Source: Cardiobacteriaceae bacterium TAE3-ERU3
GTDB taxonomy: Bacteria; Pseudomonadota; Gammaproteobacteria; Cardiobacteriales; Cardiobacteriaceae
Reading direction: 5' to 3'
DNA: 64,000 bases
Assembly: GCA_019218315.1 (NCBI GenBank)
Contig: JAHUUI010000002.1
Location: forward strand, 1 to 64,000
The translations under genes and the position numbers were made by a program. Positions 1 to 64,000 of this stretch are shown one piece after another. The number at the start of each line of letters is the position of its first letter. Position 1 is the stretch's first letter. The notes below the pieces were generated by a model, which did not search any database, had not been told where the DNA came from, and saw only the letters and a list, made by a program, of their open reading frames with translations.

Positions 1-1
1 A

Positions 2-121
2 GTCTTTTCTGTTCTCGCTATACTACTGGGGTTCAGTATATTTAAACGCATCGGGATTATCTTGACAATTAATGACGAAAACCTGCGTGCATATCTGCGT
101 GAGTACGGATTTAAATTATAG
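2..121 (+). CDS. C-terminal end of an unidentified, probably membrane protein (partial)
   Basis: An open frame enters from the left edge in phase with base 2 and ends at TAG 119-121, giving 39 residues. The first fifteen or so are hydrophobic (VFSVLAILLGFSIF), followed by a basic and then charged tail ending YGFKL. This fits a last transmembrane helix with a short cytosolic tail. Too little is present to name a family. A weak stem (151-155 with 161-165) followed by a T-rich stretch lies shortly downstream and may end the transcript. Confidence 0.45.
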   Translation, partial: VFSVLAILLGFSIFKRIGIILTINDENLRAYLREYGFKL

Positions 122-339
122 TATTGACCAAATACTATTTCATTTTTAGGGGTGACATGTTCACCGCTTTTATTTGGAGACTAGTAACTCCTTGATGAAT
201 ATTATTTGGATTGTGGAAGTTTAGACTTGATTTTACAGTTCTATAAATCAGCATTTATATTGGTATCTATTTTTGATATTTCTATATTTTATTTATATAG
301 TATGGATGCTATTTTAATTGTCATCAATAGGAGAAATTT

Positions 340-828
340 ATGAAAGAAATTTTGGGTTATGGACTATTATCATCACTCCTGATAATGCTATTTTTGTTAG
401 CTTTTCTAGGTTTTAAAAATTATAGAAAAATCATTGAGTACCTGAAATCTTTTGATAAAAAAGATCTTTTTTGGTTGGTGGTGACAGTGTTTTTAATTTG
501 TGTTCAGCTTTGGGCTTATGAGAATTTAGCTAATCTAGAGCAATCTAATGGTGACCGTGACCCATGGATAGAGCTTGCGTTGTTTTTTTCATTGCCGATT
601 GCAACAGGAGGATTGCTGAGCTTGTTCAGAAAAATTATACTTAAAGAAGTCGATGATTTGAATGTTATTGTAATTTCTATTGCACTTCTACAAGTGGCGC
701 TGGCCATCTTGATAGGAGATTTATCAGGTATCTCTATACAGACTAGATTGATTGCCACTATAGTTTCTGTTGCATTGCCTACATTTATTTTATATGAATT
801 TGATAAGATGAGAAAAAATATTAAATGA
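340..828 (+). CDS. Hypothetical multi-pass membrane protein, AT-rich
   Basis: The gene encodes 162 residues and I do not recognise the family. ATG at 340 follows AGGAGA with good spacing, so the start is well supported. Hydrophobic segments lie near residues 7-25, 44-62, 76-95, 108-127 and 134-152, predicting four or five helices, with a Lys/Asp-rich loop near 36-42 and a basic tail. Composition is unlike its neighbours: bases 361-420 contain only 17 G/C in 60. This suggests an accessory or recently acquired gene. No nearby gene hints at a function. It ends just before a bidirectional terminator hairpin. Confidence 0.7.
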   Translation: MKEILGYGLLSSLLIMLFLLAFLGFKNYRKIIEYLKSFDKKDLFWLVVTVFLICVQLWAYENLANLEQSNGDRDPWIELALFFSLPIATGGLLSLFRKIILKEVDDLNVIVISIALLQVALAILIGDLSGISIQTRLIATIVSVALPTFILYEFDKMRKNIK

Positions 829-858
829 CTCGGATTGGTATAGTTGAGCTGCTAGATA

Positions 859-890
859 ACAAAGAAGCCCTCATGCGAGGGCTTCTTTGT
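859..890. terminator. Bidirectional rho-independent terminator
   Basis: A perfect 14-bp stem (859-872 with 877-890) has an ATGC loop. It lies between the convergent membrane-protein gene and cytochrome c5 gene, with short T-rich flanks on both sides, so it probably serves both. Confidence 0.85.
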
Positions 891-905
891 GTTTGTGACG
901 GTTGG

Positions 906-1391
906 TTAGTGGCTAACGTCCGCGTGGTCAAGCATGAAGACGACCATGTCGTGGAACTGTTCGTCGCTAATTGGTGCGCCACCTTTTGGTGGCATGGCGC
1001 CAATACCTTTGATGCCGTCTTGTACCAATGTTTCGAGTGAGCCTGCGTGGTCAAGGCGTGCTTGCCAGTCATCATGGTTACCAAAGACAGGTGCACCAAG
1101 TGCTGTTGTCGCGTGGCAGGCAGCGCAAACGCTGTCGTAGGTCTGTTGAGGATCAAATGCGGCTGTTTCTGCGCTTGAAGCAACAGCTGGTGCGGCTTCG
1201 CCAACATTTAGCTTACCGACCGGAAGGATACGGGCTTCGATTAAGTTGATACGGTCAATATCGACAGAGGTGTCGGTATTTCCCCAGAAAAAGAAGGGAA
1301 GAATAAGAAATATGGGCATAAAGACAAATGCGATGATCATCATCGTTTTGGCATAGCCCGGGATAGAGGTTTGTTGCACTGTTGCCATCAT
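906..1391 (-). CDS. Membrane-anchored cytochrome c5 family protein
   Basis: This is a small c-type cytochrome of 161 residues, expected to carry electrons in the periplasm. From the chosen ATG at 1391 it has an N-terminal membrane anchor (about residues 17-37), a linker rich in Ala and Val, and a class I haem domain with CAACH at 89-93 and the axial Met in GAMPPKGG near 133. The upstream sequence reads GGAGcttcATGATG, so translation starts at 1391 or 1388. A longer frame reaching 1430 lacks a ribosome site. A palindrome about 54 bases upstream may control it. The terminator at 859-890 follows the stop. The family call rests on the haem motifs and length; the electron partner is unknown. Confidence 0.88.
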   Translation of the reverse strand: MMATVQQTSIPGYAKTMMIIAFVFMPIFLILPFFFWGNTDTSVDIDRINLIEARILPVGKLNVGEAAPAVASSAETAAFDPQQTYDSVCAACHATTALGAPVFGNHDDWQARLDHAGSLETLVQDGIKGIGAMPPKGGAPISDEQFHDMVVFMLDHADVSH

Positions 1392-1444
1392 GAAGCTCCG
1401 ATTAAGGATTATTATGTCCGTGTTACACACGGTTAAGTTTTATG

Positions 1445-1459
1445 TTGTGATTATCACAA
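1445..1459. promoter_or_regulatory. Palindromic operator candidate upstream of the cytochrome gene
   Basis: TTGTGATTATCACAA is a perfect 15-base palindrome around a central T. It lies upstream of the minus-strand cytochrome gene and downstream of the fumarase stop. The half-site TTGTGA resembles CRP/FNR-family halves, but the spacing (three bases) is shorter than the usual CRP or FNR box, so I do not name the regulator. Confidence 0.45.
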
Positions 1460-1545
1460 AAACCCTATAACAGCGCAAGCGTTAGTAGACTTTTACTTAT
1501 CATAGAGGATAGATGTGCCACAGCCGCCTCTTGTTAATAGGTAAT

Positions 1546-3096
1546 CTAATCTGGCTTTGGGCCGCTAAGGGGAGCGCTTTTAACGGCAATATTGGAAATC
1601 TTTTGTTGCCATTTTTTTGGTGCCGTAGCATGAATGGAATGGCCATTTATATCTACAGCAACGGTAACGGGCATATCTTCTACTTCAAATTCGTATATGG
1701 CTTCCATGCCCAGTTCCGGAAATGCAATAACCTTTGCGCTTTTGATGGCCTTCGATACGAGATAGGCTGCTCCACCAACCGCAATTAGATAGACTGCTTT
1801 ATTTTTAGCGATGGCTTCGCATGTTTCGGGGCTGCGCTCGGATTTTCCGATCATGCCAAGCAGGCCTGTTTTGGCGAGTAGTTGTGTGGTGAACTTATCC
1901 ATTCTTGAAGCTGTTGTAGGGCCAGCAGGACCAACTACCTCATCTCTAACCGGGTCAACGGGGCCAACGTAATAAATCATTTTTCCGTTTAAATCCACCG
2001 GTAGCGGTTGATTGTTTTCAATCAGATCAGCCATGCGTTTATGTGCTGCATCACGCCCGGTATAAAGCGTGCCACTGAGTAATAGAGTCTCTCCAGCTTG
2101 CCAGTCTTTGATATTTTCCCGTTTAAGTGCGTTGAGGTTAATGCGGCGGACATTTTGTTGGTTAAGAGTAATATCCGGCCAGTCGTTCAGATTTGGTGGA
2201 GGTAGGTAAGCTGGGCCACTACCATCCAGCGTGAAAGTAATATGGCGCGTTGCTGCGCAGTTTGGAATCATCGCAACGGGTTTTGATGCAGCATGTGTGG
2301 GGTAGTCGAGAATTTTTACGTCAAGTACCGTCGTCAATCCTCCTAATCCTTGCGCACCAATACCCAGCGCATTGATCTGGTCAAAAAGCTTTAAACGCAA
2401 TGCTTCCAATGTATCGAGTTTTGCACCTGTTGCAGCTTTTGCCTTGATCTTGTGGATATCTATATGGCTCATTAGTGATGCCTTCGCAAGCAGCATTGCT
2501 TTTTCAGGAGAGCCACCAATGCCAATACCGATGATGCCGGGTGGGCACCATCCAGCACCCATTTGGGGAATGCGGTCAAGTACCCAGTCCTCAATAGAAT
2601 CAGAAGGGTTAAGCATGGTAAAGCTGGCTTTGTTTTCTGATCCACCTCCTTTGGCTGCGCAGGTTATCTCGACTTTATCTCCGGGGACGATTTCGGTATG
2701 AATGACGGCGGGTGTATTGTCCTTGGTGTTTTTGCGGATGCCAGCTGGGTCACATACAACAGAAGCGCGTAAGAGATTGTCTGAATGTGTATAAGCCCGG
2801 CGAACACCTTCATTAATCATATCGGTGATGCTCATCGTGCTATTCCAGTGTACGTCCATGCCTATTTTTAAAAAGACTGTCGCAATCCCTGTGTCCTGAC
2901 ATATCGGCCGGCGACCTTCAGCACACATACGGCTGTTGATCAATATTTGTGCCATGGCATGTTTGGCAGCTTCACTTTCTTCCTTTGCCCAAGCCTCACT
3001 AAGTGCATGAATATAGTCAGGAGGGTGGTAGTAGCTAATATATTGAAATGCATCTGTAATGCTGGTGATGAAATCGTGTTGTGTAATTGTGCTCAT
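1546..3096 (-). CDS. fumA: Class I (iron-sulfur) fumarate hydratase
   Basis: This enzyme interconverts fumarate and malate in the TCA cycle in the cytosol, using a 4Fe-4S cluster. At 516 residues it matches the single-chain class I fumarases. The three expected cluster cysteines are visible at about C66 (ICQDTG), C184 (GWCPPG) and C280 (PNCAAT). The N-terminal alpha domain is followed by a C-terminal beta domain containing GPTTASRMD and KSERSP. The gene stands alone, divergent from rluC. Class I enzymes are oxygen-sensitive, and I see no class II fumC in the window. Confidence 0.95.
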   Translation of the reverse strand: MSTITQHDFITSITDAFQYISYYHPPDYIHALSEAWAKEESEAAKHAMAQILINSRMCAEGRRPICQDTGIATVFLKIGMDVHWNSTMSITDMINEGVRRAYTHSDNLLRASVVCDPAGIRKNTKDNTPAVIHTEIVPGDKVEITCAAKGGGSENKASFTMLNPSDSIEDWVLDRIPQMGAGWCPPGIIGIGIGGSPEKAMLLAKASLMSHIDIHKIKAKAATGAKLDTLEALRLKLFDQINALGIGAQGLGGLTTVLDVKILDYPTHAASKPVAMIPNCAATRHITFTLDGSGPAYLPPPNLNDWPDITLNQQNVRRINLNALKRENIKDWQAGETLLLSGTLYTGRDAAHKRMADLIENNQPLPVDLNGKMIYYVGPVDPVRDEVVGPAGPTTASRMDKFTTQLLAKTGLLGMIGKSERSPETCEAIAKNKAVYLIAVGGAAYLVSKAIKSAKVIAFPELGMEAIYEFEVEDMPVTVAVDINGHSIHATAPKKWQQKISNIAVKSAPLSGPKPD

Positions 3097-3318
3097 GATG
3101 AATGTTTTATTATGTCGTTAGAGTACTTAATCATACACTGCCCATTGCGCGGTTGATGAATACCTCTCAGGCAAGATCTTTGGTCAATGATGAGCTTGCC
3201 TACATATCTTCATCTTTTTTACCTGTAGCTTTTAAATAAATAATGTACTGAAAAGCGGCCGTGATACTGCCACTAAAAGTGCTTTGGTATAGAATGCCGT
3301 GCTTTGTATAACTCCGGA

Positions 3319-4251
3319 ATGACTATGGACACTGATCGCGTACACTTTTTGACTATCGAGGCGGCCGATGATGGGCAACGCGTTGATAACTTTATTCGTA
3401 AACGCTATCCGAATTTGCCGAAAAGCCGTATTTATCAGATGTTGCGTAAAGGTGAAGCGCGTCTCAATAAGAAGCGCATCAAGCCAACAGACCGTATCCA
3501 AACCGGTGATATGTTGCGCTTACCTCCGATCCCTGATGGTACTCGCCAAGCGCAATGGGTACCGCCACGTTGGCAGGAAGTCGTAAAGAGCAACGTGCTG
3601 TACGAGGATGATGATTTCCTTATTATCAATAAGCCAGCAGGGTTAGCTGTGCATAGTGGTAGCGGGCAGGAATTTGGCGTGATTGATGTGGTCCGATCAG
3701 AGTGGGGAGAGCATTATGCAGAGCTTGCGCACCGTCTTGATCGTGAGACATCAGGCTGTCTGGTGCTGGGTAAGCATCGGGATGCGTTGGCTGTATTTCA
3801 GCAAGCAATGCAGGATGATGAGGTGGAAAAGCGCTACTGGTGCTTGGTAGCTGGGCAATGGGATGCGAATTGCACCGAAGTTTCTCTCAAGCTTGCCAAG
3901 CGCGATGAAGGCATGGTGGTTGCTGATGATGGTAAGGACGCGCATACGTGGTTCTTCATCATCCGCGCTTTGCAGAATCTGACGTTATTGGAAGCATTGC
4001 TCGACACAGGGCGTACGCATCAGATTCGCGTGTCAGTTGCCGAGAAAGGGCATCCGATCATTGGTGATGGTAAATACGGTGATTTTGCGCTGAACCGCCG
4101 GTTCGCGGCGAATGGCTTTGAGGGTATGTTTTTACATGCGCGTAGTATCCGCTTTACTTACAAAAATAAAGTTATCCAAACGCAGGCGCCTTTGCCTGAA
4201 AAAGCACAACATTTGTTAGATAAACTTGAAGAGGTTGACCATGACTTATGA
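3319..4251 (+). CDS. rluC: 23S rRNA pseudouridine synthase, RluC type
   Basis: RluC modifies uridines 955, 2504 and 2580 of 23S rRNA. The 310-residue protein has an N-terminal S4 RNA-binding domain (about residues 15-70) and an RsuA/RluD-type catalytic domain with the signature HRLDRETSG; the catalytic Asp is near residue 141. ATG 3319 and ATG 3325 are both possible, the latter having a GGA eight bases upstream. An in-frame TTG at 3304 has no support. The stop overlaps the start of sppA (4241), implying translational coupling. The rluC-sppA pair is common in gammaproteobacteria. Confidence 0.93.
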   Translation: MTMDTDRVHFLTIEAADDGQRVDNFIRKRYPNLPKSRIYQMLRKGEARLNKKRIKPTDRIQTGDMLRLPPIPDGTRQAQWVPPRWQEVVKSNVLYEDDDFLIINKPAGLAVHSGSGQEFGVIDVVRSEWGEHYAELAHRLDRETSGCLVLGKHRDALAVFQQAMQDDEVEKRYWCLVAGQWDANCTEVSLKLAKRDEGMVVADDGKDAHTWFFIIRALQNLTLLEALLDTGRTHQIRVSVAEKGHPIIGDGKYGDFALNRRFAANGFEGMFLHARSIRFTYKNKVIQTQAPLPEKAQHLLDKLEEVDHDL

Positions 4252-5197
4252 TGAAGAACGCGCATTGGCGCAGGTTGCCAATGAAGCGATTATTGAATTA
4301 CGCCGGCGCAGACGGTGGAAGATTTTTTTCCGCTTGGTGTGGCTGCTGATTGTGCTCGCTATTGTTGCCCGCGCAGTTGTAGGTAGTAAAGAAGAAAAAG
4401 CTTATCCGAGCAACTCAGAGCATGTTGCTGTGGTTGAAGTTGATGGCGTTATTGCTCCGGGTATGCCAGCGAGTGCTGAGGATCTTAACGAAGCACTGAC
4501 CGATGCTTTTGAAAATACGCACTCTAAAGCGGTGATTTTGGCAATTAACTCCCCGGGTGGTTCACCGGTGCAGTCCGGGCAAGTGTATCGCACGATTGAT
4601 CGGCTGAAGAAAAAGCACGATAAAAAAGTCTATGCGGTGATTAGTGACGTGGGTGCGTCCGGTGCATATTTTATTGCCGCTGCAGCGGATGAAATTTACG
4701 CAGATCCGGCGAGTATTGTCGGTTCAATCGGCGTGATTTCGCAATCAGTTGGGGTTGAAGGATTGATGGACAAGCTCGGCATTCAGGGGCGTACGTTCAA
4801 AGCGGGTAAATATAAAGATTTTCTTAATCCTACCAAGCCTTTGGAAGGGTTCGAAGTTGCGCACATGGATAGCGTACTAGCTGACGTACATCAGCAGTTT
4901 ATCGATGCGGTGAAAGCAGGGCGTGGTGATCGTTTGGTCGACCCCAAAGCCAATAACTTGTTTACCGGTCTATTCTGGAGTGGGCAGCAAGCTAAGCAGT
5001 TAGGGTTGGTCGACGGATTGGCGTCCACTCGTGAATTGGTCGATGAGCTTTATGGCAGTGATATGGAAACGGTGCTCTATTCTCCTGCTTTGTCGCCTTG
5101 GCAGCAGTTGTCGCGTGACTTGAAGAGTGAAGTCACGCAACAGGTCAATACGCTATTTGGCACACACCAACAGGTCAGCGCCGTACTCGCTAAATAA
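4241..5197 (+). CDS. sppA: Signal peptide peptidase SppA, short form
   Basis: This is a membrane-bound serine protease of family S49 that degrades cleaved signal peptides. The 318-residue product is the short single-domain form. An arginine-rich cytosolic start is followed by one membrane helix (about 26-47) and the protease domain. The nucleophile Ser lies in DVGASGAYF near residue 140, and the general-base Lys is expected in the AGKYKDF segment near 190. ATG 4241 follows GAGG at a suitable distance and overlaps the end of rluC. The last 45 bases overlap the convergent Maf gene in coding sequence. Confidence 0.92.
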   Translation: MTYDEERALAQVANEAIIELRRRRRWKIFFRLVWLLIVLAIVARAVVGSKEEKAYPSNSEHVAVVEVDGVIAPGMPASAEDLNEALTDAFENTHSKAVILAINSPGGSPVQSGQVYRTIDRLKKKHDKKVYAVISDVGASGAYFIAAAADEIYADPASIVGSIGVISQSVGVEGLMDKLGIQGRTFKAGKYKDFLNPTKPLEGFEVAHMDSVLADVHQQFIDAVKAGRGDRLVDPKANNLFTGLFWSGQQAKQLGLVDGLASTRELVDELYGSDMETVLYSPALSPWQQLSRDLKSEVTQQVNTLFGTHQQVSAVLAK

Positions 5198-5731
5198 TTC
5201 ATTGAGTGCGATCAGCGGTAAACCAATCAGTGCGTTGGGGTCTCGGCCTTCCAATGCACTGAATAGTAGAATGCCAAGCCCTTCGGATTTGAAACTGCCA
5301 GCGCAGTTGAGTGGCTGCTCAAGGGCAATATAGCGGCGGATAGTTGCGTCATCGAGGTCACGAAATACGACGTCAAATGGCTCGACGATTGTTTTGCAGG
5401 TATCGCCGTGGCGTAGGCATAGACCAGTAAGAAAGCGCACACGCTTGCCGCTAAAGCGCTGTAATTGCGCGATGGCATTGGCTTCGCTGTGTGGCTTACC
5501 AAGAATGTCGCCATCAAGTGTGGCAACTTGGTCCGAGCCAATCACAAAGGTATTCTCATCGGCCGCTACAGCTTGTGCTTTGGCTTCGGCCAGCCGTGCG
5601 ACCAATTGTGCTGCCGTTTCACCTTGCTGCGTAGTTTCATCTACCTCGGGCTTTGCCGTGGTAAAATCCAGCCGCAATGTATCCAGGCATTGGCGACGAT
5701 AGATTGAAGTGGATGCAAGAATAATCTGCAT
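5153..5731 (-). CDS. yceF: Maf-family nucleotide pyrophosphatase (YceF-like)
   Basis: Maf/YceF proteins hydrolyse modified nucleoside triphosphates; the YceF branch prefers 7-methyl-GTP. The 192-residue product begins with the family motif IILASTSIYRRQ and contains the conserved KPEVDE, IGSDQVA and GKPHSEANA segments. I start it at ATG 5731, preceded by a GGTG-type ribosome site; a longer frame from 5761 would add ten hydrophobic residues that the family lacks. It converges on sppA with a 45-base coding overlap. In enterobacteria the homologue is near rluC and rpmF-plsX, which are not seen here. The subfamily choice is less certain than the family. Confidence 0.87.
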   Translation of the reverse strand: MQIILASTSIYRRQCLDTLRLDFTTAKPEVDETTQQGETAAQLVARLAEAKAQAVAADENTFVIGSDQVATLDGDILGKPHSEANAIAQLQRFSGKRVRFLTGLCLRHGDTCKTIVEPFDVVFRDLDDATIRRYIALEQPLNCAGSFKSEGLGILLFSALEGRDPNALIGLPLIALNELFSEYGADLLVCAK

Positions 5732-5762
5732 GTAGATCACCGTAAGTAAAAAGAATGACATT

Positions 5763-6716
5763 ATGACAAAAAAAAACCAACAAGAGCAGGACGCAACATT
5801 TGACTGGCAACTGATTCACCCACGGTTTTGGGGGCATTGGCTATTGCTCGGGTTGTTGCGCTTTGTGGTATTACTGCCTTATTCACTGCGTATGGGGATC
5901 GGCAGCCTGCTCGGCAAGCTGATGTTTGCGGTGATGCGCTATCGCCGGGAGATCAGTATCGTCAATATTGATAAGGCTTTTCCTGAATTGTCCACCTCGG
6001 AGCGCGAACAGCTGCTCGATGAATTTAGCAAGAACCTCGGTCGTGGCGTGATAGAAATGGGTATGGCCTGGTTTTCGCGTGACAATGAGCTATTGCGTCG
6101 CTGCGATTTTGAAGGCGATGAACATAGCCTTGCATTACTTCAAGATGATGATACGCCAGTAATACTGGTCGGTATGCATACAACGATGCTTGAGCTGGGG
6201 TTGCGTCTGCTTGGACTGTATGTTGATGCAGGTGGGCTATACAAGCCTATTCATGATCCTCTGATTGATCGCTGGTTGCGTCAATTACGTGGCAGTATCG
6301 CGACTGAGTTGGTACAGGCACAAAATATGCGCCATATTTTGCGTTTTCTTAGAGATGGCAACAACTTATGGTATGCCTTTGATCAGGATATGGGGCCAAG
6401 AGTGAGTGTGTTTGCACCATTCTTTGGCATCGAGGCTGCAACGGTTAACGTCTTACCCAAGCTGCGTGAACGTACTGATGCACACTGGGTGCCGGTATTC
6501 ATGTGGCGTGAGGATGATTGGCGCTACAGCGTGCGGGTGTTGCCGGAAATTGAGGCAATTGAAGGTGAAACCGATGAAGCACTGATGACGCGGGTCAATG
6601 CCATTTTCGAGCAGGAAATCCGTGCCCATCCTGCGCAGTATTATTGGGTACATCGTCGCTTTAAAAGTACGCCAACAGGTCGTATTGAAGACTATCCAGA
6701 TAAGAGCGAGATGTGA
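5763..6716 (+). CDS. LpxL/HtrB-type lysophospholipid or lipid A acyltransferase
   Basis: The 317-residue protein has the LpxL/HtrB fold: an N-terminal membrane segment (about 25-55) and the catalytic H-x4-E signature as HTTMLE, with His139 and Glu144. Further conserved pieces are GGLYKPIHDPLIDRW, the DQDMG segment and the C-terminal YYWVHRRFKS motif. Such enzymes add a secondary acyl chain to lipid A (or a related lipid) at the inner membrane. The exact acyl donor and position cannot be read from sequence. It is divergent from the Maf gene and its stop overlaps the next start by one base, so it is probably cotranscribed with the racemase and MFS genes. Confidence 0.9.
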   Translation: MTKKNQQEQDATFDWQLIHPRFWGHWLLLGLLRFVVLLPYSLRMGIGSLLGKLMFAVMRYRREISIVNIDKAFPELSTSEREQLLDEFSKNLGRGVIEMGMAWFSRDNELLRRCDFEGDEHSLALLQDDDTPVILVGMHTTMLELGLRLLGLYVDAGGLYKPIHDPLIDRWLRQLRGSIATELVQAQNMRHILRFLRDGNNLWYAFDQDMGPRVSVFAPFFGIEAATVNVLPKLRERTDAHWVPVFMWREDDWRYSVRVLPEIEAIEGETDEALMTRVNAIFEQEIRAHPAQYYWVHRRFKSTPTGRIEDYPDKSEM

Positions 6717-7402
6717 TGCAAAAAATAGGCTTGGTTGGCGGCTTGAGTTGGGTTTCTACGCTTGAGTATTACCGCTGTATCAACGAATTGGCGCGCGAAG
6801 CGCGTGGTGGACATTTCAGCGCTGATATTGCATTGGAAAGTATTGATGAAGGGCGTTTTCTCGCAGCACAACATGCCGACCCTCAAGAGCGTGAGTGTGC
6901 TGCGCTTATTGCCTCGGCTGTTGACCGCGTTCAGGGCAGTGGGGCTTGCGTGGTTGCGCTTTGTGCCAATGGCTTGCACCGCTTTGTCGATGATCTCGCG
7001 TTACTTGAAGGCACTACTTTGGTCAATATCGCTGAAGCGACAGCCAAAGCAGTACAAAAAGCCGGTTGCTCTCGAGTTGGCTTGCTTGGGGTCAAGGCGA
7101 CGATGCAAGGGAACTTTTATCGCGCTGCATTGGCGACCAAAGGTATTGAAGTAGTAGTGCCAAGCCTTGAGGTTCAGGAAGAGGTACATAGGATCATCAT
7201 TGATGAATTGGTGATGAACCATTTTAGCGAAGCGACTGCTGCACAGATGCGTGAAATCGTTGCCGACCTTGATGCTGAAGCAGTGATATTGGGCTGTACT
7301 GAAATTCCGCTACTGTTGCCTGAGCGTGAGGTCGGTGGAAAAGCATTATTCGCCACGACTGAAATTCATTGCCGCGAAATCGTACGCCAAGCTTTATTGT
7401 GA
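6716..7402 (+). CDS. Aspartate/glutamate racemase family protein
   Basis: This family inverts the alpha carbon of amino acids using two cysteines and no cofactor. The 228-residue protein starts MQKIGLVGGLSW, typical of the YgeA/RacX branch. It has both expected cysteines: C83 in VALCANGLHR and C194 in ILGCTEIPLL. ATG 6716 overlaps the TGA of the acyltransferase, and the stop overlaps a GTG that can start the next gene. The true substrate (Asp, Glu or a broader set) is unknown. Its linkage to an envelope acyltransferase and an MFS exporter hints at, but does not prove, D-amino-acid use. Confidence 0.88.
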   Translation: MQKIGLVGGLSWVSTLEYYRCINELAREARGGHFSADIALESIDEGRFLAAQHADPQERECAALIASAVDRVQGSGACVVALCANGLHRFVDDLALLEGTTLVNIAEATAKAVQKAGCSRVGLLGVKATMQGNFYRAALATKGIEVVVPSLEVQEEVHRIIIDELVMNHFSEATAAQMREIVADLDAEAVILGCTEIPLLLPEREVGGKALFATTEIHCREIVRQALL

Positions 7403-8592
7403 ATTGCGTCGTGAGTAAGCAAGAGGGTATTGCGTTTAAAGCCGCGTTGCTTGGTATCTCCATCTTTCTACTATCGCACCTTGCGATTGCGCCCGCGATC
7501 CCCAAGTTGTATCAACTTTATCAGCAGCAGAATCCAGATATTGGCTTGGCTTCGGTCGAAAGCCTCGTCACCATGCCCGCTGCAATGATTACTTTGTTTG
7601 TCCTACTCAGCGATGGGGTGGCCCGAAGGTTGGGTAAAAAGCGTACCGTGTTACTTGGTTTGGGCTTAACATTGATGGCTGGCGTTGCGCCATTTTTCTT
7701 GACGGATTTTGTGTGGGTAATGGTCAGCCGCGTATTGCTCGGTATTGGCATTGGCTTGTATAACGCGCTGTCGATCAGTTTGCTCAGTGATTTTTACCAC
7801 GGTCAGCAACGCAGCAACATGATCGGACTGCGTACATCGTTCCTTAATATCGGCAAAGCTCTGACGACCTTTATTGCCGGTTATGCACTGATTTATGGCG
7901 CTGAATATACGTTTCTTGTTTATGTGTTGGTTGTGCCGGTGTGGATATTGTTCGTGCTGTATGTACCTGAACCACAATTATTACAGCACCAGCAGCAGAA
8001 TCGCCAAGCGATGTGGGGTAAGAATACCTTTGGAATTTGCCTGCTGACTTTTCTCGTCGGCGTCTGCTATATCGGTGCAACGGTGAAAATACCGACATTG
8101 CTCGTCAGCTATCACGGCTTGGGCGATGATGATAGCCGCAATATGCTCACCGTCCTGGCTATTAGTGGCACATTGCTCGGCTTTGTTTTTGGTCAAATAT
8201 TTAGCCGTTTACAGGGTTGGATGTTGTCGTTAATGCTTTTGATCATGGCATTGGGCAATGTGCTATTTGCATCAACTTCAAGCGTAGCGCTGCTTTATCT
8301 TGGCTCAATATTCATCGGTCTTGCTTTTGTTGGCACGATGTCGAGTATTTTTTGCTTGATTACGCAGCAGTTTGCGGCTCAAAAAGTTTTATTCGTGACC
8401 AGTATGGCGCTGGCCGCGGGCAATATCGGCGCACTTGCCGCACCAGCTGTATTAACCAAATTGCCTGAACTGTTAGGGTTTGATCATTTGGTTATGCCGT
8501 TTTATATCACCACAGCCATTTTGCTTGTCAGTATGGTTGCCAATATTTTGTTGGCTAAGCCGTGGTTGGGCTTAAGGTCTGCGTACAATTGA
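7399..8592 (+). CDS. MFS transporter
   Basis: This is a major facilitator superfamily permease of about 397 residues with some twelve hydrophobic segments. Between helices 2 and 3 it carries the usual loop motif as DGVARRLGKKR. I take GTG 7399, which overlaps the racemase stop as GTGA; GTG 7411 is an alternative, and neither has a strong ribosome site. The substrate cannot be told. Linkage to the racemase suggests an amino acid or related metabolite. The 3' end overlaps the convergent EamA gene by 21 bases. Confidence 0.85.
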   Translation: MNCVVSKQEGIAFKAALLGISIFLLSHLAIAPAIPKLYQLYQQQNPDIGLASVESLVTMPAAMITLFVLLSDGVARRLGKKRTVLLGLGLTLMAGVAPFFLTDFVWVMVSRVLLGIGIGLYNALSISLLSDFYHGQQRSNMIGLRTSFLNIGKALTTFIAGYALIYGAEYTFLVYVLVVPVWILFVLYVPEPQLLQHQQQNRQAMWGKNTFGICLLTFLVGVCYIGATVKIPTLLVSYHGLGDDDSRNMLTVLAISGTLLGFVFGQIFSRLQGWMLSLMLLIMALGNVLFASTSSVALLYLGSIFIGLAFVGTMSSIFCLITQQFAAQKVLFVTSMALAAGNIGALAAPAVLTKLPELLGFDHLVMPFYITTAILLVSMVANILLAKPWLGLRSAYN

Positions 8593-9441
8593 GCCGATGT
8601 AGATGGCGGTGAGGGTGACGAATGCGCCGAACCATTGCAAAGCATTGATGGGCTTATCAAGTAGCAGATAATCAATGACCAATGCGGCAACGGGTTCACT
8701 GAGCATGATCAATCCGGTGAGCGCAAGGCTGAGCTTGGGAATAGAGAACGCAACCAGCCCCCACGCGACGCATTGCATGACGGTGCCGTAGACAATTACC
8801 AGCGCAATGTCTTGCCAGCCAATTGGCACAAAGTGGCCGTGATCAATAATCAATCCGAGCGGCAGAATGGCGAGTGCACCGGCGGCGCTCGAAATCAGCA
8901 TCAAGGCAATCAGGTTGGTGATTTCAATATCGTGGGTTTTGCGAATACTCGCCATCGCAGCGGCAAACATCAAGCCGGAAATAATACCGCTGGTGAATCC
9001 CCAGGCTGCGTTGTCATTGTGCCTAAATTCGGGGCTGCCGATCATCGCCACGCCGGTAATGGCGAGTAATAGGCTGCAAAGTTGAATTAGGGTCAGGCGT
9101 TCAGCAAAAAAAACGATACCGATACCGGCGAGAAAGAATATTTGTAGGCTATTGAGCAGGGTCGATATTCCGGGGCCGATGGCGTGAATACTTTCATGCC
9201 ACAAGGCAAGGTCTAGGGCGAGGAAGATGCCGGAAAGTGCTGCAAACAACATAGCGATACGCGAAGTCGGCATTGCCGCACGTTGTTGTACGGCAATGAT
9301 GCCAAATACACCAGCTGCAATGGCTAAGCGCCAAAAAGCAATGGCGTACGCTCCGACGTCGACAAATGCAACAATCAGGCTGCCCAGGCCAAATAAAACG
9401 CAGCCGGTGATGAGTAATAAAATAGCGTGGCGCTCACTCAT
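8572..9441 (-). CDS. EamA/DMT family permease
   Basis: The 289-residue protein has ten predicted helices arranged as two EamA repeats (roughly 1-140 and 150-285), typical of drug/metabolite transporters that export amino acids or metabolites. The start ATG at 9441 overlaps the stop of the upstream LysE gene by four bases, so the two exporters are translationally coupled. Its C-terminus overlaps the convergent MFS gene. No substrate-specific feature is visible. Confidence 0.88.
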   Translation of the reverse strand: MSERHAILLLITGCVLFGLGSLIVAFVDVGAYAIAFWRLAIAAGVFGIIAVQQRAAMPTSRIAMLFAALSGIFLALDLALWHESIHAIGPGISTLLNSLQIFFLAGIGIVFFAERLTLIQLCSLLLAITGVAMIGSPEFRHNDNAAWGFTSGIISGLMFAAAMASIRKTHDIEITNLIALMLISSAAGALAILPLGLIIDHGHFVPIGWQDIALVIVYGTVMQCVAWGLVAFSIPKLSLALTGLIMLSEPVAALVIDYLLLDKPINALQWFGAFVTLTAIYIGSIVRRP

Positions 9442-10091
9442 GAATCGACTTCATCCCACAGCAAACGTATCGCGAATAAAATCAATACGCCACCCATGAT
9501 GCGCTCAAACCAATGGCCAAGGCGTAAAAAAGCCTTACGTACAGCCGGGCGCGATAGCATTACTGCGACGAAGGTAAACCACAGTGCGGTACTAAAGCAT
9601 AACCATAGCCCATAAAGAGCCTGTATGGTGAGTGGTGTTTCTGCAGAAACGATAGTGGTAAAAATTGCGAGGAAGAACAGGGTGACCTTGGGGTTTGTGG
9701 CATTGGTCAAAAATCCACGCAAAAAGGCTTTGCGTGCGCTTGGGGTATCAGGCATAACGATGTTGGGGTCGTGTAAGGGAGATGCGGCTGGTTGTGCGCG
9801 CAATAATCCTATCCCCATCCACAATAAATAAGCAGCGCCGATAAGCTTGGCTATGGTCATCGCCCAGTCGTGGGTGACGAGCAAGATACCAATACCGAAC
9901 AGGGTATAAATCACATGCAGAGAAAGACCGCAGCCGATGCCGAGTGCAGTGATAATGCCAATGCGTTGCCCGTGGCGCACGCTTTGGTTGACGATAACCG
10001 CAAAATCCGGCCCGGGAGACATCACGGCAAGTATGTGTGCCACAGTGAGCATGGCAAATTGCGAGAGGTAGAGAGCGGTATTTTTATCCAT
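9438..10091 (-). CDS. LysE/RhtB family amino-acid exporter
   Basis: The 217-residue protein has about six hydrophobic segments and the family signature MSPGPDFAVIV near the N-terminus, plus the NPKVTLFFLAIF segment mid-protein. Members export basic amino acids, homoserine, threonine or similar. ATG at 10091 is the natural start by alignment, but the bases just upstream are the T-run of the purB terminator and I see no Shine-Dalgarno. Translation may be weak or leader-specific. It is coupled to the EamA gene downstream, and the pair forms a small exporter operon. Confidence 0.88.
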   Translation of the reverse strand: MDKNTALYLSQFAMLTVAHILAVMSPGPDFAVIVNQSVRHGQRIGIITALGIGCGLSLHVIYTLFGIGILLVTHDWAMTIAKLIGAAYLLWMGIGLLRAQPAASPLHDPNIVMPDTPSARKAFLRGFLTNATNPKVTLFFLAIFTTIVSAETPLTIQALYGLWLCFSTALWFTFVAVMLSRPAVRKAFLRLGHWFERIMGGVLILFAIRLLWDEVDS

Positions 10092-10095
10092 AAAA

Positions 10096-10128
10096 AAGCT
10101 AGAGTAACCATTAAGATTACTCTAGCTT
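10096..10128 (-). terminator. Rho-independent terminator of purB
   Basis: A 12-bp perfect stem (10096-10107 with 10117-10128) is followed on the minus strand by a run of T at 10092-10097. It ends just before the ATG of the LysE gene, so it separates purB from the exporter pair. Confidence 0.85.
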
Positions 10129-10160
10129 AATTTATCCACGTTATATGAACAAGTAACTGG

Positions 10161-11543
<1,383 letters not shown>

Positions 11544-12122
11544 TTATGAGTCGAGAAGAGTGAGTTTGCCGAGCGTGTCCCGCTGCCAGCGATGGTTATT
11601 GCTGTCAGTGAAAGAAATAGAGATGATACAGCGTTTTCTGCTCATAGTGATTGGTCTGAGTTTGGCGGGATACTGTGAGAGAGGAATGGCGTATTCCCAT
11701 GCGTCTTTGTTGTGTTCAGCTTGCTCAGGGGTTAGAAAATCAGCATAACTACCTTTATGCTTGGCTAAGCAAAAATAGTAGCCGGGGGGCAATATATCAA
11801 TATTGATCGGTAAAGCAGCTTGTTTTTCGCTGTTGAGTAATTCTATAACGACGTCAAAGATAGGTGTATCCGATTGATTTTGAATAATGACACCCACACC
11901 TTTCCAGCTTTTATCCAAAGCATTTAGTGGCGGGATATCTGCGCCAATCCATGCGCTGATTTTGCTTGCTTGCGCGCGCTTTTTTTCTTCTTCTGCATCG
12001 CGATCACGCTGTTGCTCGAGCTTATACAGTCGTCGTGCTTCGTAGGTGGCATATGCAGCAAAGATAACGGCAAATAGTGCAGCATAGGCATTTACCCAGT
12101 CAGCAGAGATGATCATATTCAT
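11544..12122 (-). CDS. Hypothetical protein with one N-terminal membrane helix and a coiled segment
   Basis: I do not recognise this 192-residue protein. From ATG 12122 it has one hydrophobic segment (about residues 8-25), then a highly charged helix-prone stretch (about 28-50, rich in Glu, Arg and Lys), then a mixed alpha/beta domain of about 140 residues with HNKDAWEYAIPL and a final IISISFTDSNNHRWQRD strand-like region. The start ATG overlaps the pgpA stop as ATGA, which fixes it over a GTG at 12131. Being sandwiched between pgpA and purB with coupled translation suggests it is expressed with them, but says nothing clear about function. Confidence 0.75.
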   Translation of the reverse strand: MNMIISADWVNAYAALFAVIFAAYATYEARRLYKLEQQRDRDAEEEKKRAQASKISAWIGADIPPLNALDKSWKGVGVIIQNQSDTPIFDVVIELLNSEKQAALPINIDILPPGYYFCLAKHKGSYADFLTPEQAEHNKDAWEYAIPLSQYPAKLRPITMSRKRCIISISFTDSNNHRWQRDTLGKLTLLDS

Positions 12123-12622
12123 ATAATCCACGCGATCACCCAGAGGACACCTAGCGCAAACACACCTGCGATGATATCGTCAATCATGATGCCGAAACCA
12201 CCAGGTGCATGCTTATCAATCCAGCCGATTGGCGGTGGCTTGATGATGTCGAAAAGACGGAATAGGGCGAATGCAGCGAGCGCTGACCATAGCAACCCCC
12301 AGCGCTCTACGAGTACCGGTGGTAAGCACACCAGCGCCAGCCATACGCCGACGAATTCATCCCAGACGATCCCGCCGAAGTCGTGTACGCCAAGATCCTG
12401 CGCTGTTTTACCGCAAAGATAGATGCCGATGATAAAGCTGACGATCAATAACGCTGCACCAGCCCATGTCCCGATCAGATATGGCGCAAAAGGCAGAAAC
12501 AACAAAGTCCCTGCAACGGTACCCCATGTGCCGGGTGCTGGCGTGATTAAGCCGCTACCGAGGCCAAAAGCGAGGAAATGGATTGGCTGCTTGATCAGTG
12601 CGCTAAAGCTGGTCGGCATCAT
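12119..12622 (-). CDS. pgpA: Phosphatidylglycerophosphatase A
   Basis: PgpA dephosphorylates phosphatidylglycerol phosphate in the inner membrane. The 167-residue protein shows the family pattern: GTWGTVAG near residue 31, helices through the middle, VWDEFVGVWLAL, RLFDIIKPPPIGW near 120 and the GGFGIMIDDIIAG motif. ATG 12622 overlaps the pyrD stop as ATGA, and its own stop overlaps the next start the same way. It is part of a tightly packed minus-strand chain. Confidence 0.95.
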   Translation of the reverse strand: MMPTSFSALIKQPIHFLAFGLGSGLITPAPGTWGTVAGTLLFLPFAPYLIGTWAGAALLIVSFIIGIYLCGKTAQDLGVHDFGGIVWDEFVGVWLALVCLPPVLVERWGLLWSALAAFALFRLFDIIKPPPIGWIDKHAPGGFGIMIDDIIAGVFALGVLWVIAWII

Positions 12623-13638
12623 GAAGTGTGCTCGCTATTGAGGCATTCCTGAATAAGCTGTGGGCCACGATAGATAAAGCCGCTGTAGATTTGCACGAGA
12701 TTAGCACCAGCGGCGAGTTTGTCGCGGTAGTCGGCTGCGGTCATGACGCCACCTGCGGCAATGATGGCAATCTCTGGTAGGCGCTCGCGGATTTGCGCGA
12801 TGATTGCTGTGCTGCGTTCGCTCAATGGTGCGCCTGATAAGCCGCCTTGTTCATCACCATGCGGGTGATTGGCAACGCTGCTTTTATCGAGCGTGGTGTT
12901 GGTAGCGATGATGCCATCAACGCCACTGTATTTAATCACATCGAGCATTTGCTCCAGTGCTTCTTCATTATTATCCGGCGCAATTTTAACCACCAACGGC
13001 ACATAGCGTCCGCTTTGCTTATGGCGCTCACTTTGTGCAGCTTTTAACCCACCAAGCAAATCAGCCAGTGCTTTACCGTGTTGTAAATCACGTAGGCCTA
13101 CGGTGTTGGGTGAGGAAATGTTGATGGTGAGATAGTCTGCGAGTGGATAAGCAGCATTGAGGCCGATCAGGTAGTCATCAAGTGCACATTCATTTGCTGT
13201 GTCTTTATTTTTGCCGAGGTTGATGCCGATCAGAGGAGGATGCTGCACCAAGGCCAGACGAGAGCGTGCTTTACTGACGTTGGCACAGAGGCTTTCAATG
13301 CCGTTGTTGTTAAAGCCCATGCGGTTAATGATCGCGTGGTGCTCAGGTAAGCGGAAAAGGCGTGGCTTGGGGTTGCCGGCTTGGGCGCGTGGCGTGACGG
13401 TGCCAACCTCAATAAAACCAAAGCCCATACGCGCAAATGCGGGAATAGCAATGGCATTTTTATCCAGCCCGGCTGCAAGTCCGAGGCGGTTTGGAAAGGT
13501 TAGCCCCATGCACTGGGTTGGCTGATGGTGACTAAATTCCGGCGCAAGCCACGGGCACTTGCTCAAACTGCTAAGGGTCAGGTTATGGCTGGTTTCAGGA
13601 TCACAACGAAAAAGCAGGGGTTTGATGAGTTTATACAT
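12619..13638 (-). CDS. pyrD: Dihydroorotate dehydrogenase (quinone), class 2
   Basis: PyrD oxidises dihydroorotate to orotate with FMN, passing electrons to quinone at the inner membrane. The 339-residue product starts MYKLIKPLLFRCDPETSH, the membrane-associating N-terminus of class 2 enzymes. It has GFGFIEVGTVTP, the ISSPNT segment with the catalytic Ser, and the C-terminal phosphate-binding IYSGFIYRGP. The start at 13638 lies within the last codons of serC (8-base overlap). A longer frame reaching 13851 would only read serC antisense to its own frame and is rejected. Confidence 0.96.
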   Translation of the reverse strand: MYKLIKPLLFRCDPETSHNLTLSSLSKCPWLAPEFSHHQPTQCMGLTFPNRLGLAAGLDKNAIAIPAFARMGFGFIEVGTVTPRAQAGNPKPRLFRLPEHHAIINRMGFNNNGIESLCANVSKARSRLALVQHPPLIGINLGKNKDTANECALDDYLIGLNAAYPLADYLTINISSPNTVGLRDLQHGKALADLLGGLKAAQSERHKQSGRYVPLVVKIAPDNNEEALEQMLDVIKYSGVDGIIATNTTLDKSSVANHPHGDEQGGLSGAPLSERSTAIIAQIRERLPEIAIIAAGGVMTAADYRDKLAAGANLVQIYSGFIYRGPQLIQECLNSEHTS

Positions 13639-14713
13639 GTTGCTGTTCAAATTGCTGCATGAAGTCAATGAGTGCGTCAACGCTGGCCATTTCCAAAGCG
13701 TTGTAAAGGCTGGCGCGCAGCCCGCCAACGCTACGATGGCCTTTGAGCCCTGAGAGTCCCGCTGCATCAGCAGCGGAGACAAAGGCTTTATCCAACTCTT
13801 CGGACGGGGTACGGAAGATAACGTTGGTGTGCGAGCGGTATTCAGGGGCAATTGGGTTGTAGTAGAAATCGCTGCTGTCGATGGCAGCGTAGAGTTTGGC
13901 TGATTTTTCTGCGGAAAACTGATTGAAATGGCTGATGCCGCCTTGTTCTTTCATCCAGTGTAGCACTTTGTTGAGTATGTAAATTTGCCACGTCGGTGGG
14001 GTATTGTAGAGAGAGTTGGCGTCAGCGTGGGTTTTATAGCAGCTAAACTTGGCAATCTCAGGGTGGTCGACAAGGTAATTTTCATGAACGAAGACCAATG
14101 CCAGACCTGATGGAGCAAGGTTTTTCTGTACGCCGCCATAAACCACTGCGCAGCGTTCCCACGGAATATCGCGGGTGTAATAGTCTGATGAAGCGTCGAT
14201 GACCAATGGAATGCCGAGGTCTGGATATTCGCGCCATTGAATGCCGCCGATCGTTTCGTTGCTGGTGATGTGCAAGTAGCGGTAATCCTTGTCGCCAATG
14301 CTCAGTTCTTCAGCAGCGGGAAGCGTGGTGTAGTCTTTGGCTTTACCGTCCCAGATGCAGCGCATGGTTGCGATGCGGTTGGCTTCACTGAGCGCTTTAC
14401 CGGCCCAAATGCCGCTGTTGATGATCGCGGCTTCACCGCCTTCGGCGAGCAGATTTTGTGCACTCATGGCAAATTGCTCGCTGGCGCCGCCTTGTAATAA
14501 CAACGGCTTGAATTGTGGCGGGGCTGAGATGAGTTCTTGTGCCAAAGCCAATGTTTCTTCATGGACTTGCATAAACACCTTGCTGCGGTGCGAGATTTCC
14601 ATGACCGACATGCCGGTGCCGGCAAAGTTGGTGAGTTCATTTTGCGCTGCTTCGAGCACGGACAAAGGCAATGTACAAGGGCCTGCACAGAAGTTGTGGA
14701 TGCGTTGGGTCAT
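13631..14713 (-). CDS. serC: Phosphoserine aminotransferase
   Basis: SerC is a PLP enzyme that makes phosphoserine from 3-phosphohydroxypyruvate, and also acts in pyridoxal phosphate synthesis. The 360-residue protein has HNFCAGPCTLPLSVLE at the start, GGASEQFAM, the YGGVQKNLAPSG segment containing the PLP lysine near residue 194, and the C-terminal GHRSVGGLRASLYNA. It is the first gene of the serC-pyrD-pgpA-unknown-purB chain. The usual neighbours serA, pheA or aroA are not present. Confidence 0.97.
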   Translation of the reverse strand: MTQRIHNFCAGPCTLPLSVLEAAQNELTNFAGTGMSVMEISHRSKVFMQVHEETLALAQELISAPPQFKPLLLQGGASEQFAMSAQNLLAEGGEAAIINSGIWAGKALSEANRIATMRCIWDGKAKDYTTLPAAEELSIGDKDYRYLHITSNETIGGIQWREYPDLGIPLVIDASSDYYTRDIPWERCAVVYGGVQKNLAPSGLALVFVHENYLVDHPEIAKFSCYKTHADANSLYNTPPTWQIYILNKVLHWMKEQGGISHFNQFSAEKSAKLYAAIDSSDFYYNPIAPEYRSHTNVIFRTPSEELDKAFVSAADAAGLSGLKGHRSVGGLRASLYNALEMASVDALIDFMQQFEQQHV

Positions 14714-14743
14714 GGTGATGCGTCCAAAAAAGGGCTAAAGTAG

Positions 14744-14773
14744 CACTATCATTGCAGTGGTGCAATGATAGTG
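14744..14773 (-). terminator. Hairpin terminator after fhs
   Basis: A perfect 13-bp stem (14744-14756 with 14761-14773) with a four-base loop lies between fhs and serC. The T-tract on the minus strand is short (CTACTTT), so termination may be partial and fhs transcripts may run on into serC. Confidence 0.7.
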
Positions 14774-14818
14774 TTTATTGATGCTGGTGCTTAGAATTTG
14801 TTGGCGATTCAGCATGGC

Positions 14819-16480
14819 TTAGAACAGCCCGGTAATCCGACCTTCTTCATCAACCGAAATACGCTCGGCCGCTGGTGATTTGGGTAAGCCAGGCATTTTC
14901 ATGATGTTGCCGGCAATAGCGACGACGAAGCCTGCGCCAGCCGATACCTGCGCATTTTCGATATGCAAGGTAAAGCCTTCTGGTGCGCCAAGTTGGCTTG
15001 GATCATCGCTGAAAGAGTATTGGTTCTTGGCGATGCACACTGGTAAGTCTGAAAAGCCGAGTTCTTCAAGCTTTGCCAACGATTGTTGCGCGGCTTTGCT
15101 GAATGCGACATCTTTGGCGCGGTAGACTTTTTGCGCGATGGTGCTGATCTTGTCGGTCAATGACAGTTCGTTGTCATAGATCGGCGCGAATTGAGCAGGG
15201 TTTTGCAGTGCCTCAAGCACGGCTTCAGCGAGTGCTTTGCCGCCTTTACCACCCTCAGCCCATACATCGCAAAAAGCGACGCTTACGCCAGCTTCGGCGC
15301 ATGATTGCTTGACAGTCTGCAATTCTGCATCGCTATCGCTGCTAAAGCGATTAATCGCAACCACGACTGGGACACCAAAGCGCTGCATATTTTCAATGTG
15401 GCGGCGAAGATTGGGCAAGCCATTTTCCAGTGCTGAGGTGTCTTCATCGTTGAGTTCATTTTTTGCTTTGCCACCGTTGTATTTCAGTGCGCGGATGGTG
15501 GTGACGATCACGGCACAATCAGGGGCAATACCCGCTTGGCGGCATTTGATATCGCAGAACTTCTCCGCACCAAGGTCAGCACCAAAGCCCGCTTCGGTGA
15601 CGGTGTAGTCAGCAAAGTGCATGGCGGTTTTGGTCGCGATGACACTGTTGCAGCCGTGGGCAATATTGGCGAATGGGCCACCGTGGACGAATGCCGGTGT
15701 GCCTTCGATGGTTTGCACGAGGTTGGGCTTTAGTGCGTCTTTAAGCAAAGCAGCCATCGCGCCGTGTGCATTGAGATCGCGAGCGTAAACAGGCTGCTGA
15801 TCGCGGGTGTAGCCAATGAGAATATTGCCGAGGCGCTGCTGCAGGTCGGTGAGATCTTCTGCGAGACAGAAAATTGCCATAACTTCCGAAGCAACGGTGA
15901 TGTCGAAGCCGTCAGGGCGGGTGACACCATCAGCTGTGCCGCCAGCACCGCTGATAATTTGGCGCAGTTGGCGGTCGTTCATATCTACTGCGCGACGCCA
16001 CGTGATGCGCTTGGGGTCAATGTTCAGTGCATTACCGTGGTGGATATGGTTGTCGATCATTGCTGCGAGCAGGTTATTGGCTGCGCTGATCGCGTGAATA
16101 TCGCCAGTGAAATGCAGGTTAATCGCTTCCATCGGTAGCACTTGCGCGTAGCCGCCGCCTGCAGCGCCACCTTTGATGCCAAATACCGGACCAAGCGAAG
16201 GTTCGCGGATGGCAATCGCAGCATTTTTACCGAGCTGACGCAAAGCATCGGCCAGCCCGATGGTGACAGTGGTTTTGCCCTCACCAGCCGGGGTTGGATT
16301 GGTCGCGGTAACGAGAATGAGCTTGTGATTTGACGGTGCTTTTGTGAATGGCGTAGGGGGGGTGAGCTTGGCGATGTGATGACCGTAAGGGATCAAGTCT
16401 TTTTGTTCGATACCAAGCGTGGCAGCAATGTCTGTAATGGGTTGTAATTGGGCGGCATAAGCGATGTCGGCGTCATTCAT
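14819..16480 (-). CDS. fhs: Formate-tetrahydrofolate ligase
   Basis: This enzyme makes 10-formyl-THF from formate, THF and ATP, feeding purine and formyl-Met synthesis. The 553 residues match the family. The P-loop TPAGEGKTT is near residue 64, and [17 protein letters not shown] and [12 protein letters not shown] are conserved. The C-terminus has [19 protein letters not shown]. Its location before serC and purB groups one-carbon, serine and purine genes, which makes metabolic sense. The ribosome site is weak. Confidence 0.96.
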
Positions 16481-16938
16481 GAGTGCATTCCATATATACT
16501 GCGGTCAAGGTGTTAATTATAATGGCGGCGCTATAAAAAACATACCAATATTGAAAGATAGACTACTTGATTATCAAAGCTAGATCAGTGCTAATCGCAC
16601 AAAAAAAGCTTGGTAAATGACCTTTTTGTGATTGTATAAACTAATAAATTAAGGTGATAACTCTATAAAATACTAATTATTATGCAATTATTCCCTGATG
16701 GTTTGGAGGATGCTGCAAATTAAGATAATGCAGCTATCATCTTTTAGTAAAAAAATCAAAATTTAACGGTTTTTTTAACTTTTTATTAATTTACTTAATA
16801 TTTTAAATATCAGCTATCGCTTTATTTTTACCTTTAAATTCAGTTGATAACAAAATAGTTGTTCTATTTTATCGAATTAATTCGCTTTAACGGAAAAAGC
16901 TAAACCTATACAGTTATAAAAAAATATAGGGGATTTGT
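16481..16938. other. 458-base AT-rich intergenic region, divergent promoters
   Basis: The region separates fhs (minus) from the carbamate kinase module (plus). I see no plausible coding frame. The half near the kinase gene is very AT-rich and holds several inverted repeats. The kinase start is preceded by TAGGGGATTTGT, a good ribosome site. It is the obvious place for the control region of the module. Confidence 0.6.
16852..16884. promoter_or_regulatory. Inverted repeats, candidate LysR-regulator site
   Basis: Two dyads lie side by side: AAAATAG (16852-16858) with CTATTTT (16864-16870), and the 12-base palindrome CGAATTAATTCG (16873-16884). They sit 55-87 bases before the carbamate kinase start. 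That is a usual place for a LysR-type activator, and such a regulator is encoded as the second gene of the module. The link is inference. Confidence 0.4.
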
Positions 16939-17901
16939 ATGGTAAAAACAGTGGTGGTGGCTTTTGGTGGTAATGCCTTGATTAACGATTCGGGTAAAAC
17001 AGCCTTTCCACATCAGTATGATCATCTTACGCAAACTGTTGGTCATATTGTCGATCTTAAAGAAGCAGGATGGAATGTGGTAGTTGTGCATGGGAACGGC
17101 CCACAAGTTGGTTTTTCCCTACAGCGTTCTGAAATAGCCAAATCAGAAGTTAGTCCGCTGCCATTAGATTATGCCGTTGCTGAATCTCAGGGGTCGATTG
17201 GCTTTATGTTCCAGCGTGCTCTGAATAATGAAATTATTCGCCGTGGCCTCAATTTACAGGTTGCTACTGTAGTTACTGAAGCACTAGTCAAAGAGGATGA
17301 TGTGGCTTTTTCTCAGCCAAGTAAGCCGGTTGGTGGCTTTATGAATAAGGAAGAAGCACAAAAGGTTCAGAAGGAGCTGGGCTGGAGCGTTATGGAAGAT
17401 GCTGGTCGAGGATGGCGGCGTTGTGTTGCCAGTCCAAGGCCTATCCGTATTTTGGAGCAAGATATTATTCATCAGCTCATTGATAATGGCGCGATTGTGA
17501 TTGCTGGTGGCGGTGGCGGTATAGCAGTTTGTGAAGATGAACACGGTAATTTGCAAAGTCTTGAGGCAGTTATTGATAAAGATTTGACAGCTGCCTTGAT
17601 AGCCGTTGAGCTGCGTGCCGATTGCCTGCTGATTCCGACCGGTGTGCCGAAAGTTGCAATACATTTTGGCCAGCCAAATCAGCAGTGGCTTGATACTTTG
17701 ACTCTCGAACAAGCGCAGGAGCTCATTGATCGAGATGAGTTGGGTAAAGGTTCAATGCAGCCAAAAGTAGAGGCGTTAATGCAATATGTGGCGGCTTGTC
17801 CGAGTGGTTGTGGTGTGATTACCGATCCGCCGTCCATGCTTGAGGCACTTGCAGGCAAAAATGGTACGCGCCTTCAGGGGCAATATTATCAAAGTCAGTA
17901 G
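16939..17901 (+). CDS. Carbamate kinase of the AllF/G/H module
   Basis: The 320-residue protein is a carbamate kinase: it starts VVVAFGGNAL and has VVHGNGPQVG near residue 50, the long IVIAGGGGGIAV segment near 190, VIDKDLTAALIA near 215 and the GSMQPKVEA motif near 274. In catabolic settings it transfers phosphate from carbamoyl phosphate to ADP, yielding ATP, ammonia and CO2. There is no arcA/argF-type transferase nearby. Instead the downstream genes are homologues of AllH, AllF and AllG, so it is likely the AllK equivalent. It is first in the operon, with the LysR gene 15 bases later. Confidence 0.92.
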   Translation: MVKTVVVAFGGNALINDSGKTAFPHQYDHLTQTVGHIVDLKEAGWNVVVVHGNGPQVGFSLQRSEIAKSEVSPLPLDYAVAESQGSIGFMFQRALNNEIIRRGLNLQVATVVTEALVKEDDVAFSQPSKPVGGFMNKEEAQKVQKELGWSVMEDAGRGWRRCVASPRPIRILEQDIIHQLIDNGAIVIAGGGGGIAVCEDEHGNLQSLEAVIDKDLTAALIAVELRADCLLIPTGVPKVAIHFGQPNQQWLDTLTLEQAQELIDRDELGKGSMQPKVEALMQYVAACPSGCGVITDPPSMLEALAGKNGTRLQGQYYQSQ

Positions 17902-17916
17902 TTGAGGTGAGTAACC

Positions 17917-18819
17917 ATGAGCTTTTCTTCCGATACGATTCGCGTACTGCAAATTATTGCGCAAACAGGCAGTTTTAGTGAGGCCGCTAAAGTTCTGCAT
18001 CGTGTGCCATCAGCAGTGAGCTATACGGTTAAAAAAATGGAAGAAGAGCTCGAGGTGCCGCTGTTTGATCGCAGTGGAAAGAATGTACGCCCAACACCAG
18101 CTGCGCAATATATTATTGAACACAGTGATTGGATTTTACACGGGTTGAATGAATTAAAGCGCAATGCTACACAAATTAGCACAGGTATAGATCGCAATTT
18201 TACTATTGCTCTGAATTATATTGTCAACCCTAAGCCAATCGCACCATTACTAGAGCAATTAATCAGCAAATTTCCCGCAACCAAATTTGCCGTGCGTACT
18301 GAAGTATATAACGGATGCTGGGATGCTTTATACGAAGGCCGCGCTGATTTAGTCATCGGTGCACCACAGAGTGCTCCACACAATGATGGGGTATCTACAG
18401 AGTATCTCGGTGATATTCGGTGGTCTTTTGTAGTTGCTGCTTCTCATCCACTTGCCGATCATGATGGCGTATTGAGTGCCGAAGATGTACGCGCATATCC
18501 ATCAATCGTTGTTCATGATTCTTCGGTAGCACTTAGCCCGAAAAAGACTTGGGCATTAAAAGGCCAAAAAGTCGTTTATGCCGCTGATTTGAATATGGTG
18601 TTAACGCTAATCCAACAGGGTATTGGCCTTGGTTTCCTCCCAGATAGCTTTATCGAGTCTGCTTTGGCAGATGGCAGTGTGGTGCGCAAGCAGATTATTG
18701 AGTGTAAGCAGCCTGTGCCCGTTTATTACGCATGGCGTTTGCATCATCAAAGTGTGTTATTGGATTTTCTGCTCGATATTTTGCGGAATCCAGTGTGTAA
18801 GCAGCAATGGCTGCAATAA
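17917..18819 (+). CDS. LysR-family regulator, AllS/PunR-like
   Basis: The 300-residue protein has an N-terminal winged helix-turn-helix (about 4-62; GSFSEAAKVLHRVPSAVSYT) and a periplasmic-binding-like effector domain. From memory, the effector half resembles E. coli AllS, the activator of allantoin genes, and PunR. The parts in common are the DSS...W.L.GQK stretch and GIGLGFLPDSFI. ATG 17917 follows GAGGTGA. It sits inside the operon between the kinase and ankyrin genes, on the same strand. It therefore probably controls its own transcript, through the dyads at 16852-16884. The inducer is unknown but presumably is the transported substrate or a breakdown product. Confidence 0.88.
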   Translation: MSFSSDTIRVLQIIAQTGSFSEAAKVLHRVPSAVSYTVKKMEEELEVPLFDRSGKNVRPTPAAQYIIEHSDWILHGLNELKRNATQISTGIDRNFTIALNYIVNPKPIAPLLEQLISKFPATKFAVRTEVYNGCWDALYEGRADLVIGAPQSAPHNDGVSTEYLGDIRWSFVVAASHPLADHDGVLSAEDVRAYPSIVVHDSSVALSPKKTWALKGQKVVYAADLNMVLTLIQQGIGLGFLPDSFIESALADGSVVRKQIIECKQPVPVYYAWRLHHQSVLLDFLLDILRNPVCKQQWLQ

Positions 18820-18843
18820 GTTAGCAATAAAAAGGAGTGTTTT

Positions 18844-19434
18844 ATGAGTGGGCAGGAATTGTTTCAAGCTGTCGCATCAGGTGAACAGGCTCAGGTAGAA
18901 AAGCTACTTGAGTGTGGTGCGGATATCAATAGCCGTGATAAAGGAAAGCGTACACCAATTTTGGTCGCTGCGCAGAATAAGCATTACGACTTGGTACGCT
19001 GGTTGGCTGAGCAGGGAGCTGATATTAATGCTCAGGACAATAAGTCTTTCAATCCGTTTATTCACGGCTGTATTAATAACGATTTGACGCTAGTCAAATT
19101 AATGGTTGAACTCGGTACAGACGTTACTTGCCTGACCCGTTTTGGGGGTAATGGACTGACTCCAGCAGCTGAAAAAGGGCATGAGGAGATCGTTAAATAT
19201 CTGCTGGAAAATACAGATATTAATGTCAATTTAACCAATACTGTAGGTTGGACTGCATTGATTGAAGCCATCATCCTCAATGACGGCTCAGAAAAAATGC
19301 AACGTATTGTACGTACTTTGCTAGAGCATGATGCTGATCCGAATATGACGGACGAATGGGGTGTTAGTCCGTTGGATTTGGCAAAGCGCAAAGGCTACAG
19401 CGAAATTGCCGCCATCATTGAAGAATATTTATAA
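18844..19434 (+). CDS. Ankyrin-repeat protein
   Basis: The 196-residue protein consists almost wholly of ankyrin repeats. Five to six units can be laid out at about 1-31, 35-65, 68-98, 103-133, 135-171 and 174-196, with motifs such as TPILVAAQNKH, GADINAQD, GLTPAAEKGHEEIV and SPLDLAKRKGY. There is no signal peptide or membrane helix, so it is cytosolic. AGGAG precedes ATG 18844. Such proteins bind other proteins; in this operon the natural partners are the AllF/G/H subunits or the regulator. That is inference; no catalytic role is visible. Confidence 0.88.
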   Translation: MSGQELFQAVASGEQAQVEKLLECGADINSRDKGKRTPILVAAQNKHYDLVRWLAEQGADINAQDNKSFNPFIHGCINNDLTLVKLMVELGTDVTCLTRFGGNGLTPAAEKGHEEIVKYLLENTDINVNLTNTVGWTALIEAIILNDGSEKMQRIVRTLLEHDADPNMTDEWGVSPLDLAKRKGYSEIAAIIEEYL

Positions 19435-19449
19435 GTAGAGGTAGCATCG

Positions 19450-20292
19450 ATGAGCGGTTTGATCACTATGATGGATCGGGAAATCGCAAGCAGTTATGCA
19501 GATCTAGATCAGGATTTGATACTGATTTCCGCTCATCGTCACGTCATTAATTTTCATCCTGTAAATAACCCTGACAAAGTCTTGGCGCTGGTTGACGAGG
19601 AAATTGCGCTGGGCCCCCGCCAGTTGCGATGCCGTAATTTGCCTGTAGCCGATGCCGAGGCTATCAGAAGCCTGATAGCCCGCAGTTGGCCACAAATGTT
19701 CAGTTGCGCACTGCGCTTACCAGTAAGTGCGCTCAATGTATCGGTAGTGGAGAGTGCTTGGCTGCGTTTATCGGCAGCGGCGGCTGAAGCCCCAGATGCG
19801 TTTAGTAGACAAATACAAAAGCATTTACAGCACGCCATTGTAGCTCTGCTCGCGGCACTGCAACATCCTCACCCCTTCCGTGATGATATAGACAGTGCGG
19901 TGAGTTCGTTAATCGGCCTTGGTGGTGGCTTAACCCCTAGTGGTGATGATTTTTTATCGGGACTACTGGTGGCAATGCATTTACAGAGCAGTCCGTTAAG
20001 CCAGCATTTAGCGCTACTGCAAACGGCAGTTCAGCGTTATCTCAATCAAACGCACGTAATTTCTGCGGCTTTTATCAGCGATGCAGTGCTGGCACAGGTA
20101 AGCAGTACTGTGCAGGAATTTGTCGATTGCTTGCACGATAGCACAGTGGAGCAACAACGCGTTCAGGCGTCATTAAGTAGCTTGACCGATCTAGGGCATC
20201 GCTCGGGTTATGACTTGCTCAGTGGTTTGTTGGCAGGATTACCTTTTTTACACAACAGGAGTACAGCACTATGTCCATACATAGCCAGTTGA
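19450..20292 (+). CDS. allH: AllH-like DUF2877 protein (YlbF family)
   Basis: The 280-residue protein carries the DUF2877 hallmark GLGGGLTPSGDDFLSG at about 156-171, a glycine-rich loop likely to bind a phosphate or acyl group, and a final GHRSGYDLLSGLLAG. In E. coli the homologue YlbF, with FdrA and YlbE, is reported to form oxamate carbamoyltransferase (AllH/F/G). It lies 15 bases after the ankyrin gene, and its last 22 bases overlap the start of the FdrA-like gene. Length is close to the E. coli protein. Function by homology is likely, but substrate identity here is not shown. Confidence 0.85.
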   Translation: MSGLITMMDREIASSYADLDQDLILISAHRHVINFHPVNNPDKVLALVDEEIALGPRQLRCRNLPVADAEAIRSLIARSWPQMFSCALRLPVSALNVSVVESAWLRLSAAAAEAPDAFSRQIQKHLQHAIVALLAALQHPHPFRDDIDSAVSSLIGLGGGLTPSGDDFLSGLLVAMHLQSSPLSQHLALLQTAVQRYLNQTHVISAAFISDAVLAQVSSTVQEFVDCLHDSTVEQQRVQASLSSLTDLGHRSGYDLLSGLLAGLPFLHNRSTALCPYIAS

Positions 20293-21818
20293 AACGAAAT
20301 ACTTACGTTGACTCAGTTACCTTGATGGCTGTATCAACGGCAGCCAATCAGCTTGACGGCGTTCGCCAAGCTCAGGTTGCGATGGGCACTACAATGAACA
20401 AAACGGTGCTTGAGGAACTCAATCTACTTGATGAGACGCTCCAAGCAGCTGGTAATTCAGATTTGATGGTGGTTTGTGACTTGGAGAAAGGCATTGATGT
20501 CGATGATATTTTTGCGGCTATTGATGCGCTTCTTGCCCGTAAGCCTGAGCAAGATAAGGGCGATAGCAGTGAAATATTTCATACTTTAGGTGCTGCAGCT
20601 GAAGGCGTTCCTGAGAGTAACTTTGTCATTATTTCCGTCAATGGCGCGTATGCAGCCCGTGAAGCGCAGCAAGCGTTGCAGCTCGGTAAGCACGTTATGC
20701 TCTTTTCAGATAATGTCAGTATTGAAGACGAACGTCGTCTGAAAGCTTTAGCGCACAAGAAAGGTTTGCTGATGATGGGCCCAGATTGCGGTACGGCGAT
20801 CATTAACGGCGTGGGCCTGGGTTTTGCCAATAAAGTACGCCGTGGCAATATCGGTATTGTCGCTGCATCTGGAACTGGTGCGCAGGAAATGTCCGTCCGG
20901 ATTCATGAATTCGGCGGGGGGGTATCGCAGTTGATAGGCACTGGTGGCCGAGATTTATCGGCAGATATCGGTGCAAGGATGATGCTAGACGGCTTGAATA
21001 TGCTGGCTGAAGATGAGCAAACAGAAGTCATTGTTCTGGTCTCTAAGCCGCCAGCAACGGAAGTGGCTGAAAAAGTACTTGCGGCAGCAGGCAAAATTAA
21101 CAAGCCGGTGTTTATCCAGTTCCTCGGTTATCAGGATCAGCCATCGTGTAGTGAAAATATTCATCTCTTTGCGCATAGTAAGCCGGCAGCAATGGCCGCT
21201 GTTATTGCATCGGGTGTTGATGAAGGCAGCATTGATAAGCATGCTTTGAACTGGCCACTGATTGAAGAAGTGCGCGCCAAGCTTAGCCCCGAGCAGCGTT
21301 ATATTCGCGGTCTGTTCTGTGGCGGCACGTTATGTGATGAAGCCCTCTTTGCTGCTTCAGAAATCCATCAAGATATTTATTCCAATATCCATCCTGATCC
21401 TGCTCGCCGAATCGGGCCGAAAGATGCGAGTAAAGCACATACCTTCCTCGACTTTGGCGATGATGCTTTTACCAATGGCCGCGCCCATCCAATGATCGAT
21501 CCGAGTTATCGCGTTGAGCGTATTCTCAGTGAAGGTCGCGATCCGGAAGTGGGCGTGTTGTTACTCGATTTTGTCCTCGGATTCGGTGCTAATGCAGATC
21601 CTGTTGGGACGACTCTGGATGCACTGATTACGGTGAAACAGGAAGCAGAAGCGGCTGGGCGTCATTTGGAAATTCTCGCCTATGTGCTCGGTACAGATCT
21701 CGATGAGCCTGATGTAGCCAGCCAGGTAGCACGGCTTGAAGCTGCCGGCATCACCATCGCATCTAGCTCGACCAATGCTGGATTGCTGGCGCGTGAATTT
21801 GTTGTAAAAGGAGCTTGA
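20271..21818 (+). CDS. allF: AllF-like protein (FdrA family, succinyl-CoA-synthetase-like)
   Basis: The 515-residue FdrA homologue is built like the succinyl-CoA synthetase alpha chain. It has a CoA-binding-like domain with SDNVSIEDE, GPDCGTAIING (170-180) and ASGTGAQE (199-206), the GTGGRDLS loop (223-230), and a second ligase-like half with GLFCGGTL, DPSYR and VLLLDFVLGFG. FdrA is not known to act on CoA esters and is thought to be the core of the oxamate carbamoyltransferase. ATG 20271 follows AGGAG at nine bases and lies inside the end of the AllH gene. It is somewhat shorter than E. coli FdrA as I recall it, ending soon after the last ligase domain. Confidence 0.87.
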   Translation: MSIHSQLKRNTYVDSVTLMAVSTAANQLDGVRQAQVAMGTTMNKTVLEELNLLDETLQAAGNSDLMVVCDLEKGIDVDDIFAAIDALLARKPEQDKGDSSEIFHTLGAAAEGVPESNFVIISVNGAYAAREAQQALQLGKHVMLFSDNVSIEDERRLKALAHKKGLLMMGPDCGTAIINGVGLGFANKVRRGNIGIVAASGTGAQEMSVRIHEFGGGVSQLIGTGGRDLSADIGARMMLDGLNMLAEDEQTEVIVLVSKPPATEVAEKVLAAAGKINKPVFIQFLGYQDQPSCSENIHLFAHSKPAAMAAVIASGVDEGSIDKHALNWPLIEEVRAKLSPEQRYIRGLFCGGTLCDEALFAASEIHQDIYSNIHPDPARRIGPKDASKAHTFLDFGDDAFTNGRAHPMIDPSYRVERILSEGRDPEVGVLLLDFVLGFGANADPVGTTLDALITVKQEAEAAGRHLEILAYVLGTDLDEPDVASQVARLEAAGITIASSSTNAGLLAREFVVKGA

Positions 21819-21820
21819 TC

Positions 21821-23242
21821 ATGAATCAGACCGAAAAATTATTCGAACAGCCTTTAAATGTACTCAATATTGGTATCGCTCAATTCGCAGAGGATTTACG
21901 GCGTCAGCAGACAACTGTGACTCAACTTGACTGGCAGCCACCGGGCAAAGGTGATACGGCAATGGTCGCAGCACTTGCTAAAGTTGAACAGCCTGAGATC
22001 GCTGAAAAAATCCATGCAGCCAACCAAGAGGCATTAACGCGGATTACCAGTGCTCAGCCTGTCTTGACCGGATATGGGCGTGCGCAAGATGTGATTCCAG
22101 GCATGACAGGGAAAACGCTATTGCATGCAGGTCCGCCTATCGATTGGGCAAACATGAATGGCCCGATGCGGGGCGCAGTTACCGGTGCTATCGTCTTTGA
22201 GCGTTGGGCAAAAAATCTTGATGAAGCTGCTGAACTGGCAGCCAGTGGTGAAATTAATTTCAGCCCGTGCCACGAGCATCAAGCTGTTGGATCTATGACC
22301 GGTATTACCAGCCCATCGATGTACGTTCATGTGGTGGAAAACAAAACACACGGCAATATCGCCTTCACTAATCTTTCTGAGCAACTTGCAAAGATTCTGC
22401 GTATGGGGGCTAATGATCAAAGCGTGATAGATCGCCTCAACTGGATGCGTGATGTCTTCGGGCCAATACTTGCACAAGCGATGACTTTCTGCGAAGAGGG
22501 TATTGATTTGCGGCTTATGCTGGCGCAGGCACTGCATATGGGGGATGAATGTCATAACCGCAATGTTGCTGGTACCACGCTGTTGATTCAGAAGTTGACT
22601 CCGTATATTCTCGAAACTGATTTTAGCAACAAAGATAAAAAAGACGTTTTCAATTTTGTTGCATCGTCAGATTATTTCTCTGGCCCTACATGGATGGTCT
22701 GCTGTAAAGCGGCATTGGACGCAGCAGAAGGTATTGAGCATTCTACGGTGCTGACCACTATGGCGCGCAATGGCTATGAGTTTGGTATTCGTGTTTCAGG
22801 GTTGCCTGGTCAATGGTTTACCGGCCCTGCACAGCAGGTTATCGGCCCAATGTTTGCTGGCTATAAACCGGAAGATTCTGGCTTGGATGTTGGCGATTCT
22901 GCGATCACAGAAACCTATGGTATCGGTGGTTTTGCCATGGCCGCAGCACCAGCAATCGTTTCGCTGGTAGGCGGCACGGTTAATGATGCAATGCGTTACA
23001 GCAAAACTATGCGCCAGATCACAACTGGCCTCAATCCAAACGTAACCATTCCATCGCTGAATTTCATGGGTATTCCTACCGGTGTGGATGTACGCAAGGT
23101 TATTGAGAGTGGTGTACTGCCATTAATCAATACAGCGATAGCACATAAAGAAGCGGGTATCGGCATGATTGGTGCTGGTATCGTTCATCCTCCAATGGAA
23201 GCATTCACCAAAGCCATGCAAGCCATTGCAGCACAATACTAA
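21821..23242 (+). CDS. allG: AllG-like DUF1116 protein (YlbE family)
   Basis: The 473-residue DUF1116 protein has an N-terminal NIGIAQFAEDL...LDWQPP segment, a long helical core and conserved stretches such as GAVTGAIVFE, HEHQAVGSMTG, GDECHNRN and GIGMIGAGIVHPP. Its role is known only by association with FdrA and DUF2877 in carbamoyl transfer. ATG 21821 follows AAAGGAGC and starts two bases after the AllF stop; an in-frame TTG at 21815 is less likely. The permease follows after 21 bases. Confidence 0.87.
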   Translation: MNQTEKLFEQPLNVLNIGIAQFAEDLRRQQTTVTQLDWQPPGKGDTAMVAALAKVEQPEIAEKIHAANQEALTRITSAQPVLTGYGRAQDVIPGMTGKTLLHAGPPIDWANMNGPMRGAVTGAIVFERWAKNLDEAAELAASGEINFSPCHEHQAVGSMTGITSPSMYVHVVENKTHGNIAFTNLSEQLAKILRMGANDQSVIDRLNWMRDVFGPILAQAMTFCEEGIDLRLMLAQALHMGDECHNRNVAGTTLLIQKLTPYILETDFSNKDKKDVFNFVASSDYFSGPTWMVCCKAALDAAEGIEHSTVLTTMARNGYEFGIRVSGLPGQWFTGPAQQVIGPMFAGYKPEDSGLDVGDSAITETYGIGGFAMAAAPAIVSLVGGTVNDAMRYSKTMRQITTGLNPNVTIPSLNFMGIPTGVDVRKVIESGVLPLINTAIAHKEAGIGMIGAGIVHPPMEAFTKAMQAIAAQY

Positions 23243-23263
23243 ACATCATTCAGGAGAAAAGTG

Positions 23264-24796
23264 ATGACTACAAAATTATGGAGAAAAGGTGATTGGGCGG
23301 CATTTTTCGGGTTATTCAGTAATAACCTGACAAACTTGCTGACCATGATTGCATTACTGACGCTTGTCGTTGGTATTCCTGCTGAAGTTGTTTACGGGCG
23401 CATTGCACCAGCTTTTGGTTTGGCTGTATTTTGCGCCAGCGTATGCTACGTTATTTTTGCCAAGCAACTTGCCAAAAAAACCGGACGTGAAGACGTCGTT
23501 GCGCTACCTTCCGGGCCTAGTGCACCATCTATCTTTACCGTGACCTTTTTGGTTTTGCTACCAGTCTATCAGTCTACACAAGATTATGAATTTGCTATTC
23601 GTATTGGTCTTGTATGGGGCTTTGTCGAAGGCTTGATTCTGTTTGTCGGTGCCTTTATGGGTGACTTTTTGCGCCGTGTTGTACCGCGTACAGTGCTATT
23701 GTCTTGCCTAGCTGGTTTGGGGTTGCTGTTACTGGCGATGAACCCAATGCTACAGGCCTTCCATACACCAATTGTATCGTTCGTAGTACTGGTGCTGATT
23801 TTTATCAACTGGTTTGGGCGCTCACCAATGTTCCGTAAAGTTCCTACCGGATTACTGCTTTTAATCGTGGGTACTATTCTGGCATGGGTTTTTGGTTTGC
23901 AAGATGCTGGCGCCATAGGTAGTGCATTGTCTAGCGCAGGATTTAATCCTCCAACGCCACATATCGGTAGTTTCCTTGAAGGAACCAAAGTCGCTGCACC
24001 ATATTTGGCTTCGGCTGTCCCACTGGCATTGGCCAACTATGTCTTTGACCTTGAAAACATCGAAAGTGCGCATGCTGCGGGTGATCCCTATCCTACACGC
24101 CGAGTGATGATCGCTAACGGTGGTTCAAGTATGTTCGGTGCGCTGATGGGTAACCCGTTCCCGGTAACCGTATATGTTGGCCATACTGCATACAAAGAAA
24201 TGGGTGCCGGTATTGGTTATACCTTGGCTACAGGTGTGGTTATGTTGCTCGTCTGTATGTTCGGCCTCGGCGCATTCCTGCTTTCACTGATTCCAATGGC
24301 AGCGATCGCACCAATCCTGATTTTCATCGGTATTGTGACTGCAAATCAGGTTGTACGTGAAACACCAAAATTGGAAGTTCCAGTGATCTTTGTCTGCCTG
24401 TTCCCATGGATTGGCGCATGGGCACTGACTTTGGTTGGCAATACCTTAAAGAGTGCTGGTACCAATGCGATGAATGTTGGTTGGGATGTTATCGAGCGAA
24501 GTGGTGTGGACTATACGGGCCTTTACCATCTCGGTAGTGGGGCGCCATTATCATCACTCTTGTGGGGATGTATTGCTATCTTTGCTATCACCAACGAACC
24601 GAAAAAAGGCGTTATTGCAGCATTGATTGCAGCAGGACTGGCCTATTTCGGTATCATTCACGAGCATGTGCCTGTAGTTGGTGGCGAAGGCCCGACTATG
24701 TTTATGATTTCATACCTCATGGTCGCCGGATTGTTATTGCTCAAGCATATTCTCAATCAGCGTGAGCAGCAGCATCAACCTTCTCCTAATAAATAA
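23264..24796 (+). CDS. NCS2-type permease of the carbamoyl module
   Basis: The 510-residue integral membrane protein has about 12-14 hydrophobic segments. Its N-terminal KGDWAAFFGLFSNNLTNLLTM region and central MFGALMGNPFPVTVYVGHTAY segment resemble the purine/xanthine/uracil (NCS2) carriers, though of a divergent branch. AGGAG precedes ATG 23264. It is the last gene of the operon and the only transporter in it, so it most likely imports the substrate that AllF/G/H act on. Candidates are oxalurate, allantoin-related ureides or another carbamoylated acid. Purines themselves would need upstream enzymes not found here. Confidence 0.85.
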   Translation: MTTKLWRKGDWAAFFGLFSNNLTNLLTMIALLTLVVGIPAEVVYGRIAPAFGLAVFCASVCYVIFAKQLAKKTGREDVVALPSGPSAPSIFTVTFLVLLPVYQSTQDYEFAIRIGLVWGFVEGLILFVGAFMGDFLRRVVPRTVLLSCLAGLGLLLLAMNPMLQAFHTPIVSFVVLVLIFINWFGRSPMFRKVPTGLLLLIVGTILAWVFGLQDAGAIGSALSSAGFNPPTPHIGSFLEGTKVAAPYLASAVPLALANYVFDLENIESAHAAGDPYPTRRVMIANGGSSMFGALMGNPFPVTVYVGHTAYKEMGAGIGYTLATGVVMLLVCMFGLGAFLLSLIPMAAIAPILIFIGIVTANQVVRETPKLEVPVIFVCLFPWIGAWALTLVGNTLKSAGTNAMNVGWDVIERSGVDYTGLYHLGSGAPLSSLLWGCIAIFAITNEPKKGVIAALIAAGLAYFGIIHEHVPVVGGEGPTMFMISYLMVAGLLLLKHILNQREQQHQPSPNK

Positions 24797-24814
24797 TCCA
24801 ACATTAGAGAGCTG

Positions 24815-24841
24815 AAGGGCGCTTGCGAAAGCGCCCTTTTT
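24815..24841 (+). terminator. Rho-independent terminator of the carbamoyl module
   Basis: A 10-bp GC-rich stem (24815-24824 with 24829-24838) with a GCGA tetraloop is followed by T residues. It lies 19 bases after the permease stop and closes the seven-gene unit. Confidence 0.92.
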
Positions 24842-24854
24842 AGTGGTTGCTAAA

Positions 24855-25340
24855 CCAATAAAACTTCTCGGATTCGTAAAAACCGACCTGTGCTTGGGAT
24901 TGCCTGTGTTTTTATCGGCTATAGGTAAATAGGTTTACGATACGTATTATTTGATTTACTTGGGCATAAAGGCACTGCTATCAAAGCAAACCTCTTATGA
25001 GTTTAGTATGCCTAATTTATTGGGTAAGTGCGAAGTGAGATAGTGCAAGCATTATCTGAGTGGCTTTATAGTTGGTATCAGTGATCCCAAGGCAATTTTA
25101 TTTTTTACTGCGTTGTTCCCGCAATTTATTCAGCTTGACAATGCGATGTTACCGCAATATCTGGTGTTCGTCAGTACTTTTGTGATATTAGAGCTATCAT
25201 GGCTGTTATTTTATGCACATTGGAGGACGCGATCATCGGCATGGTTGCTGAAAAAAAGCCGTGCCAAATTGTTTAACCGGCTGACGGGTACGGTATTTAT
25301 TGGTACAGGAGTGCTGCTATCGACGTCCGAAAAGACTTGA
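24855..25340 (+). pseudogene. Decayed LysE/RhtB family exporter
   Basis: Frame 3 reads VYDTYYLIYLGIKALLS, then a TAG at 25041, then SGFIVGISDPKAILFFTALFPQFI and the rest of a LysE C-terminus to TGA at 25338. Both pieces are in the same frame and match consecutive parts of the LysE fold. A further TAG at 24930, and LysE-like sequence upstream that reads better in another frame (SRIRKNRPVLGIAC near 24860-24915), indicate a frameshift as well. There is no N-terminal SPGPD motif. So this is a disrupted gene. A short open frame from TTG 25113 is only its tail. It abuts the convergent GNAT gene. Confidence 0.78.
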
Positions 25341-25823
25341 TTATTTAATACTGTAACGCATTAGTGTATTAGCGAGGAGAGTGTCTTGGGTTTCGTGCTG
25401 TTGGCGTTTGATGATGGTGAAGCCATGACGGGAGAATATAGGCAGGGCAACGTCCGAGGCGTGGACGGTTAAGGTATCAATATTGTGTACCTTGGCGCTG
25501 TCGATGGCGTGGCGGATAAGTGCGCTGGCGATGCCTTTGCCTTGGTGTTCGAGATCAACATAGCAGCAATCGATATACGCATCTTTATAGATTAGTTCGA
25601 GGAAGCCAGCGGCTTGATCGCTGAGGCAGGCAACAAATGGCTGAGTCTGCGCAAAGCGTTGTTGCCAGAAGTCGAGTGTTTTGTTGCCCGCCCATGCGCG
25701 CTTTTGTTTGGCGTTGTAGAGGCGTTCATCTATTGCCATGATCGAGCGGTGGAAGATGTCGCCGAGAATGGCGGCATCTTTGTCATGATAAGGGCGGATC
25801 GTGAGGTTATCCGCTGTGTTCAT
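25341..25823 (-). CDS. GNAT family N-acetyltransferase
   Basis: The 160-residue protein has the GNAT fold: LTIRPYHDKDAAILGDIFHRS at the start, the CYVDLEHQGKGIASALIRHAI acetyl-CoA loop near 100-120, and ASDVALPIFSRHGF near the end, typical of the YafP-like branch. I take ATG 25823, which overlaps the tatD stop by 17 bases; longer frames to 25898 would read into tatD. Substrate unknown. It is probably co-expressed with tatD. Confidence 0.87.
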   Translation of the reverse strand: MNTADNLTIRPYHDKDAAILGDIFHRSIMAIDERLYNAKQKRAWAGNKTLDFWQQRFAQTQPFVACLSDQAAGFLELIYKDAYIDCCYVDLEHQGKGIASALIRHAIDSAKVHNIDTLTVHASDVALPIFSRHGFTIIKRQQHETQDTLLANTLMRYSIK

Positions 25824-26616
25824 TACTTTCGTTGAGGTTGAAGAAGCGTTGTGCGTTGGCTGTGGTGATATTTGCGACGTGTTCACGGCTTTGCTCACGA
25901 CATTCGGCGACAGTATCGAGGACGTAAGTGAGATATTGCGGCTCGTTAGTGCGTGGGGTGGGTTGCAGGTTTTTCGGGGTGAGGTAGGGTGCGTCGGTTT
26001 CGAGCATCAGGCGATCGTCGGGGATATAGGCGACGATGCGGCGCAAGTCTTCGCCACGCTTGGGGTCGCATACCCAGCCGGTGATGCCGATGTATAGTCC
26101 GAGTTCGATGGCGCGTTCGAGTTGTGCCTGATTGCCGGTGAAACAGTGCCAAACTGCGCCCGTGAGCTCGGGTAATGCGTCGGCAAGAATAGAAATAAAG
26201 TCATCGTAGGCATCGCGTTCGTGCAAAAAGATGGGTTTGTCGACGGTAGCGGCGATGGCGAGCTGGTCTTCAAAGCAGCGGCGTTGGTTGGCGGGTGTGG
26301 CAAAGTTGCGGTTGTAGTCCAGCCCCATTTCTCCGACGGCGACGACGCGCGGCGCTTTGGCCAGTGCTTGCAAGGCGGCGCGATGGCTATGCGGTTGCCA
26401 TTCATTGGCGTGGTGTGGATGGTGTCCTGCGGTGGCGTAGAGCTCGCTGTATTGATTGGCGAGCTCAAGCGCACGCTGGTTGCTGTCAGGGTCAGTGCCG
26501 GTGAGGATTTGCGTGTGCACACCCGCAGCGTGCGCGTCGGCAATGATGAGGTCGCGATCGTGATAGAGGCGTTGGCTGGTCAGATTGCAGCCGATATCGA
26601 TGAGGTTTAGCGGCAT
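25807..26616 (-). CDS. tatD: TatD family metal-dependent deoxyribonuclease
   Basis: The 269-residue TIM-barrel hydrolase starts LIDIGCNLTSQR and contains AVGEMGLDYNRNFA, with the metal-binding Glu near residue 97, PIFLHERDAYDDF near 140, VWHCFTGN near 165 and LMLETDAPYLTPKN near 212. TatD is a metal-dependent 3'-5' exonuclease linked to DNA repair and turnover. It follows a small membrane-protein gene by four bases and overlaps the GNAT gene. TatD and YcfH branches are hard to separate by eye; the NLTS motif favours TatD. Confidence 0.92.
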   Translation of the reverse strand: MPLNLIDIGCNLTSQRLYHDRDLIIADAHAAGVHTQILTGTDPDSNQRALELANQYSELYATAGHHPHHANEWQPHSHRAALQALAKAPRVVAVGEMGLDYNRNFATPANQRRCFEDQLAIAATVDKPIFLHERDAYDDFISILADALPELTGAVWHCFTGNQAQLERAIELGLYIGITGWVCDPKRGEDLRRIVAYIPDDRLMLETDAPYLTPKNLQPTPRTNEPQYLTYVLDTVAECREQSREHVANITTANAQRFFNLNESNEHSG

Positions 26617-26620
26617 AGCG

Positions 26621-26803
26621 TTAGAGCTTAATCAGAATATAGACAAGCAGGATGACGCCGCCCATCAGCATGGCGTAAGTGCCCCAGTGCTGTGGCGCTT
26701 CTTTACTGCGCTGCATCAGTTCTTTTATGCCGCCACGGTTGCGGTACATCATCCAGATAAAAAATGCGGCGACTGCTGCGCCGCCGATGGCTGTCCAGTT
26801 CAT
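26621..26803 (-). CDS. Small two-helix membrane protein
   Basis: The product has 60 residues, with hydrophobic segments at about 4-20 and 42-59 and a basic linker (NRGGIKELMQRSKEAPQHW). AAGGA lies six bases before ATG 26803, and the gene ends four bases before tatD, so it is likely real and cotranscribed with tatD. I do not know the family; function unknown. Confidence 0.65.
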   Translation of the reverse strand: MNWTAIGGAAVAAFFIWMMYRNRGGIKELMQRSKEAPQHWGTYAMLMGGVILLVYILIKL

Positions 26804-26864
26804 AGATTGTCCTTGGTTATTTCGTGGTTGGCAAGATAGCGTAACGCGCCGCTTTTTTCAAAGA

Positions 26865-27506
26865 TTAGCGGTGTGGGGTAAGCTTGTAGATGGTCTCTGT
26901 GGCGGGGCAGGTTTGTTTGAAGTCCGGGATGGTTATCTGTTCGAGTTGTTCGATGTGATGGCTTGCAGCGTAGTGTTGGCATATTTCTTTTTCGGGGACG
27001 GCAAATGGTGGGCCACTCATGAGCGCTTGGTCGTAGTCGAAGGTAATCAGTAGTTGTGCGGCATTGTTGGTGAGGTGGTGCAGGTGTTCGCTATAGCGTG
27101 GACGCAGTTCGGGCGGTAACGCGATCAGTGCGGCACGGTCGTACACGGCGTCAATATGGTCGAGATTGCTTGGGCTAAGGTCAAAAAAGTTGCCGATAAA
27201 AATGTCGAGTTGTTCTGTGTGGCAGTGGGTGAGATTGCCATTAATGGTAGTGCTGGTGGGCGTCAGGTTGAGTTGTGTAAACAGTTGCTCGATGGCAAGT
27301 GGGCTGAGTTCGCAGCCAATGACGTGTGCGCCTTGCTCAAGCAGCCAGCCGATGTCGTGGCTTTTGCCGCATAGAGGCACGAAGATACGCGGTTGTTCAG
27401 GCAAGGCAAGCTTTGTGTAGTGGGTGGTGAGCATCGGGTGTGCTGTGGCTTGGTGAAAGCCGATGCGGTTTTCACGCCAGCGATTATGCCAATAGTCGGG
27501 GTTCAT
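26865..27506 (-). CDS. tpm: Thiopurine S-methyltransferase family protein
   Basis: The 213-residue SAM-dependent methyltransferase has the TPMT start FWHNRW-like (YWHNRWRENRIGFHQ), the motif RIFVPLCGKSHDIGWLLEQGAHVIGCELS near 40-68 and AVYDRAALIALPPELRPRY near 120. In bacteria this family can methylate selenium or tellurium species or thiols, and the physiological substrate is often unclear. It is the first gene of a minus-strand group leading to the small membrane protein and tatD. It reads in a GC-richer patch than the window average. Confidence 0.9.
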   Translation of the reverse strand: MNPDYWHNRWRENRIGFHQATAHPMLTTHYTKLALPEQPRIFVPLCGKSHDIGWLLEQGAHVIGCELSPLAIEQLFTQLNLTPTSTTINGNLTHCHTEQLDIFIGNFFDLSPSNLDHIDAVYDRAALIALPPELRPRYSEHLHHLTNNAAQLLITFDYDQALMSGPPFAVPEKEICQHYAASHHIEQLEQITIPDFKQTCPATETIYKLTPHR

Positions 27507-27648
27507 GGTTAGTCCGGTTATTGTTGGAAGTCACTATAGGTATTCTGTGATTAATCAATAGTATTAACGTTAGTTAAACAAGATTGTTAATCCGTTTATA
27601 TATAGATAGTTTATTACAAGATTTATGCTAAATCAGCTAGGAGTAACC

Positions 27649-28446
27649 ATGGCAAAATTAAGTGATAAAGTAGCACTGATAACCGGTGCAGCGGCTGGTC
27701 TCGGTGAAGGTATTGCCGAAGTTTATGCGAAATATGGTGCTAAGTTGGTGCTTGTCGATGTAGATACAAGTGTTGAGGGTGTCGCAGAGCGTTTACGCAG
27801 CACACACGGTACAGAAGTAGCGACATTTATTGGTAGTGTGGCTGATGGTGATGCAATGCGTGCGGCGGCAGCACTTGCGGTAGATACGTTTGGCGCGCTT
27901 GATGTGGCGTGCTGCAATGCCGGTGTTTGCCGTTTGGCACCATTTGAAACGTTTAGCGACGAATTACGCGATTTCCATATTGATGTGAATATTAAGGGTG
28001 CGTGGAATACAGCCCAGGCGGTTATTCCGCAAATGCTCAAGCAGGGGAAAGGTACTATTGTGCTTGCCTCCTCGGTAACTGGTGATATTGTCGCTGACCC
28101 GGGTGAAGCGGCTTATGCGATGACCAAGGCTGCTATTGTCGGGTTAACCAAATGTCTGGCTGTGGAATACGCACCGCATAATATCCGCGTGAATTGTACC
28201 CAGCTTGGCTATGCGCGTACGCCAATGGTCGAAAAGATGGCGCAGGAATCCAATCCCGATAATCCGGAAAGTGCGATTGAAGATATTGCCCGTAATGTAC
28301 CGATGCAGCGCTTGGCAAAGCCTGTCGAAGTGGGCGAACTGTTTGCCTTTTTGGGTAGTGACGAGTCGAGTTACCTGACCGGCAGTCAGGTGGTGATCGA
28401 CGGCGGTGCAACGTTGCCGGAAACGCCTTCTATCGGTACGGATTGA
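27649..28446 (+). CDS. ucpA: Short-chain dehydrogenase/reductase, UcpA-like
   Basis: The 265-residue SDR has the NAD(P) loop TGAAAGLGEG near residue 14, NAG near 90, the catalytic Ser in ASSVTG, and YAMTK (Tyr/Lys) near 157. GVCRLAPFETFSDELRDFHIDVNIKGAWN and VADPGEAAYAMTKAAIVGLTK match E. coli UcpA as I recall it. AGGAG lies just before ATG 27649; the in-frame ATG at 27625 is less likely. UcpA has been tied to furan tolerance, but its true substrate is unknown. It is divergent from tpm and ends at a strong terminator. Confidence 0.88.
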   Translation: MAKLSDKVALITGAAAGLGEGIAEVYAKYGAKLVLVDVDTSVEGVAERLRSTHGTEVATFIGSVADGDAMRAAAALAVDTFGALDVACCNAGVCRLAPFETFSDELRDFHIDVNIKGAWNTAQAVIPQMLKQGKGTIVLASSVTGDIVADPGEAAYAMTKAAIVGLTKCLAVEYAPHNIRVNCTQLGYARTPMVEKMAQESNPDNPESAIEDIARNVPMQRLAKPVEVGELFAFLGSDESSYLTGSQVVIDGGATLPETPSIGTD

Positions 28447-28562
28447 TACTTTTGGGCACTGAAGCAGATGATTTTTTTATTGGATTATGCAAAGATCATC
28501 GCTACACCATTACTGATCAACTGATGCTGGCAATAATGGCTCATTCATTCGTGGCAATGATG

Positions 28563-28597
28563 AAATCCCCCTTTGTGACAAGGGGGGATTTTTTTGC
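28563..28597 (+). terminator. Rho-independent terminator of ucpA
   Basis: AAATCCCCCTT pairs with AAGGGGGGATTT with one bulged G, and is followed on the plus strand by a run of T. It lies between ucpA and the convergent glnD stop. Confidence 0.87.
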
Positions 28598-28617
28598 TTT
28601 CTTTGCTGTCGCAAAAA

Positions 28618-31179
28618 TTAGTCTAGTAATTGATGCAAGCGGTTACTGAGTTGGGTGAGTGTGTCAGGGCTGATGATCGCCTTGTGGTCGGCGGTAGTGA
28701 GGTAGAAGGTGTCTTCGACTTTTTCGCCGAGGGTGCTGATTTTGGCGTGTGCGAGATGGATGCCTTGTTCGAGGAAGGCACGGCTGATGATGGACAAGAG
28801 GCCGTGGCGGTCTTTGCAGGTTAGGTAGAGGATGGTGCGCTGTTGTTGCACGTCCTGTTCGATATCGATGCAGGTATCGGTGTTGAAGTGTTTGAGTGCG
28901 CCATGGCTGAGACGCTTGGCGAGTGGTTTGGGGGCGTCGTGGCCGGTGATGTCGTGTTGCAGGGCGGCGAGTGATTCGTCGGTGAGTGGCGTGCGGTCGT
29001 TCAAGGTATATTGCTGGATGGCGAGTTGGTCGTCGAGGCTGCGGTAGAGGCGCGCCTCGACGATGTCGAGGTTGTGCCGTTCCATGCAATGGGTGGCACG
29101 GGCAAAGAGGATGTCGCTGGCGCTGGGGGCGCTGATAAACAGGCGTGGCGGGTGGTCTTTGGTTTGGCTGACGGCGGCTTGGTTGCTGTGTTCGAGCAGG
29201 TGGCGGGTTTTGGCGGCAATGACGGTCGGGTCTTCGTTGAGGAAGTAGCTGTCGGGTAGGTTTTGCCAGCAGTGCTGGACGCTGGTTTCGTTTAGGTCGG
29301 CGAGCAGTGGTGCGGTTTGTTGTTGTGCGTGGGTGATTTGTGTGGCGATGTCGGGTTGTTGTTGCTCTAAGGCTGTGCGTACGAGGTGGTAGAGGGTGTA
29401 AAGCAGATTGGCGCGCCAGCTGTTCCACAGGCTTTGGTTGGTGGCGGTAATGTCAGCCATGGTTAAAAGGTAGAGTGCGTCTAGGTAGCGACGGTTGGGA
29501 AATTTGGTGGCAAAGTCGCTGATGACATCAGGGTCGGAAAGGTCCTTTTTCTGTGCGGTAATGGACAGGGTGAGGTGTTCCTGTACGAGGAAGGTGAGCA
29601 GGTCGGCTTCTTCTTTGCTGATGGCGTCGTTTTCTGCGGCGAAGTCGGCGGCCATTTGTGCGCCGATGTCGCTGTGGTCGCCCTGATAGCCTTTGCCGAT
29701 GTCGTGAAAGAGTGCAGCAAGGTAAAGAGTAGCGGGTTCGCGGAAGTCGCGCATGATGGTGTGCGCGTCTGGGTAGTCGGGTTGTGGTTGTTTGAAGCTG
29801 TCGAGGACGCGCAGCAGGCGCATGGTGTGCTGGTCGACGGTGTATTGGTGGAAAAGGTCGTACTGCATACGCCCGACGGTGTGCCAGAAGGTGGGAATGT
29901 AGCGGTAGAGCAAGCCAAGGCGCAACATGCGGCGCAGTTGACGATAGACGTTACCGGGGTGGTTGAGGATGGCGAGGAAGTCGCGGCGGATGTCGGCATC
30001 GTGGCGGTATTCTTGTGTGATGATGTGGTCGCGCTGGCGGTGCAGTTGGCGCGCGAGGTCGGGGTGGACGCCGTCGATGTCGGGGTGATTTTGCAGGTGT
30101 TGGTAGGTGCGTAGCAGGAATTCGGGGTGCTGGTGCAGTTGTTCTGGATGGCGTAGGCTGAGGCGGTTGTGGTGGCGGATAAAGTGGTTGTCGACGGGGA
30201 TGTTGGGCTGTTCCGGTTGGTGGGCAATGTCGATGATTTTGACTGCGAGGCGGTTGATGCGGCGGATACGGCGGCTGTTGCGGTAGTAAAAGCGCATGAA
30301 TTGTTCGATGGCCTGATTTTCGGGCTGGTCGTGGTAGTCGAATAGTTTGGTGAGGTGTTTTTGCTGGTCGAAGGTGAGGCGGTCGCAGTGATTTTTGCAG
30401 GATAAGTGCAGGGCGAAGCGGATGCGCCATAGGCGCTCGCGGCATTTGACCAGTTCGTCGTGCTCTTCCTGACTGAGGATTTGTCGCTTAACTAAGCCGT
30501 TGAGGTCGCGTTTGCCGTAGCAGTAGGCATTGAGCCAGCCAAGCATGTGGATGTCGCGCAGGCCGCCGGGGGCTATTTTGACGTTGGGTTCGAGTCGCCC
30601 CATTTGTTCCTGCTTTTCGTCGCGGTGGATTTGCTCGTCGAGCTTGGCAGTGATGAAGTCGGTCGGGGTGAGAATGGTGCGTAGTCGGTCGGTGATGTGG
30701 CTCAACAGGGTTGAGTCGCCGGTGATGAGGCGTGACTCGAGCAGGGCGGTGACTTTGTCGGTGTCACTGCGAGCGTCAGAGAGGCATTCGTCGGGTGTAC
30801 AGACGTGTTGCGCGATGGGTAGACCGAGTTGCCACAGTTGCTGGATAAAGTTACCGATGGCGGCTTGGTTTTGTTCACCGTCGCGGTGCAGGATGAGCAG
30901 GTCGATGTCCGAGGCGGGGAACAGTTCGCGCCGTCCGTAGCCACCGAGGGCGACAACAGTGGTCGATAGGTCGGGGAAATTGTGTGCGTGCAGGGCGCTG
31001 ATGATGCAATCGAGTTGTGCGGTTTGGTGTAGCAGCAGGGCGATGACGTCAAAGTAACGCGCGATGTGGGTTTGCTGTGCGGCGCGTAAGGTCTTGAGAT
31101 AGTGCGCTGCAGCGTTGGCGAGATCGTCACCATTGTTATATTGACTGGGCTCAAAGTCGGGTAGCGTGGTTGGTCTCAT
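28618..31179 (-). CDS. glnD: PII uridylyltransferase/uridylyl-removing enzyme
   Basis: GlnD senses glutamine and adds or removes UMP on PII proteins, setting nitrogen control. The 853-residue protein has the nucleotidyltransferase motif GGYGRRELFPASDIDLL near 79-95, an HD domain (LFHDIGKG near 490) for UMP removal, and two C-terminal ACT domains (about 670-735 and 785-853; DRHGLLSIISRAF). The sequence is GC-rich: bases 29041-29100 contain 39 G/C in 60. Because of that composition the region also holds long, low-complexity frames in other phases that are not genes. Its start has only a weak ribosome site. map lies upstream on the same strand. Confidence 0.95.
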   Translation of the reverse strand: MRPTTLPDFEPSQYNNGDDLANAAAHYLKTLRAAQQTHIARYFDVIALLLHQTAQLDCIISALHAHNFPDLSTTVVALGGYGRRELFPASDIDLLILHRDGEQNQAAIGNFIQQLWQLGLPIAQHVCTPDECLSDARSDTDKVTALLESRLITGDSTLLSHITDRLRTILTPTDFITAKLDEQIHRDEKQEQMGRLEPNVKIAPGGLRDIHMLGWLNAYCYGKRDLNGLVKRQILSQEEHDELVKCRERLWRIRFALHLSCKNHCDRLTFDQQKHLTKLFDYHDQPENQAIEQFMRFYYRNSRRIRRINRLAVKIIDIAHQPEQPNIPVDNHFIRHHNRLSLRHPEQLHQHPEFLLRTYQHLQNHPDIDGVHPDLARQLHRQRDHIITQEYRHDADIRRDFLAILNHPGNVYRQLRRMLRLGLLYRYIPTFWHTVGRMQYDLFHQYTVDQHTMRLLRVLDSFKQPQPDYPDAHTIMRDFREPATLYLAALFHDIGKGYQGDHSDIGAQMAADFAAENDAISKEEADLLTFLVQEHLTLSITAQKKDLSDPDVISDFATKFPNRRYLDALYLLTMADITATNQSLWNSWRANLLYTLYHLVRTALEQQQPDIATQITHAQQQTAPLLADLNETSVQHCWQNLPDSYFLNEDPTVIAAKTRHLLEHSNQAAVSQTKDHPPRLFISAPSASDILFARATHCMERHNLDIVEARLYRSLDDQLAIQQYTLNDRTPLTDESLAALQHDITGHDAPKPLAKRLSHGALKHFNTDTCIDIEQDVQQQRTILYLTCKDRHGLLSIISRAFLEQGIHLAHAKISTLGEKVEDTFYLTTADHKAIISPDTLTQLSNRLHQLLD

Positions 31180-31245
31180 GATGATGGTTTCCGTGCGTAA
31201 GTCTGTGATTCAATGTTGGCGTATGTCCGACTACGATACGCAATA

Positions 31246-31285
31246 ATGTGGCCGTGGTGCGTGAAGTAATGCACCACGGCCACAT
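31246..31285. terminator. Long perfect hairpin between map and glnD
   Basis: Fifteen perfect base pairs (31246-31260 with 31271-31285) have a ten-base loop. It lies ten bases past the map stop in the direction of map transcription. There is no T-run on the minus strand, so it may be an RNA-stabilising or Rho-assisted element instead of a classic terminator. Confidence 0.6.
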
Positions 31286-31294
31286 CCTTGCTAC

Positions 31295-32080
31295 TTATTT
31301 TGCAGCTTCGCGCTCTTTGGCACTGAGCGTAAATACTTCGTAGCCGTCTGCGGTGACAGCCAGCATGTGTTCCCATTGCGCAGATAAAGAACGGTCGCGG
31401 GTAACGGCTGTCCATTGATCCTTGAGGATTTTGAGCTGTGGCTTACCAGCGTTAATCATCGGTTCAATGGTGAAGGTCATGCCTTCTTCAAGCACAACGC
31501 CCTGTCCGGGTTTGCCATAGTGCAGGACTTGTGGGTCTTCGTGGAAATTTTGCCCGATACCGTGTCCGCAGAATTCACGCACGACGGAAAAGCGCTCGGC
31601 TTCGGCAAAGGTCTGGATGACGTGACCGATGTCGCCAAGCGTGGTTCCGGGCTTGACGATTTCAATACCGCGCCACATCGCTTGGTAGGTGATGTCGACA
31701 AGGCGTTGCGCAAGTACGCTGCCTTCGCCGACGATAAACATGCGGCTGGTGTCGCCGTGGTAGCCGTTGGGCTCGATGACGGTGACGTCTATATTGACAA
31801 TGTCGCCATTTTTGAGTTTTTTGTCCGACGGGATGCCATGGCAGATAACGTGATTGACCGAGATACAAGTTGCAGCTGGGAATGGCGGGTGGCCATAGCC
31901 AAGGCAGGCCGGTACGCAGCCTTGTACGTCAGTGATGTATTCGTGGCAGCGTTTGTCGAGTTCAGCTGTAGTGACGCCTGTGACAACGTACGGAGTGATC
32001 ATATCGAGTACGTCGGCTGCGAGGCGGCCGGCTGTGCGCATATGCTCAATAGCTTCGGGGGATTTTTTGATAATGTTCAT
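31295..32080 (-). CDS. map: Methionine aminopeptidase type I
   Basis: Map removes the initiator Met from nascent proteins. The 261-residue protein begins IIKKSPEAIEHMRTAGRLAADVLD, has the metal ligands in NIDVTVIEPNGYHGDTSRMF (Asp residues near 97 and 108), EFCGHGIGQNFHEDP with His near 172, and FTIEPMIN with Glu near 205. ATG 32080 is the natural start; the frame extending to 32266 only covers the rpsB leader. The ribosome site is weak. It is divergent from rpsB, the usual gammaproteobacterial arrangement. Confidence 0.95.
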   Translation of the reverse strand: MNIIKKSPEAIEHMRTAGRLAADVLDMITPYVVTGVTTAELDKRCHEYITDVQGCVPACLGYGHPPFPAATCISVNHVICHGIPSDKKLKNGDIVNIDVTVIEPNGYHGDTSRMFIVGEGSVLAQRLVDITYQAMWRGIEIVKPGTTLGDIGHVIQTFAEAERFSVVREFCGHGIGQNFHEDPQVLHYGKPGQGVVLEEGMTFTIEPMINAGKPQLKILKDQWTAVTRDRSLSAQWEHMLAVTADGYEVFTLSAKEREAAK

Positions 32081-32088
32081 AAACTTTT

Positions 32089-32117
32089 TTGGCAAAAACG
32101 AGCGGATATGGTATAAA
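32089..32117 (+). promoter_or_regulatory. Strong sigma-70-type promoter of rpsB-tsf
   Basis: TTGGCA (32089-32094) and TATAAA (32112-32117) are separated by exactly 17 bases. The sequence after the -10 is very GC-rich (GCCCCCCGCC), as in promoters of ribosomal genes under stringent control. This predicts a leader of about 200 bases before rpsB. Confidence 0.75.
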
Positions 32118-32201
32118 GCCCCCCGCCGAAAGGCAAATATAGTTTGGGGAAGGAGGTCGACGAGCATTGTCGGCTTTAGTCTTGCCCATGTTGAAAACAC
32201 A

Positions 32202-32285
32202 CAGACACCGGCACACGCTTCCGGGTGCTGCTTCGGCAGTGGAGGCGTGGGATAGATGGTTGGCATTTGTCCGAATGGGTGTCTG
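32202..32285 (+). promoter_or_regulatory. Structured rpsB leader, candidate S2 autoregulatory element
   Basis: An 8-bp outer stem (CAGACACC 32202-32209 with GGTGTCTG 32278-32285) encloses a 9-bp stem (32214-32222 with 32241-32249, one G-U), which holds CTGC-TTCG-GCAG (32228-32239) with a UUCG tetraloop. Leaders of rpsB in gammaproteobacteria are known to bind S2 and repress translation of rpsB-tsf. The position, 36 bases before the start codon, fits. Confidence 0.6.
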
Positions 32286-32321
32286 GAGGCTCAACCCTTT
32301 AAAAATACTTTGGAGTAATAC

Positions 32322-33107
32322 ATGAGTTCAGTAAGTCTTCGCGAACTGTTTGAAGCAGGCGCACACTTTGGTCACCGTACACGTTTCTGGAACCCTAAAA
32401 TGGCGCCATACATCTATGGCAAGCGTGGCGATATTCACATCATCAACCTTGAGCAAACTGTTCCTATGCTCAACGATGCGTTGAATTTTATCGGTACTGT
32501 TGCAGCTAATGGCGGCCGTATCATGTTTGTTGGTACCAAGCGTAGCGCTAACGAATCAATCGAAAAAGCAGCGACTCGTTGTGGCATGCCTTACGTCAAC
32601 TTCCGTTGGCTCGGTGGCATGATGACTAACTTCAAAACCATCCGTCAGTCTATCCGTCGCCTCGAAGAAATCGAGAAAATGGGCGAAGATGGCACATTCG
32701 ACAAACTGGCTAAGAAAGAAGTCATCATGCTTGGTCGTGAACGCGACAAGCTGGCTCGCGCTTTGACTGGTATCCGCAATATGCGTCAATTGCCAGATGT
32801 CTTGTTTGTTGTTGACGTAGGTCACGAGCACATCGCAATCAAAGAAGCCAACAAGCTGGGCATTCCTGTCGTCGGTATCGTTGATACCAATGGCAAAACT
32901 GAAGGCGTCGACTACATCATCCCAGGTAACGACGATTCAGTTCGCGCGATCCGTTTGTACGTTGAAGCTGTAGCTGATGCGATCGAAGAAGCCAAAAAGT
33001 CTGTCACTACCGGTGGCGAAGAAAATGCTGAAGAGGCATTGGCTGAAGTAGCAGAAGCTGAAGAAAAGACTGAAGAGAAAGCTGCTGACGAAAAAGCAGG
33101 CGAGTAA
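32322..33107 (+). CDS. rpsB: 30S ribosomal protein S2
   Basis: S2 is a small-subunit protein at the 30S neck. The 261-residue protein starts [26 protein letters not shown] and contains [13 protein letters not shown] and [13 protein letters not shown], all conserved. It ends in an unusual acidic Glu/Ala tail of about 30 residues (from about 230), longer than the E. coli tail. GGAG lies before ATG 32322. It is cotranscribed with tsf through a hairpin that may attenuate. Confidence 0.98.
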
Positions 33108-33116
33108 TATCCCTTA

Positions 33117-33149
33117 AACTGCCGATGCTTTATCGGCAGTTCCGTTTTT
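33117..33149 (+). terminator. Attenuator-like hairpin between rpsB and tsf
   Basis: A 10-bp stem (33117-33126 with 33132-33141) is followed by CCGTTTTTA. Partial termination here would set the S2 to EF-Ts ratio, as proposed for the same gap in other gammaproteobacteria. Confidence 0.72.
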
Positions 33150-33154
33150 ATGAT

Positions 33155-33174
33155 GCAGCGCGGGTCCGCGCTGC
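33155..33174 (+). other. Small GC hairpin ahead of tsf
   Basis: GCAGCGCG (33155-33162) and CGCGCTGC (33167-33174) form a perfect 8-bp stem with a GGTC loop, 29 bases before the tsf start. It may protect or tune the tsf transcript end. Confidence 0.45.
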
Positions 33175-33203
33175 CTTCCGTATTCAAAATTCTGGAGAGT
33201 ATT

Positions 33204-34082
33204 ATGGCGATTACCGCACAACAAGTTAAAGAGCTGCGCGAGCGTACTGGCGCAGGCATGATGGAATGTAAAAAAGCATTGACTGAAACCGGTGGCGATA
33301 TCGAAGCTGCCATTGAGCATATGCGTAAGACTGGCTTGGCAAAAGCTGAAAAGAAAGCGGGTCGTGTTGCTGCTGAAGGTGCATTGGTCGTTTCTATCAG
33401 TGATGATGCCAAAGTGGCCACCATTCTTGAAGCGAACTGTGAAACTGACTTCGTTGCCATGGGTGATGAGTTCCGTACATTTGCTGGCCGTTTGGCTGAT
33501 ATGGTTCGTGAACAAGCCATTACTGATGTTGATGCACTAAATGCAGCTGAATATCAAAATGGCGTTACCGTTGACGAGCGTCGCCGTGAACTGGTTGCGA
33601 AAATTGGTGAGAATATGGCTATTCGCCGCTTCGAAACCCTGCGTGCTGATGAAGGTGTGATTGGTGCTTATCTGCACGGCCAAAAGATCGGTGTATTGGT
33701 AGAAATCAATACTCAAGATGAAGAGCTGGCTCGCGATTTGGCAATGCACATTGCTGCTAGCAACCCACAAGCTATTGATGCCGATGGCCTGTCTGCAGAG
33801 CTGGTAGAGAAGGAAAAAGGTATTCACCGCGCTAAAGCTGAGCAAAGTGGCAAGCCTGACAACATCATTGAAAAAATGATTGAAGGCAGCATGCGTAAGT
33901 TCTTTGGTGAAGTCACGTTGCTTGGTCAGAAGTTCGTCAAGAACCCTGATCAGAGCATCGAGCAATTGCTGAAAGAAAAGAATGCACAAGTTAAGCGTTT
34001 CATTCGTTTTGAACTTGGTGAAGGGATTGAAAAAGAAGAGTCTGATTTCGTTGCAGAAGTTATGGCTCAAGCCAAAGGCTAA
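33204..34082 (+). CDS. tsf: Elongation factor Ts
   Basis: EF-Ts recycles EF-Tu by nucleotide exchange. The 292-residue protein starts [25 protein letters not shown] and contains the TDF core motif in [10 protein letters not shown] near residue 78. ATG 33204 follows GGAG; the frame open from 33150 is not used. It ends in an acidic helix. A strong terminator lies about 110 bases downstream. Confidence 0.98.
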
Positions 34083-34190
34083 TAATGATTGAGAAACAAC
34101 CTCACTCGTCAGCTGAACTCAGCAAAGGGCGTGTTTGTTTCTATTGGTCGAATACTTATATGTGCTTAAATTGCATAAGGTAAGTTATTC

Positions 34191-34218
34191 AAGCCGCCGT
34201 TATACGGCGGCTTTTTTT
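34191..34218 (+). terminator. Rho-independent terminator of rpsB-tsf
   Basis: AAGCCGCCGT (34191-34200) pairs with ACGGCGGCTT (34204-34213) and is followed by a T-run to 34218. Confidence 0.92.
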
Positions 34219-34325
34219 GGTGTCCTGCGCCACTTTTAGATAAAGCCTTGTACACTAGACAGTTGGCTAGGGGTTGCCCGGTGCAAATTCTGCGGTTTTA
34301 CCGCTGATTCTTTTAGGAGAGAACA

Positions 34326-35048
34326 ATGAACGATAAAAAAGCAAAATATAAACGTGTGCTACTGAAAATGAGTGGCGAAGCCCTAATGGGTGATCAGGCT
34401 TTTGGCCTTAATCCTGAAGTTGTCAGTCGTATTGCTGCAGAAGTTAAAGAACTGAGTAGTGCAGGGATTGAAGTTGCAATCGTTGTTGGCGGCGGTAATT
34501 TGTTCCGTGGTGCCCAGCTTGCTGCATTAGGCATGGAGCGAGTGACTGGCGATAATATGGGTATGCTCGCCACTGTCATGAATGCATTAGCATTGCAAGA
34601 CGCGATGGAGCAGATTAATGTGGAAGTACGGGTCATGTCTGCATTGCGCATTGATCAGGTATGCGAGCGCTTTATTCGTCGCCGTGCAATCCGACATTTG
34701 GAAAAGAAACGCGTGGTTATTTGTGCAGCCGGTACTGGTAACCCGTTCTTTACGACTGATTCAGCCGCCAGCTTGCGCGCTATTGAGCTAGAGGTTGATG
34801 CGATGCTCAAGGCCACAAAAGTGGATGGCGTCTATTCGAAAGACCCAAAATGCCACGATGATGCGGTAAAATACGAACACCTTAGTTACCAGCAAGTTCT
34901 GACAGATGGCCTTCAGGTCATGGACGCGACTTCTATCGTGATGTGTCGTGATAATGACATGCCACTATTGGTATTTGATATGACCAAACCAGGTGAGATT
35001 GTTCGCGCAGTCTACGGTGATGATGTTGGTACAGTTGTACACGCTTAA
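34326..35048 (+). CDS. pyrH: UMP kinase
   Basis: PyrH phosphorylates UMP to UDP and is the bacterial hexameric type. The 240-residue protein has [11 protein letters not shown] near residue 11, [10 protein letters not shown] near 57, and [13 protein letters not shown] near 133, all family signatures. AGGAG precedes ATG 34326. It begins a new transcript after the tsf terminator and leads the frr-uppS-cdsA-rseP cluster. Confidence 0.97.
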
Positions 35049-35061
35049 GGAGCTTAATTAA

Positions 35062-35619
35062 ATGATTAATGAAATAAAACAAGACGCAAAAACGCGTATG
35101 GAAAAGTCGGTAAAAGCTTTTGAAGATGATTTGACCAAAATTCGTACCGGACGTGCGCACAGCAGTTTGCTTGATCACGTTGAAGTAGAATACTACGGTT
35201 CAATGGTGCCACTTTCTCAGGCGGCAAACGTGTCTGTTAATGATTATCGTAGCCTCAGCATCCAAATTTGGGAAAAGGATATGGTCAAGGTAATTGAAAA
35301 AGCATTGATCAATTCAGATTTGGGCTTAACGCCAAATACTGCTGGTCAGACTATTCATATCAACTTGCCACCACTGACGGAAGATCGCCGCAAGGAAATG
35401 GTTAAAATCGTGCGCGGTGAAGGCGAGCAAGCCAAAGTGGCTATTCGCAATATTCGCCGTGATGCAAATAATCAAGTCAAGCAGTTGGTTGCTGATAAGG
35501 AATTTTCAGAAGATGATCAGCGTCGCTCAGAAGCTGAGATTCAAAAGTTGACTGACTTGCATATTGAGAAAATCGATGCAGCGCTCAATGAAAAAGAACA
35601 GGAATTGATGGAAGTCTGA
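35062..35619 (+). CDS. frr: Ribosome recycling factor
   Basis: RRF splits post-termination ribosomes together with EF-G. The 185-residue length is exact for the family. The conserved start region and KIRTGRAHSSLLDHVEVEYYG are present, as is the LPPLTEDRRKEMVK segment near 105. It follows pyrH by 13 bases and its stop shares a base with the uppS start. Confidence 0.97.
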   Translation: MINEIKQDAKTRMEKSVKAFEDDLTKIRTGRAHSSLLDHVEVEYYGSMVPLSQAANVSVNDYRSLSIQIWEKDMVKVIEKALINSDLGLTPNTAGQTIHINLPPLTEDRRKEMVKIVRGEGEQAKVAIRNIRRDANNQVKQLVADKEFSEDDQRRSEAEIQKLTDLHIEKIDAALNEKEQELMEV

Positions 35620-36326
35620 TGGCGTCTGCCTCTCCTGAAATCCCAGCACATGTTGCCATTATTATGGATGGCAATGGTCGTTGGGCGCAGAAACGCCTAC
35701 GCCCTAGAGTATTGGGGCACCGTGCTGGTCGTGATGCGGTAGAGCGTTGCGTGGAAGCTTGTGCGGAAGCAGGTATTTCAGTTCTTACGCTTTTTGCGTT
35801 CAGCACTGAAAATTGGCAAAGGCCAAAAGATGAAGTCAATATTCTTATGGACCTTATGTCCCGTGCATTACGCGAGTATGTGCCCAAGCTTGTTGAGAAC
35901 CAAGTGCGGTTGCAAGTACTCGGTGATCGCGAGCAGTTATCGCCCGGATTGCGCAATGAAATTGCCACTGCTGAGTCAAAAACTGCTAGTTGTGGACGTA
36001 TGGATCTCATCTTGGCGCTTAATTACAGTGGCCGCTGGGCAATGCTTGAGGCGGCTCGCACCGCTCAGCGCGAGGGTGTTTTGCTAGATAGCGAAGCAGC
36101 CTTGCAAGCTTGCTTACCAGAGCCACGGTTACCTCCGGTTGATTTGCTGATTCGTACCAGTGGTGAAATGCGTATCAGCAATTTTTTATTGTGGGAACTT
36201 GCGTACGCAGAGTTGTACTTTACGGATACGCTTTGGCCAGATTTCAATGCGCAGCATTTAGATGCTGCACTTGCAGCTTATGCCAAACGCGATCGCCGCT
36301 TTGGTGGATTACCAAATAAAGGATAA
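35619..36326 (+). CDS. uppS: Undecaprenyl diphosphate synthase
   Basis: UppS extends farnesyl-PP to C55-PP, the lipid carrier for cell-wall building blocks. The 235-residue protein has the catalytic IMDGNGRWA motif (Asp17), FAFSTENWQRP near 65 and the C-terminal RTSGEMRISNFLLWE segment. ATG 35619 overlaps the frr stop. In many relatives dxr lies between frr and uppS; here it does not. Confidence 0.97.
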   Translation: MASASPEIPAHVAIIMDGNGRWAQKRLRPRVLGHRAGRDAVERCVEACAEAGISVLTLFAFSTENWQRPKDEVNILMDLMSRALREYVPKLVENQVRLQVLGDREQLSPGLRNEIATAESKTASCGRMDLILALNYSGRWAMLEAARTAQREGVLLDSEAALQACLPEPRLPPVDLLIRTSGEMRISNFLLWELAYAELYFTDTLWPDFNAQHLDAALAAYAKRDRRFGGLPNKG

Positions 36327-36328
36327 TT

Positions 36329-37171
36329 ATGCTCAAACAGCGAATACTGACAGCACTTATCGTAGGCCCTATTTTTGCTTGGGTGACTATTTGGGCAAAT
36401 AACACGGTCTTTAATGCATTCTGGGCATTAGTTGTTGCTTTAGCTGCTCGTGAGTGGGCTCGCCTGATTGGATTGCGCGGTTTTTCCGCGGTTTTTTTTG
36501 TCATCATTACAGCAATGATCAGCGCATTGGGGATGTATGCCTCGCTTGATTTAGTCACTTGGCATTGGACGATTCCCATCATGATCGCCACAGTCTCATT
36601 AGCCGCATTCATGTGGCTGATTCTGGTTCCGCTTTGGTTGCGTAGTTACGCTCAAAAAGGGCGTATTCCTTTGCCAAATATAGTATTGGCGATTATAGGC
36701 TGTGTACTTTTGTCCGCATTTTCGCTAGCTATGATGGTATGCCGTGCGCATGTTGGTGGTGTCGGGCTATTTGGGTTATTTGTATTGGTGTGGTGTGCTG
36801 ATATTGGTGCGTATTTTACCGGTCGTCGCTTTGGCAAGCGACCATTGGCTGCGGCGATCAGCCCGAAAAAAACCAAAGAAGGGTTTTGGGGTGGATGGCT
36901 ATTCGCAATGAGTGTTGCTGTTGTCTATTACTTTGTGGTCAATCCTCAGCTTTCGGCAGCCAGCTTTTTCCTGACGACTGCCTTGGTATTGGTATATGCA
37001 ACAGTTGGCGACTTATTTGAAAGTATTTTGAAACGCCGCTGTGGATTTAAAGACAGTGGCCGTATTTTACCGGGGCATGGTGGTGTACTTGATCGTATAG
37101 ATAGCTGGTTGCCAGCTATGGTGTTATGGTCAAGTGCTTTTTTCTTTTCAACGGTACTAACGCATGTTTGA
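36329..37171 (+). CDS. cdsA: Phosphatidate cytidylyltransferase
   Basis: CdsA makes CDP-diacylglycerol for phospholipid synthesis. The 280-residue membrane protein has about eight helices and the C-terminal signature GDLFESILKRRCGFKDSGRILPGHGGVLDRID, in which the Asp residues bind metal. It starts two bases after uppS, and its last eight bases overlap rseP. Confidence 0.96.
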   Translation: MLKQRILTALIVGPIFAWVTIWANNTVFNAFWALVVALAAREWARLIGLRGFSAVFFVIITAMISALGMYASLDLVTWHWTIPIMIATVSLAAFMWLILVPLWLRSYAQKGRIPLPNIVLAIIGCVLLSAFSLAMMVCRAHVGGVGLFGLFVLVWCADIGAYFTGRRFGKRPLAAAISPKKTKEGFWGGWLFAMSVAVVYYFVVNPQLSAASFFLTTALVLVYATVGDLFESILKRRCGFKDSGRILPGHGGVLDRIDSWLPAMVLWSSAFFFSTVLTHV

Positions 37172-38516
37172 CATTTTGTGGGGCATTTTAGGTTTTGTCA
37201 TCACTATTGGGATATTGGTCGTTATTCACGAATATGGCCATTTTTGGGTAGCGCGCAAGTTTGACGTCAAAATTCTGCGCTTTTCGCTTGGCTTTGGTAA
37301 GCCGCTGCTGAGCTGGCGTGGTAAAAAAGACGGCACACTCTATACTTTGGCGCCAATTCCGCTTGGTGGCTTTGTGCAAATGTACGGGGAGGATGAGCGT
37401 GAGCCTATCCCTGAAGTAGATAGATCGCGTACTTTTGCTGCTAAGCCTGCATGGCAGCGATTTTTGATAGCATTCGCTGGCCCTGCGGTTAATCTGATTT
37501 TTGCTGTACTGGCGTTTGCCGGATTATTCATGATTGGCGTCGATGGTATTAAGCCACAAGTTTCTTACGTCGCACCGGACAGTATTGCAGCTCAAGCCGG
37601 TATTGAAGCGGGTGATGTGATTCGCAGTGTTGATGGTAAAGAAACGCTGTTGGGCATGGATGCACACGTTGCACTGGTTAGTGCGGCAAGAGCACCTGTT
37701 GAAATTCAGTACAGCACGCCAAACCAGCAAGTTCGTACTGCGACTTTGGACTTATCCGGATTACGCGCTGGCGATGAGCTAGACATGGCAGCCACAACGG
37801 GATTGTATTTGGCTGATGAATGGCAGCCTGCGATGATTGAAGAGGTTTTGCCAGATGCACCCGCATCGCAAATTGGTTTGCAGGCTGGTGATCAGATTAT
37901 TGAATTAGACGCTGTGCGTGATCTTGACCTGTTCCGTGCCAACGATTGGATTGCGCTGCATCCTAATGAACAAGTGACCATTACGGTTTTGCGTAGTGGT
38001 AACCGGATAGAATTGACGGGGTCGCTTGGTGAGCGTGAATATCAAGGCAGAACCATTGGTTACTTGGGGATACGCTGGCAAGCACCAGATTTTGCTGACT
38101 TACGCACAACAGAGCGTTATGGTTTTTTTGCCTCTTTGGGTAAAGGGATTGATAAAACGTGGTACTACACCCGTTTGACGTTCAATATGTTTGCCCGAAT
38201 GATCAAGGGAGAAGTCTCTATCGACAATATGGGCGGCCCGCTGACGATTGGGGATGCCGCTGGGAAAACCATTCAATACGGCTGGGATATTTTCTTAAAT
38301 TTTCTTGGTATCGTCAGTTTATCTTTGGCAGCCATCAATTTATTGCCTATTCCAATGCTCGATGGTGGGCATATGTTGCTGAGCGCCATTGAGATGATTC
38401 GTGGCAAGCCTTTGCGTGAGCGAACCATGATGTGGGTTATGAGAGCGGGGCAGGCTGTCGTGCTGAGTTTTATGGCATTTGTCATCTTGAACGACGTACA
38501 CCGCTATCTTTTTTGA
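37164..38516 (+). CDS. rseP: RIP metalloprotease RseP
   Basis: RseP cleaves anti-sigma factor RseA and other membrane proteins in the sigma-E envelope stress path. The 450-residue protein has the zinc motif HEYGH (residues 22-26), two PDZ domains (about 120-200 and 205-280), and a distal LDGGHM motif with the third ligand Asp near 395. The usual downstream bamA-skp-lpxD genes are absent; a convergent ygfB follows instead. Start overlaps cdsA. Confidence 0.96.
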   Translation: MFDILWGILGFVITIGILVVIHEYGHFWVARKFDVKILRFSLGFGKPLLSWRGKKDGTLYTLAPIPLGGFVQMYGEDEREPIPEVDRSRTFAAKPAWQRFLIAFAGPAVNLIFAVLAFAGLFMIGVDGIKPQVSYVAPDSIAAQAGIEAGDVIRSVDGKETLLGMDAHVALVSAARAPVEIQYSTPNQQVRTATLDLSGLRAGDELDMAATTGLYLADEWQPAMIEEVLPDAPASQIGLQAGDQIIELDAVRDLDLFRANDWIALHPNEQVTITVLRSGNRIELTGSLGEREYQGRTIGYLGIRWQAPDFADLRTTERYGFFASLGKGIDKTWYYTRLTFNMFARMIKGEVSIDNMGGPLTIGDAAGKTIQYGWDIFLNFLGIVSLSLAAINLLPIPMLDGGHMLLSAIEMIRGKPLRERTMMWVMRAGQAVVLSFMAFVILNDVHRYLF

Positions 38517-38561
38517 AGATATAGCAACGAGCTATTCAAGACTTTTTTGAGATTTGTATGT

Positions 38562-38583
38562 TGGGCATGAAATAACATGCCCA
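38562..38583 (-). terminator. Hairpin between rseP and ygfB
   Basis: TGGGCATG (38562-38569) and CATGCCCA (38576-38583) form an 8-bp stem between the convergent stops. The T-tract is poor on either strand; a weak bidirectional terminator is plausible. Confidence 0.45.
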
Positions 38584-38589
38584 TGCCGC

Positions 38590-39114
38590 TTATTTAGCTG
38601 ATTGTTTTGGAGTTCTGACATAGGCGTAGATCATCAATGCGCCCATGCGGCAATGTTCTTCAAGTTCTGCAAGTAGTAGTAAATTTTCATCACTGTCGGG
38701 GAGCTGGGTGTCGAGTTCAGCAAATGCATCAAGGTCGGCAATAAATTCAAGGCAATCTTCATCAAGGTTGACCAAACTGCGTTCACGCAATGAGGTGATG
38801 GCTATTTTGAATCCTTGTACCCAAAATGTCAGGGCTTCAGCACGTTCTGCTGGTGTTGCTTCTTCCGGTAGCATCAGTTGGAAGCGTAGGTCGTTCTTTG
38901 CTAGTGCTTGATCAATGTGTGCGACTAATGCTTGCATTGTTTTTTTTGCAGTATCGTCGATATTTGTACCAGGAAAGAGCAGTATCTGCCAGTCATCAGC
39001 GTGATTGCCTGCGACAAGTGCTGTCAGCATGCCATGTGCTTCGGCTGGTGCAAACCACCAGTCTTGGTGCTCAATGAGCATTTGCATGGCTGCGTAATCA
39101 AGCGTATCTGTCAT
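38590..39114 (-). CDS. ygfB: YgfB/YecA (UPF0149) family protein
   Basis: The 174-residue acidic protein has the UPF0149 pattern: APAEAHGMLTALVAG near residue 22, PAERAEALTFWVQGF near 88, and the C-terminal LAELEEHCRMGALMIYAYVR. YgfB homologues are near zapA in E. coli and Pseudomonas, divergently transcribed as here, so context supports the call. In Pseudomonas YgfB affects ampDh3 expression; the role here is unknown. pepP and ubiH, which often follow, are missing. Confidence 0.9.
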   Translation of the reverse strand: MTDTLDYAAMQMLIEHQDWWFAPAEAHGMLTALVAGNHADDWQILLFPGTNIDDTAKKTMQALVAHIDQALAKNDLRFQLMLPEEATPAERAEALTFWVQGFKIAITSLRERSLVNLDEDCLEFIADLDAFAELDTQLPDSDENLLLLAELEEHCRMGALMIYAYVRTPKQSAK

Positions 39115-39254
39115 GGGTGATTCCCTTGCTAAAAAGGGTTAGTATATATAACTTTATTGAGGCTTCAATATGGGGACTTTGAAGCCTTATACGGTATTTT
39201 AGTAGGCAAAATTTGTCTGCCTCCAACGCAAACTCACAACAAGGTTGATTTATT

Positions 39255-39701
39255 ATGCAGGAACGTTTGCACATTGATGAGATGAAACGTATTGAAAAAC
39301 AAGTTAATACGCTGGTTAAGTCGTGGCAGAAATTGACCAAGAGTCATACTCAGCTTGAAGAGAAATATGCAATTTTGAATGAAGAAATGGCACGAGTGAA
39401 ATCACGACATCAAGAAAAATTGGCGGAGCTTGAGCAGCAGCATAGTGAAGCTAAAGAAGCTGCACAGTTGGCACTGGAATCAGCCGTTTCAGATGAAGGA
39501 CGCCGCTGGCAGCAGAAATATGATGAAACCATTGCGGCGCATGAAACGCAACTTCGCGAGACAAACGATGCCCACCAAAATGAGCTCAGTGAGCTACGTT
39601 TAGAGATGGAGCGCAAAGAGCAGGCTCTTACCAGAGAGCTGGACCAAGTGAGAAAAGTAAAAGATGCGTTGAGTAGCCGTGTGCTGGGAGTAGCAGAATG
39701 A
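39255..39701 (+). CDS. Coiled-coil protein, ZapA-linked (TIGR02449-like, expanded)
   Basis: The 148-residue protein is almost entirely heptad coiled coil, from about residue 8 to 140, with no membrane helix. In related genomes a short coiled-coil protein of about 70 residues (TIGR02449) lies between ygfB and zapA. The N-terminal IEKQVNTLVKSWQKLTKSH and C-terminal VRKVKDALSSRV pieces resemble its ends, with a doubled middle. The stop overlaps the zapA start as ATGA-type coupling. A divisome role beside ZapA is likely but not proven. Confidence 0.75.
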   Translation: MQERLHIDEMKRIEKQVNTLVKSWQKLTKSHTQLEEKYAILNEEMARVKSRHQEKLAELEQQHSEAKEAAQLALESAVSDEGRRWQQKYDETIAAHETQLRETNDAHQNELSELRLEMERKEQALTRELDQVRKVKDALSSRVLGVAE

Positions 39702-39994
39702 GTCGCGAAAAAATCAAAGTTACGTTGAGTATTCTGGATAATAACTATCCTTTGATGTGCGAGGCACATGAGCGGAATTTGCTCATCGAAGCGGCTGAGT
39801 TGCTCAATGGGCACTTGCAGGATTTGCGTAGTGCCAACCCAAAGTTGCCGCATGATCGACTGATTGTCATGGGTGGGTTGCAAATGGCATTCGATTTATT
39901 ACAGGAACGCCAAACCATTTCACGTGAGGTAAAGACGGTTAATCAAACTACTTTGCGCTTGCTTGAAGTGCTTAAGGAAGCAGAAGTTGATTAG
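39698..39994 (+). CDS. zapA: Cell division protein ZapA
   Basis: ZapA bundles FtsZ at the division ring. The 98-residue protein has an N-terminal beta/alpha domain (KIKVTLSILDNNYPLMCEAHE, close to the family consensus of IKILGREY..C) and a C-terminal coiled coil. It overlaps the upstream coiled-coil gene by four bases. In most gammaproteobacteria 6S RNA (ssrS) follows; here only 97 bases separate it from an esterase gene. Confidence 0.92.
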   Translation: MSREKIKVTLSILDNNYPLMCEAHERNLLIEAAELLNGHLQDLRSANPKLPHDRLIVMGGLQMAFDLLQERQTISREVKTVNQTTLRLLEVLKEAEVD

Positions 39995-40015
39995 GTTTAT
40001 CACTGGATGATTTTG

Positions 40016-40046
40016 TTGTGATGGGAAGTTGGCTTTACCATCACAA
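40016..40046 (+). other. Hairpin in the zapA 3' region
   Basis: TTGTGATGG (40016-40024) pairs perfectly with CCATCACAA (40038-40046) around a 13-base loop. It lies between the zapA stop and the terminator, in the place where ssrS is usually encoded, but is too short to be 6S RNA. Confidence 0.5.
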
Positions 40047-40054
40047 TAATATTG

Positions 40055-40083
40055 AGGCAGCCGTTAGTATGGCTGCCTTTTTG
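40055..40083 (+). terminator. Rho-independent terminator of zapA
   Basis: AGGCAGCC (40055-40062) pairs with GGCTGCCT (40071-40078) and is followed by a T-run. It lies between the convergent zapA and esterase genes. Confidence 0.88.
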
Positions 40084-40090
40084 TTGGCGT

Positions 40091-40732
40091 TTAGAAACCG
40101 CGTAATTTTAGCCACTCGGAGATATCCTGAATTTCCGGCAGGCTGACTTCATGTCCGATAGGGTAGTTCTTCCAAGTAATATTGTAGCCTCTCTCCTGTA
40201 GCGTGGTATATGAAGATTCGCCGAGAGTATAGGTAACAATAGGATCTTGAGTGCCGTGCATCATCATGATTGGTGGCGCAGTGTTCTCTGCATTTGGCGT
40301 CTCTTGTGGATTGAGTAGATAGCACGACAATGCAAGAATGCCGCCACATGGGTTACGGGTGCCACAATGTAAAGCCATTGCGCCGCCTTGTGAAAAACCG
40401 GCAAAAATGATGTTCTCAGGGCTGATGCCTTGAGCAATTTTTGCGTTATATATGGCTTGGATAGCTTGCGCACTATCAGCTATACCCTCACGATCATGGC
40501 CGCGTAGGGCAAAGTCTGTAATATCGTACCAGCCGCGCATACCCATTCCGCCATTTATGGTGATAGGGCGTACGGGGGCATTAGGAAAAATGATTTCTGT
40601 AGATGGTTGCAGATTGAGCATCGGGACAATCGGCATAAAGTCATTGCCATCAGCACCAAGCCCGTGTAGCCAGATAATCGTACGCTCAGGGCAACCCTGT
40701 GATGGATGGATGATTTGTTCGAGCTGTGTCAT
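40091..40732 (-). CDS. Alpha/beta hydrolase, carboxylesterase/phospholipase YtpA-type
   Basis: The 213-residue protein belongs to the short carboxylesterase family (EstB/acyl-protein thioesterase-like). It has TIIWLHGLGADGNDF near residue 19, the nucleophile GFSQGGAM near 109, MMHGTQDPIVTY with the Asp near 162, and GHEVSLPEI with the His near 196. The start at 40732 has AGGAG eight bases upstream; ATG 40750 is in frame but unlikely. It hydrolyses short acyl or thioesters; substrate unknown. Confidence 0.9.
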   Translation of the reverse strand: MTQLEQIIHPSQGCPERTIIWLHGLGADGNDFMPIVPMLNLQPSTEIIFPNAPVRPITINGGMGMRGWYDITDFALRGHDREGIADSAQAIQAIYNAKIAQGISPENIIFAGFSQGGAMALHCGTRNPCGGILALSCYLLNPQETPNAENTAPPIMMMHGTQDPIVTYTLGESSYTTLQERGYNITWKNYPIGHEVSLPEIQDISEWLKLRGF

Positions 40733-40769
40733 AATCGCTCTCCTTTCCAATTAGAAATATGTAGTGTAA

Positions 40770-40886
40770 ATGAAATACTGGGCAATGATAATCATGCTGG
40801 GCGGTTTGGTGTTGGTTGGCTGTGGACAAAAAGGTCCTTTGTACTTGCCAAAGGATGATGTGGCGCAGGAGCAGAACAATGGATAA
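40770..40886 (+). CDS. lptM: LptM (YifL-like) small lipoprotein
   Basis: This very short gene encodes 38 residues. It has a signal peptide with lipobox LVGC (lipidated Cys18), followed by GQKGPLYLPKDD, the exact LptM pattern. LptM helps LptD/E assembly in the outer membrane. Its stop overlaps the lysA start (40879-40886). The same lptM-lysA (or dapF) linkage is common in gammaproteobacteria, which supports the call. The ribosome site is weak. Confidence 0.85.
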   Translation: MKYWAMIIMLGGLVLVGCGQKGPLYLPKDDVAQEQNNG

Positions 40887-42147
40887 ACGCGGCGTTTGGG
40901 CACATTTGCACGAAGAAAATAATGATTGGGTTTGTGATGGTGTGGCACTTGCTCCATTAGTCGAGCGCTATGGTTCGCCGTTGTATGTGTACAGTGGTGA
41001 ACATATATTAAATCAGTACCACGCTTACCATGAGCACGGTCGCTCAACAGAATTGAGTGTGCATTATGCGGTCAAAGCCAACAGTAATTTGTCGATCTTG
41101 CGCTTACTCGCTGAGGCGGGCGCTGGCTTTGATATTGTCTCTGGCGGTGAACTGGCGCGGGTTTTAAAAGCCGGCGGTAGTGCTGAAAACATTGTGTTTT
41201 CCGGTGTAGCGAAAACTGATGATGAGCTTAATGCGGCTTTAGAGGCTGATATTGGCTGTTTTAATATTGAATCAGGTGAGGAATTGCAGCGCTTGTCGCA
41301 GCTGGCAGTCAATGCAGGCAAGACTGCAAGAATTGCTTTGCGTGTTAACCCTGATGTTGATCCACAGACGCATCCCTATATCTCGACCGGTCTTAAAGAA
41401 AATAAATTCGGTATTTCCATGGATGAAGCATTGCCGCTGTATCAGCATGCGGCGCAGTTGGATGGTATTGAGATCATCGGCATGAGTAGCCACATTGGCT
41501 CGCAGATTACAATTATGCAGCCATTTCTCGATGCACTGGACAACATGCTTGAACTTGCCAAAAAGTTGGCTGATGCAGGTATTACCTTGCAGCATCTCGA
41601 CATTGGTGGGGGGCTGGGCATTATGACGCCAGAACAAACTGACGTGCAACGTCCACAAGATTTATCTGCGGCATTACTCGATAAACTGCAAGATAGCCCA
41701 TACGCACTGCATATGGAACCAGGGCGCTCCTTGATTGGCAATGCAGGTTATTTGCTGAGTTGCGTGGTTGGTACGAAAGAACAGTCGGGTCACAACTTCA
41801 TCATGCTCGATGCAGGGATGAACGATTACATTCGTCCAGCACTGTATCAGGTGCGTCCTGCATTCCGTAATCTCAGTCAGGCAAGTGATACTGAGGTACG
41901 CAGTGAGATTGTTGGTCCGGTATGTGAGACAGGTGATACATTTGCGCGTGGCTATCCTTTGACCGCAAAGCGTGGTGATATTATCGCCATTGCGGGTGTT
42001 GGCGCATATGGCATGGCGATGAGCGGTGATTACAATACACGTCCTAAAGCAGCTGAAGTGCTGATCATCAATGGTGAAGCACGTTTGGTGCGCAAGCGGC
42101 AAACCTTTGATGACCTGATTGCGCAAGAAGTGGAGCTGCTTGGATGA
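40879..42147 (+). CDS. lysA: Diaminopimelate decarboxylase
   Basis: LysA makes lysine from meso-DAP with PLP. The 422-residue protein has the PLP lysine in HYAVKANSN (about K66), [10 protein letters not shown] near 90, the [13 protein letters not shown] region, and the C-terminal [13 protein letters not shown] precedes ATG 40879. The start overlaps lptM and the stop overlaps leuC by four bases, making a lptM-lysA-leuC-leuD-leuB chain. dapF, often next, is not present. Confidence 0.96.
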
Positions 42148-43532
42148 GTGGACAGACACTCTACGATAAAATTTGGCATGCCCATGCAGTACGCGAAGAA
42201 GATGGGCAAACCTTGCTTTATATTGATCGCCATTTAATTCATGAGGTGACGTCAGCACAAGCTTTTGAAGGTTTGGAGTTGGCGGGGCGTAAGTTGTGGC
42301 GTAAAGAATCCATGCAGGCCGTTCCTGACCACAACGTGCCAACTTTGCATCCAGAGCAAGGCATCGTCGACCCGATTGCAAAGATTCAGGTTGAAACCTT
42401 GCAAAAGAATTGCTTGAGCCACGGGGTAAAGCTTTTTGATCTCAACGATATTCGCCAAGGTATTGTGCATGTGGTAGGGCCTGAGCAGGGCTTGACTTTG
42501 CCAGGTATGACGTTGGTTTGTGGTGATTCACATACAGCGACGCATGGTGCTTTTGCTGCGTTAGCGTTTGGTATCGGGACGTCTGAGGTTGAGCATGTCA
42601 TGGCGACGCAAACTTTGCCGCAGAAAAAGACCAAGCGCATGCGCATCACGATTGACGGGCAGCCGGGTAAAGGCGTGTACGCCAAAGACCTGATGCTGGC
42701 GGTGATCAGTCACATTGGTACGGCAGGGGGTACGGGCTATACGTTGGAGCTTGCTGGCGAAGCTGTGAAGGCACTGTCGATGGAAGGTCGGATGACCATG
42801 TGTAATATGGCGATCGAAGCGGGTGCGCGTGCGGGATTGGTCGCCGTAGATGACACAACATTGGATTATTTGCGTCAGCGCCCCAGTGCACCTCAAGGTG
42901 AGATGTGGGATAAAGCGGAAGCGTATTGGCGCACACTGGTCAGTGATGATGATGCGGTGTTTGATGCTGAAGTGTGGCTCGATGCTGCTGACATAGCACC
43001 GCAAGTCAGCTGGGGTACGTCGCCAGAAATGGTGTGCGGGGTTGACGGACAAATTCCCGTCACTGCTGCCGACGACGCTAATCAGCGTCGTGCCTTGGAA
43101 TACATGGGGCTACAAGCGGGTATGCCTATCCACGATATAGATATTGATGCGGTATTTATTGGCTCGTGTACCAATGGCAGAATACAGGATTTGCGTGAGG
43201 CAGCGGCTTTCCTCGGTGGCAAACGCGTAGCGCCTCAAATTAAAATGGCGATGGTGGTACCAGGCTCAGGATTAGTCAAACGCCAGGCAGAAGCAGAAGG
43301 TTTGGATAAGATTTTTACTGCTGCAGGATTTGAGTGGCGTTCACCAGGGTGCTCGATGTGCCTGGCGATGAATGCCGACAAATTACCACCCAAAATGCGT
43401 TGTGCTTCCACGTCCAACCGCAATTTCGAAGGTCGCCAAGGTCAGGGTAGCCGTACCCATTTAGTCAGCCCTGCAATGGCTGCTGCTGCGGCAGTAGCGG
43501 GGCATTTTGTAGATATTCGGACGGTGTCATAA
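42144..43532 (+). CDS. leuC: 3-isopropylmalate dehydratase large subunit
   Basis: LeuC carries the 4Fe-4S centre of isopropylmalate isomerase in leucine synthesis. The 462-residue protein has the cluster Cys in GSCTNGR near 335 and in CSMCLAMN near 405, and [13 protein letters not shown] near 130. It overlaps lysA and is followed at once by leuD (one-base overlap). leuA is not in the window. Confidence 0.97.
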
Positions 43533-44161
43533 TGCAGCCATTTGTACAAGAAAGAGGTATCGTGATGCCTTTGCCGCGTAGCAATGTCGATACTGATGCG
43601 ATCTTACCGAAGCAGTACTTGAAGCTGATCAGCCGCAGCGGCTTTGGGCAATATTTGTTTGATGATTGGCGCTACCTGCCTGATCGCAGTGATAATCCTG
43701 ATTTCGTCCTCAATGAGCCGCGTTACCGCAGTGCAAAATTTTTACTGGCTGGTGAAAATTTTGGCTGTGGCTCCTCGCGCGAACATGCCGTGTGGGCGCT
43801 TGCTGATTATGGCTTTCGCGCAGTCATTGCGCCGAGTTTTGCCGATATTTTTTACAATAATTGTTTCAAAAATGGTCTATTGCCAGTGATACTTGCTGCA
43901 GATGCGGTGGACATCCTCTTTGCACGTTGTGACCAGCAAGAGACGCTGGAACTCAAAGTCGATCTTGAAGCACAGCTTGTTCATCAGGGTGAGGACAGTT
44001 GGCCATTCAGTATTGATGGCTTCCGCCGCCATGCCTTGCTACAAGGGTTAGACGACATCGGACAAACTTTAAAGCACCGAGAGGATATTGCTGCATTTGA
44101 AGCGCAGCACCGGCAGCATTTTCCATGGCTATTCAGCGAATTTCAGGAGGGGAATAAATGA
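43532..44161 (+). CDS. leuD: 3-isopropylmalate dehydratase small subunit
   Basis: LeuD completes the isomerase active site. The 209-residue protein has [14 protein letters not shown] near residue 18 and [14 protein letters not shown] near 74, both typical. It overlaps leuC by one base and leuB by four bases, so subunit production is coupled. Confidence 0.97.
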
Positions 44162-45225
44162 ACAAAGTATTATTACTACCGGGGGACGGTATTGGTCCAG
44201 AAATCATGGCGCAAGCTGAGAAGGTATTGCGTGCCTTGATGGACGAAGGATTAGAGATCGAGCTGGAATACGGTGACCTTGGCGGCTGTGCTGTTGATAA
44301 GCATGGCGATCCGTATCCGGAAGAAACACGTAGAAAAGCGAATAATGCCAGTGCGGTATTGCTCGGTGCGGTTGGTGGTCCTAAATGGGACACAGAAGCG
44401 CGCCATTTACGCCCTGAAAGTGGCTTGCTCGCTATTCGTAAGGACTTGGGGTTATTTGCCAACCTACGTCCAGTCAATGTTTTTCCGGCATTAGCGGATC
44501 GTTCGAGCCTCAAACGTGAGTATGTGGCAGGATTGGATTTGTTAATTGTACGCGAACTCACTGGCGGTATTTATTTTGGTCAACCACGTGGCTTGGGAAA
44601 TACAGATGATGGGCTGCGTGAAGGCTTTAATACTTTACGCTATAACGAAGAGGAAGTACGCCGTATTGCTCGTGTTGCATTTGAAGCAGCAGCGGGGCGC
44701 TCTGGGCAGTTGTGCTCGGTCGATAAAATGAATGTACTTGAAGCTTCGCAGTTGTGGCGCGAAGTGGTTGAAGAAGTGGCTAAAGACTATCCGTCGGTGA
44801 CGCTGTCGCATATGCTGGTTGATAATGCCGCCATGCAGCTGGTGCGCGCGCCAAAGCAATTTGACGTTATTCTCACCAGCAATTTGTTTGGCGATATTTT
44901 GTCCGATCAGGCATCGATGCTATCCGGCTCGATTGGCTTATTGCCATCTGCATCTTTGCGTGGTGATGGTGTGGGTTTGTTTGAGCCTATCCACGGCTCA
45001 GCGCCTGATATTGCTGGTAGTGGTAAAGCCAATCCATTGGCGATGATCTTGTCTGTTGCCTTGATGCTACGTCATAGTTTAGCGCAGCCACAAATGGCAG
45101 AATGTATTGAAGTGGCTGTTTCAAATGTGCTTGATGCAGGCTTATTGAGTGCAGATTTAGTTTCTGGAACACAGCAGCCCCTTTCGACGGATGAACTCGG
45201 TGATAAGATTGTAGAACAATTGTAA
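44158..45225 (+). CDS. leuB: 3-isopropylmalate dehydrogenase
   Basis: LeuB oxidatively decarboxylates 3-isopropylmalate with NAD. The 355-residue protein has [12 protein letters not shown] near residue 5, [13 protein letters not shown] near 133, DKMNVLEAS near 191, and [10 protein letters not shown] near 242. It is last in the operon. A short AT-rich gap then leads to fimV. Confidence 0.97.
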
Positions 45226-45264
45226 ACTAGCTTATTAGCAAACATTTAATTGAGATAATGAGCC

Positions 45265-45273
45265 TGTTATACT
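45265..45273 (+). promoter_or_regulatory. Extended -10 promoter candidate for fimV
   Basis: TGTTATACT holds a TGn extension plus TATACT, 62 bases before the fimV start. A good -35 is not seen, consistent with an extended -10 type. AAGGA lies before ATG 45336. Confidence 0.45.
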
Positions 45274-45335
45274 GGGAAAAATTAGCTTAATCACTAAGAG
45301 CCAAGCGCTCTCTGAACATTGCATAAGGAAGTCAT

Positions 45336-47753
45336 ATGTACGCTACTGACAGTAAGTCAATTCGCACCATAATCGTTGGCGTATTCGCCGCTGGATTGTT
45401 GCAATTTGCTCATGCTTTTGGCCTAGGTCCTATTACGGTAAACTCCCATTTAGGAGAACCACTGCGAGCGACAATTAACGTCACTGATCTTGATGCTAGT
45501 CAAAAGGGTAACACTGTAGTGAGTGTTGCTGGCAGTGAAGCATATCGCAGTCGTGGTATTGAAAAACTGCCTAGCCATGAGCAATTAAGAGTATCCTTAC
45601 AGTCTTCCGCAACAGGGCACTATATCAATATCTCAACGCCTAATATAGTGCGCGAACCATTCATTACCTTTGTGTTGAGTGTGAAGCATAACGGTAAAGA
45701 AACCTTGCGAGAGTATACAGTTTTCTTGGATCCTGCAACGGATGGCTTGGCTATTCCATCTATCACTTCTCCTGCAAAAAACGATATTGATCCTGCAGAA
45801 GGAGCTTCAGATGCATCAAGTAAAATTAAATTACTTGTTAACCAGCCGGCTGCAGCTACATCAAATGGTTGGCAAGGTAAGCCATCTAAGCCTATAGAGT
45901 CAGCCAGTGATCGTATAAAGAAAGACAATTGGCAAGGACGTAGTTATGGTCCAGTTAAAAAAGGGGAAACACTTTTTTCTATTGCGGAAAAAGTGAGGCC
46001 ATCACCTGACTATCCAATTCAGACAATTATGCGCCAAATTTACCGAGAAAATCCAAGTGCTTTTAACAGCAATCAGCTTAGTAGTTTAATGGCCGGATAT
46101 CGCTTATCAATCCCTGTTTTTACCAAAGAGCTAGTACCGCTGCCTGCCGACACAGCAAAATCTACAGCTTCTACGGCTAAATCTATAAAACAGGCTGCAC
46201 CTATAAATTCTGAGGCAGCAAATGTAGCTTCAGATACATCAGTAGTACAAGTACAAGAGGTCAATGATGTAAATGAAAAAGCGGGTCAGGATGATAATTC
46301 AGATGGTCAGAAAATAGAAGAAGGTAGTATTTCTCTTGATGTTGTAGCAAGTGGTGATTCAGCAGATTTTGCTTCTAATAGTGAGGAAAGTAATGTTGGG
46401 TCAGTTTTACATAATACTGACAGTGAAGTAGATCAAAGTGAAAAACCTAACCTGACAGCTTTAAGTAATTTAAATCCTGAGTCAGTCGAGGGCGAATTTG
46501 AGTCTGAAGCGGTTGAAATGTCGGATCGAATACAGCGAACCGATGGAAGTATTGCTACTGAAAGTCAGGAAAATGTAGTCTTGGCTAATATGGATAATAC
46601 TGTAGAAGAGCATGACAATACAGTAGTATCGGGCAACGCACAGCAGAGTTCAAATGATGGTGCAGCTGAAGGAGCTGCTACGACAACTGCTTCCGTAGCT
46701 AATCCTGAATTATCTACATCTGATTTAGTCATTGAGGAGGAACGTTCTGTTGATAAACAAGCGTCACAAAGCTTCCTTAGCACTACTTATGCTTTCTTGC
46801 CAATGTGGCAATGGCTGGTTATTGGCGCTTTATTATTGGCATCAATTGCGTTATTACTGTTTAGGCAGCGTAAGAAACATGAAGTAGATGCGTATGACAC
46901 GCTAGATGAAGATGAAATGGATGCAGTGTTAGCAAAAATAAATGCACTGGAAAGAGAGGATGGTCATGAAAATGTTAGCGCTAAACCAATGCTAACGGAA
47001 CTCGATAGCTATCCTGATTTTGAAAATAATAATATTGAACAATCAGAGTGGAAAAATGAGATTGCTCTTGATGAGTTAGATGATTACGAAACTGATCAGC
47101 ATGATAAAGCAACAGAAGGCTGGGAGGGTTCTAGTGAAAGGGATCCTGATATCGCTGTTGAAAAGGAAGATTATGATTTCTTCCTTGCTGAAAATGAAGA
47201 AGTGGCTGAAACGAGGAAATCTGAGTATTCTCATATCGAAAAGGACCTTAATTTTGATATTGACCTCGGAAGTTTGGAAAGAAATTTCGGTACGACAGCA
47301 GATCTGGAAAATTTGTCAGAAGAAGATAATTTAGACTTCTTTAGTGAGAAGCCTAATAATGAGGCTGTTGAGTTAAATCCTATTTTGAATGAGGATCCAT
47401 CAGAGAAAGGTGATTTGGCTTGGTTAGATGAAGAAAATGATCTTGATGATTTGTTTATTAGTGATAGCAATTTTGAGCAAGAGAATGCTAGCGAAAGTAG
47501 TACGAGTACAGATCAAAAGAAATTGGAAGTAGAGGTGCCTTTTGTCGCTGATGAGGTATTAGCAGACAGTGCTGAGCCAGCTGTAGCAGTTAATACTGCA
47601 GAAATGGAGATCAATTTGGATCTTGCAGTGTCATTTATTGCAACAGGTCATGGAGAGCGAGCAATCATATGGCTTGAAGAGGTACTTGAAGTGGGCACAG
47701 ATGAGCAAAAAGCACGCGCAAAAGCACTGATGGATAAAGTACGTGGTGCATGA
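45336..47753 (+). CDS. fimV: FimV-family polar/type IV pilus-associated protein
   Basis: FimV is an inner-membrane, peptidoglycan-binding protein needed for type IV pilus function in Pseudomonas and relatives. The 805-residue protein has an N-terminal signal region, the FGLGPITVNSHLGEPL FimV motif (about 28-43), a LysM domain (about 205-260), a long acidic linker, one membrane helix (about 487-508) and a very acidic cytosolic part. It ends in the conserved FimV C-terminal domain from about 757 (EINLDLAVSFIATG). The linker is AT-rich: bases 46441-46500 have 23 G/C in 60. It is followed by truA with a four-base overlap, a conserved pair. Confidence 0.93.
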   Translation: MYATDSKSIRTIIVGVFAAGLLQFAHAFGLGPITVNSHLGEPLRATINVTDLDASQKGNTVVSVAGSEAYRSRGIEKLPSHEQLRVSLQSSATGHYINISTPNIVREPFITFVLSVKHNGKETLREYTVFLDPATDGLAIPSITSPAKNDIDPAEGASDASSKIKLLVNQPAAATSNGWQGKPSKPIESASDRIKKDNWQGRSYGPVKKGETLFSIAEKVRPSPDYPIQTIMRQIYRENPSAFNSNQLSSLMAGYRLSIPVFTKELVPLPADTAKSTASTAKSIKQAAPINSEAANVASDTSVVQVQEVNDVNEKAGQDDNSDGQKIEEGSISLDVVASGDSADFASNSEESNVGSVLHNTDSEVDQSEKPNLTALSNLNPESVEGEFESEAVEMSDRIQRTDGSIATESQENVVLANMDNTVEEHDNTVVSGNAQQSSNDGAAEGAATTTASVANPELSTSDLVIEEERSVDKQASQSFLSTTYAFLPMWQWLVIGALLLASIALLLFRQRKKHEVDAYDTLDEDEMDAVLAKINALEREDGHENVSAKPMLTELDSYPDFENNNIEQSEWKNEIALDELDDYETDQHDKATEGWEGSSERDPDIAVEKEDYDFFLAENEEVAETRKSEYSHIEKDLNFDIDLGSLERNFGTTADLENLSEEDNLDFFSEKPNNEAVELNPILNEDPSEKGDLAWLDEENDLDDLFISDSNFEQENASESSTSTDQKKLEVEVPFVADEVLADSAEPAVAVNTAEMEINLDLAVSFIATGHGERAIIWLEEVLEVGTDEQKARAKALMDKVRGA

Positions 47754-48538
47754 TGCGCTATGCAGTAGCTGTTGAATACGATGGTACGCATTACTCGGGC
47801 TGGCAGCGCCAGCCCTTTTTTGCGCAAACAATTCAAGAACAAGTTGAACAGGCACTAAGTAAGGTTGCGAACCATCCTGTTGAAGTTGTCTGTGCTGGCC
47901 GTACAGATGCAGGAGTTCATGCTTTACAGCAGATTATACATTTTGACAGTGATGCTGCTCGTGATACTTATGCATGGCTTGCTGGTTGTAATCGCTATTT
48001 GCCTGCAGATATTCGCCTACAATGGGTACATTGCGTCAATGATGAATTCCATGCGCGTTACAGCGCCAAACGTCGCCGTTATCGCTATCTAATCCGTACT
48101 AGGCATCAACCATCGGCACTATGGCGTATGCGCTGTTATTGGCACCGCTACCCTCTAGATATTGAAGCGATGCGTGAAGGGGCTCAGTATTTAATCGGTG
48201 AACACGATTTTAGTGCCTTTCGTGCAGCTGAATGTCAGGCTCAGACGCCAAACCGGTTCATTGAATCAATTAGCATTCATGGTGATGGCGATTGGTTATG
48301 GGTAGATGTCTGTGGTAATGCCTTTTTACACCATATGATTCGTAATATTGTTGGTACCTTGCTTCCTGTTGGTTCCGGCAAGCAGGATCCACTGTGGGTT
48401 AATGCAGTTTTGCAAAGCCGGGATCGTCGTGAAGCTGGTATTACTGCTCCAGCACACGGATTGTATTTTGTTGATGCGCAGTATGAAAGTGAGTTCAATT
48501 TGCCTCCATTCGTATTGGATCAAGGGGGATTGTGGTAA
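47750..48538 (+). CDS. truA: tRNA pseudouridine synthase A
   Basis: TruA makes pseudouridine at positions 38-40 of tRNA anticodon arms. The 262-residue protein has the catalytic Asp in CAGRTDAGVHA near residue 53 and FLHHMIRNIVGTL near 199. ATG 47750 overlaps the fimV stop as ATGA; its own stop overlaps the nnr start. Confidence 0.96.
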   Translation: MMRYAVAVEYDGTHYSGWQRQPFFAQTIQEQVEQALSKVANHPVEVVCAGRTDAGVHALQQIIHFDSDAARDTYAWLAGCNRYLPADIRLQWVHCVNDEFHARYSAKRRRYRYLIRTRHQPSALWRMRCYWHRYPLDIEAMREGAQYLIGEHDFSAFRAAECQAQTPNRFIESISIHGDGDWLWVDVCGNAFLHHMIRNIVGTLLPVGSGKQDPLWVNAVLQSRDRREAGITAPAHGLYFVDAQYESEFNLPPFVLDQGGLW

Positions 48539-50004
48539 TGCTACTTACGCTGCCCATCGTTAATGGTGTCGATATTGCGCAAATTGATACATTAATTCTT
48601 AAAACGCAAAGTATCAGTCATGCAATGCTGATGGAGGAAGCAGCAGCTGCTTGCACTGATTGGCTGATCAATCGCCATGATAGGAAGACTGCTTTTCTTG
48701 TCTTATGTGGAGCTGGTAATAATGGTGGGGACGGCTTGGCTATTGCGCGTAGGTTATTCATGGCTGGCTATCGTGTTCGCGTCTTTTCTGAGCAAGGAAA
48801 AACGGGGTCATTGCAGCTACAGCAATACCAACGTACAAAAAAGCTTTTACCAATTGGCCACTTGGGTGAAGCGTGGTTTGAGCAGCGTGATGAAGTGGTT
48901 ATTGATGCCTTATTTGGTGTAGGTTTACGCGGTTCTATCCGTGCGCCTTACGGTGAATATATACGTCGTATCAACTCAATGCAGGCGAAGGAATGTATTG
49001 CCATTGATATGCCATCAGGCCTCACAGATGATGGAGCAAATGCTGATCAGCTTGTTGTTCAAGCTGATGCTACACTATCGCTATGTGTACCCAAGCACAA
49101 TCAATTATGGGCGTGCCATGAGCGATATATTGGTAATTTACATGTATTGCCCTTAGCCTCAGCACAAACTGCCCTAAATGCCTGGTCAGCTTCTCCTCAG
49201 TGGTTAACATCTGAATGGATTACAGCGCAGCATCCGGCGCAGCAACGTTTCGCTCATAAAGGCAGCTTTGGGCGTGTATCCATAGCAGCAGGAGGGCATG
49301 GTATGGCTGGTGCAGCGATTATGTCTGCAGCGGCTTGTTTGCGCAGCGGCACAGGGTTAAGTACGTTACACATTACAGAAAATCTACATGCTGCAATACA
49401 TGCGGCATTACCGGAAGTGATGTTGTCTCAAGAAGCGAAACCTCCTGTCAATGCAGACGTTCTGGCGATGGGACCTGGTTGGGGGCAAAGCAGTGAGCGC
49501 GAGAGACAATTAACTGAATGGCTAGCTGCCCCATGCAGGGCCAGAGTAGTTGATGCAGATGCCTTGAATTTGCTTGCCCAGCTACCAATGAACTTACATA
49601 AACTACCCGATAATACGATATTGACACCACATCCTGTGGAGTTTTCGCGCTTGACAGGAGAAGCGATACCAGAAAACGATGACCGTATTCAGCAAGCCCG
49701 TGAGTATGCAATGAAGTGGGATGTAACGGTTGTACTGAAAGGAAAATATAGCGTGATTGCCAGTAAGGAAGGGAATGTCTGGATTAATCCAACGGGCAAT
49801 AGTGCGCTTGCTAAAGGCGGTAGTGGTGACGTATTGACCGGTATGATCGCAGGCTATCTTGCTCAGGGGTATAATCCGGAAGTTGCAGCAACTATGGCCG
49901 TTTACTATCACGGTTTGGCCGCTGACTTGGTGATCCGGCAAAAAAATGCCCGCGCAGTTGTTGCGCGGGATATTGTGGAAATGCTAGCTCAATTACCCAT
50001 TTGA
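48538..50004 (+). CDS. nnr: Bifunctional NAD(P)H-hydrate repair enzyme
   Basis: Nnr repairs damaged NADH/NADPH hydrates. The N-terminal epimerase half (about 1-210; GAGNNGGDGLAIARRL near 58-73) is followed by an ADP-dependent dehydratase half (about 215-488; KGSFGRVSIAAGGHGMAGA near 240 and GSGDVLTGMIAG near 425). The 488-residue product starts at ATG 48538, overlapping the truA stop; the GTG at 48532 is an alternative. The last coding 65 bases contain a hairpin that acts on the opposite strand (see 49940-49969). tsaE, often linked, is absent here. Confidence 0.95.
   Translation: MLLTLPIVNGVDIAQIDTLILKTQSISHAMLMEEAAAACTDWLINRHDRKTAFLVLCGAGNNGGDGLAIARRLFMAGYRVRVFSEQGKTGSLQLQQYQRTKKLLPIGHLGEAWFEQRDEVVIDALFGVGLRGSIRAPYGEYIRRINSMQAKECIAIDMPSGLTDDGANADQLVVQADATLSLCVPKHNQLWACHERYIGNLHVLPLASAQTALNAWSASPQWLTSEWITAQHPAQQRFAHKGSFGRVSIAAGGHGMAGAAIMSAAACLRSGTGLSTLHITENLHAAIHAALPEVMLSQEAKPPVNADVLAMGPGWGQSSERERQLTEWLAAPCRARVVDADALNLLAQLPMNLHKLPDNTILTPHPVEFSRLTGEAIPENDDRIQQAREYAMKWDVTVVLKGKYSVIASKEGNVWINPTGNSALAKGGSGDVLTGMIAGYLAQGYNPEVAATMAVYYHGLAADLVIRQKNARAVVARDIVEMLAQLPI
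49940..49969 (-). terminator. scoAB terminator embedded in the nnr coding end
   Basis: An 8-bp stem (49949-49956 with 49962-49969) has a GTTGT loop. On the minus strand it is followed by CA and seven T residues (49940-49946). It lies 46 bases past the scoB stop, so it is best read as the rho-independent terminator of the CoA-transferase genes, carried within the nnr gene. Confidence 0.85.
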
Positions 50005-50014
50005 TGGGGAAAGA

Positions 50015-50647
50015 TTAATCACTGATGAGTGGTACACCAGTAATGGATTGCGCGTCTGAGAGTGTGACTCCGTCAGCCAGTTCAACGACTTTTAAGCCAG
50101 ATTCATGGACATCAAAAACCCCTTGGTCTGTAATGATTCTATTGACGACACCAGTTGCAGTAAGAGGTAAGGAACATTCAGGAACAATCTTTGGTTGACC
50201 TTTCTTGGTGGCATGCTCCATCAGTACTATGACGCGTTGTACTCCGACAACCAGATCCATCGCACCACCCATGCCTTTAACCATTTTGCCGGGGATCATC
50301 CAGTTAGCCAGATCGCCTTTATCAGTGACTTCCATAGCGCCCAGAATTGCAAGGTTTACATGACCACCGCGGATCATGGCAAACGATTCACTACTAGAGA
50401 AGTAGCTTGCGCCTTTGGTGGCGGTGACAGTTTGTTTGCCGGCATTAATTAGATCAGCGTCAATTTCTGCTTCGGTTGGGAATGCACCAATACCTAGTAG
50501 TCCATTTTCTGATTGTAGAACGACGTCCATTCCTTCAGGAATATAGTTAGCAACAAGTGTAGGCAAGCCAATGCCGAGATTGACGTAAAAGCCGCTTTGC
50601 AGTTCTTTGGCTGCACGTTGAGCCATTTGTTCTCTATTCCATGCCAT
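50015..50647 (-). CDS. scoB: 3-oxoacid CoA-transferase subunit B
   Basis: Subunit B of the acetoacetate-activating transferase. The 210-residue protein starts [30 protein letters not shown], with the catalytic Glu in [10 protein letters not shown] near residue 47 and GGAMDLVVG near 138. AGGAG precedes the start. It lies two bases after scoA on the minus strand. Together they move CoA from succinyl-CoA (or acetyl-CoA) to acetoacetate. Confidence 0.95.
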
Positions 50648-50649
50648 GG

Positions 50650-51354
50650 TTATTCTCCTGAGCGTGTTGTGCGCTGTTCGATACGTTTTTCCGGATGTGT
50701 GTTGACGACCAGCCGTTGGACATATATACCTGAGAGATGAACTTCATCAGGATCGATATCACCAATTTCAACTATTTCTTCGACTTCCGCGATGGTTATT
50801 TTCCCAGCCATGGCACAGTCAGGATTAAAGTTGCGTGCGGTCTTACGGAAGATGAGGTTGCCACTGCGGTCTGCCTTCCAGGCTTTAACTAATGCAACAT
50901 CTACATGCTCAAAAGCGTGCTCAAGCAAATATTCATGCTCACCAAAAACACGAGTTTCTTTACCTTCGGCAACTTTTGTACCAACACCTGTACGGGTATA
51001 GAACGCAGCAATACCAGCACCCGTAGCGCGCAATTTTTCTGCTAATGTGCCTTGTGGAGTCAATTCTACTTCCAATTCGCCTGAGAGATATTGGCGTTCA
51101 AACTCTTTGTTTTCACCAACATAGGAAGAAATCATCTTTTTGACTTGCTTGCTTTCTAGAAGAACGCCAAGGCCAAAACCATCAACGCCTGCGTTGTTAC
51201 TGATACAGGTCAAATCGGATGCATTGGTATCGCGTAGGGCATCAATCAGTGCTTCAGGAATACCACACAAGCCAAAGCCGCCAACTGCAATCGTAGCGCC
51301 ATCTGTAATGACATCTTGCAATGCTTCTTTTGCATTGGGAAACGTTTTATCCAT
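50650..51354 (-). CDS. scoA: 3-oxoacid CoA-transferase subunit A
   Basis: Subunit A, 234 residues, starts with [16 protein letters not shown] and has [17 protein letters not shown] near 20 and the family [12 protein letters not shown] near 55, plus [15 protein letters not shown] near 115. GGGAG precedes ATG 51354. The usual thiolase partner is at 53093, separated by hisF and an amidotransferase gene on the same strand; together the three would allow use of acetoacetate as a carbon source. Confidence 0.95.
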
Positions 51355-51595
51355 GCTTACTCCCGGAAATTATTTTCATTAGTTAAAATAAGCTTAACTT
51401 ATCCTATTATATACAGTGACGCGTAGTTGTATCAAACTTTCCAAGGCTGGATTTTACACCTTGCTAAATTTATGCCGAATAACATAATTTCAAGCCGCTA
51501 AGCCAGTTATTTTGAAGGCTTTATTTGACTTGAAGATAAACTGCTGTTTTAGCTATCTCGATTGAGATACAAGCCTGTAATCAGTAGCTTGAAAA

Positions 51596-52357
51596 TTAGA
51601 TGCGTGTGTTGATACCGTGTTTTTGCAGATAAGCTTTGGCTTGTGCAATGGTGTATTCGCCAAAGTGGAAAATACTGGCCGCGAGGACGGCGTCACAGTG
51701 GCCTTTTGTTACACCTTCAACGAGGTGATCAAGATTGCCAACGCCTCCTGATGCAATGACAGGAACATTGGTGCACTTGTTGATACTTCTGAGAAGCAGA
51801 TGATCAAAGCCCTGACGCGTACCATCCCGATCCATACTGGTGACGAGTAATTCACCAGCTCCGTATTCCGCCATACGCTCAGCCCACTTGACGGCGTTGA
51901 TGTCAGTTTGTTTGCGCCCACCGTGAGTGAAAATATGCCATGTATTTTCAGCTGTTTGTTTCGCATCTATTGCAACAACAATACATTGGTTTCCGAAGTG
52001 TTGTGCGGCTTCTCTGACAAATTCCGGGTTGTGTACAGCTGCGCTGTTAATGGCGACCTTATCCGCACCAGCATTGAGGAGGCGACGAATATCTCCAAGA
52101 CTTCTAACGCCGCCTCCGACCGTTAGCGGGATAAATACCTGCGCTGCAACTGCTTCTACCATTGCTAGTGTCGTGTCGCGGTTATCAGATGAAGCAGTGA
52201 TATCAAGAAAAGTCAGCTCATCGGCGCCTTCGTCGTTATAGCGCTTAGCGGTTTCTACCGGGTCTCCGGCGTCGCGAATGTTGACGAAATTAGTGCCTTT
52301 GACGACGCGGCCGTTATCGACGTCCAGGCATGGAATAATACGTTTGCAGAGCGCCAT
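51596..52357 (-). CDS. hisF: Imidazole glycerol phosphate synthase subunit HisF
   Basis: HisF is the cyclase half of IGP synthase in histidine synthesis and joins HisH. The 253-residue TIM barrel has [15 protein letters not shown] near residue 9, the catalytic Asp11 and Asp130 region (VVAIDAKQ), and [14 protein letters not shown] near 172. It is unlinked to other his genes in the window. It is followed on the minus strand by a 241-base gap to scoA and preceded by a GATase gene two bases away. Confidence 0.96.
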
Positions 52358-52359
52358 AA

Positions 52360-53085
52360 TTAGCTTTGCCTATGTTGGGTTGAAGGTGCTTTGTGCAGCC
52401 AATGTTGTAAAAAGGTGTTTAGCCACTTGCTAATAACTGGGCTAAGCTCTTTAAAGTAGCGTGCTTGAGCTGCAACTGTCTGCGCACCGGGGTGGCTGAG
52501 CTCTTCGCTGTCACGCGTATGCCAGTGCTCTATTTGTGCAGCAGTTGCTTCAGGATGGAATTGAAAACCATATGCACAATTGCCTATACGAAAAGCCTGA
52601 TTTGGATATAGATCCGATTCTGCGAGTTTGACGCCACATTCAGGAATAGTAAAACCTTCATTGTGCCATTGGAAAAAACGCTCAGGGATTTGTGTAAAAA
52701 TATCACTATAGCCAGCAATTGTTGGGTAAATTCTATAGTAGCCAATTTCGGTAATACGCTGAGGGTGGCGAGTAACCTTCCCGCCAAACGTCATCGCGAG
52801 CAGCTGTGCGCCTAGGCATATGCCAAGAAAGGGCTTGCCTAGCTCGACAGTTTCACGTATCCACAATAACTCTTGTAGTAATTCTGGTAAATCATTGTGA
52901 TCGTTAGCACTCATCTTTCCGCCAAAGACAACTGCTGCATCAAAAGAGGCTTGATCAGGCAAAGTATCGCCATTTAGCGGACAGTAGTAAGTTATTTCGT
53001 AGCCTTGCGCACCGAGTAATTCACCAATCAATCCACTACTGCCTTGGGGATTGTGCAAAATAAAGGCGAGCCTGTTATTACTCAT
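52360..53085 (-). CDS. Class I glutamine amidotransferase-like protein
   Basis: The 241-residue protein has the GATase1 triad: Cys in FLGICLGAQ (C90), and His/Glu in QFHPEAT (H177, E179). It resembles the stand-alone GMP-synthase-like amidotransferases (YfeJ-type), not HisH: HisH would be about 200 residues and carries a different loop. It lies between thiolase and hisF with two- and seven-base gaps. The acceptor of the ammonia is unknown. It might serve a glutamyl-amine hydrolase role instead. Confidence 0.85.
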
Positions 53086-53092
53086 ACCACCA

Positions 53093-54304
53093 TTAATTAT
53101 CCATTGCTCTGATCAATAGTGCAGTACCCATTCCCCCTCCAATACACAGAGAGGCTAAGCCTAAAGATTGCTTATCTCTGAGCAGGCCATATACCAGCGT
53201 TGTGATAATCCTGTTGCCGGAACAACCAATAGGGTGACCTAAAGCAATAGCACCACCCGTTGGGTTGGTGATTGTATTGAGGTGCGCATAATCACATTCG
53301 TGTTGTTGTGCCAGCTCTTTTATGACACCAATAGATTGCGATGCAAAAGCTTCATTAAGTTCGATGCGCTCTATATCAGCTAAACGATAGTTGCTACGCT
53401 CAAGTGCTTGTGCAATAGCTGGTACTGGCCCGAGCCCCATGATTTCCGGTGCTACACCGCCTTGACCATAGCTAATAATTTCAGCAAGTGGGTTAAGATT
53501 GTAGCGCTTCAATGCTTCTTCAGAGACGATGAGAATAGCTGAGGCGCCATCATTGAGTCCGGATGCATTACCCGCAGTAACGCTTCCTTCTTTATCGAAG
53601 GCTGGTTTGAGCTTGCTTAAACGCTCTATATTGGCATCACTGCGAATGTGTTCATCATCACTGAATGAGATGGTCTCGCGGCGCTGTTTAATTTCTACAG
53701 GGACAATTTCGGCATCAAATAAGCCATTTTCTTTGGCAGATTGTGCTTTTTGCTGTGAGCTGAGGGCAAATTCATCTTGCGCTTCACGAGTAATTTCGTA
53801 TCGCTTGGCGATATTCTCAGCTGTGATCCCCATATGATAATTATGGAAAGCGTCAGTGAGCCCATCGCTGAGAATAAGATCCTTACTTTCAATATGACCC
53901 ATTTTCTGGCCACGCCGCAAGTTACCTGATTGGACAAAACCTGCATTACTCATCGATTCAGTACCGACGGTAAGGATAACGTCAGCATCACCTGCTTTAA
54001 TGTGTGCGCAAGCTTCAAGGACGGCTTTCATGCCCGAGCCACAAATCATATTCAGCGTATAGGCTGGGATATCGTGAGACAGACCTGTCGCGATCGAAAC
54101 TTGGCGACCAACACCCATACCCAAACCAGCGGACAATACATTACCTACGATGACCTCATCGATATCATCTTTGTCAATGCCACTTTGCTTAAGTGCTGCC
54201 TTTGCGGCTGCGGCACCGAGCTCAATTGCAGACAGACCAGCAAGACTGCCCTGAAATGCGCCAATGGCGGTTCTTTTAGCTGCTACGATGTATAGACGGG
54301 TCAT
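53093..54304 (-). CDS. atoB: Acetyl-CoA acetyltransferase (thiolase)
   Basis: The 403-residue thiolase joins or splits acetoacetyl-CoA. The active-site residues are visible: C88 in MICGSGMKAV, H357 in LGHPIGCSG and C387 in LCIGGGMG, plus NEAFASQSIG near 317. It begins MTRLYIVAAKRTAIGAFQG. GAGAG lies before the start. With scoAB it fits acetoacetate breakdown; a biosynthetic (PHB or mevalonate) role would need other genes not seen here. Confidence 0.93.
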   Translation of the reverse strand: MTRLYIVAAKRTAIGAFQGSLAGLSAIELGAAAAKAALKQSGIDKDDIDEVIVGNVLSAGLGMGVGRQVSIATGLSHDIPAYTLNMICGSGMKAVLEACAHIKAGDADVILTVGTESMSNAGFVQSGNLRRGQKMGHIESKDLILSDGLTDAFHNYHMGITAENIAKRYEITREAQDEFALSSQQKAQSAKENGLFDAEIVPVEIKQRRETISFSDDEHIRSDANIERLSKLKPAFDKEGSVTAGNASGLNDGASAILIVSEEALKRYNLNPLAEIISYGQGGVAPEIMGLGPVPAIAQALERSNYRLADIERIELNEAFASQSIGVIKELAQQHECDYAHLNTITNPTGGAIALGHPIGCSGNRIITTLVYGLLRDKQSLGLASLCIGGGMGTALLIRAMDN

Positions 54305-54417
54305 AGTGGTATCTCTCTATCTGTTGATATGGTGATTGTACATAGCCTAGGTTATTCGCCGTGTGAAGCTCAAGTTAAAGATAATAGGCGATATGATTGA
54401 TACTCGCAACAATTGCT

Positions 54418-55257
54418 TTAGGCTTGCTCTATTTTGTAATTTGCTGAAGAGTCTTGTGCCAGTAGAGATACCAGGTTGGGTAATACATCATTGAGCTGAT
54501 CTTTGAGAATATATGGTGGATTGACGATAAACATCCCACTGCCATACATGCCATGTTCATTAGCAGCTTGTACAGTCAATTCAGCGGATAAATATTTGTC
54601 AGCAAAAATGGTTTTGAGCCGATCGCGCATCTCAAATACAGAACGGCGGGGTAAAAGTGGATACCACAGCATTAAGCAAGCTTCACGGCAGCGCTGATGC
54701 ATGGTCAGAAATGCATCAGGGGCGTGGTCATAATCACTTTTAACCTCGTAGGATGGATCGGTGAGAACCACCGCACGGCGGTTAGGGGGAGGAAGCCAGC
54801 CCAAGGCTGCTTTGAGACCATCTTGATGGCTGATACTGTAGCGGACGTTGCTCTTTAAATGTGCCATCGTCAATTCAAGAATTTTTACATCAGTAGGGTG
54901 TAATTCGCAAAGGCGGATATAGTCCTTCTTGCGCATAAGTGTTGAAGCGATGACAGGTGACCCAGGGTAGAGATGGTCATCACCACCCGTGCATTGGTTT
55001 ATGGACTCAAGAAAATCTTGTAGTGGCTCAGAAAGTTGATCCATGGTTGCACGTAACACACCAATAGCAGCACGGTGCTCAGCAGTTTTTTGGGCGTAGT
55101 CACCTTCCAAATCATAACTGCCTGCGCCGGCATGAGTGTCGATATAAATATAAGGCTTATCCTTGCGGTTATAGTATTCAAGAACCTTAATTAATACCAA
55201 ATGTTTCAGTAGATCAGCATGATTGCCGGCATGGAAGGCGTGTCTGTAGCTAAGCAT
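54418..55257 (-). CDS. rlmJ: 23S rRNA (adenine2030-N6)-methyltransferase
   Basis: RlmJ methylates A2030 in 23S rRNA using SAM. The 279-residue protein starts MLSYRHAFHAGNHADLLKHLVL, the family hallmark, has YIDTHAGAGSYDL near 45 and the catalytic VLTDPSYEVKSDY near 160. ATG 55257 is the natural start; the frame running to 55335 reads into perM. It follows perM by one base. The ribosome site is weak. Confidence 0.95.
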   Translation of the reverse strand: MLSYRHAFHAGNHADLLKHLVLIKVLEYYNRKDKPYIYIDTHAGAGSYDLEGDYAQKTAEHRAAIGVLRATMDQLSEPLQDFLESINQCTGGDDHLYPGSPVIASTLMRKKDYIRLCELHPTDVKILELTMAHLKSNVRYSISHQDGLKAALGWLPPPNRRAVVLTDPSYEVKSDYDHAPDAFLTMHQRCREACLMLWYPLLPRRSVFEMRDRLKTIFADKYLSAELTVQAANEHGMYGSGMFIVNPPYILKDQLNDVLPNLVSLLAQDSSANYKIEQA

Positions 55258-55258
55258 A

Positions 55259-56359
55259 TTATTTTGAATGGGAGTTAGAAGGTGGAATAAAGGTGGTAAA
55301 AGAATCGCGGGCTGCGTAGCGCCGCCATGCTTCAATGACGGCTTTCACCAAAGTTGCCAATGGAATTGCAAAAAATATGCCCCAGAACCCCCATAAACCA
55401 CCAAATATCAATACGGCAATAATAATAGCGACGGGGTGAATGTTCACAGCCTCAGAAAAAATCAGCGGAACAAGTACATTGCCATCAAGCAGCTGTATAA
55501 CCAAATAAATCGAAATTACCCACCAAAAATCAGAAGTAATACCAAATTGGACATAGGCCACTACCAGCACTGGAATTGTGACAATACTCGCACCAATATA
55601 TGGTACCAATACAGACAAACCAACCATTAGGCTGAGCAATAGACCGTATTCTAGATTGAAATAGTGGAATGGTATAAAGCACATGACCCAAATAACCAAG
55701 ATTTCGATAAATTTACCACGAATGTAATTACCTATTTGTTGATCCATTTCTTGCCATATTTCCTGCAGAATTTGTTTATTTTGAGGCAAAAATCGGCCAA
55801 GCCAAATCAGGATACGGTTTTTATCTTTCAAAAAGAAAAAGACCAGTATGGGGATGAGAATAGCGTAAACAATCACAGTAATTGCTGTGAGTAGAGAAGC
55901 GAACAGCTTGCGTGAGAAGATATCTTTACTGAAGTTTGACAGCTCGCTGTTAATGGTTGCGAGTAGTGATTGGATATCGCTGTCTTTAAATATATTTGGA
56001 AAACGCTCGGGTAGTAGCAGTAATTTCTGTTGTCCTATCACGAAGTATTCGGGTAAAGCTGAAATAAGATTTTTAGCCTGATGAATAACGGTCGGGATGA
56101 GCGCAATCATCAAATAAGTAATGAAAATACTGAATGCCAAATAAACTAGCGTGACGGCCATTATCCGTTTTATGCCGAGCCGTTCTAGCTTGGCGATTAC
56201 GCCCTCAAGAAGATAGGCTATAACGATCGCAATGATGACGGGCAATAACCATTGCCCGAGAAAGTAAAAAATAAGCGTCAAACCTAGTGCAAAAAGCACT
56301 AGGCCGACGAGCGATGGATTGCGCAAAAAGCGCTGAATCGGTGAAAAAATAGCGTTCAT
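55259..56359 (-). CDS. perM: AI-2E transporter (PerM) family membrane protein
   Basis: The 366-residue protein has about eight hydrophobic segments in the UPF0118/PerM arrangement: an N-terminal helix pair (about 14-50), a soluble cytosolic stretch (about 95-150), and the C-terminal LVPYIGASIVTIPV and DGNVLVPLIFSEAVNIHPVAI motifs. Proteins of this family are linked to autoinducer export or sodium/proton exchange, so the substrate is open. ATG 56359 is chosen; TTG 56365 is in frame. Confidence 0.9.
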   Translation of the reverse strand: MNAIFSPIQRFLRNPSLVGLVLFALGLTLIFYFLGQWLLPVIIAIVIAYLLEGVIAKLERLGIKRIMAVTLVYLAFSIFITYLMIALIPTVIHQAKNLISALPEYFVIGQQKLLLLPERFPNIFKDSDIQSLLATINSELSNFSKDIFSRKLFASLLTAITVIVYAILIPILVFFFLKDKNRILIWLGRFLPQNKQILQEIWQEMDQQIGNYIRGKFIEILVIWVMCFIPFHYFNLEYGLLLSLMVGLSVLVPYIGASIVTIPVLVVAYVQFGITSDFWWVISIYLVIQLLDGNVLVPLIFSEAVNIHPVAIIIAVLIFGGLWGFWGIFFAIPLATLVKAVIEAWRRYAARDSFTTFIPPSNSHSK

Positions 56360-56387
56360 GCGCAAATATTATGGTGTTCCTGGTAAA

Positions 56388-57641
56388 TCAGGAAGAAATG
56401 GCTTTTTGATCTTGAGTGGCAGGCAATAGATCACCCGAAAGCGTCTCATCAACCGCTACAGAGACCACGCTTTGTCGGTATGCGGCAAGTGCGGCTTCAG
56501 GTTGGTCTTTTGCTTCGAGAATTTGAGCCCAGAGTGCAAAAGCCTCTTTTGAAGGGTGGCGCTTTATTGATTCTTCAATCGCCTGACCAGCTGTATCGTA
56601 GTCGTTCGCTTTATAGGCAATTAATGCTTTAGCATATAAGAATACTGCGTCATTTGGATGCTCTTTTTCCCAGCGTTGCATGTTGGCAAGTTGGGCTTTG
56701 AAGTTACCACTGCGCATTTGACTGTAGGCCTGAATCAGATCTAAATTTTGTGAGCGCTTAATTTCCTGATTGAGGAAGTGCTCAGCGGCATCGTTATGGC
56801 CATTTTCAGCCAGAGCACTGGCATACAACAAAACCATTTCCTGTTCTTTACGCATATCGGCTGGTAATGCACGCCAAGCAGTTTCAAGCTCGTAAACACT
56901 TTCGATTGAAGGTGTGTCTTTAAGTAGGCCTTTGGCGTAGAATTTTTGGCGAGCCTTGTAATCATCTTCTTTCATATAGCCTTTGAGCTTAGGCAAGATT
57001 CTCCAACCGCTTTCCCAATCACCTGTGTCAGCATATGCTTGTTCGAGCAATGACAATACTTTGACGTTTTTGCTTTCCTGATCTCGAATTTCTTCCAGTA
57101 GAGGAATGGCTTTGTCATGATCGCCGTGGTCGATATGCATTTCAGCTTCATTGAGTCTAGTCAGGGCTGTATGTTGTTTGCTGTGGGCGTGCTGACGGGC
57201 ATTGAGCAAATAGCGCTCACGGCGTTCGTCAGCATTAAGGTAATCCGCTGCAATGGCAGCATTTTCAAAATAGATCACACTGGACTCACCAATCTCATCA
57301 GCCAAGTCGCCACCGCGCACAAAATATTTTTCTGCTTTGCTGTAGTGGCCACTGATCAGCTCTGCAAGTCCGTTTTGTAGATAGTCATGCGCTTTTTTGC
57401 GCTTGCGTACTTCTGCTGAACGGCTGAAGTACTGTGGTGAGCGCCACAAAAAGACGAATAGGCGAACGATCAGCGTGATAACCCATGCTGCAATAAGAGA
57501 AAGAATACACCAAATGATTAAATTGGTCGTTATAGTGTAATCCGGTAGACGCAGGGCAACAACAGCCGGAAAAGTCTTAATAAAGTAACCGGTAACGGCA
57601 CACAGACTAATGATGATCAGTGCGAGGAAAAAACGAAACAT
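56388..57641 (-). CDS. hemY: HemY family protein
   Basis: The 417-residue protein has two N-terminal membrane helices (about 3-22 and 40-66), then a run of TPR-like helical repeats rich in Ala, Glu and Tyr. This is the HemY N-domain layout. HemY of gammaproteobacteria is cotranscribed with hemC, hemD and hemX and helps heme synthesis, though its exact act is unclear; it is not protoporphyrinogen oxidase. It follows hemX by 12 bases. Confidence 0.9.
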   Translation of the reverse strand: MFRFFLALIIISLCAVTGYFIKTFPAVVALRLPDYTITTNLIIWCILSLIAAWVITLIVRLFVFLWRSPQYFSRSAEVRKRKKAHDYLQNGLAELISGHYSKAEKYFVRGGDLADEIGESSVIYFENAAIAADYLNADERRERYLLNARQHAHSKQHTALTRLNEAEMHIDHGDHDKAIPLLEEIRDQESKNVKVLSLLEQAYADTGDWESGWRILPKLKGYMKEDDYKARQKFYAKGLLKDTPSIESVYELETAWRALPADMRKEQEMVLLYASALAENGHNDAAEHFLNQEIKRSQNLDLIQAYSQMRSGNFKAQLANMQRWEKEHPNDAVFLYAKALIAYKANDYDTAGQAIEESIKRHPSKEAFALWAQILEAKDQPEAALAAYRQSVVSVAVDETLSGDLLPATQDQKAISS

Positions 57642-57653
57642 ATGACCTCCTGA

Positions 57654-59408
57654 TTAGCCGGCTTGCTGGATAGATTTGATAAGAGCAGCTATGTCTGGCT
57701 TATCATTTTGCTGCTGGGTAAGCTCGCTAAGCTGGTTCATGGCTTGCTTGACTTGCTCTGCATTGGTATCAAAGTAATGTGCTACTCGATCATGCAGTGT
57801 CGCTGCAATTTGTTGAGCGCGCTCTTGATCGCCGACCAGCAGTGCATTGCGGATCATAGCCAGATCCAAGCGTACATTCTCGCGAATGATTTCCTGAAGA
57901 TGAGGGTTTTCGTTGACCCAAGTCAGGCCCGCTGCATCATTTTTGGTAATGGTGACAGTGCTTGAAAGAATGCTGTTGCCGATGTGCTTAATGTCATCCT
58001 TCCAGCTTTCAGTTGGTTTATTAGATGGTTTGTTATCGAGTACATTCTCAGGGTCAGTGCTGATAAATGGCCAGTTTCCGACACTATTGATCATGTTATC
58101 GATTTCTTGCTGGCTATTTTGTTGTTTTGCCAGGGCTTTAGTCTTTTGTGCTAACTCTTCAATTTGTCCAGCGAATTGAGCATATGGTTGCTGGTTGAGG
58201 TGTAAGTCATCAAAGCTTGCTTTGGCTTGCTGCAAATATTGGCTGGCAAGACCAAACTGATGAGCATTGCTCGCAACTTCGGCCAATGTCAGGGTGTTGA
58301 TTAATGGGTAAACAATAGGCTGCTGATCAGCTGCGGTAATCTTTTGCTCAGCTTGGCTGACTGATTTACTGAGGTTAGATTGCGCCTGTTCAGCAGTTTG
58401 TGACAGTGCAGATTTAAGTGATTCACCTTGTTGCTTGATTTGCTCAAGGTACTGCTCTATCTCTGCCTTGTTTTGCTTGATGGCATTAATTTCACTACTT
58501 AAATCAATTGCAGGCTGCGCGTTTTTACCGCCATCAGCGCTACTGATCAGCGCTTCCTTGATCATAGTGCTAACTTGTTCTTTACTCAGCGTAGGCTGGC
58601 CAGCTTGCTGAGGCTGTGATGTGGCTGACTCCTGCAAAGACTGCTTGGCTTGGTCAACTTGCTCGGCAATCAAGCTTTGAATTTGTGCTTCTCCAAGCCC
58701 TTGCGCTGGTGCAGATTTAAGCTCTCCCACCTGATTTTCAAGGCTCTTGATGCTCTCATCTAACTTGGATACATCGCCTTTATTGGTTTTTTCAGCTATT
58801 GAACTTTGTAATTGCGCAATTTGTTCTTGCAGCTTTTGGACTTCTTCCGGATTGGATTGTGCCTGCTGCATACTGCTGTACAAAGCATACCCGCTGACAC
58901 CAAGTGCGATCAGACTGATGATCAATGGTAGTGGGCTTCGCTTTGACGGACCGTTCTTACTTGGCGGTGTGGGAGGAGGTGTACCGTTGCCTTTGTTATT
59001 CGCAGAAGCGTTGGTTGGTTTGCTGTCTGCTGCTTTTTTTTCTGCTTCTTTGTTAGGCGTTGTGCTGGAAGTTGTTGGCTTGGCGGCACTTACTGGTTTG
59101 CTATTTGGAGGGATAGGTTTAGCCAAAGTATCACTTGATTTGTTGTTGCCTTTATCGGCGTTGCTTGCTAATGCAGCAGAGCTATTATTTGCGCCTGATG
59201 TGGCGGTGTTGGCGACCGAAGATTTCTCTGCTGGCGTTTTGTTATCTTTAGTGTTGTTTGCCTGTGGCTTGTTGTTTTCCAATACAGGCTTGCTATTTTG
59301 GTCCACTTTATTTGAAGCAGATTTGCTGGGACCAGATGCAGAGGTTGTCTGTGGTTTCTTGTCTTTATTAGCCGGGTTATTGACCGGCTTATTGTTTTTA
59401 CTGCTCAT
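57654..59408 (-). CDS. hemX: HemX family protein with long low-complexity cytosolic tail
   Basis: The 584-residue protein has an unusual N-terminal cytosolic region of about 155 residues made almost entirely of Asn, Pro, Lys, Ser, Thr and Ala. One membrane helix follows (about 159-179), then a periplasmic coiled-coil region and the HemX domain, including VYPLINTLTLAEVASNAHQ and LVGDQERAQQIAATLHDRV. ATG 59408 follows GGAG and overlaps hemD by 11 bases. Enzyme activity is unknown; in E. coli a methyltransferase activity is only presumed. Confidence 0.9.
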   Translation of the reverse strand: MSSKNNKPVNNPANKDKKPQTTSASGPSKSASNKVDQNSKPVLENNKPQANNTKDNKTPAEKSSVANTATSGANNSSAALASNADKGNNKSSDTLAKPIPPNSKPVSAAKPTTSSTTPNKEAEKKAADSKPTNASANNKGNGTPPPTPPSKNGPSKRSPLPLIISLIALGVSGYALYSSMQQAQSNPEEVQKLQEQIAQLQSSIAEKTNKGDVSKLDESIKSLENQVGELKSAPAQGLGEAQIQSLIAEQVDQAKQSLQESATSQPQQAGQPTLSKEQVSTMIKEALISSADGGKNAQPAIDLSSEINAIKQNKAEIEQYLEQIKQQGESLKSALSQTAEQAQSNLSKSVSQAEQKITAADQQPIVYPLINTLTLAEVASNAHQFGLASQYLQQAKASFDDLHLNQQPYAQFAGQIEELAQKTKALAKQQNSQQEIDNMINSVGNWPFISTDPENVLDNKPSNKPTESWKDDIKHIGNSILSSTVTITKNDAAGLTWVNENPHLQEIIRENVRLDLAMIRNALLVGDQERAQQIAATLHDRVAHYFDTNAEQVKQAMNQLSELTQQQNDKPDIAALIKSIQQAG

Positions 59409-60150
59409 TAATGTACTCCATAGTTCCTGAAAAAGGTGGCCGCCATGCCGCAATTGCGCTCACCAGAGTATCTTCATTTGCTTGGGATGCACTGAAGACC
59501 TGTTGAAATCCGGACTTTCGGGCAAGTTCGGCAAGCCTGGGGCTGATGCAAGCCATGATCGCTTGATATTGTAACAGCTTCAACTTTTTTTGCGGGGTAA
59601 TTTCAACCAGACACTTCAAGCTGCTGCCACTCGTGATCATGATGATATTGAACTTGTCTGGTTGATATGGCAGCTGAGAATGATGCTGGCGGCATTGACG
59701 TGTGTAGGTAGAGATGAACTGTGTGTGGTTTCGCTTGCCCAATGACTCCAAAAGTAGTGTGCGGCCACCCGGTGCGCCAATAATGGCAATTCGTTTTGCA
59801 TCAGGCCACCATGATTCAATCAGTGCTTCGCTGTTATAAGGTGGGGGCGCAGTTTCGATAGGCGTATTCGGTATGCTCTGGCTCAGGGCTGCTTCTGTGC
59901 GTTGCCCGATCGCAATGCAGTACTGTTCAGTGGAAGGTGTGTATTGATTAACCAGGTGCTCTACCGCATGTTGGCTGGTGAAAACCAAATAGTCCGCAGT
60001 TTTTAGAAAATTAATATCCGGTGGTGTTAGTGCTTGTTCTTCGATGCAGAGCAAGGGGTAGTGGCTACTGTGTTGCGCTAACGCAGGATAGCGGCTGACA
60101 AAGCGCTGCCAATCCTGCGTATCTCGGGTATAAATCAGGTGATGCTTCAC
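59398..60150 (-). CDS. hemD: Uroporphyrinogen-III synthase
   Basis: HemD closes hydroxymethylbilane into uroporphyrinogen III with ring inversion. The family is poorly conserved, but the 250-residue length, YLVFTSQHAVEHLVNQY near residue 65, the IIMITSGSSLKCL motif near 170, and the place between hemC and hemX support it. It overlaps hemC by four bases and hemX by eleven. Confidence 0.9.
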   Translation of the reverse strand: MKHHLIYTRDTQDWQRFVSRYPALAQHSSHYPLLCIEEQALTPPDINFLKTADYLVFTSQHAVEHLVNQYTPSTEQYCIAIGQRTEAALSQSIPNTPIETAPPPYNSEALIESWWPDAKRIAIIGAPGGRTLLLESLGKRNHTQFISTYTRQCRQHHSQLPYQPDKFNIIMITSGSSLKCLVEITPQKKLKLLQYQAIMACISPRLAELARKSGFQQVFSASQANEDTLVSAIAAWRPPFSGTMEYINEQ

Positions 60151-61082
60151 GTTGCCTGTAAAGCTGCCAAAATATCTAAAGCACCTTCTGCAATAAGTTG
60201 CTCACTTGCTTGTTGGGCAATATCCATTGCCTCGGCGAAGTCGCCTGACTGTGTGTAATGTAGTACTTTGCTACCGTCCGGATAGCCAACTTTGGCTTCA
60301 AAATGGAATTGACCATCTTGATTATGGCCATAAGCTGCTATTGGTACTTGGCAACTACCTTCGAGACGAGTGTTGATGATGCGTTCGGCACGTACACATT
60401 GCGCTGTTTCAGGGTCGTTAAATGGCGCAAGTAAATCAAGCATTTCTGGAGTATCTAGGCATTCAATCCCAATGGCGCCTTGCCCAATAGCTGGAAGGCT
60501 AATTTGGGGTGAAAAATGGTGCTGAATACGATCTTCAAGGTTAAGGCGAATCAAGCCGGCGCTGGCGAGGACAATGGCATCAAAATCACCATTATCCAGT
60601 TTGGCTAAGCGGGTTTGGACGTTGCCACGCAGATCCAGTAATTCTAGATCTGGCCTGATTGCTGAGAGCTGCATACGGCGGCGTAAGCTACAGGTGCCAA
60701 CTTTTGCACCTTGAGGCAGTTCCTCAAATTGAGCGTAGTGATTGCTGACAAAAGCATCAAAGGGGTTTTCGCGCTTGAGGATGGCCGCGAGTGTAAATCC
60801 TTCGGGAAAGTGAACGCCGACATCTTTCATTGAGTGAACAGCAATATCAGCCTCACCTTGTTGAATAGCGACTTCCAATTCCTTGATGAATAATCCTTTG
60901 CCGCCGATTCGCGCGAGTGGGGTATCGAGGATCTTATCGCCTTTCGTGACAATTGGCACTAATGATACGGAGAGCTCGGGATAGTATTCGCGTAACAGTT
61001 TGGCGACGTGCTCGGCTTGCCAAAGTGCCAGTTTGCTTTGTCGCGTTGCGATGCGAATTTCTTTATTGGTGACGGAATTCAT
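60147..61082 (-). CDS. hemC: Hydroxymethylbilane synthase
   Basis: HemC joins four porphobilinogens on a dipyrromethane cofactor. The 311-residue protein has the cofactor Cys in LEGSCQVPIAA (C244), HSMKDV (Asp87) and KVGTCSLRRRMQL near 127. It is the first gene of hemC-hemD-hemX-hemY, divergent from argH across a palindromic region. Confidence 0.96.
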   Translation of the reverse strand: MNSVTNKEIRIATRQSKLALWQAEHVAKLLREYYPELSVSLVPIVTKGDKILDTPLARIGGKGLFIKELEVAIQQGEADIAVHSMKDVGVHFPEGFTLAAILKRENPFDAFVSNHYAQFEELPQGAKVGTCSLRRRMQLSAIRPDLELLDLRGNVQTRLAKLDNGDFDAIVLASAGLIRLNLEDRIQHHFSPQISLPAIGQGAIGIECLDTPEMLDLLAPFNDPETAQCVRAERIINTRLEGSCQVPIAAYGHNQDGQFHFEAKVGYPDGSKVLHYTQSGDFAEAMDIAQQASEQLIAEGALDILAALQAT

Positions 61083-61113
61083 AAGCTGTGTATATCGACT
61101 TCATCTCAAACAG

Positions 61114-61129
61114 GCGCTAAGCTTAGCGC
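61114..61129. promoter_or_regulatory. 16-base perfect palindrome between hemC and argH
   Basis: GCGCTAAGCTTAGCGC is self-complementary over all 16 bases and lies in the 119-base gap between two divergent genes. It could be an operator for either. I cannot match it to a known regulator by eye. Confidence 0.5.
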
Positions 61130-61201
61130 TTTGAATCACGCTGAGCAAGCTAGTTAGAGCGAGCGACATTTATTTATAAGGCAGTAGGGCTTAATTAATT
61201 T

Positions 61202-62650
61202 ATGGGACAGAACATGCATAATGAAGGTATTGATAGCGGCACAGGGTTTGATCAAGCTGAGCAGAAGGGGATAAAAGCCAACCAGACTTGGGGTGGGCGC
61301 TTTCAGGAATCGACCGATGCCTTTGTTGCAGAATTCACTGCTTCGGTAGCATTTGATCGCCGTATGGCTGATGAAGATATTAACGGTTCATTGGCGCACG
61401 CTGAAATGCTTGCGGCAGTCGGGGTGCTCAATGAGCAGGAGCTGGCGCAAATTCGCAGTGGATTGAGCCAAATTCGTGAGGAAATATCTGAAGGGCGGTT
61501 TGAGTGGTCTATTGCGCTCGAAGATGTGCATATGAACATCGAGAAGCGCCTTACTGATTTGATCGGCATTACCGGCAAAAAACTGCACACTGGGCGCTCG
61601 AGAAATGATCAGGTTGCAACGGATTTACGCCTGTACTTGCGCGCGGCGATTGATGCATGTCTCGGCGAATTGCGTCGCTTTCAGCATGGTCTGCTCGATG
61701 TGGCCGAGCGCGAAGCAGATACCATCATGCCGGGATTTACGCACTTGCAAGTAGCTCAGCCGATTACATTTGGCCACCATTTGCTGGCCTGGTTCGAGAT
61801 GCTGGAGAGAGATGGTGGGCGCTTGCTCGATTGCCGCGCTCGCCTGAACCAATCGCCGCTGGGTGCAGCAGCACTGGCCGGTACGACTTATCCGATAGAC
61901 CGCGAAATGACGGCGAAACTACTGAATTTTGATGGTGTTTGCCGTAACTCACTTGATGCTGTTTCTGACCGGGATTTTGCGATTGAATTTTGTGCCTCAG
62001 CCAGTATTTTATTGATGCACTTATCACGCTTTTGTGAAGAATTGATTTTGTGGAACAGCAGTGCATTTGCTTTCATTGATATACCGGATCGTTTCTGCAC
62101 GGGTTCTTCAATTATGCCGCAGAAAAAAAATCCTGATGTTCCTGAGTTGGTGCGTGGCAAAAGTGCGCGGGTTTATGGGCACCTTTTCGCACTCCTTACT
62201 CTTATGAAGAGCCAGCCTTTGGCTTATAACAAGGACAACCAAGAAGATAAAGAGCCAGTTTTCGATACCGTTGATACGGTGCTTAATTGTCTGCGTGCTT
62301 TTGCGGATATGGTGCCTCATTTGCAGCCTAATCGAGACAAAATGTACGCAGCTGCGAAGCAGGGCTTCTCTACAGCGACAGATCTTGCCGATTATCTGGT
62401 TCGTCGTGGCGTTGCTTTCCGCGATGCGCATGAGGTGGTTGGTCAAGCAGTGCATATAGCTTTAGAGCAAGGCGCTGATCTCAGTGATTTGTCTTTGGAT
62501 ACGTTGCAGCGATTGAGTAATGTTATTGGAGATGATGTCTATGATTACCTCACACTTGAGGGGTCGGTTGCTGCACGTAAACACATCGGTGGAACTGCAC
62601 CTGAGCAAGTTCGAGTTCAAATCGACAAGTGGCGGCAACAGTCGCGCTAA
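61202..62650 (+). CDS. argH: Argininosuccinate lyase
   Basis: ArgH splits argininosuccinate into arginine and fumarate. The 482-residue protein has [14 protein letters not shown] near 128, the fumarase-superfamily signature [11 protein letters not shown] near 301 and a long helical core. It is about 25 residues longer than usual at the N-terminus: the family starts near WGGRF, here at residue 30. ATG 61202 has a poor ribosome site; ATG 61214 has a GGGA nearby. The extra residues are polar. It is divergent from hemC. Confidence 0.94.
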
Positions 62651-62709
62651 ACTGTGCGACAATGGCGAAAGGAATTGTGTGTTAAAGCGTATCCATCGGG
62701 AGGTCGCTC

Positions 62710-63015
62710 ATGTTTAAGACAGTATTGGTTTTGTCCGTAGTAGTGGCCGTAGCAGGCTGCGCTAATCAGCCGCCACCCTCTGGTGTGCCTTTGGCTGCGC
62801 AATCTACGCCAGCACCGGCGTATTCACCACTTGATCAGCCCAGCTTGCTACCAGCAAGCCATCAACGCTATAGCCAGCAGCGCAATCCGCTTGAAGGGGC
62901 AGCTTATGGGTCTATGATTGGTGGTGGATTAGGGCAAGTCGTTGGTCAGGACACAGAATCGACAGTGTATGGCGCGGCAGCAGGTGCATTAATCGGCTAT
63001 GGTACAAATCGCTAA
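62710..63015 (+). CDS. Small glycine-zipper lipoprotein
   Basis: The 101-residue protein has a signal peptide ending in lipobox VAGC (Cys17), a Pro/Ser/Ala linker, and a C-terminal glycine-zipper part with AAYGSMIGGGLGQVVG and YGAAAGALIGYG. GGAGG precedes ATG 62710. Such proteins sit in the outer or inner membrane; function is unknown. A terminator follows within 14 bases. Confidence 0.82.
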   Translation: MFKTVLVLSVVVAVAGCANQPPPSGVPLAAQSTPAPAYSPLDQPSLLPASHQRYSQQRNPLEGAAYGSMIGGGLGQVVGQDTESTVYGAAAGALIGYGTNR

Positions 63016-63028
63016 TTTTTAAATTATG

Positions 63029-63050
63029 CCAACCCTTTTGGGTTGGTTTT
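63029..63050 (+). terminator. Rho-independent terminator after the glycine-zipper lipoprotein
   Basis: CCAACCC (63029-63035) pairs with GGGTTGG (63040-63046) around TTTT and is followed by T residues. It shows that the next gene starts further down, at ATG 63074. Confidence 0.85.
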
Positions 63051-63073
63051 TGATAACGTTTGGTAGGTATTTT

Positions 63074-63445
63074 ATGCGCAGTGAACGCGTTTGGTTCAGC
63101 TTCTTTATTTTATTGGCGCTTACGCTCAATTTTGGATTCGTCTATGGCAGCATCGACAATCCCGAGCATCACGATAAAATTGAATTATTTTTAGCATTTG
63201 TGGTGAGTGTGGTATGTACCATTCTCAAGTTTGGTGACCGTTCGCATCTCGGTGCGCTGTTGTTGGCAACGAGTCTCGTTGCTGATGTCCAATTGCTGTC
63301 AGCGATTGGTGTATGGACATTCAACACTGGTTTGCTCGATGCAGCGACACTGTCAACAATCGTTTCATTTACCGCAGGTGCTTTGGTGGCTAACCTCGTG
63401 TCGGTGATTTTGGTTGTGATTGAAGTGGCAACCTTACGGCGCTAA
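63074..63445 (+). CDS. DUF6394-like small membrane protein
   Basis: The 123-residue protein has about four membrane helices (about 6-23, 34-50, 58-80, 88-118) and the motifs LTLNFGFVYGSIDNPEHHD and LKFGDRSHLGALLLATSLVADVQ, which I associate with DUF6394. ATG 63074 follows TAGG with fair spacing; a start at 63026 would lie in the terminator. It is followed after two bases by the potassium channel gene, as often seen, which suggests an accessory role, unproven. Confidence 0.82.
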   Translation: MRSERVWFSFFILLALTLNFGFVYGSIDNPEHHDKIELFLAFVVSVVCTILKFGDRSHLGALLLATSLVADVQLLSAIGVWTFNTGLLDAATLSTIVSFTAGALVANLVSVILVVIEVATLRR

Positions 63446-63447
63446 TT

Positions 63448-64000
63448 GTGAATGATATTGTCTATCTGATTTTACGCCAGATACGACGTCCGGCGCTGAT
63501 TCTGCTGAGTGCTTACTCGGTCGCAGTACTTGGGATGTCGTTAATCCCGATGGTTGGTGAAGACGGTGAGATGACTTATCTCAGTGTCTTTCAGTCATTT
63601 TATTGGGTGAGCTATACCGCGACGACGATTGGTTATGGTGAAGTGCCGGTGCCATTTTCCGATTGGCAGCGTATCTGGGTTGCATTCAGTATTTATTACA
63701 CCGTTCCGGCCTGGCTTTATGCGGCCGGTAAAATTATCGCACTAATGCAGGATCCAACTTTCCAGCATGCACTGGAAGAGAGCCGCTTTGCACGTAGAGT
63801 ATTGTCGCAGCGCGAGCGTTTTGTGATTATTTGTGGCTTTGGTGAAGCTGGGCAACGGTTGGTGAGTTCTTTTTTGGCTGACGATTATCAGTGTGTGGTG
63901 ATTGAGCAAGACCAGAATCGAGTCAACAGGATGTCACTCGATCCAGCCTTGCATCGAGTGCTTGCGATACAAGGTGATGCGTCTGATGTCGAATTACTTG
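63448..64000 (+). CDS. Potassium channel family protein with TrkA-N domain (partial at window end)
   Basis: The open frame from GTG 63448 runs off the window after 184 codons. It has two membrane helices around a pore loop with the selectivity-filter pattern TTIGYGE (near residue 54), then an RCK/TrkA-N NAD-binding start, VIICGFGEAGQRL near 131. This is the two-helix MthK/Kch-like architecture. The GTG start is forced by the upstream stop. Gating ligand unknown. Confidence 0.88.
   Translation, partial: MNDIVYLILRQIRRPALILLSAYSVAVLGMSLIPMVGEDGEMTYLSVFQSFYWVSYTATTIGYGEVPVPFSDWQRIWVAFSIYYTVPAWLYAAGKIIALMQDPTFQHALEESRFARRVLSQRERFVIICGFGEAGQRLVSSFLADDYQCVVIEQDQNRVNRMSLDPALHRVLAIQGDASDVELL

Follow-up and report, generated by a model that had tools for sequence, protein, structure and literature searches.

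We analysed a window of 64,000 nucleotides from the genome of Cardiobacteriaceae bacterium TAE3-ERU3, in which seven co-directional open reading frames form an operon (Table 1). The initial annotation of this DNA had proposed a single operon, and it was confirmed at the positions given there. The frames are separated by four gaps of 15 to 24 nt and joined by two overlaps of 22 and 4 nt. The initial annotation had described the overlaps and had given a gap range of 2 to 24 nt.

Table 1. Features of the operon in the window, with sequence identities to related proteins
Feature	Position	Strand	Basis	Identity
Operon, seven open reading frames	16939-24796	+		
Carbamate kinase (YahI/ArcC type)	16939-17901	+	NCBIfam PRK12352, 336.6 bits (cut-off 266)	43% to YahI (E. 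coli); 71% to the second kinase encoded in this genome
LysR regulator (YahB/AllS/PunR relatives)	17917-18819	+	Pfam HTH_1 and LysR_substrate	35% to YahB; 33% to AllS
Ankyrin-repeat protein, YahD homologue	18844-19434	+	Pfam Ank_2	50% to E. coli YahD
AllH/YahE-like subunit (DUF2877)	19450-20292	+	PF11392, 83 bits (cut-off 25)	
AllF/YahF-like subunit (FdrA)	20271-21818	+	PRK06091, 457 (cut-off 433); Pfam Ligase_CoA/CoA_binding	58% to YahF; 37% to AllF
AllG/YahG-like subunit (DUF1116), Yah clade	21815-23242	+	PF06545, 298 bits (cut-off 27); TTG start	70% to YahG; 47% to AllG
Permease, UraA/SLC26-like fold	23261-24796	+	Fold matches; no Pfam family	83% to Gallibacterium and Avibacterium copies
Intrinsic terminator	~24815-24841	+	Stem-loop and T tail, closing the operon	

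The families assigned initially to the kinase, the LysR regulator, the ankyrin protein and the AllH, AllF and AllG homologues were all recovered with Pfam and NCBIfam profiles. The kinase is predicted to form ATP from carbamoyl phosphate, and the FdrA-like F subunit is related to the alpha subunit of succinyl-CoA synthetase. The LysR protein scored below the NCBIfam cut-offs of both PunR (257 vs 345) and AllS (215 vs 372). The terminator, also noted initially, was seen by reading the sequence, where the 45-nt fold has an energy of -20.2 kcal/mol, and was not listed by a consensus terminator scanner. A promoter scan yielded fewer sites than shuffled sequence and carried no information. Carbamoyl transfer is also coupled to carbamate kinase in the YgeW/ATCase/OTCase group (YgeW-YqeA; available text of PMC12507026). 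However, these enzymes belong to different Pfam families that are absent from the operon, and none of the seven proteins matched the OTCace (ATCase/OTCase) domains at E ≤ 0.001.

The permease gave no Pfam match even at an E-value of 10, Xan_ur_permease (PF00860) included. However, its structural model (pLDDT 80) had 81 PDB matches at E ≤ 0.001, including SVCT1, UraA, UapA and SLC26 proteins, with TM-scores of about 0.5, indicating a UraA-like fold. The initial label "NCS2-type" is thus true of the fold and untrue of the sequence family. For the AllH-like subunit (model pLDDT 93.6), Foldseek found no PDB match at E ≤ 0.001 and a PDB sequence look-up was empty at E 0.1; the best VIA-align Z-score was 5.1, covering part of the chain only.

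Judged from gene content and phylogeny, the operon is a version of the yah operon known from E. coli, one that includes a permease and lacks YahJ; the initial annotation missed this identity. The LysR, ankyrin, DUF2877, FdrA-like, DUF1116 and kinase genes of E. coli (yahB-D-E-F-G-I) all have counterparts in the window, and the two systems fall in one clade. In contrast to E. coli yah, the window operon contains a permease, begins with the kinase gene (late in E. coli), holds the LysR gene inside the operon and lacks YahJ. A search of the genome for YahJ, run without a positive control, gave no match, the only Amidohydro_1 proteins being HutI and PyrC. The permease is of a kind common to other permease-bearing yah operons, and the nearest relatives of the window G protein come from a Cardiobacteriaceae MAG (84% identity) and from Gallibacterium and Avibacterium (80 to 83%).

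A tree of 47 AllG-like proteins resolved three supported clades, namely All, Yah and Trt. The Yah clade contained 22 rows with a support of 100/100: the window G protein, K-12 YahG, a plasmid copy (L140) and proteins from 19 of the 80 yah loci. In the third clade, 13 rows were linked to TrtA and two to a cyanuric acid hydrolase (AtzD/TrzD). The clades followed the upstream enzyme, with five context labels requiring 5 changes on the tree vs a mean of 22.2 after shuffling. Leaving aside three "other" tree rows, 91 positions of G (44 rows) and, among the F proteins within the length limits, 68 positions of F (40 rows) were invariant across the three clades, and the conserved positions were intact in the window proteins.

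The E. coli AllFGH proteins and the kinase AllK represent three protein families and a kinase that are all present in the window. However, AllFGH belongs to another clade, has a shifted F/G boundary, is adjoined by AllD, AllC and AllE, and acts on a known substrate (PMC11326118, in the text available). The E. coli AllF protein ends with the ~50 residues that correspond to the N-terminus of G. In all seven All rows, F measured 555 to 636 aa and G 419 to 442 aa, compared with 515 and 475 aa in the window. What had been taken for an unusual AllFGH oxamate system is instead a yah operon of a separate clade, without the F/G boundary of the All clade. Because of this clade and these gene boundaries, oxalurate was not adopted as the default substrate of the window proteins and is retained as one candidate.

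The initial annotation had found no upstream allantoin enzymes in the window, and this absence extends to the whole 2.4-Mb genome, in which none of AllB, AllC, AllD and AllE was found. AllD (Ldh_2) and the AllE cupin had no match at all. Two Amidohydro_1 matches considered as allantoinase proved to be HutI and PyrC; among four M20 matches considered as AllC, two were DapE and ArgE, and the other two had no meaningful similarity to AllC. A complete allantoin pathway elsewhere in the genome, looked for through these four enzymes, was likewise rejected. Allantoinase scored above the NCBIfam cut-off in 19, and AllD in 15, of 47 different genomes carrying a yah-type operon; ten had both and 23 had neither.

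The same genome contains a second AllFGH/kinase operon (L003), which the initial annotation also missed. A TrtA-like protein adjoins its AllFGH genes and keeps all 14 checked active-site letters of the triuret hydrolase TrtA. With TrtA in the operon and its G protein in the Trt clade, L003 is of the Trt type, whereas the window operon has neither feature. Other TrtA-linked operons are those of E. coli CFT073 (C_RS22495-22530) and, by gene content, "GR 29" of strain BEN2908 (PMC12928451, in part); the available text of that paper interprets an operon of this kind as serving pyrimidine use. In PMC12625717, the triuret genes of comammox bacteria adjoin allFGHK and are interpreted, in the portion available, as two separate pathways. 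TrtA-linked operons share AllFGH-like proteins, a kinase, a LysR regulator and a permease with the window. Unlike the window, they carry a triuret-hydrolase-like enzyme, an AH_C protein and usually CodB, fall in another clade, and have no gene labelled as ankyrin.

AllFGH-like proteins and a kinase also occur together in two AtzD/TrzD-linked operons, on a K. pneumoniae plasmid (L142) and on Aminobacter pSR8 (L143). These operons differ from the window in having a cyanuric acid hydrolase as the upstream enzyme (580 and 550.6, respectively, vs an equivalog cut-off of 360) and a G protein that branches within the Trt clade or at its base. Although TrtA and AtzD are unrelated, both produce carboxybiuret. 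Since the clades sort by upstream enzyme and carboxybiuret is common to TrtA and AtzD, the AllFGH-like family looks, at the sequence level, like a group of acylurea phosphorolases sorted by substrate and feeding carbamate kinase. These relatives suggest that the family may also handle breakdown products of uric acid and triazines.

The yah operon is widespread in E. coli. Of 5426 complete genomes, 4930 contained the K-12 yahD-yahI region with a coverage of at least 80%; part of this query recurs in genomes, and only the count at 80% coverage was used. A plasmid yah operon as query gave some match in 5023 of the 5426 genomes and was at least 80% covered in 137. Within six genes of G, a kinase was present at 67, a permease of the window type at 56 and YahJ at 51 of 79 yah-type loci, the eightieth (L009) being left out because a simple gene caller had mis-called its G. 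Some yah operons lack H, and in 11 of 12 such genomes no AllH match was found genome-wide. A supposed H-F fusion in L100 was dropped, as the AllH match sits in another open frame (372 aa).

By analogy, we propose that the yah-type operon of the window probably serves to import an acylurea, phosphorolyse it and gain ATP, under LysR control. The permease would import a small acylurea, i.e., an N-carbamoyl amide acid such as oxalurate, carboxybiuret or ureidomalonate, and the F-G-H transferase would convert it with phosphate to carbamoyl phosphate and the amide acid. The carbamate kinase would then yield ATP and carbamate, the latter giving NH3 and CO2, and the LysR protein would control the operon; the scheme leaves the ankyrin protein without a role. 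We infer the two reactions from one characterised complex, E. coli AllFGH with AllK. According to the available text of PMC11326118, AllFGH catalyses a reaction, reversible in the assay, between oxalurate and phosphate on one side and carbamoyl phosphate and oxamate on the other. The carbamoyl-transfer and ATP logic of the initial annotation is supported. The operon has no neighbouring enzyme that names the substrate. In the literature searched (preprints outside its scope), the text available contained no description of Yah as a carbamoyltransferase or of carboxybiuret phosphorolysis, and the papers found gave no function for the yah operon in the portions available; yah terms are not mentioned in PMC9843812 and PMC8550087.

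Considering that E. coli AllFGH itself phosphorolyses oxalurate (PMC11326118, in part), the window operon could be an oxamate carbamoyltransferase unit that imports and phosphorolyses ready-made oxalurate (or parabanate), although we regard this as unlikely. At four All-clade loci (L145, L154, L155 and L157), allFGH adjoins a permease assigned to MFS by visual inspection, and any other labelled all gene in the vicinity is AllS or a carbamate kinase, so oxalurate import units may exist. Furthermore, a 1965 title in the reference list of PMC3364942 (available in part) has parabanic acid inducing a Streptococcus oxamate transcarbamylase. However, Yah is a separate clade, and G columns 285 and 287 differ among all three clades (S/Y in Yah, N/H in Trt and T/Q in All). 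In addition, E. coli mutants with allF or allG deleted made no oxamate (Table 1 of PMC11326118, available in part), though K-12 has yah, which may be silent. We think that a third acylurea is likelier than oxalurate as the Yah substrate. Oxalurate, the first guess of the initial annotation, fares worse than its closing suggestion of a compound not previously connected with the family.

It is also conceivable, though rather doubtful, that the operon shares a pathway with the second locus and takes a product of the triuret pathway (allophanate, biuret or carboxybiuret). Yah-type and Trt-type operons occur together in Avibacterium (L007, L008), in the genome of the window and on 36 plasmids listed for both types (from a comparison of 60 Trt rows with 49 Yah rows), where they start 15.7 to 22.1 kb apart, and the permease family is also found in the Trt-type operons L100 and L151. 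However, the plasmid copies are nearly identical and thus represent few independent events. A Trt operon lay within eight genes of G at only two of the 79 yah loci, and 24 of the 47 carriers had a single AllG gene, indicating that yah often stands alone. It is very improbable that F-G-H is not catabolic and instead works in the carbamoylation direction or in acyl-CoA/acyl-phosphate chemistry unrelated to carbamoyl transfer, as the kinship of F to succinyl-CoA synthetase, the oxamate:CoA ligase once proposed for FdrA in the CanOE paper (PMC3364942, in part) and the reversibility of the AllFGH reaction might allow, since a kinase and a permease are often paired with F-G-H and the E. coli AllFGH assay (PMC11326118, in part) argues for carbamoyl transfer.

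Returning to acylurea phosphorolysis, a joint reading of the family, which may equally well prove right or wrong, is that the AllF-G-H proteins phosphorolyse acylureas with a gain of ATP, comprise at least three substrate clades and can lose the H subunit entirely. The Trt clade would phosphorolyse carboxybiuret (or biuret), which TrtA would supply from triuret and AtzD/TrzD from cyanuric acid. This route would lead through carbamoyl phosphate to ATP and be distinct from the known routes for triuret and cyanuric acid, which are hydrolytic or decarboxylating in the available descriptions (PMC7948467, PMC6219798). The third acylurea, that of Yah, would derive from oxidised or deaminated nucleobases.

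The yah operon is carried by most E. coli, and its assignment to a family whose single assayed member forms carbamoyl phosphate opens its function to direct testing on a short list of substrates. The sister clade linked to TrtA and AtzD suggests that triuret and cyanuric acid could serve bacteria as sources of ATP, which bears on triazine breakdown and on how nitrogen from the oxidation products of uric acid is used. If this is true, AllFGH/FdrA annotations such as "oxalurate degradation" and "acyl-CoA synthetase" would need another interpretation.

The seven-gene unit proposed in the initial annotation was confirmed, with gaps of 15 to 24 nt, two overlaps (22 and 4 nt) and an ordinary GC content (47.4%, versus 47.9% for the window). 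Judged by sequence comparison, it is a yah operon. E. coli K-12 yahB-yahJ encodes a LysR regulator, an ankyrin protein, a DUF2877 protein, an FdrA-like protein, a DUF1116 protein, a kinase and an amidohydrolase. The DUF1116 protein of the window (G) is 70% identical to its Yah counterpart versus 47% to its All counterpart, the FdrA-like protein (F) is 58% versus 37% identical, and the ankyrin protein shares 50% identity with YahD. Directly past the terminator, a remnant resembling the end of a LysE/RhtB exporter was read by eye.

A GTDB genome scan yielded 391 relatives, and the best 80 of these belonged to enterics, Pasteurellaceae, Bacilli, and single Actinomycetota and Azospirillum genomes. 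Within six genes of G, among the 79 loci in which G was called, we found the kinase in 67, a window-type permease in 56, YahJ in 51, an NCS1 (AllW-like) permease in 12, YahC in 9, an AllC-like M20 protein (31-34% identity) in 9, and a gene labelled AllB, AllD or AllE in none. Near the N-terminus, 37 of 53 YahJ-like proteins carry an S/T-R-R-x-F motif, which we take to be a TAT signal. In one locus (L009, from a Cardiobacteriaceae MAG), a DUF1097 (YahC-like) gene occupies the permease position of other yah operons, suggesting that permease and YahC-like protein stand in for each other as the transport component. Yah-type operons of Bacilli, L010 and L021 among them, combine an NCS1 permease with a regulator of the AdeR/PucR kind and a small deaminase resembling TadA/GuaD; some add an M20 carbamoylase. 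Among 369 sampled Gammaproteobacteria, PF06545 scored above its cut-off in 5, and among 12 genomes of the window's family in 2, with the own genome included in each count. The G proteins of the bird-associated Gallibacterium and Avibacterium are 80-83% identical to that of the window. This rarity and similarity suggest horizontal spread.

The absence of the allantoin enzymes AllB, AllC, AllD and AllE, originally noted for the 64 kb, extends to the whole genome (2,412,223 bases, 11 contigs, completeness 100), since searches there returned zero matches for Ldh_2/AllD and for the AllE cupin, the two Amidohydro_1 proteins were HutI and PyrC, and two of the four M20 proteins were DapE and ArgE, the others showing no meaningful similarity to AllC. 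YahJ was not found in this genome either, in a search without a positive control. Of 47 distinct yah-carrying genomes taken from the best 80 loci, 19 had allantoinase above the cut-off and 15 had AllD; 23 had neither, by a tally of two tables. Weaker family matches (E ≤ 0.001) were commoner (allantoinase 45/48, AllD 31/47).

Coordinates of the operons and features discussed
Feature	Location
Window yah operon	window 16939-24796 (+)
Terminator of window operon	window, about 24815-24841
LysE/RhtB-like remnant	window 25040-25340 (+)
Second AllFGH/kinase operon, own genome	L003:3774-12063 (G000:C1)
DUF1097 gene at permease position	L009:4200-4706
AllH-like H and F in one frame, Zophobihabitans	L034:7533-9986
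Cyanuric acid hydrolase operon, K. pneumoniae plasmid	L142:3281-13360
Cyanuric acid hydrolase operon, Aminobacter sp. SR38 plasmid pSR8	L143:6863-14630
H-less yah loci (L047, L055, L057, L059, L066, L074, L076, L077, L079, L081, L082, L084)	

The AllG search of the genome gave two matches. The second operon (L003) encodes a kinase, H (AllH-like), a LysR regulator, an isochorismatase-like hydrolase, F, G, a stand-alone AH_C protein (AH_C being the C-terminal domain of allophanate hydrolase) and a CodB-like permease. The best PDB match of the hydrolase was the triuret hydrolase TrtA (6xix, E 3e-79), with biuret hydrolases ranking below, and its score fell under the biuret hydrolase (BiuH) equivalog cut-off (273.7 vs 370). 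All 14 checked TrtA residues, at positions given in PMC7948467, were kept in this hydrolase and in 13 homologues from other Trt-type loci, including six that differ from BiuH (F35, N41, A134, E160, Y187 and I205). The operon is predicted to serve triuret use. The Trt-type gene set also occurs in E. coli CFT073, conjugative plasmids, Avibacterium, Photobacterium and other enterics. A 'near' mode search matched its plasmid copy to 1547 of the 5426 E. coli genomes, in 1543 of them at ≥80% coverage, and the operon lies on 82 plasmid records, with the E. coli conjugative plasmids L138, L139 and L140 among our loci. Among 60 such plasmid rows listed, 28 named a bird or poultry source and 11 named no source (raw counts); at least 36 plasmids among those listed carry both Trt and Yah operons.

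On two further plasmids (L142 and L143), a ring-opening amidohydrolase gene lies with FdrA/DUF1116 transferase and carbamate kinase genes. With scores of 580 and 550.6, both amidohydrolases passed the equivalog threshold for cyanuric acid hydrolase (360), and their best PDB matches were cyanuric acid hydrolases. Membrane-like proteins related to each other (36% identity) are also encoded at both loci. In a tree of 47 G proteins, one clade (98/94) united 13 TrtA-linked and 2 AtzD-linked rows, separate from the All (7 rows, 100/100) and Yah (22 rows, 100/100) clades. The AtzD label appears twice within this joint clade, and the starred branches force two changes; the tool flagged long branches, including the 'other' rows, the own second operon, L100, L143 and L157. 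TrtA and AtzD are unrelated enzymes, and PMC7948467 and PMC6219798 give carboxybiuret as the product of each. On the simplest reading, the Trt-clade substrate would be either carboxybiuret or the biuret formed from it by decarboxylation. Two observations speak against this reading: an atzF gene lies ~4 kb away in L142, so a hydrolytic route may run alongside the transferase there, and atzF adjoins allFGHK in comammox contigs described in PMC12625717. In two other genomes (L101 and L102), G lies with an AllC-like protein, and one of them also has a class-V aminotransferase, PucG-like by eye; this context would fit oxalurate.

Invariant positions numbered 91 in G (44 rows) and 68 in F (40 rows). 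G285 is fixed as S/N/T and G287 as Y/H/Q in the Yah/Trt/All clades, and further G columns distinguish Yah (160, 188, 190, 290, 291, 345, 384, 441 and 451); F has one such column, Q220. The All clade combines longer F proteins (555-636 aa) with shorter G proteins (419-442 aa), and the end of E. coli AllF matches the start of G. All-clade allFGH adjoins a permease (MFS by eye) with no AllD label alongside in L145, L154, L155 and L157, which are candidate stand-alone oxalurate import units.

Twelve Enterobacter/Lelliottia yah loci showed no yahE gene ahead of yahF, with F and G frames open. The AllH family had no match genome-wide in 11 of these 12 genomes, two of the 12 being MAGs, and the E. 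coli control matched. The Trt-type operon of one Lelliottia genome (G057) also lacks H, and in each of the two Avibacterium genomes a single H accompanies two G genes. H and F occupy one open frame of about 818 aa (817-818) in Zophobihabitans, hinting that the two proteins touch. In Table 1 of PMC11326118, the E. coli allH deletion mutant still makes 1.2 mM oxamate, compared with 17.7 in the wild type; deleting allF or allG brings it to 0.

In the mechanism we propose for the window operon, a compound would be imported by the UraA/SLC26-fold permease and phosphorolysed by F-G-H, and the kinase would yield ATP; we infer the latter two reactions from AllFGH and AllK of E. coli. The nearest solved relatives of YahJ are AtzC-type amidohydrolases and cytosine deaminases, which suggests a preparatory role for YahJ, where present, in which it deaminates the compound or hydrolyses its ring. 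Since carboxybiuret resembles ureidomalonate, we suggest the latter as a candidate substrate.

What the first reader, a model, noticed from the sequence alone, without database searches (positions are those of the whole stretch)
18844..19434. Ankyrin-repeat protein embedded in the carbamoyl operon
A cytosolic protein made only of ankyrin repeats lies between the regulator and the AllH gene with its own good ribosome site. The enterobacterial all locus, as I recall it, has no such gene. It may be a scaffold holding the three AllF/G/H subunits with the kinase to channel unstable carbamoyl phosphate, or a sensor acting on the regulator or permease.
Basis: inference. Interest (0 to 1): 0.62.

Follow-up and report, generated by a model that had tools for sequence, protein, structure and literature searches.

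The report
Ankyrin partner of YahEFG-type enzyme
The ankyrin-repeat gene is real and is the counterpart of E. coli yahD; in every relative that could be checked an ankyrin gene travels with one branch of a little-known carbamoyl-transfer enzyme, so it is most likely a dedicated helper or subunit of that enzyme, whose job nobody has tested.

Summary
Confirmed: 18844-19434 (+) encodes a 196-aa cytosolic protein of six ankyrin repeats with a good ribosome site, in a tight operon (kinase, LysR regulator, ankyrin, AllH-like, AllF-like, AllG-like, permease).

It is not an oddity of the all locus. The operon is the counterpart of E. coli K-12 yahB / yahDEFG / yahI (G: 70% to YahG, 47% to YlbE/AllG; ankyrin: 50% to YahD). 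Of 181 distinct AllG-family loci, those of the YahG clade carry an ankyrin gene within 6 kb in 83 of 84 scorable cases (gamma- and alphaproteobacteria, Bacillota, Actinomycetota); the exception has it 11.4 kb away. None of the 95 AllG loci outside the clade has one.

F and G are present in all 78 ankyrin loci with full flanks. AllH is not recognised in 18, the regulator is absent in 28 and the kinase in 8. Ankyrin evolutionary distances track F alone among operon partners. In most Bacilli and in Azospirillum the slot is filled by a distinct ankyrin-TPR form.

Best reading: a dedicated accessory subunit or assembly factor of the YahF-YahG enzyme. Kinase-scaffold and regulator-sensor readings are weakened. 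Function and binding are untested; one fused complex prediction was uninformative. Novelty: new member of a known (annotated, uncharacterised) kind.

The parts
18844..19434 (+). Ankyrin-repeat protein, 196 aa, six repeats, ortholog of E. coli YahD
18833..18837 (+). Shine-Dalgarno AGGAG of the ankyrin gene
   Evidence: direct sequence
16939..17901 (+). Carbamate-kinase-like gene (YahI 43%, YbcF 39%)
17917..18819 (+). LysR-type regulator (YahB 35%; sub-threshold PunR/AllS)
19450..20292 (+). AllH/DUF2877 subunit-like (YahE)
20271..21818 (+). AllF/FdrA-like subunit (YahF 58%)
21815..23242 (+). AllG/DUF1116 subunit (YahG 70%, YlbE 47%)
23261..24796 (+). Putative permease, 511 aa, recurrent in yah-type operons; no Pfam or NCBIfam match

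Best explanation
The gene is a YahD-type ankyrin protein. It is a dedicated cytosolic accessory protein (stable fourth subunit or assembly factor) of the YahF-YahG enzyme, a relative of the E. coli oxamate carbamoyltransferase AllFGH. It most likely binds the F subunit, or the F-G pair, through its conserved concave face and holds or matures the complex. Shown: ortholog relation, fold, operon linkage, clade-wide co-occurrence, purifying selection. Inferred: physical binding, the concave face as the site, F as the main contact, and that the enzyme does carbamoyl-phosphate chemistry on an unidentified nucleobase-derived ureido compound.
For: YahG clade (SH support 100): 83 of 84 scorable loci have an ankyrin within 6 kb, and the exception has an ankyrin-TPR gene 11.4 kb downstream; 0 of 95 AllG loci outside the clade. 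F and G present in 78/78 ankyrin loci with full flanks; H not recognised in 18, KIN absent in 8, window-type permease in 23, LysR in 28, YahJ in 26. In H-less Enterobacter-type loci the ankyrin is under strong purifying selection (median dN/dS 0.087), and two such genomes have no AllH anywhere. Partial correlation of protein distances: ANK pairs only with F (0.61; top partner in 300/300 subsamples), F with G, and KIN with LysR and YahJ. The slot is filled by two ankyrin clades (YahD type; ankyrin-TPR in most Bacilli and Azospirillum), and Lysinibacillus changed type while keeping a Bacilli G. Concave-face positions of repeats 2-6 average 0.82-0.88 conserved against 0.44-0.76 on outer helices. 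Precedent: operon-linked ankyrins required for activity of their neighbour catalase (P. aeruginosa AnkB-KatB, C. jejuni Cj1386-KatA, as summarised in PMC7567364).
Against: No binding or enzymatic data. AllFGH, the characterised relative, is active without any ankyrin (PMC11326118). Much of the conserved concave patch (R99, G102, E110, W136) is shared with secreted relatives in unrelated HK-RR-heme-binding-protein operons, so it may be a family trait and not an F/G-binding site. The F-specific co-variation could partly reflect recombination blocks or similar rates. The fused G + ankyrin-TPR prediction gave pTM 0.45 with G itself poorly modelled: uninformative, not negative.
Confidence: 0.55

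Rival explanations
1. Scaffold that brings the AllF/G/H enzyme together with the carbamate kinase so that unstable carbamoyl phosphate is channelled.
For: The kinase is in the same neighbourhood in 70 of 78 ankyrin loci, and in Bacilli the ankyrin-TPR gene often directly precedes the kinase.
Against: Kinase absent from 8 ankyrin loci; no specific ANK-KIN co-variation (partial -0.09); the AllFGH-AllK operon has no ankyrin.
Confidence: 0.12
2. Sensor or regulator that acts on the operon's transcription factor or permease.
For: In the window and in Pasteurellaceae the ankyrin gene follows LysR directly.
Against: LysR absent from 28 of 78 loci, with a PucR-type regulator in the Bacillota locus examined; window-type permease absent from 23. 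ANK-LysR partial correlation 0.05.
Confidence: 0.12
3. Functional stand-in for, or competitor of, the AllH subunit: the ankyrin takes over H's place on F-G, so that H can be lost.
For: H lost in Enterobacter/Lelliottia, Avibacterium and one Bacillota locus while the ankyrin, F and G stay. AllH is required in the ankyrin-free AllFGH enzyme (PMC11326118).
Against: About three quarters of ankyrin loci keep a recognisable H beside the ankyrin; F is damaged in one Avibacterium locus, so part of the H loss may be decay.
Confidence: 0.12
4. Passenger gene with a role unrelated to the enzyme, kept near it by chance or selfish linkage.
For: Ankyrins of the same wider family sit in unrelated operons.
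Against: 83 of 84 linkage across four major groups with rearranged gene order, 0 of 95 outside the clade, and dN/dS 0.087.
Confidence: 0.04

Closest known systems
E. coli K-12 yah locus (yahB, yahD-yahE-yahF-yahG, yahI, yahJ); YahD
   Same: Same set of genes, same order ankyrin-E-F-G, 50% identity of the ankyrin over 184 aa, G 70%, F 58%. The yahD-yahG stretch is in 4958 of 5426 complete E. coli genomes.
   Different: In the window the kinase lies upstream, LysR is co-directional, a permease follows G, and there is no YahC. A YahJ homolog was not found in the genome.
AllFGH oxamate carbamoyltransferase (fdrA-ylbE-ylbF) with AllK
   Same: Homologous F, G, H and kinase; Pfam models AllG and AllH match.
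   Different: No ankyrin; separate clade of G; a ~54-aa segment that opens G in the yah type closes FdrA in the all type. No allantoin genes in the window operon.
Secreted ankyrins of HK-RR-heme-binding-protein operons; solved relative 5d66 (A. baumannii ABAYE2397)
   Same: Same six-repeat fold (5d66 Z 28.2) and shared RFGG and GWTALLEA motifs; nearest relatives outside the operon.
   Different: Hydrophobic N-terminal leader, different operon, only about 35-39% identity.
AnkB-KatB / Cj1386-KatA / Leptospira ank-katE
   Same: Works-like precedent: an operon-linked ankyrin protein needed for activity of the neighbouring enzyme (PMC7567364).
   Different: Partner is a heme catalase; sequence membership was not tested.

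Membership tests
YahD (E. coli ankyrin protein of the yah operon) | Full-length orthology, not merely shared ankyrin repeats | tested here: met
   50% identity over 184 of 196 aa; inside the YahD clade, support 100/100
YahD (E. coli ankyrin protein of the yah operon) | Neighbourhood: DUF2877-FdrA-DUF1116 of the YahG clade directly downstream | tested here: met
YahD (E. coli ankyrin protein of the yah operon) | Biochemical role | not testable with these tools
   No function of YahD found in the literature searched
AllFGH oxamate carbamoyltransferase operon | G subunit in the YlbE/AllG clade | tested here: not met
   G lies in the YahG clade; 70% to YahG against 47% to YlbE
AllFGH oxamate carbamoyltransferase operon | Oxamate/oxalurate activity | not testable with these tools
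   Substrate unknown; needs an enzyme assay
Secreted ankyrins of HK-RR-heme-binding operons | N-terminal leader and HK-RR-heme-binding neighbours | tested here: not met
   Window protein starts MSGQELFQAV with no leader; neighbours differ
Dot/Icm T4SS ankyrin effectors (NCBIfam Ank models) | Score over the curated cut-off | tested here: not met
   Best 55 bits against a cut-off of 600
AnkB-type catalase partner | Linked catalase gene | tested here: not met
   No catalase among the operon's genes

The most novel reading that the evidence does not exclude
YahD-type ankyrins are an obligatory subunit of a separate class of FdrA/DUF1116 carbamoyl-transfer enzymes: a repeat-protein subunit recruited from a secreted ankyrin family, exchanged at least once for a different ankyrin-TPR form, and able to make the AllH subunit dispensable.
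Probability: 0.25. Interest if true: 0.62.

Novelty: new member of a known kind. Interest (0 to 1): 0.45.

Why it matters
yahD-yahG is in about nine of ten complete E. coli genomes and has no known function. The clade-wide link says what to look for: an ankyrin-dependent relative of the recently identified oxamate carbamoyltransferase. It gives a concrete partner (YahF/YahG), a contrast (AllFGH works without an ankyrin), natural variants (H-less operons, ankyrin-TPR forms), and a rare case of a bacterial ankyrin protein tied to a metabolic enzyme and not to a host.

Tried and rejected
Fused G + ankyrin-TPR chain (L043, stop read as Gly) folded to probe contact: pTM 0.45, G itself poorly modelled, uninformative. 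A first alignment (A2) that split the ankyrin-only rows was discarded. One origin of the two ankyrin types: YahD plus ankyrin-TPR as one clade not rejected (p-AU 0.37), so independent recruitment is not shown. Apparent exceptions were followed: L037 has the gene 11.4 kb away; L042 has a 95-aa reduced ankyrin; L014, L048 and L068 are cut by contig ends. Literature on yahD gave only incidental mentions. T4SS effector hits rejected as far below cut-off. Natural fusions of the ankyrin to F, G, H or kinase: none seen in the gene maps, only ankyrin-TPR.

Full report
What is there. The ORF at 18844-19434 (+) encodes 196 aa, starts with ATG, and has AGGAG six bases upstream. Only ankyrin models match over their cut-offs in Pfam (Ank_2 8.9e-41). 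AlphaFold2 on 36 orthologs gives pLDDT 96.7, pTM 0.91 and six helix pairs. The nearest solved structures are 5d66 (Z 28.2) and 3hra (Z 27.0), both bacterial ankyrin proteins. The gene lies in a co-directional run with gaps of at most 24 bp or short overlaps: kinase 16939-17901, LysR 17917-18819, ankyrin, AllH 19450-20292, AllF 20271-21818, AllG 21815-23242, permease 23261-24796.

What it corresponds to. E. coli K-12 carries two operons with these enzyme genes. The all locus (fdrA-ylbE-ylbF-ybcF) has no ankyrin. The yah locus has yahB, yahC, yahD (ankyrin), yahE (DUF2877), yahF (FdrA-like), yahG (DUF1116), yahI (carbamate-kinase-like) and yahJ (amidohydrolase). Window proteins match the yah set: G 70% (YlbE 47%), F 58% (FdrA 37%), kinase 43% (YbcF 39%), ankyrin to YahD 50% over 184 aa. 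The yahD-yahG stretch is present in 4958 of 5426 complete E. coli genomes.

Does the neighbourhood recur? I took 80 loci closest to the window's G from GTDB genomes and, independently of the window sequence, AllG loci from even draws of Pseudomonadota, Bacillota and Actinomycetota (AllG in 16/398, 60/398 and 49/396 genomes, with flanks). Among 181 distinct AllG proteins with flanks scanned for ankyrins, a G tree puts every ankyrin-bearing locus in one clade with support 100: 87 rows, 83 with an ankyrin within 6 kb, three cut by contig ends, one without (L037). In L037's genome an ankyrin-TPR gene lies 11.4 kb downstream of G. None of the 95 loci outside the clade has one. The first set is biased toward close relatives, but the phylum draws agree. 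The clade covers gammaproteobacteria, Azospirillum, Bacillota and Sanguibacter (Actinomycetota).

Which partner? Across 78 ankyrin loci with full flanks, F and G are never missing. A recognisable H is missing in 18, the kinase in 8, the window-type permease in 23, LysR in 28 and YahJ in 26. A few of the 18 may hold H fused to F, as the enlarged F ORFs in L039 and L036 suggest. In Enterobacter-type loci the ankyrin is followed directly by F, two such genomes have no AllH match at all, and the ankyrin evolves under purifying selection there (median dN/dS 0.087, with F 0.057 and G 0.042). In 44 loci, partial correlations of log protein distances link ANK only to F (0.61), F to G (0.56), and KIN to LysR and YahJ (0.49, 0.54); F was the top partner of ANK in all 300 subsamples. 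This is suggestive only, since rates and recombination blocks can contribute.

Two ankyrin forms. Most Bacilli loci and Azospirillum carry an N-terminal ankyrin domain fused to a TPR domain, in Bacilli usually placed after G. YahD-type and ankyrin-TPR form separate clades (100/100 each) inside a wider family whose other members carry N-terminal leaders and, in three annotated plasmid records, sit beside a histidine kinase, a response regulator and a heme-binding protein. Joint monophyly of the two is not rejected (p-AU 0.37). In the G tree Lysinibacillus, with a YahD-type ankyrin upstream of H, is nested among ankyrin-TPR Bacilli: the slot was refilled by another ankyrin, not left empty.

Surface. 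In the YahD clade the positions that DARPins use for binding (register from my own knowledge of the DARPin consensus) average 0.82-0.88 conserved in repeats 2-6, against 0.44-0.76 on outer helices. That fits a conserved partner on the concave face. Much of the patch (R99, G102, E110, W136, L145) is shared with the secreted relatives, so it cannot by itself be read as an F/G site. Residues conserved in YahD but different in the relatives include Q64, C68, N70, C76, L97, T124, N127 and N146 (the window itself has S at 68).

How it most likely works. Shown: orthology, fold, linkage, clade-wide co-occurrence, purifying selection. Inferred: the ankyrin binds F or F-G and is needed for assembly, stability or activity. 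A works-like precedent is the catalase-linked ankyrins (AnkB-KatB, Cj1386-KatA), described as required for catalase activity in PMC7567364. AllFGH itself is active without an ankyrin (PMC11326118), so the requirement would be specific to the YahG clade. The enzyme's substrate is unknown. One Bacillota locus carries a PucR regulator, an NCS1 permease, a deaminase-fold protein and an amidohydrolase, and E. coli YahJ is an amidohydrolase; both point to nucleobase-type compounds by inference only.

Origin. Operon GC3 is 0.37-0.46 against 0.57-0.60 in three flanking housekeeping genes, the same-genus genome G204 has no AllG, and the nearest G proteins after a Cardiobacteriaceae MAG are from Pasteurellaceae. 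Horizontal acquisition is likely.

Verdict. A real, non-random and interesting association, already present but uncharacterised in the E. coli core genome. The literature held here does not describe it. I file the gene as a YahD ortholog: a new member of a known kind.

Noticed in passing
window 21815-21988 (G residues 5-58) and L010 FdrA C-terminus: The first ~54 residues of the YahG-type G subunit are homologous to the last ~53 residues of FdrA in the all system: the F/G subunit boundary has shifted between the two systems.
   Followed up: partly
L093 (G000:C1:38000-54000): The window's genome has a second AllG-family locus (kinase, H, divergent LysR, 258 aa, F, G, 160 aa, 438 aa, 310 aa) of another clade, without an ankyrin.
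   Followed up: partly
L204 (pAPEC-O2-ColV) 7682-16127: A conjugative ColV plasmid carries a yah-type operon with its own YahD (72% to chromosomal YahD); F and G each match in two pieces in different frames, so they look broken there. 78 E. coli plasmid records hold a related ankyrin gene.
   Followed up: partly
L052, L104, L106 and related Enterobacter/Lelliottia loci: AllH (DUF2877) is missing from the operon, and from the whole genome in two tested cases, while the ankyrin, F, G, kinase and YahJ are kept.
   Followed up: partly
window 23261-24796: The 511-aa putative permease that recurs in these operons matches no Pfam or NCBIfam family.
   Followed up: no
window 16939-24796: The operon has low GC3 against flanking housekeeping genes, and AllG is absent from the same-genus genome G204: probably horizontally acquired.
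   Followed up: partly
L206, L207, L208: A recurrent operon of histidine kinase, response regulator, heme-binding protein and leader-bearing ankyrin in Deinococcus and alphaproteobacteria; the wider family from which YahD seems to derive.
   Followed up: partly
L018:1988-2698 and L028:1149-1862: Two Neobacillus loci have a second, 236-237-aa ankyrin gene a few kb upstream of the operon, close to the YahD clade.
   Followed up: no
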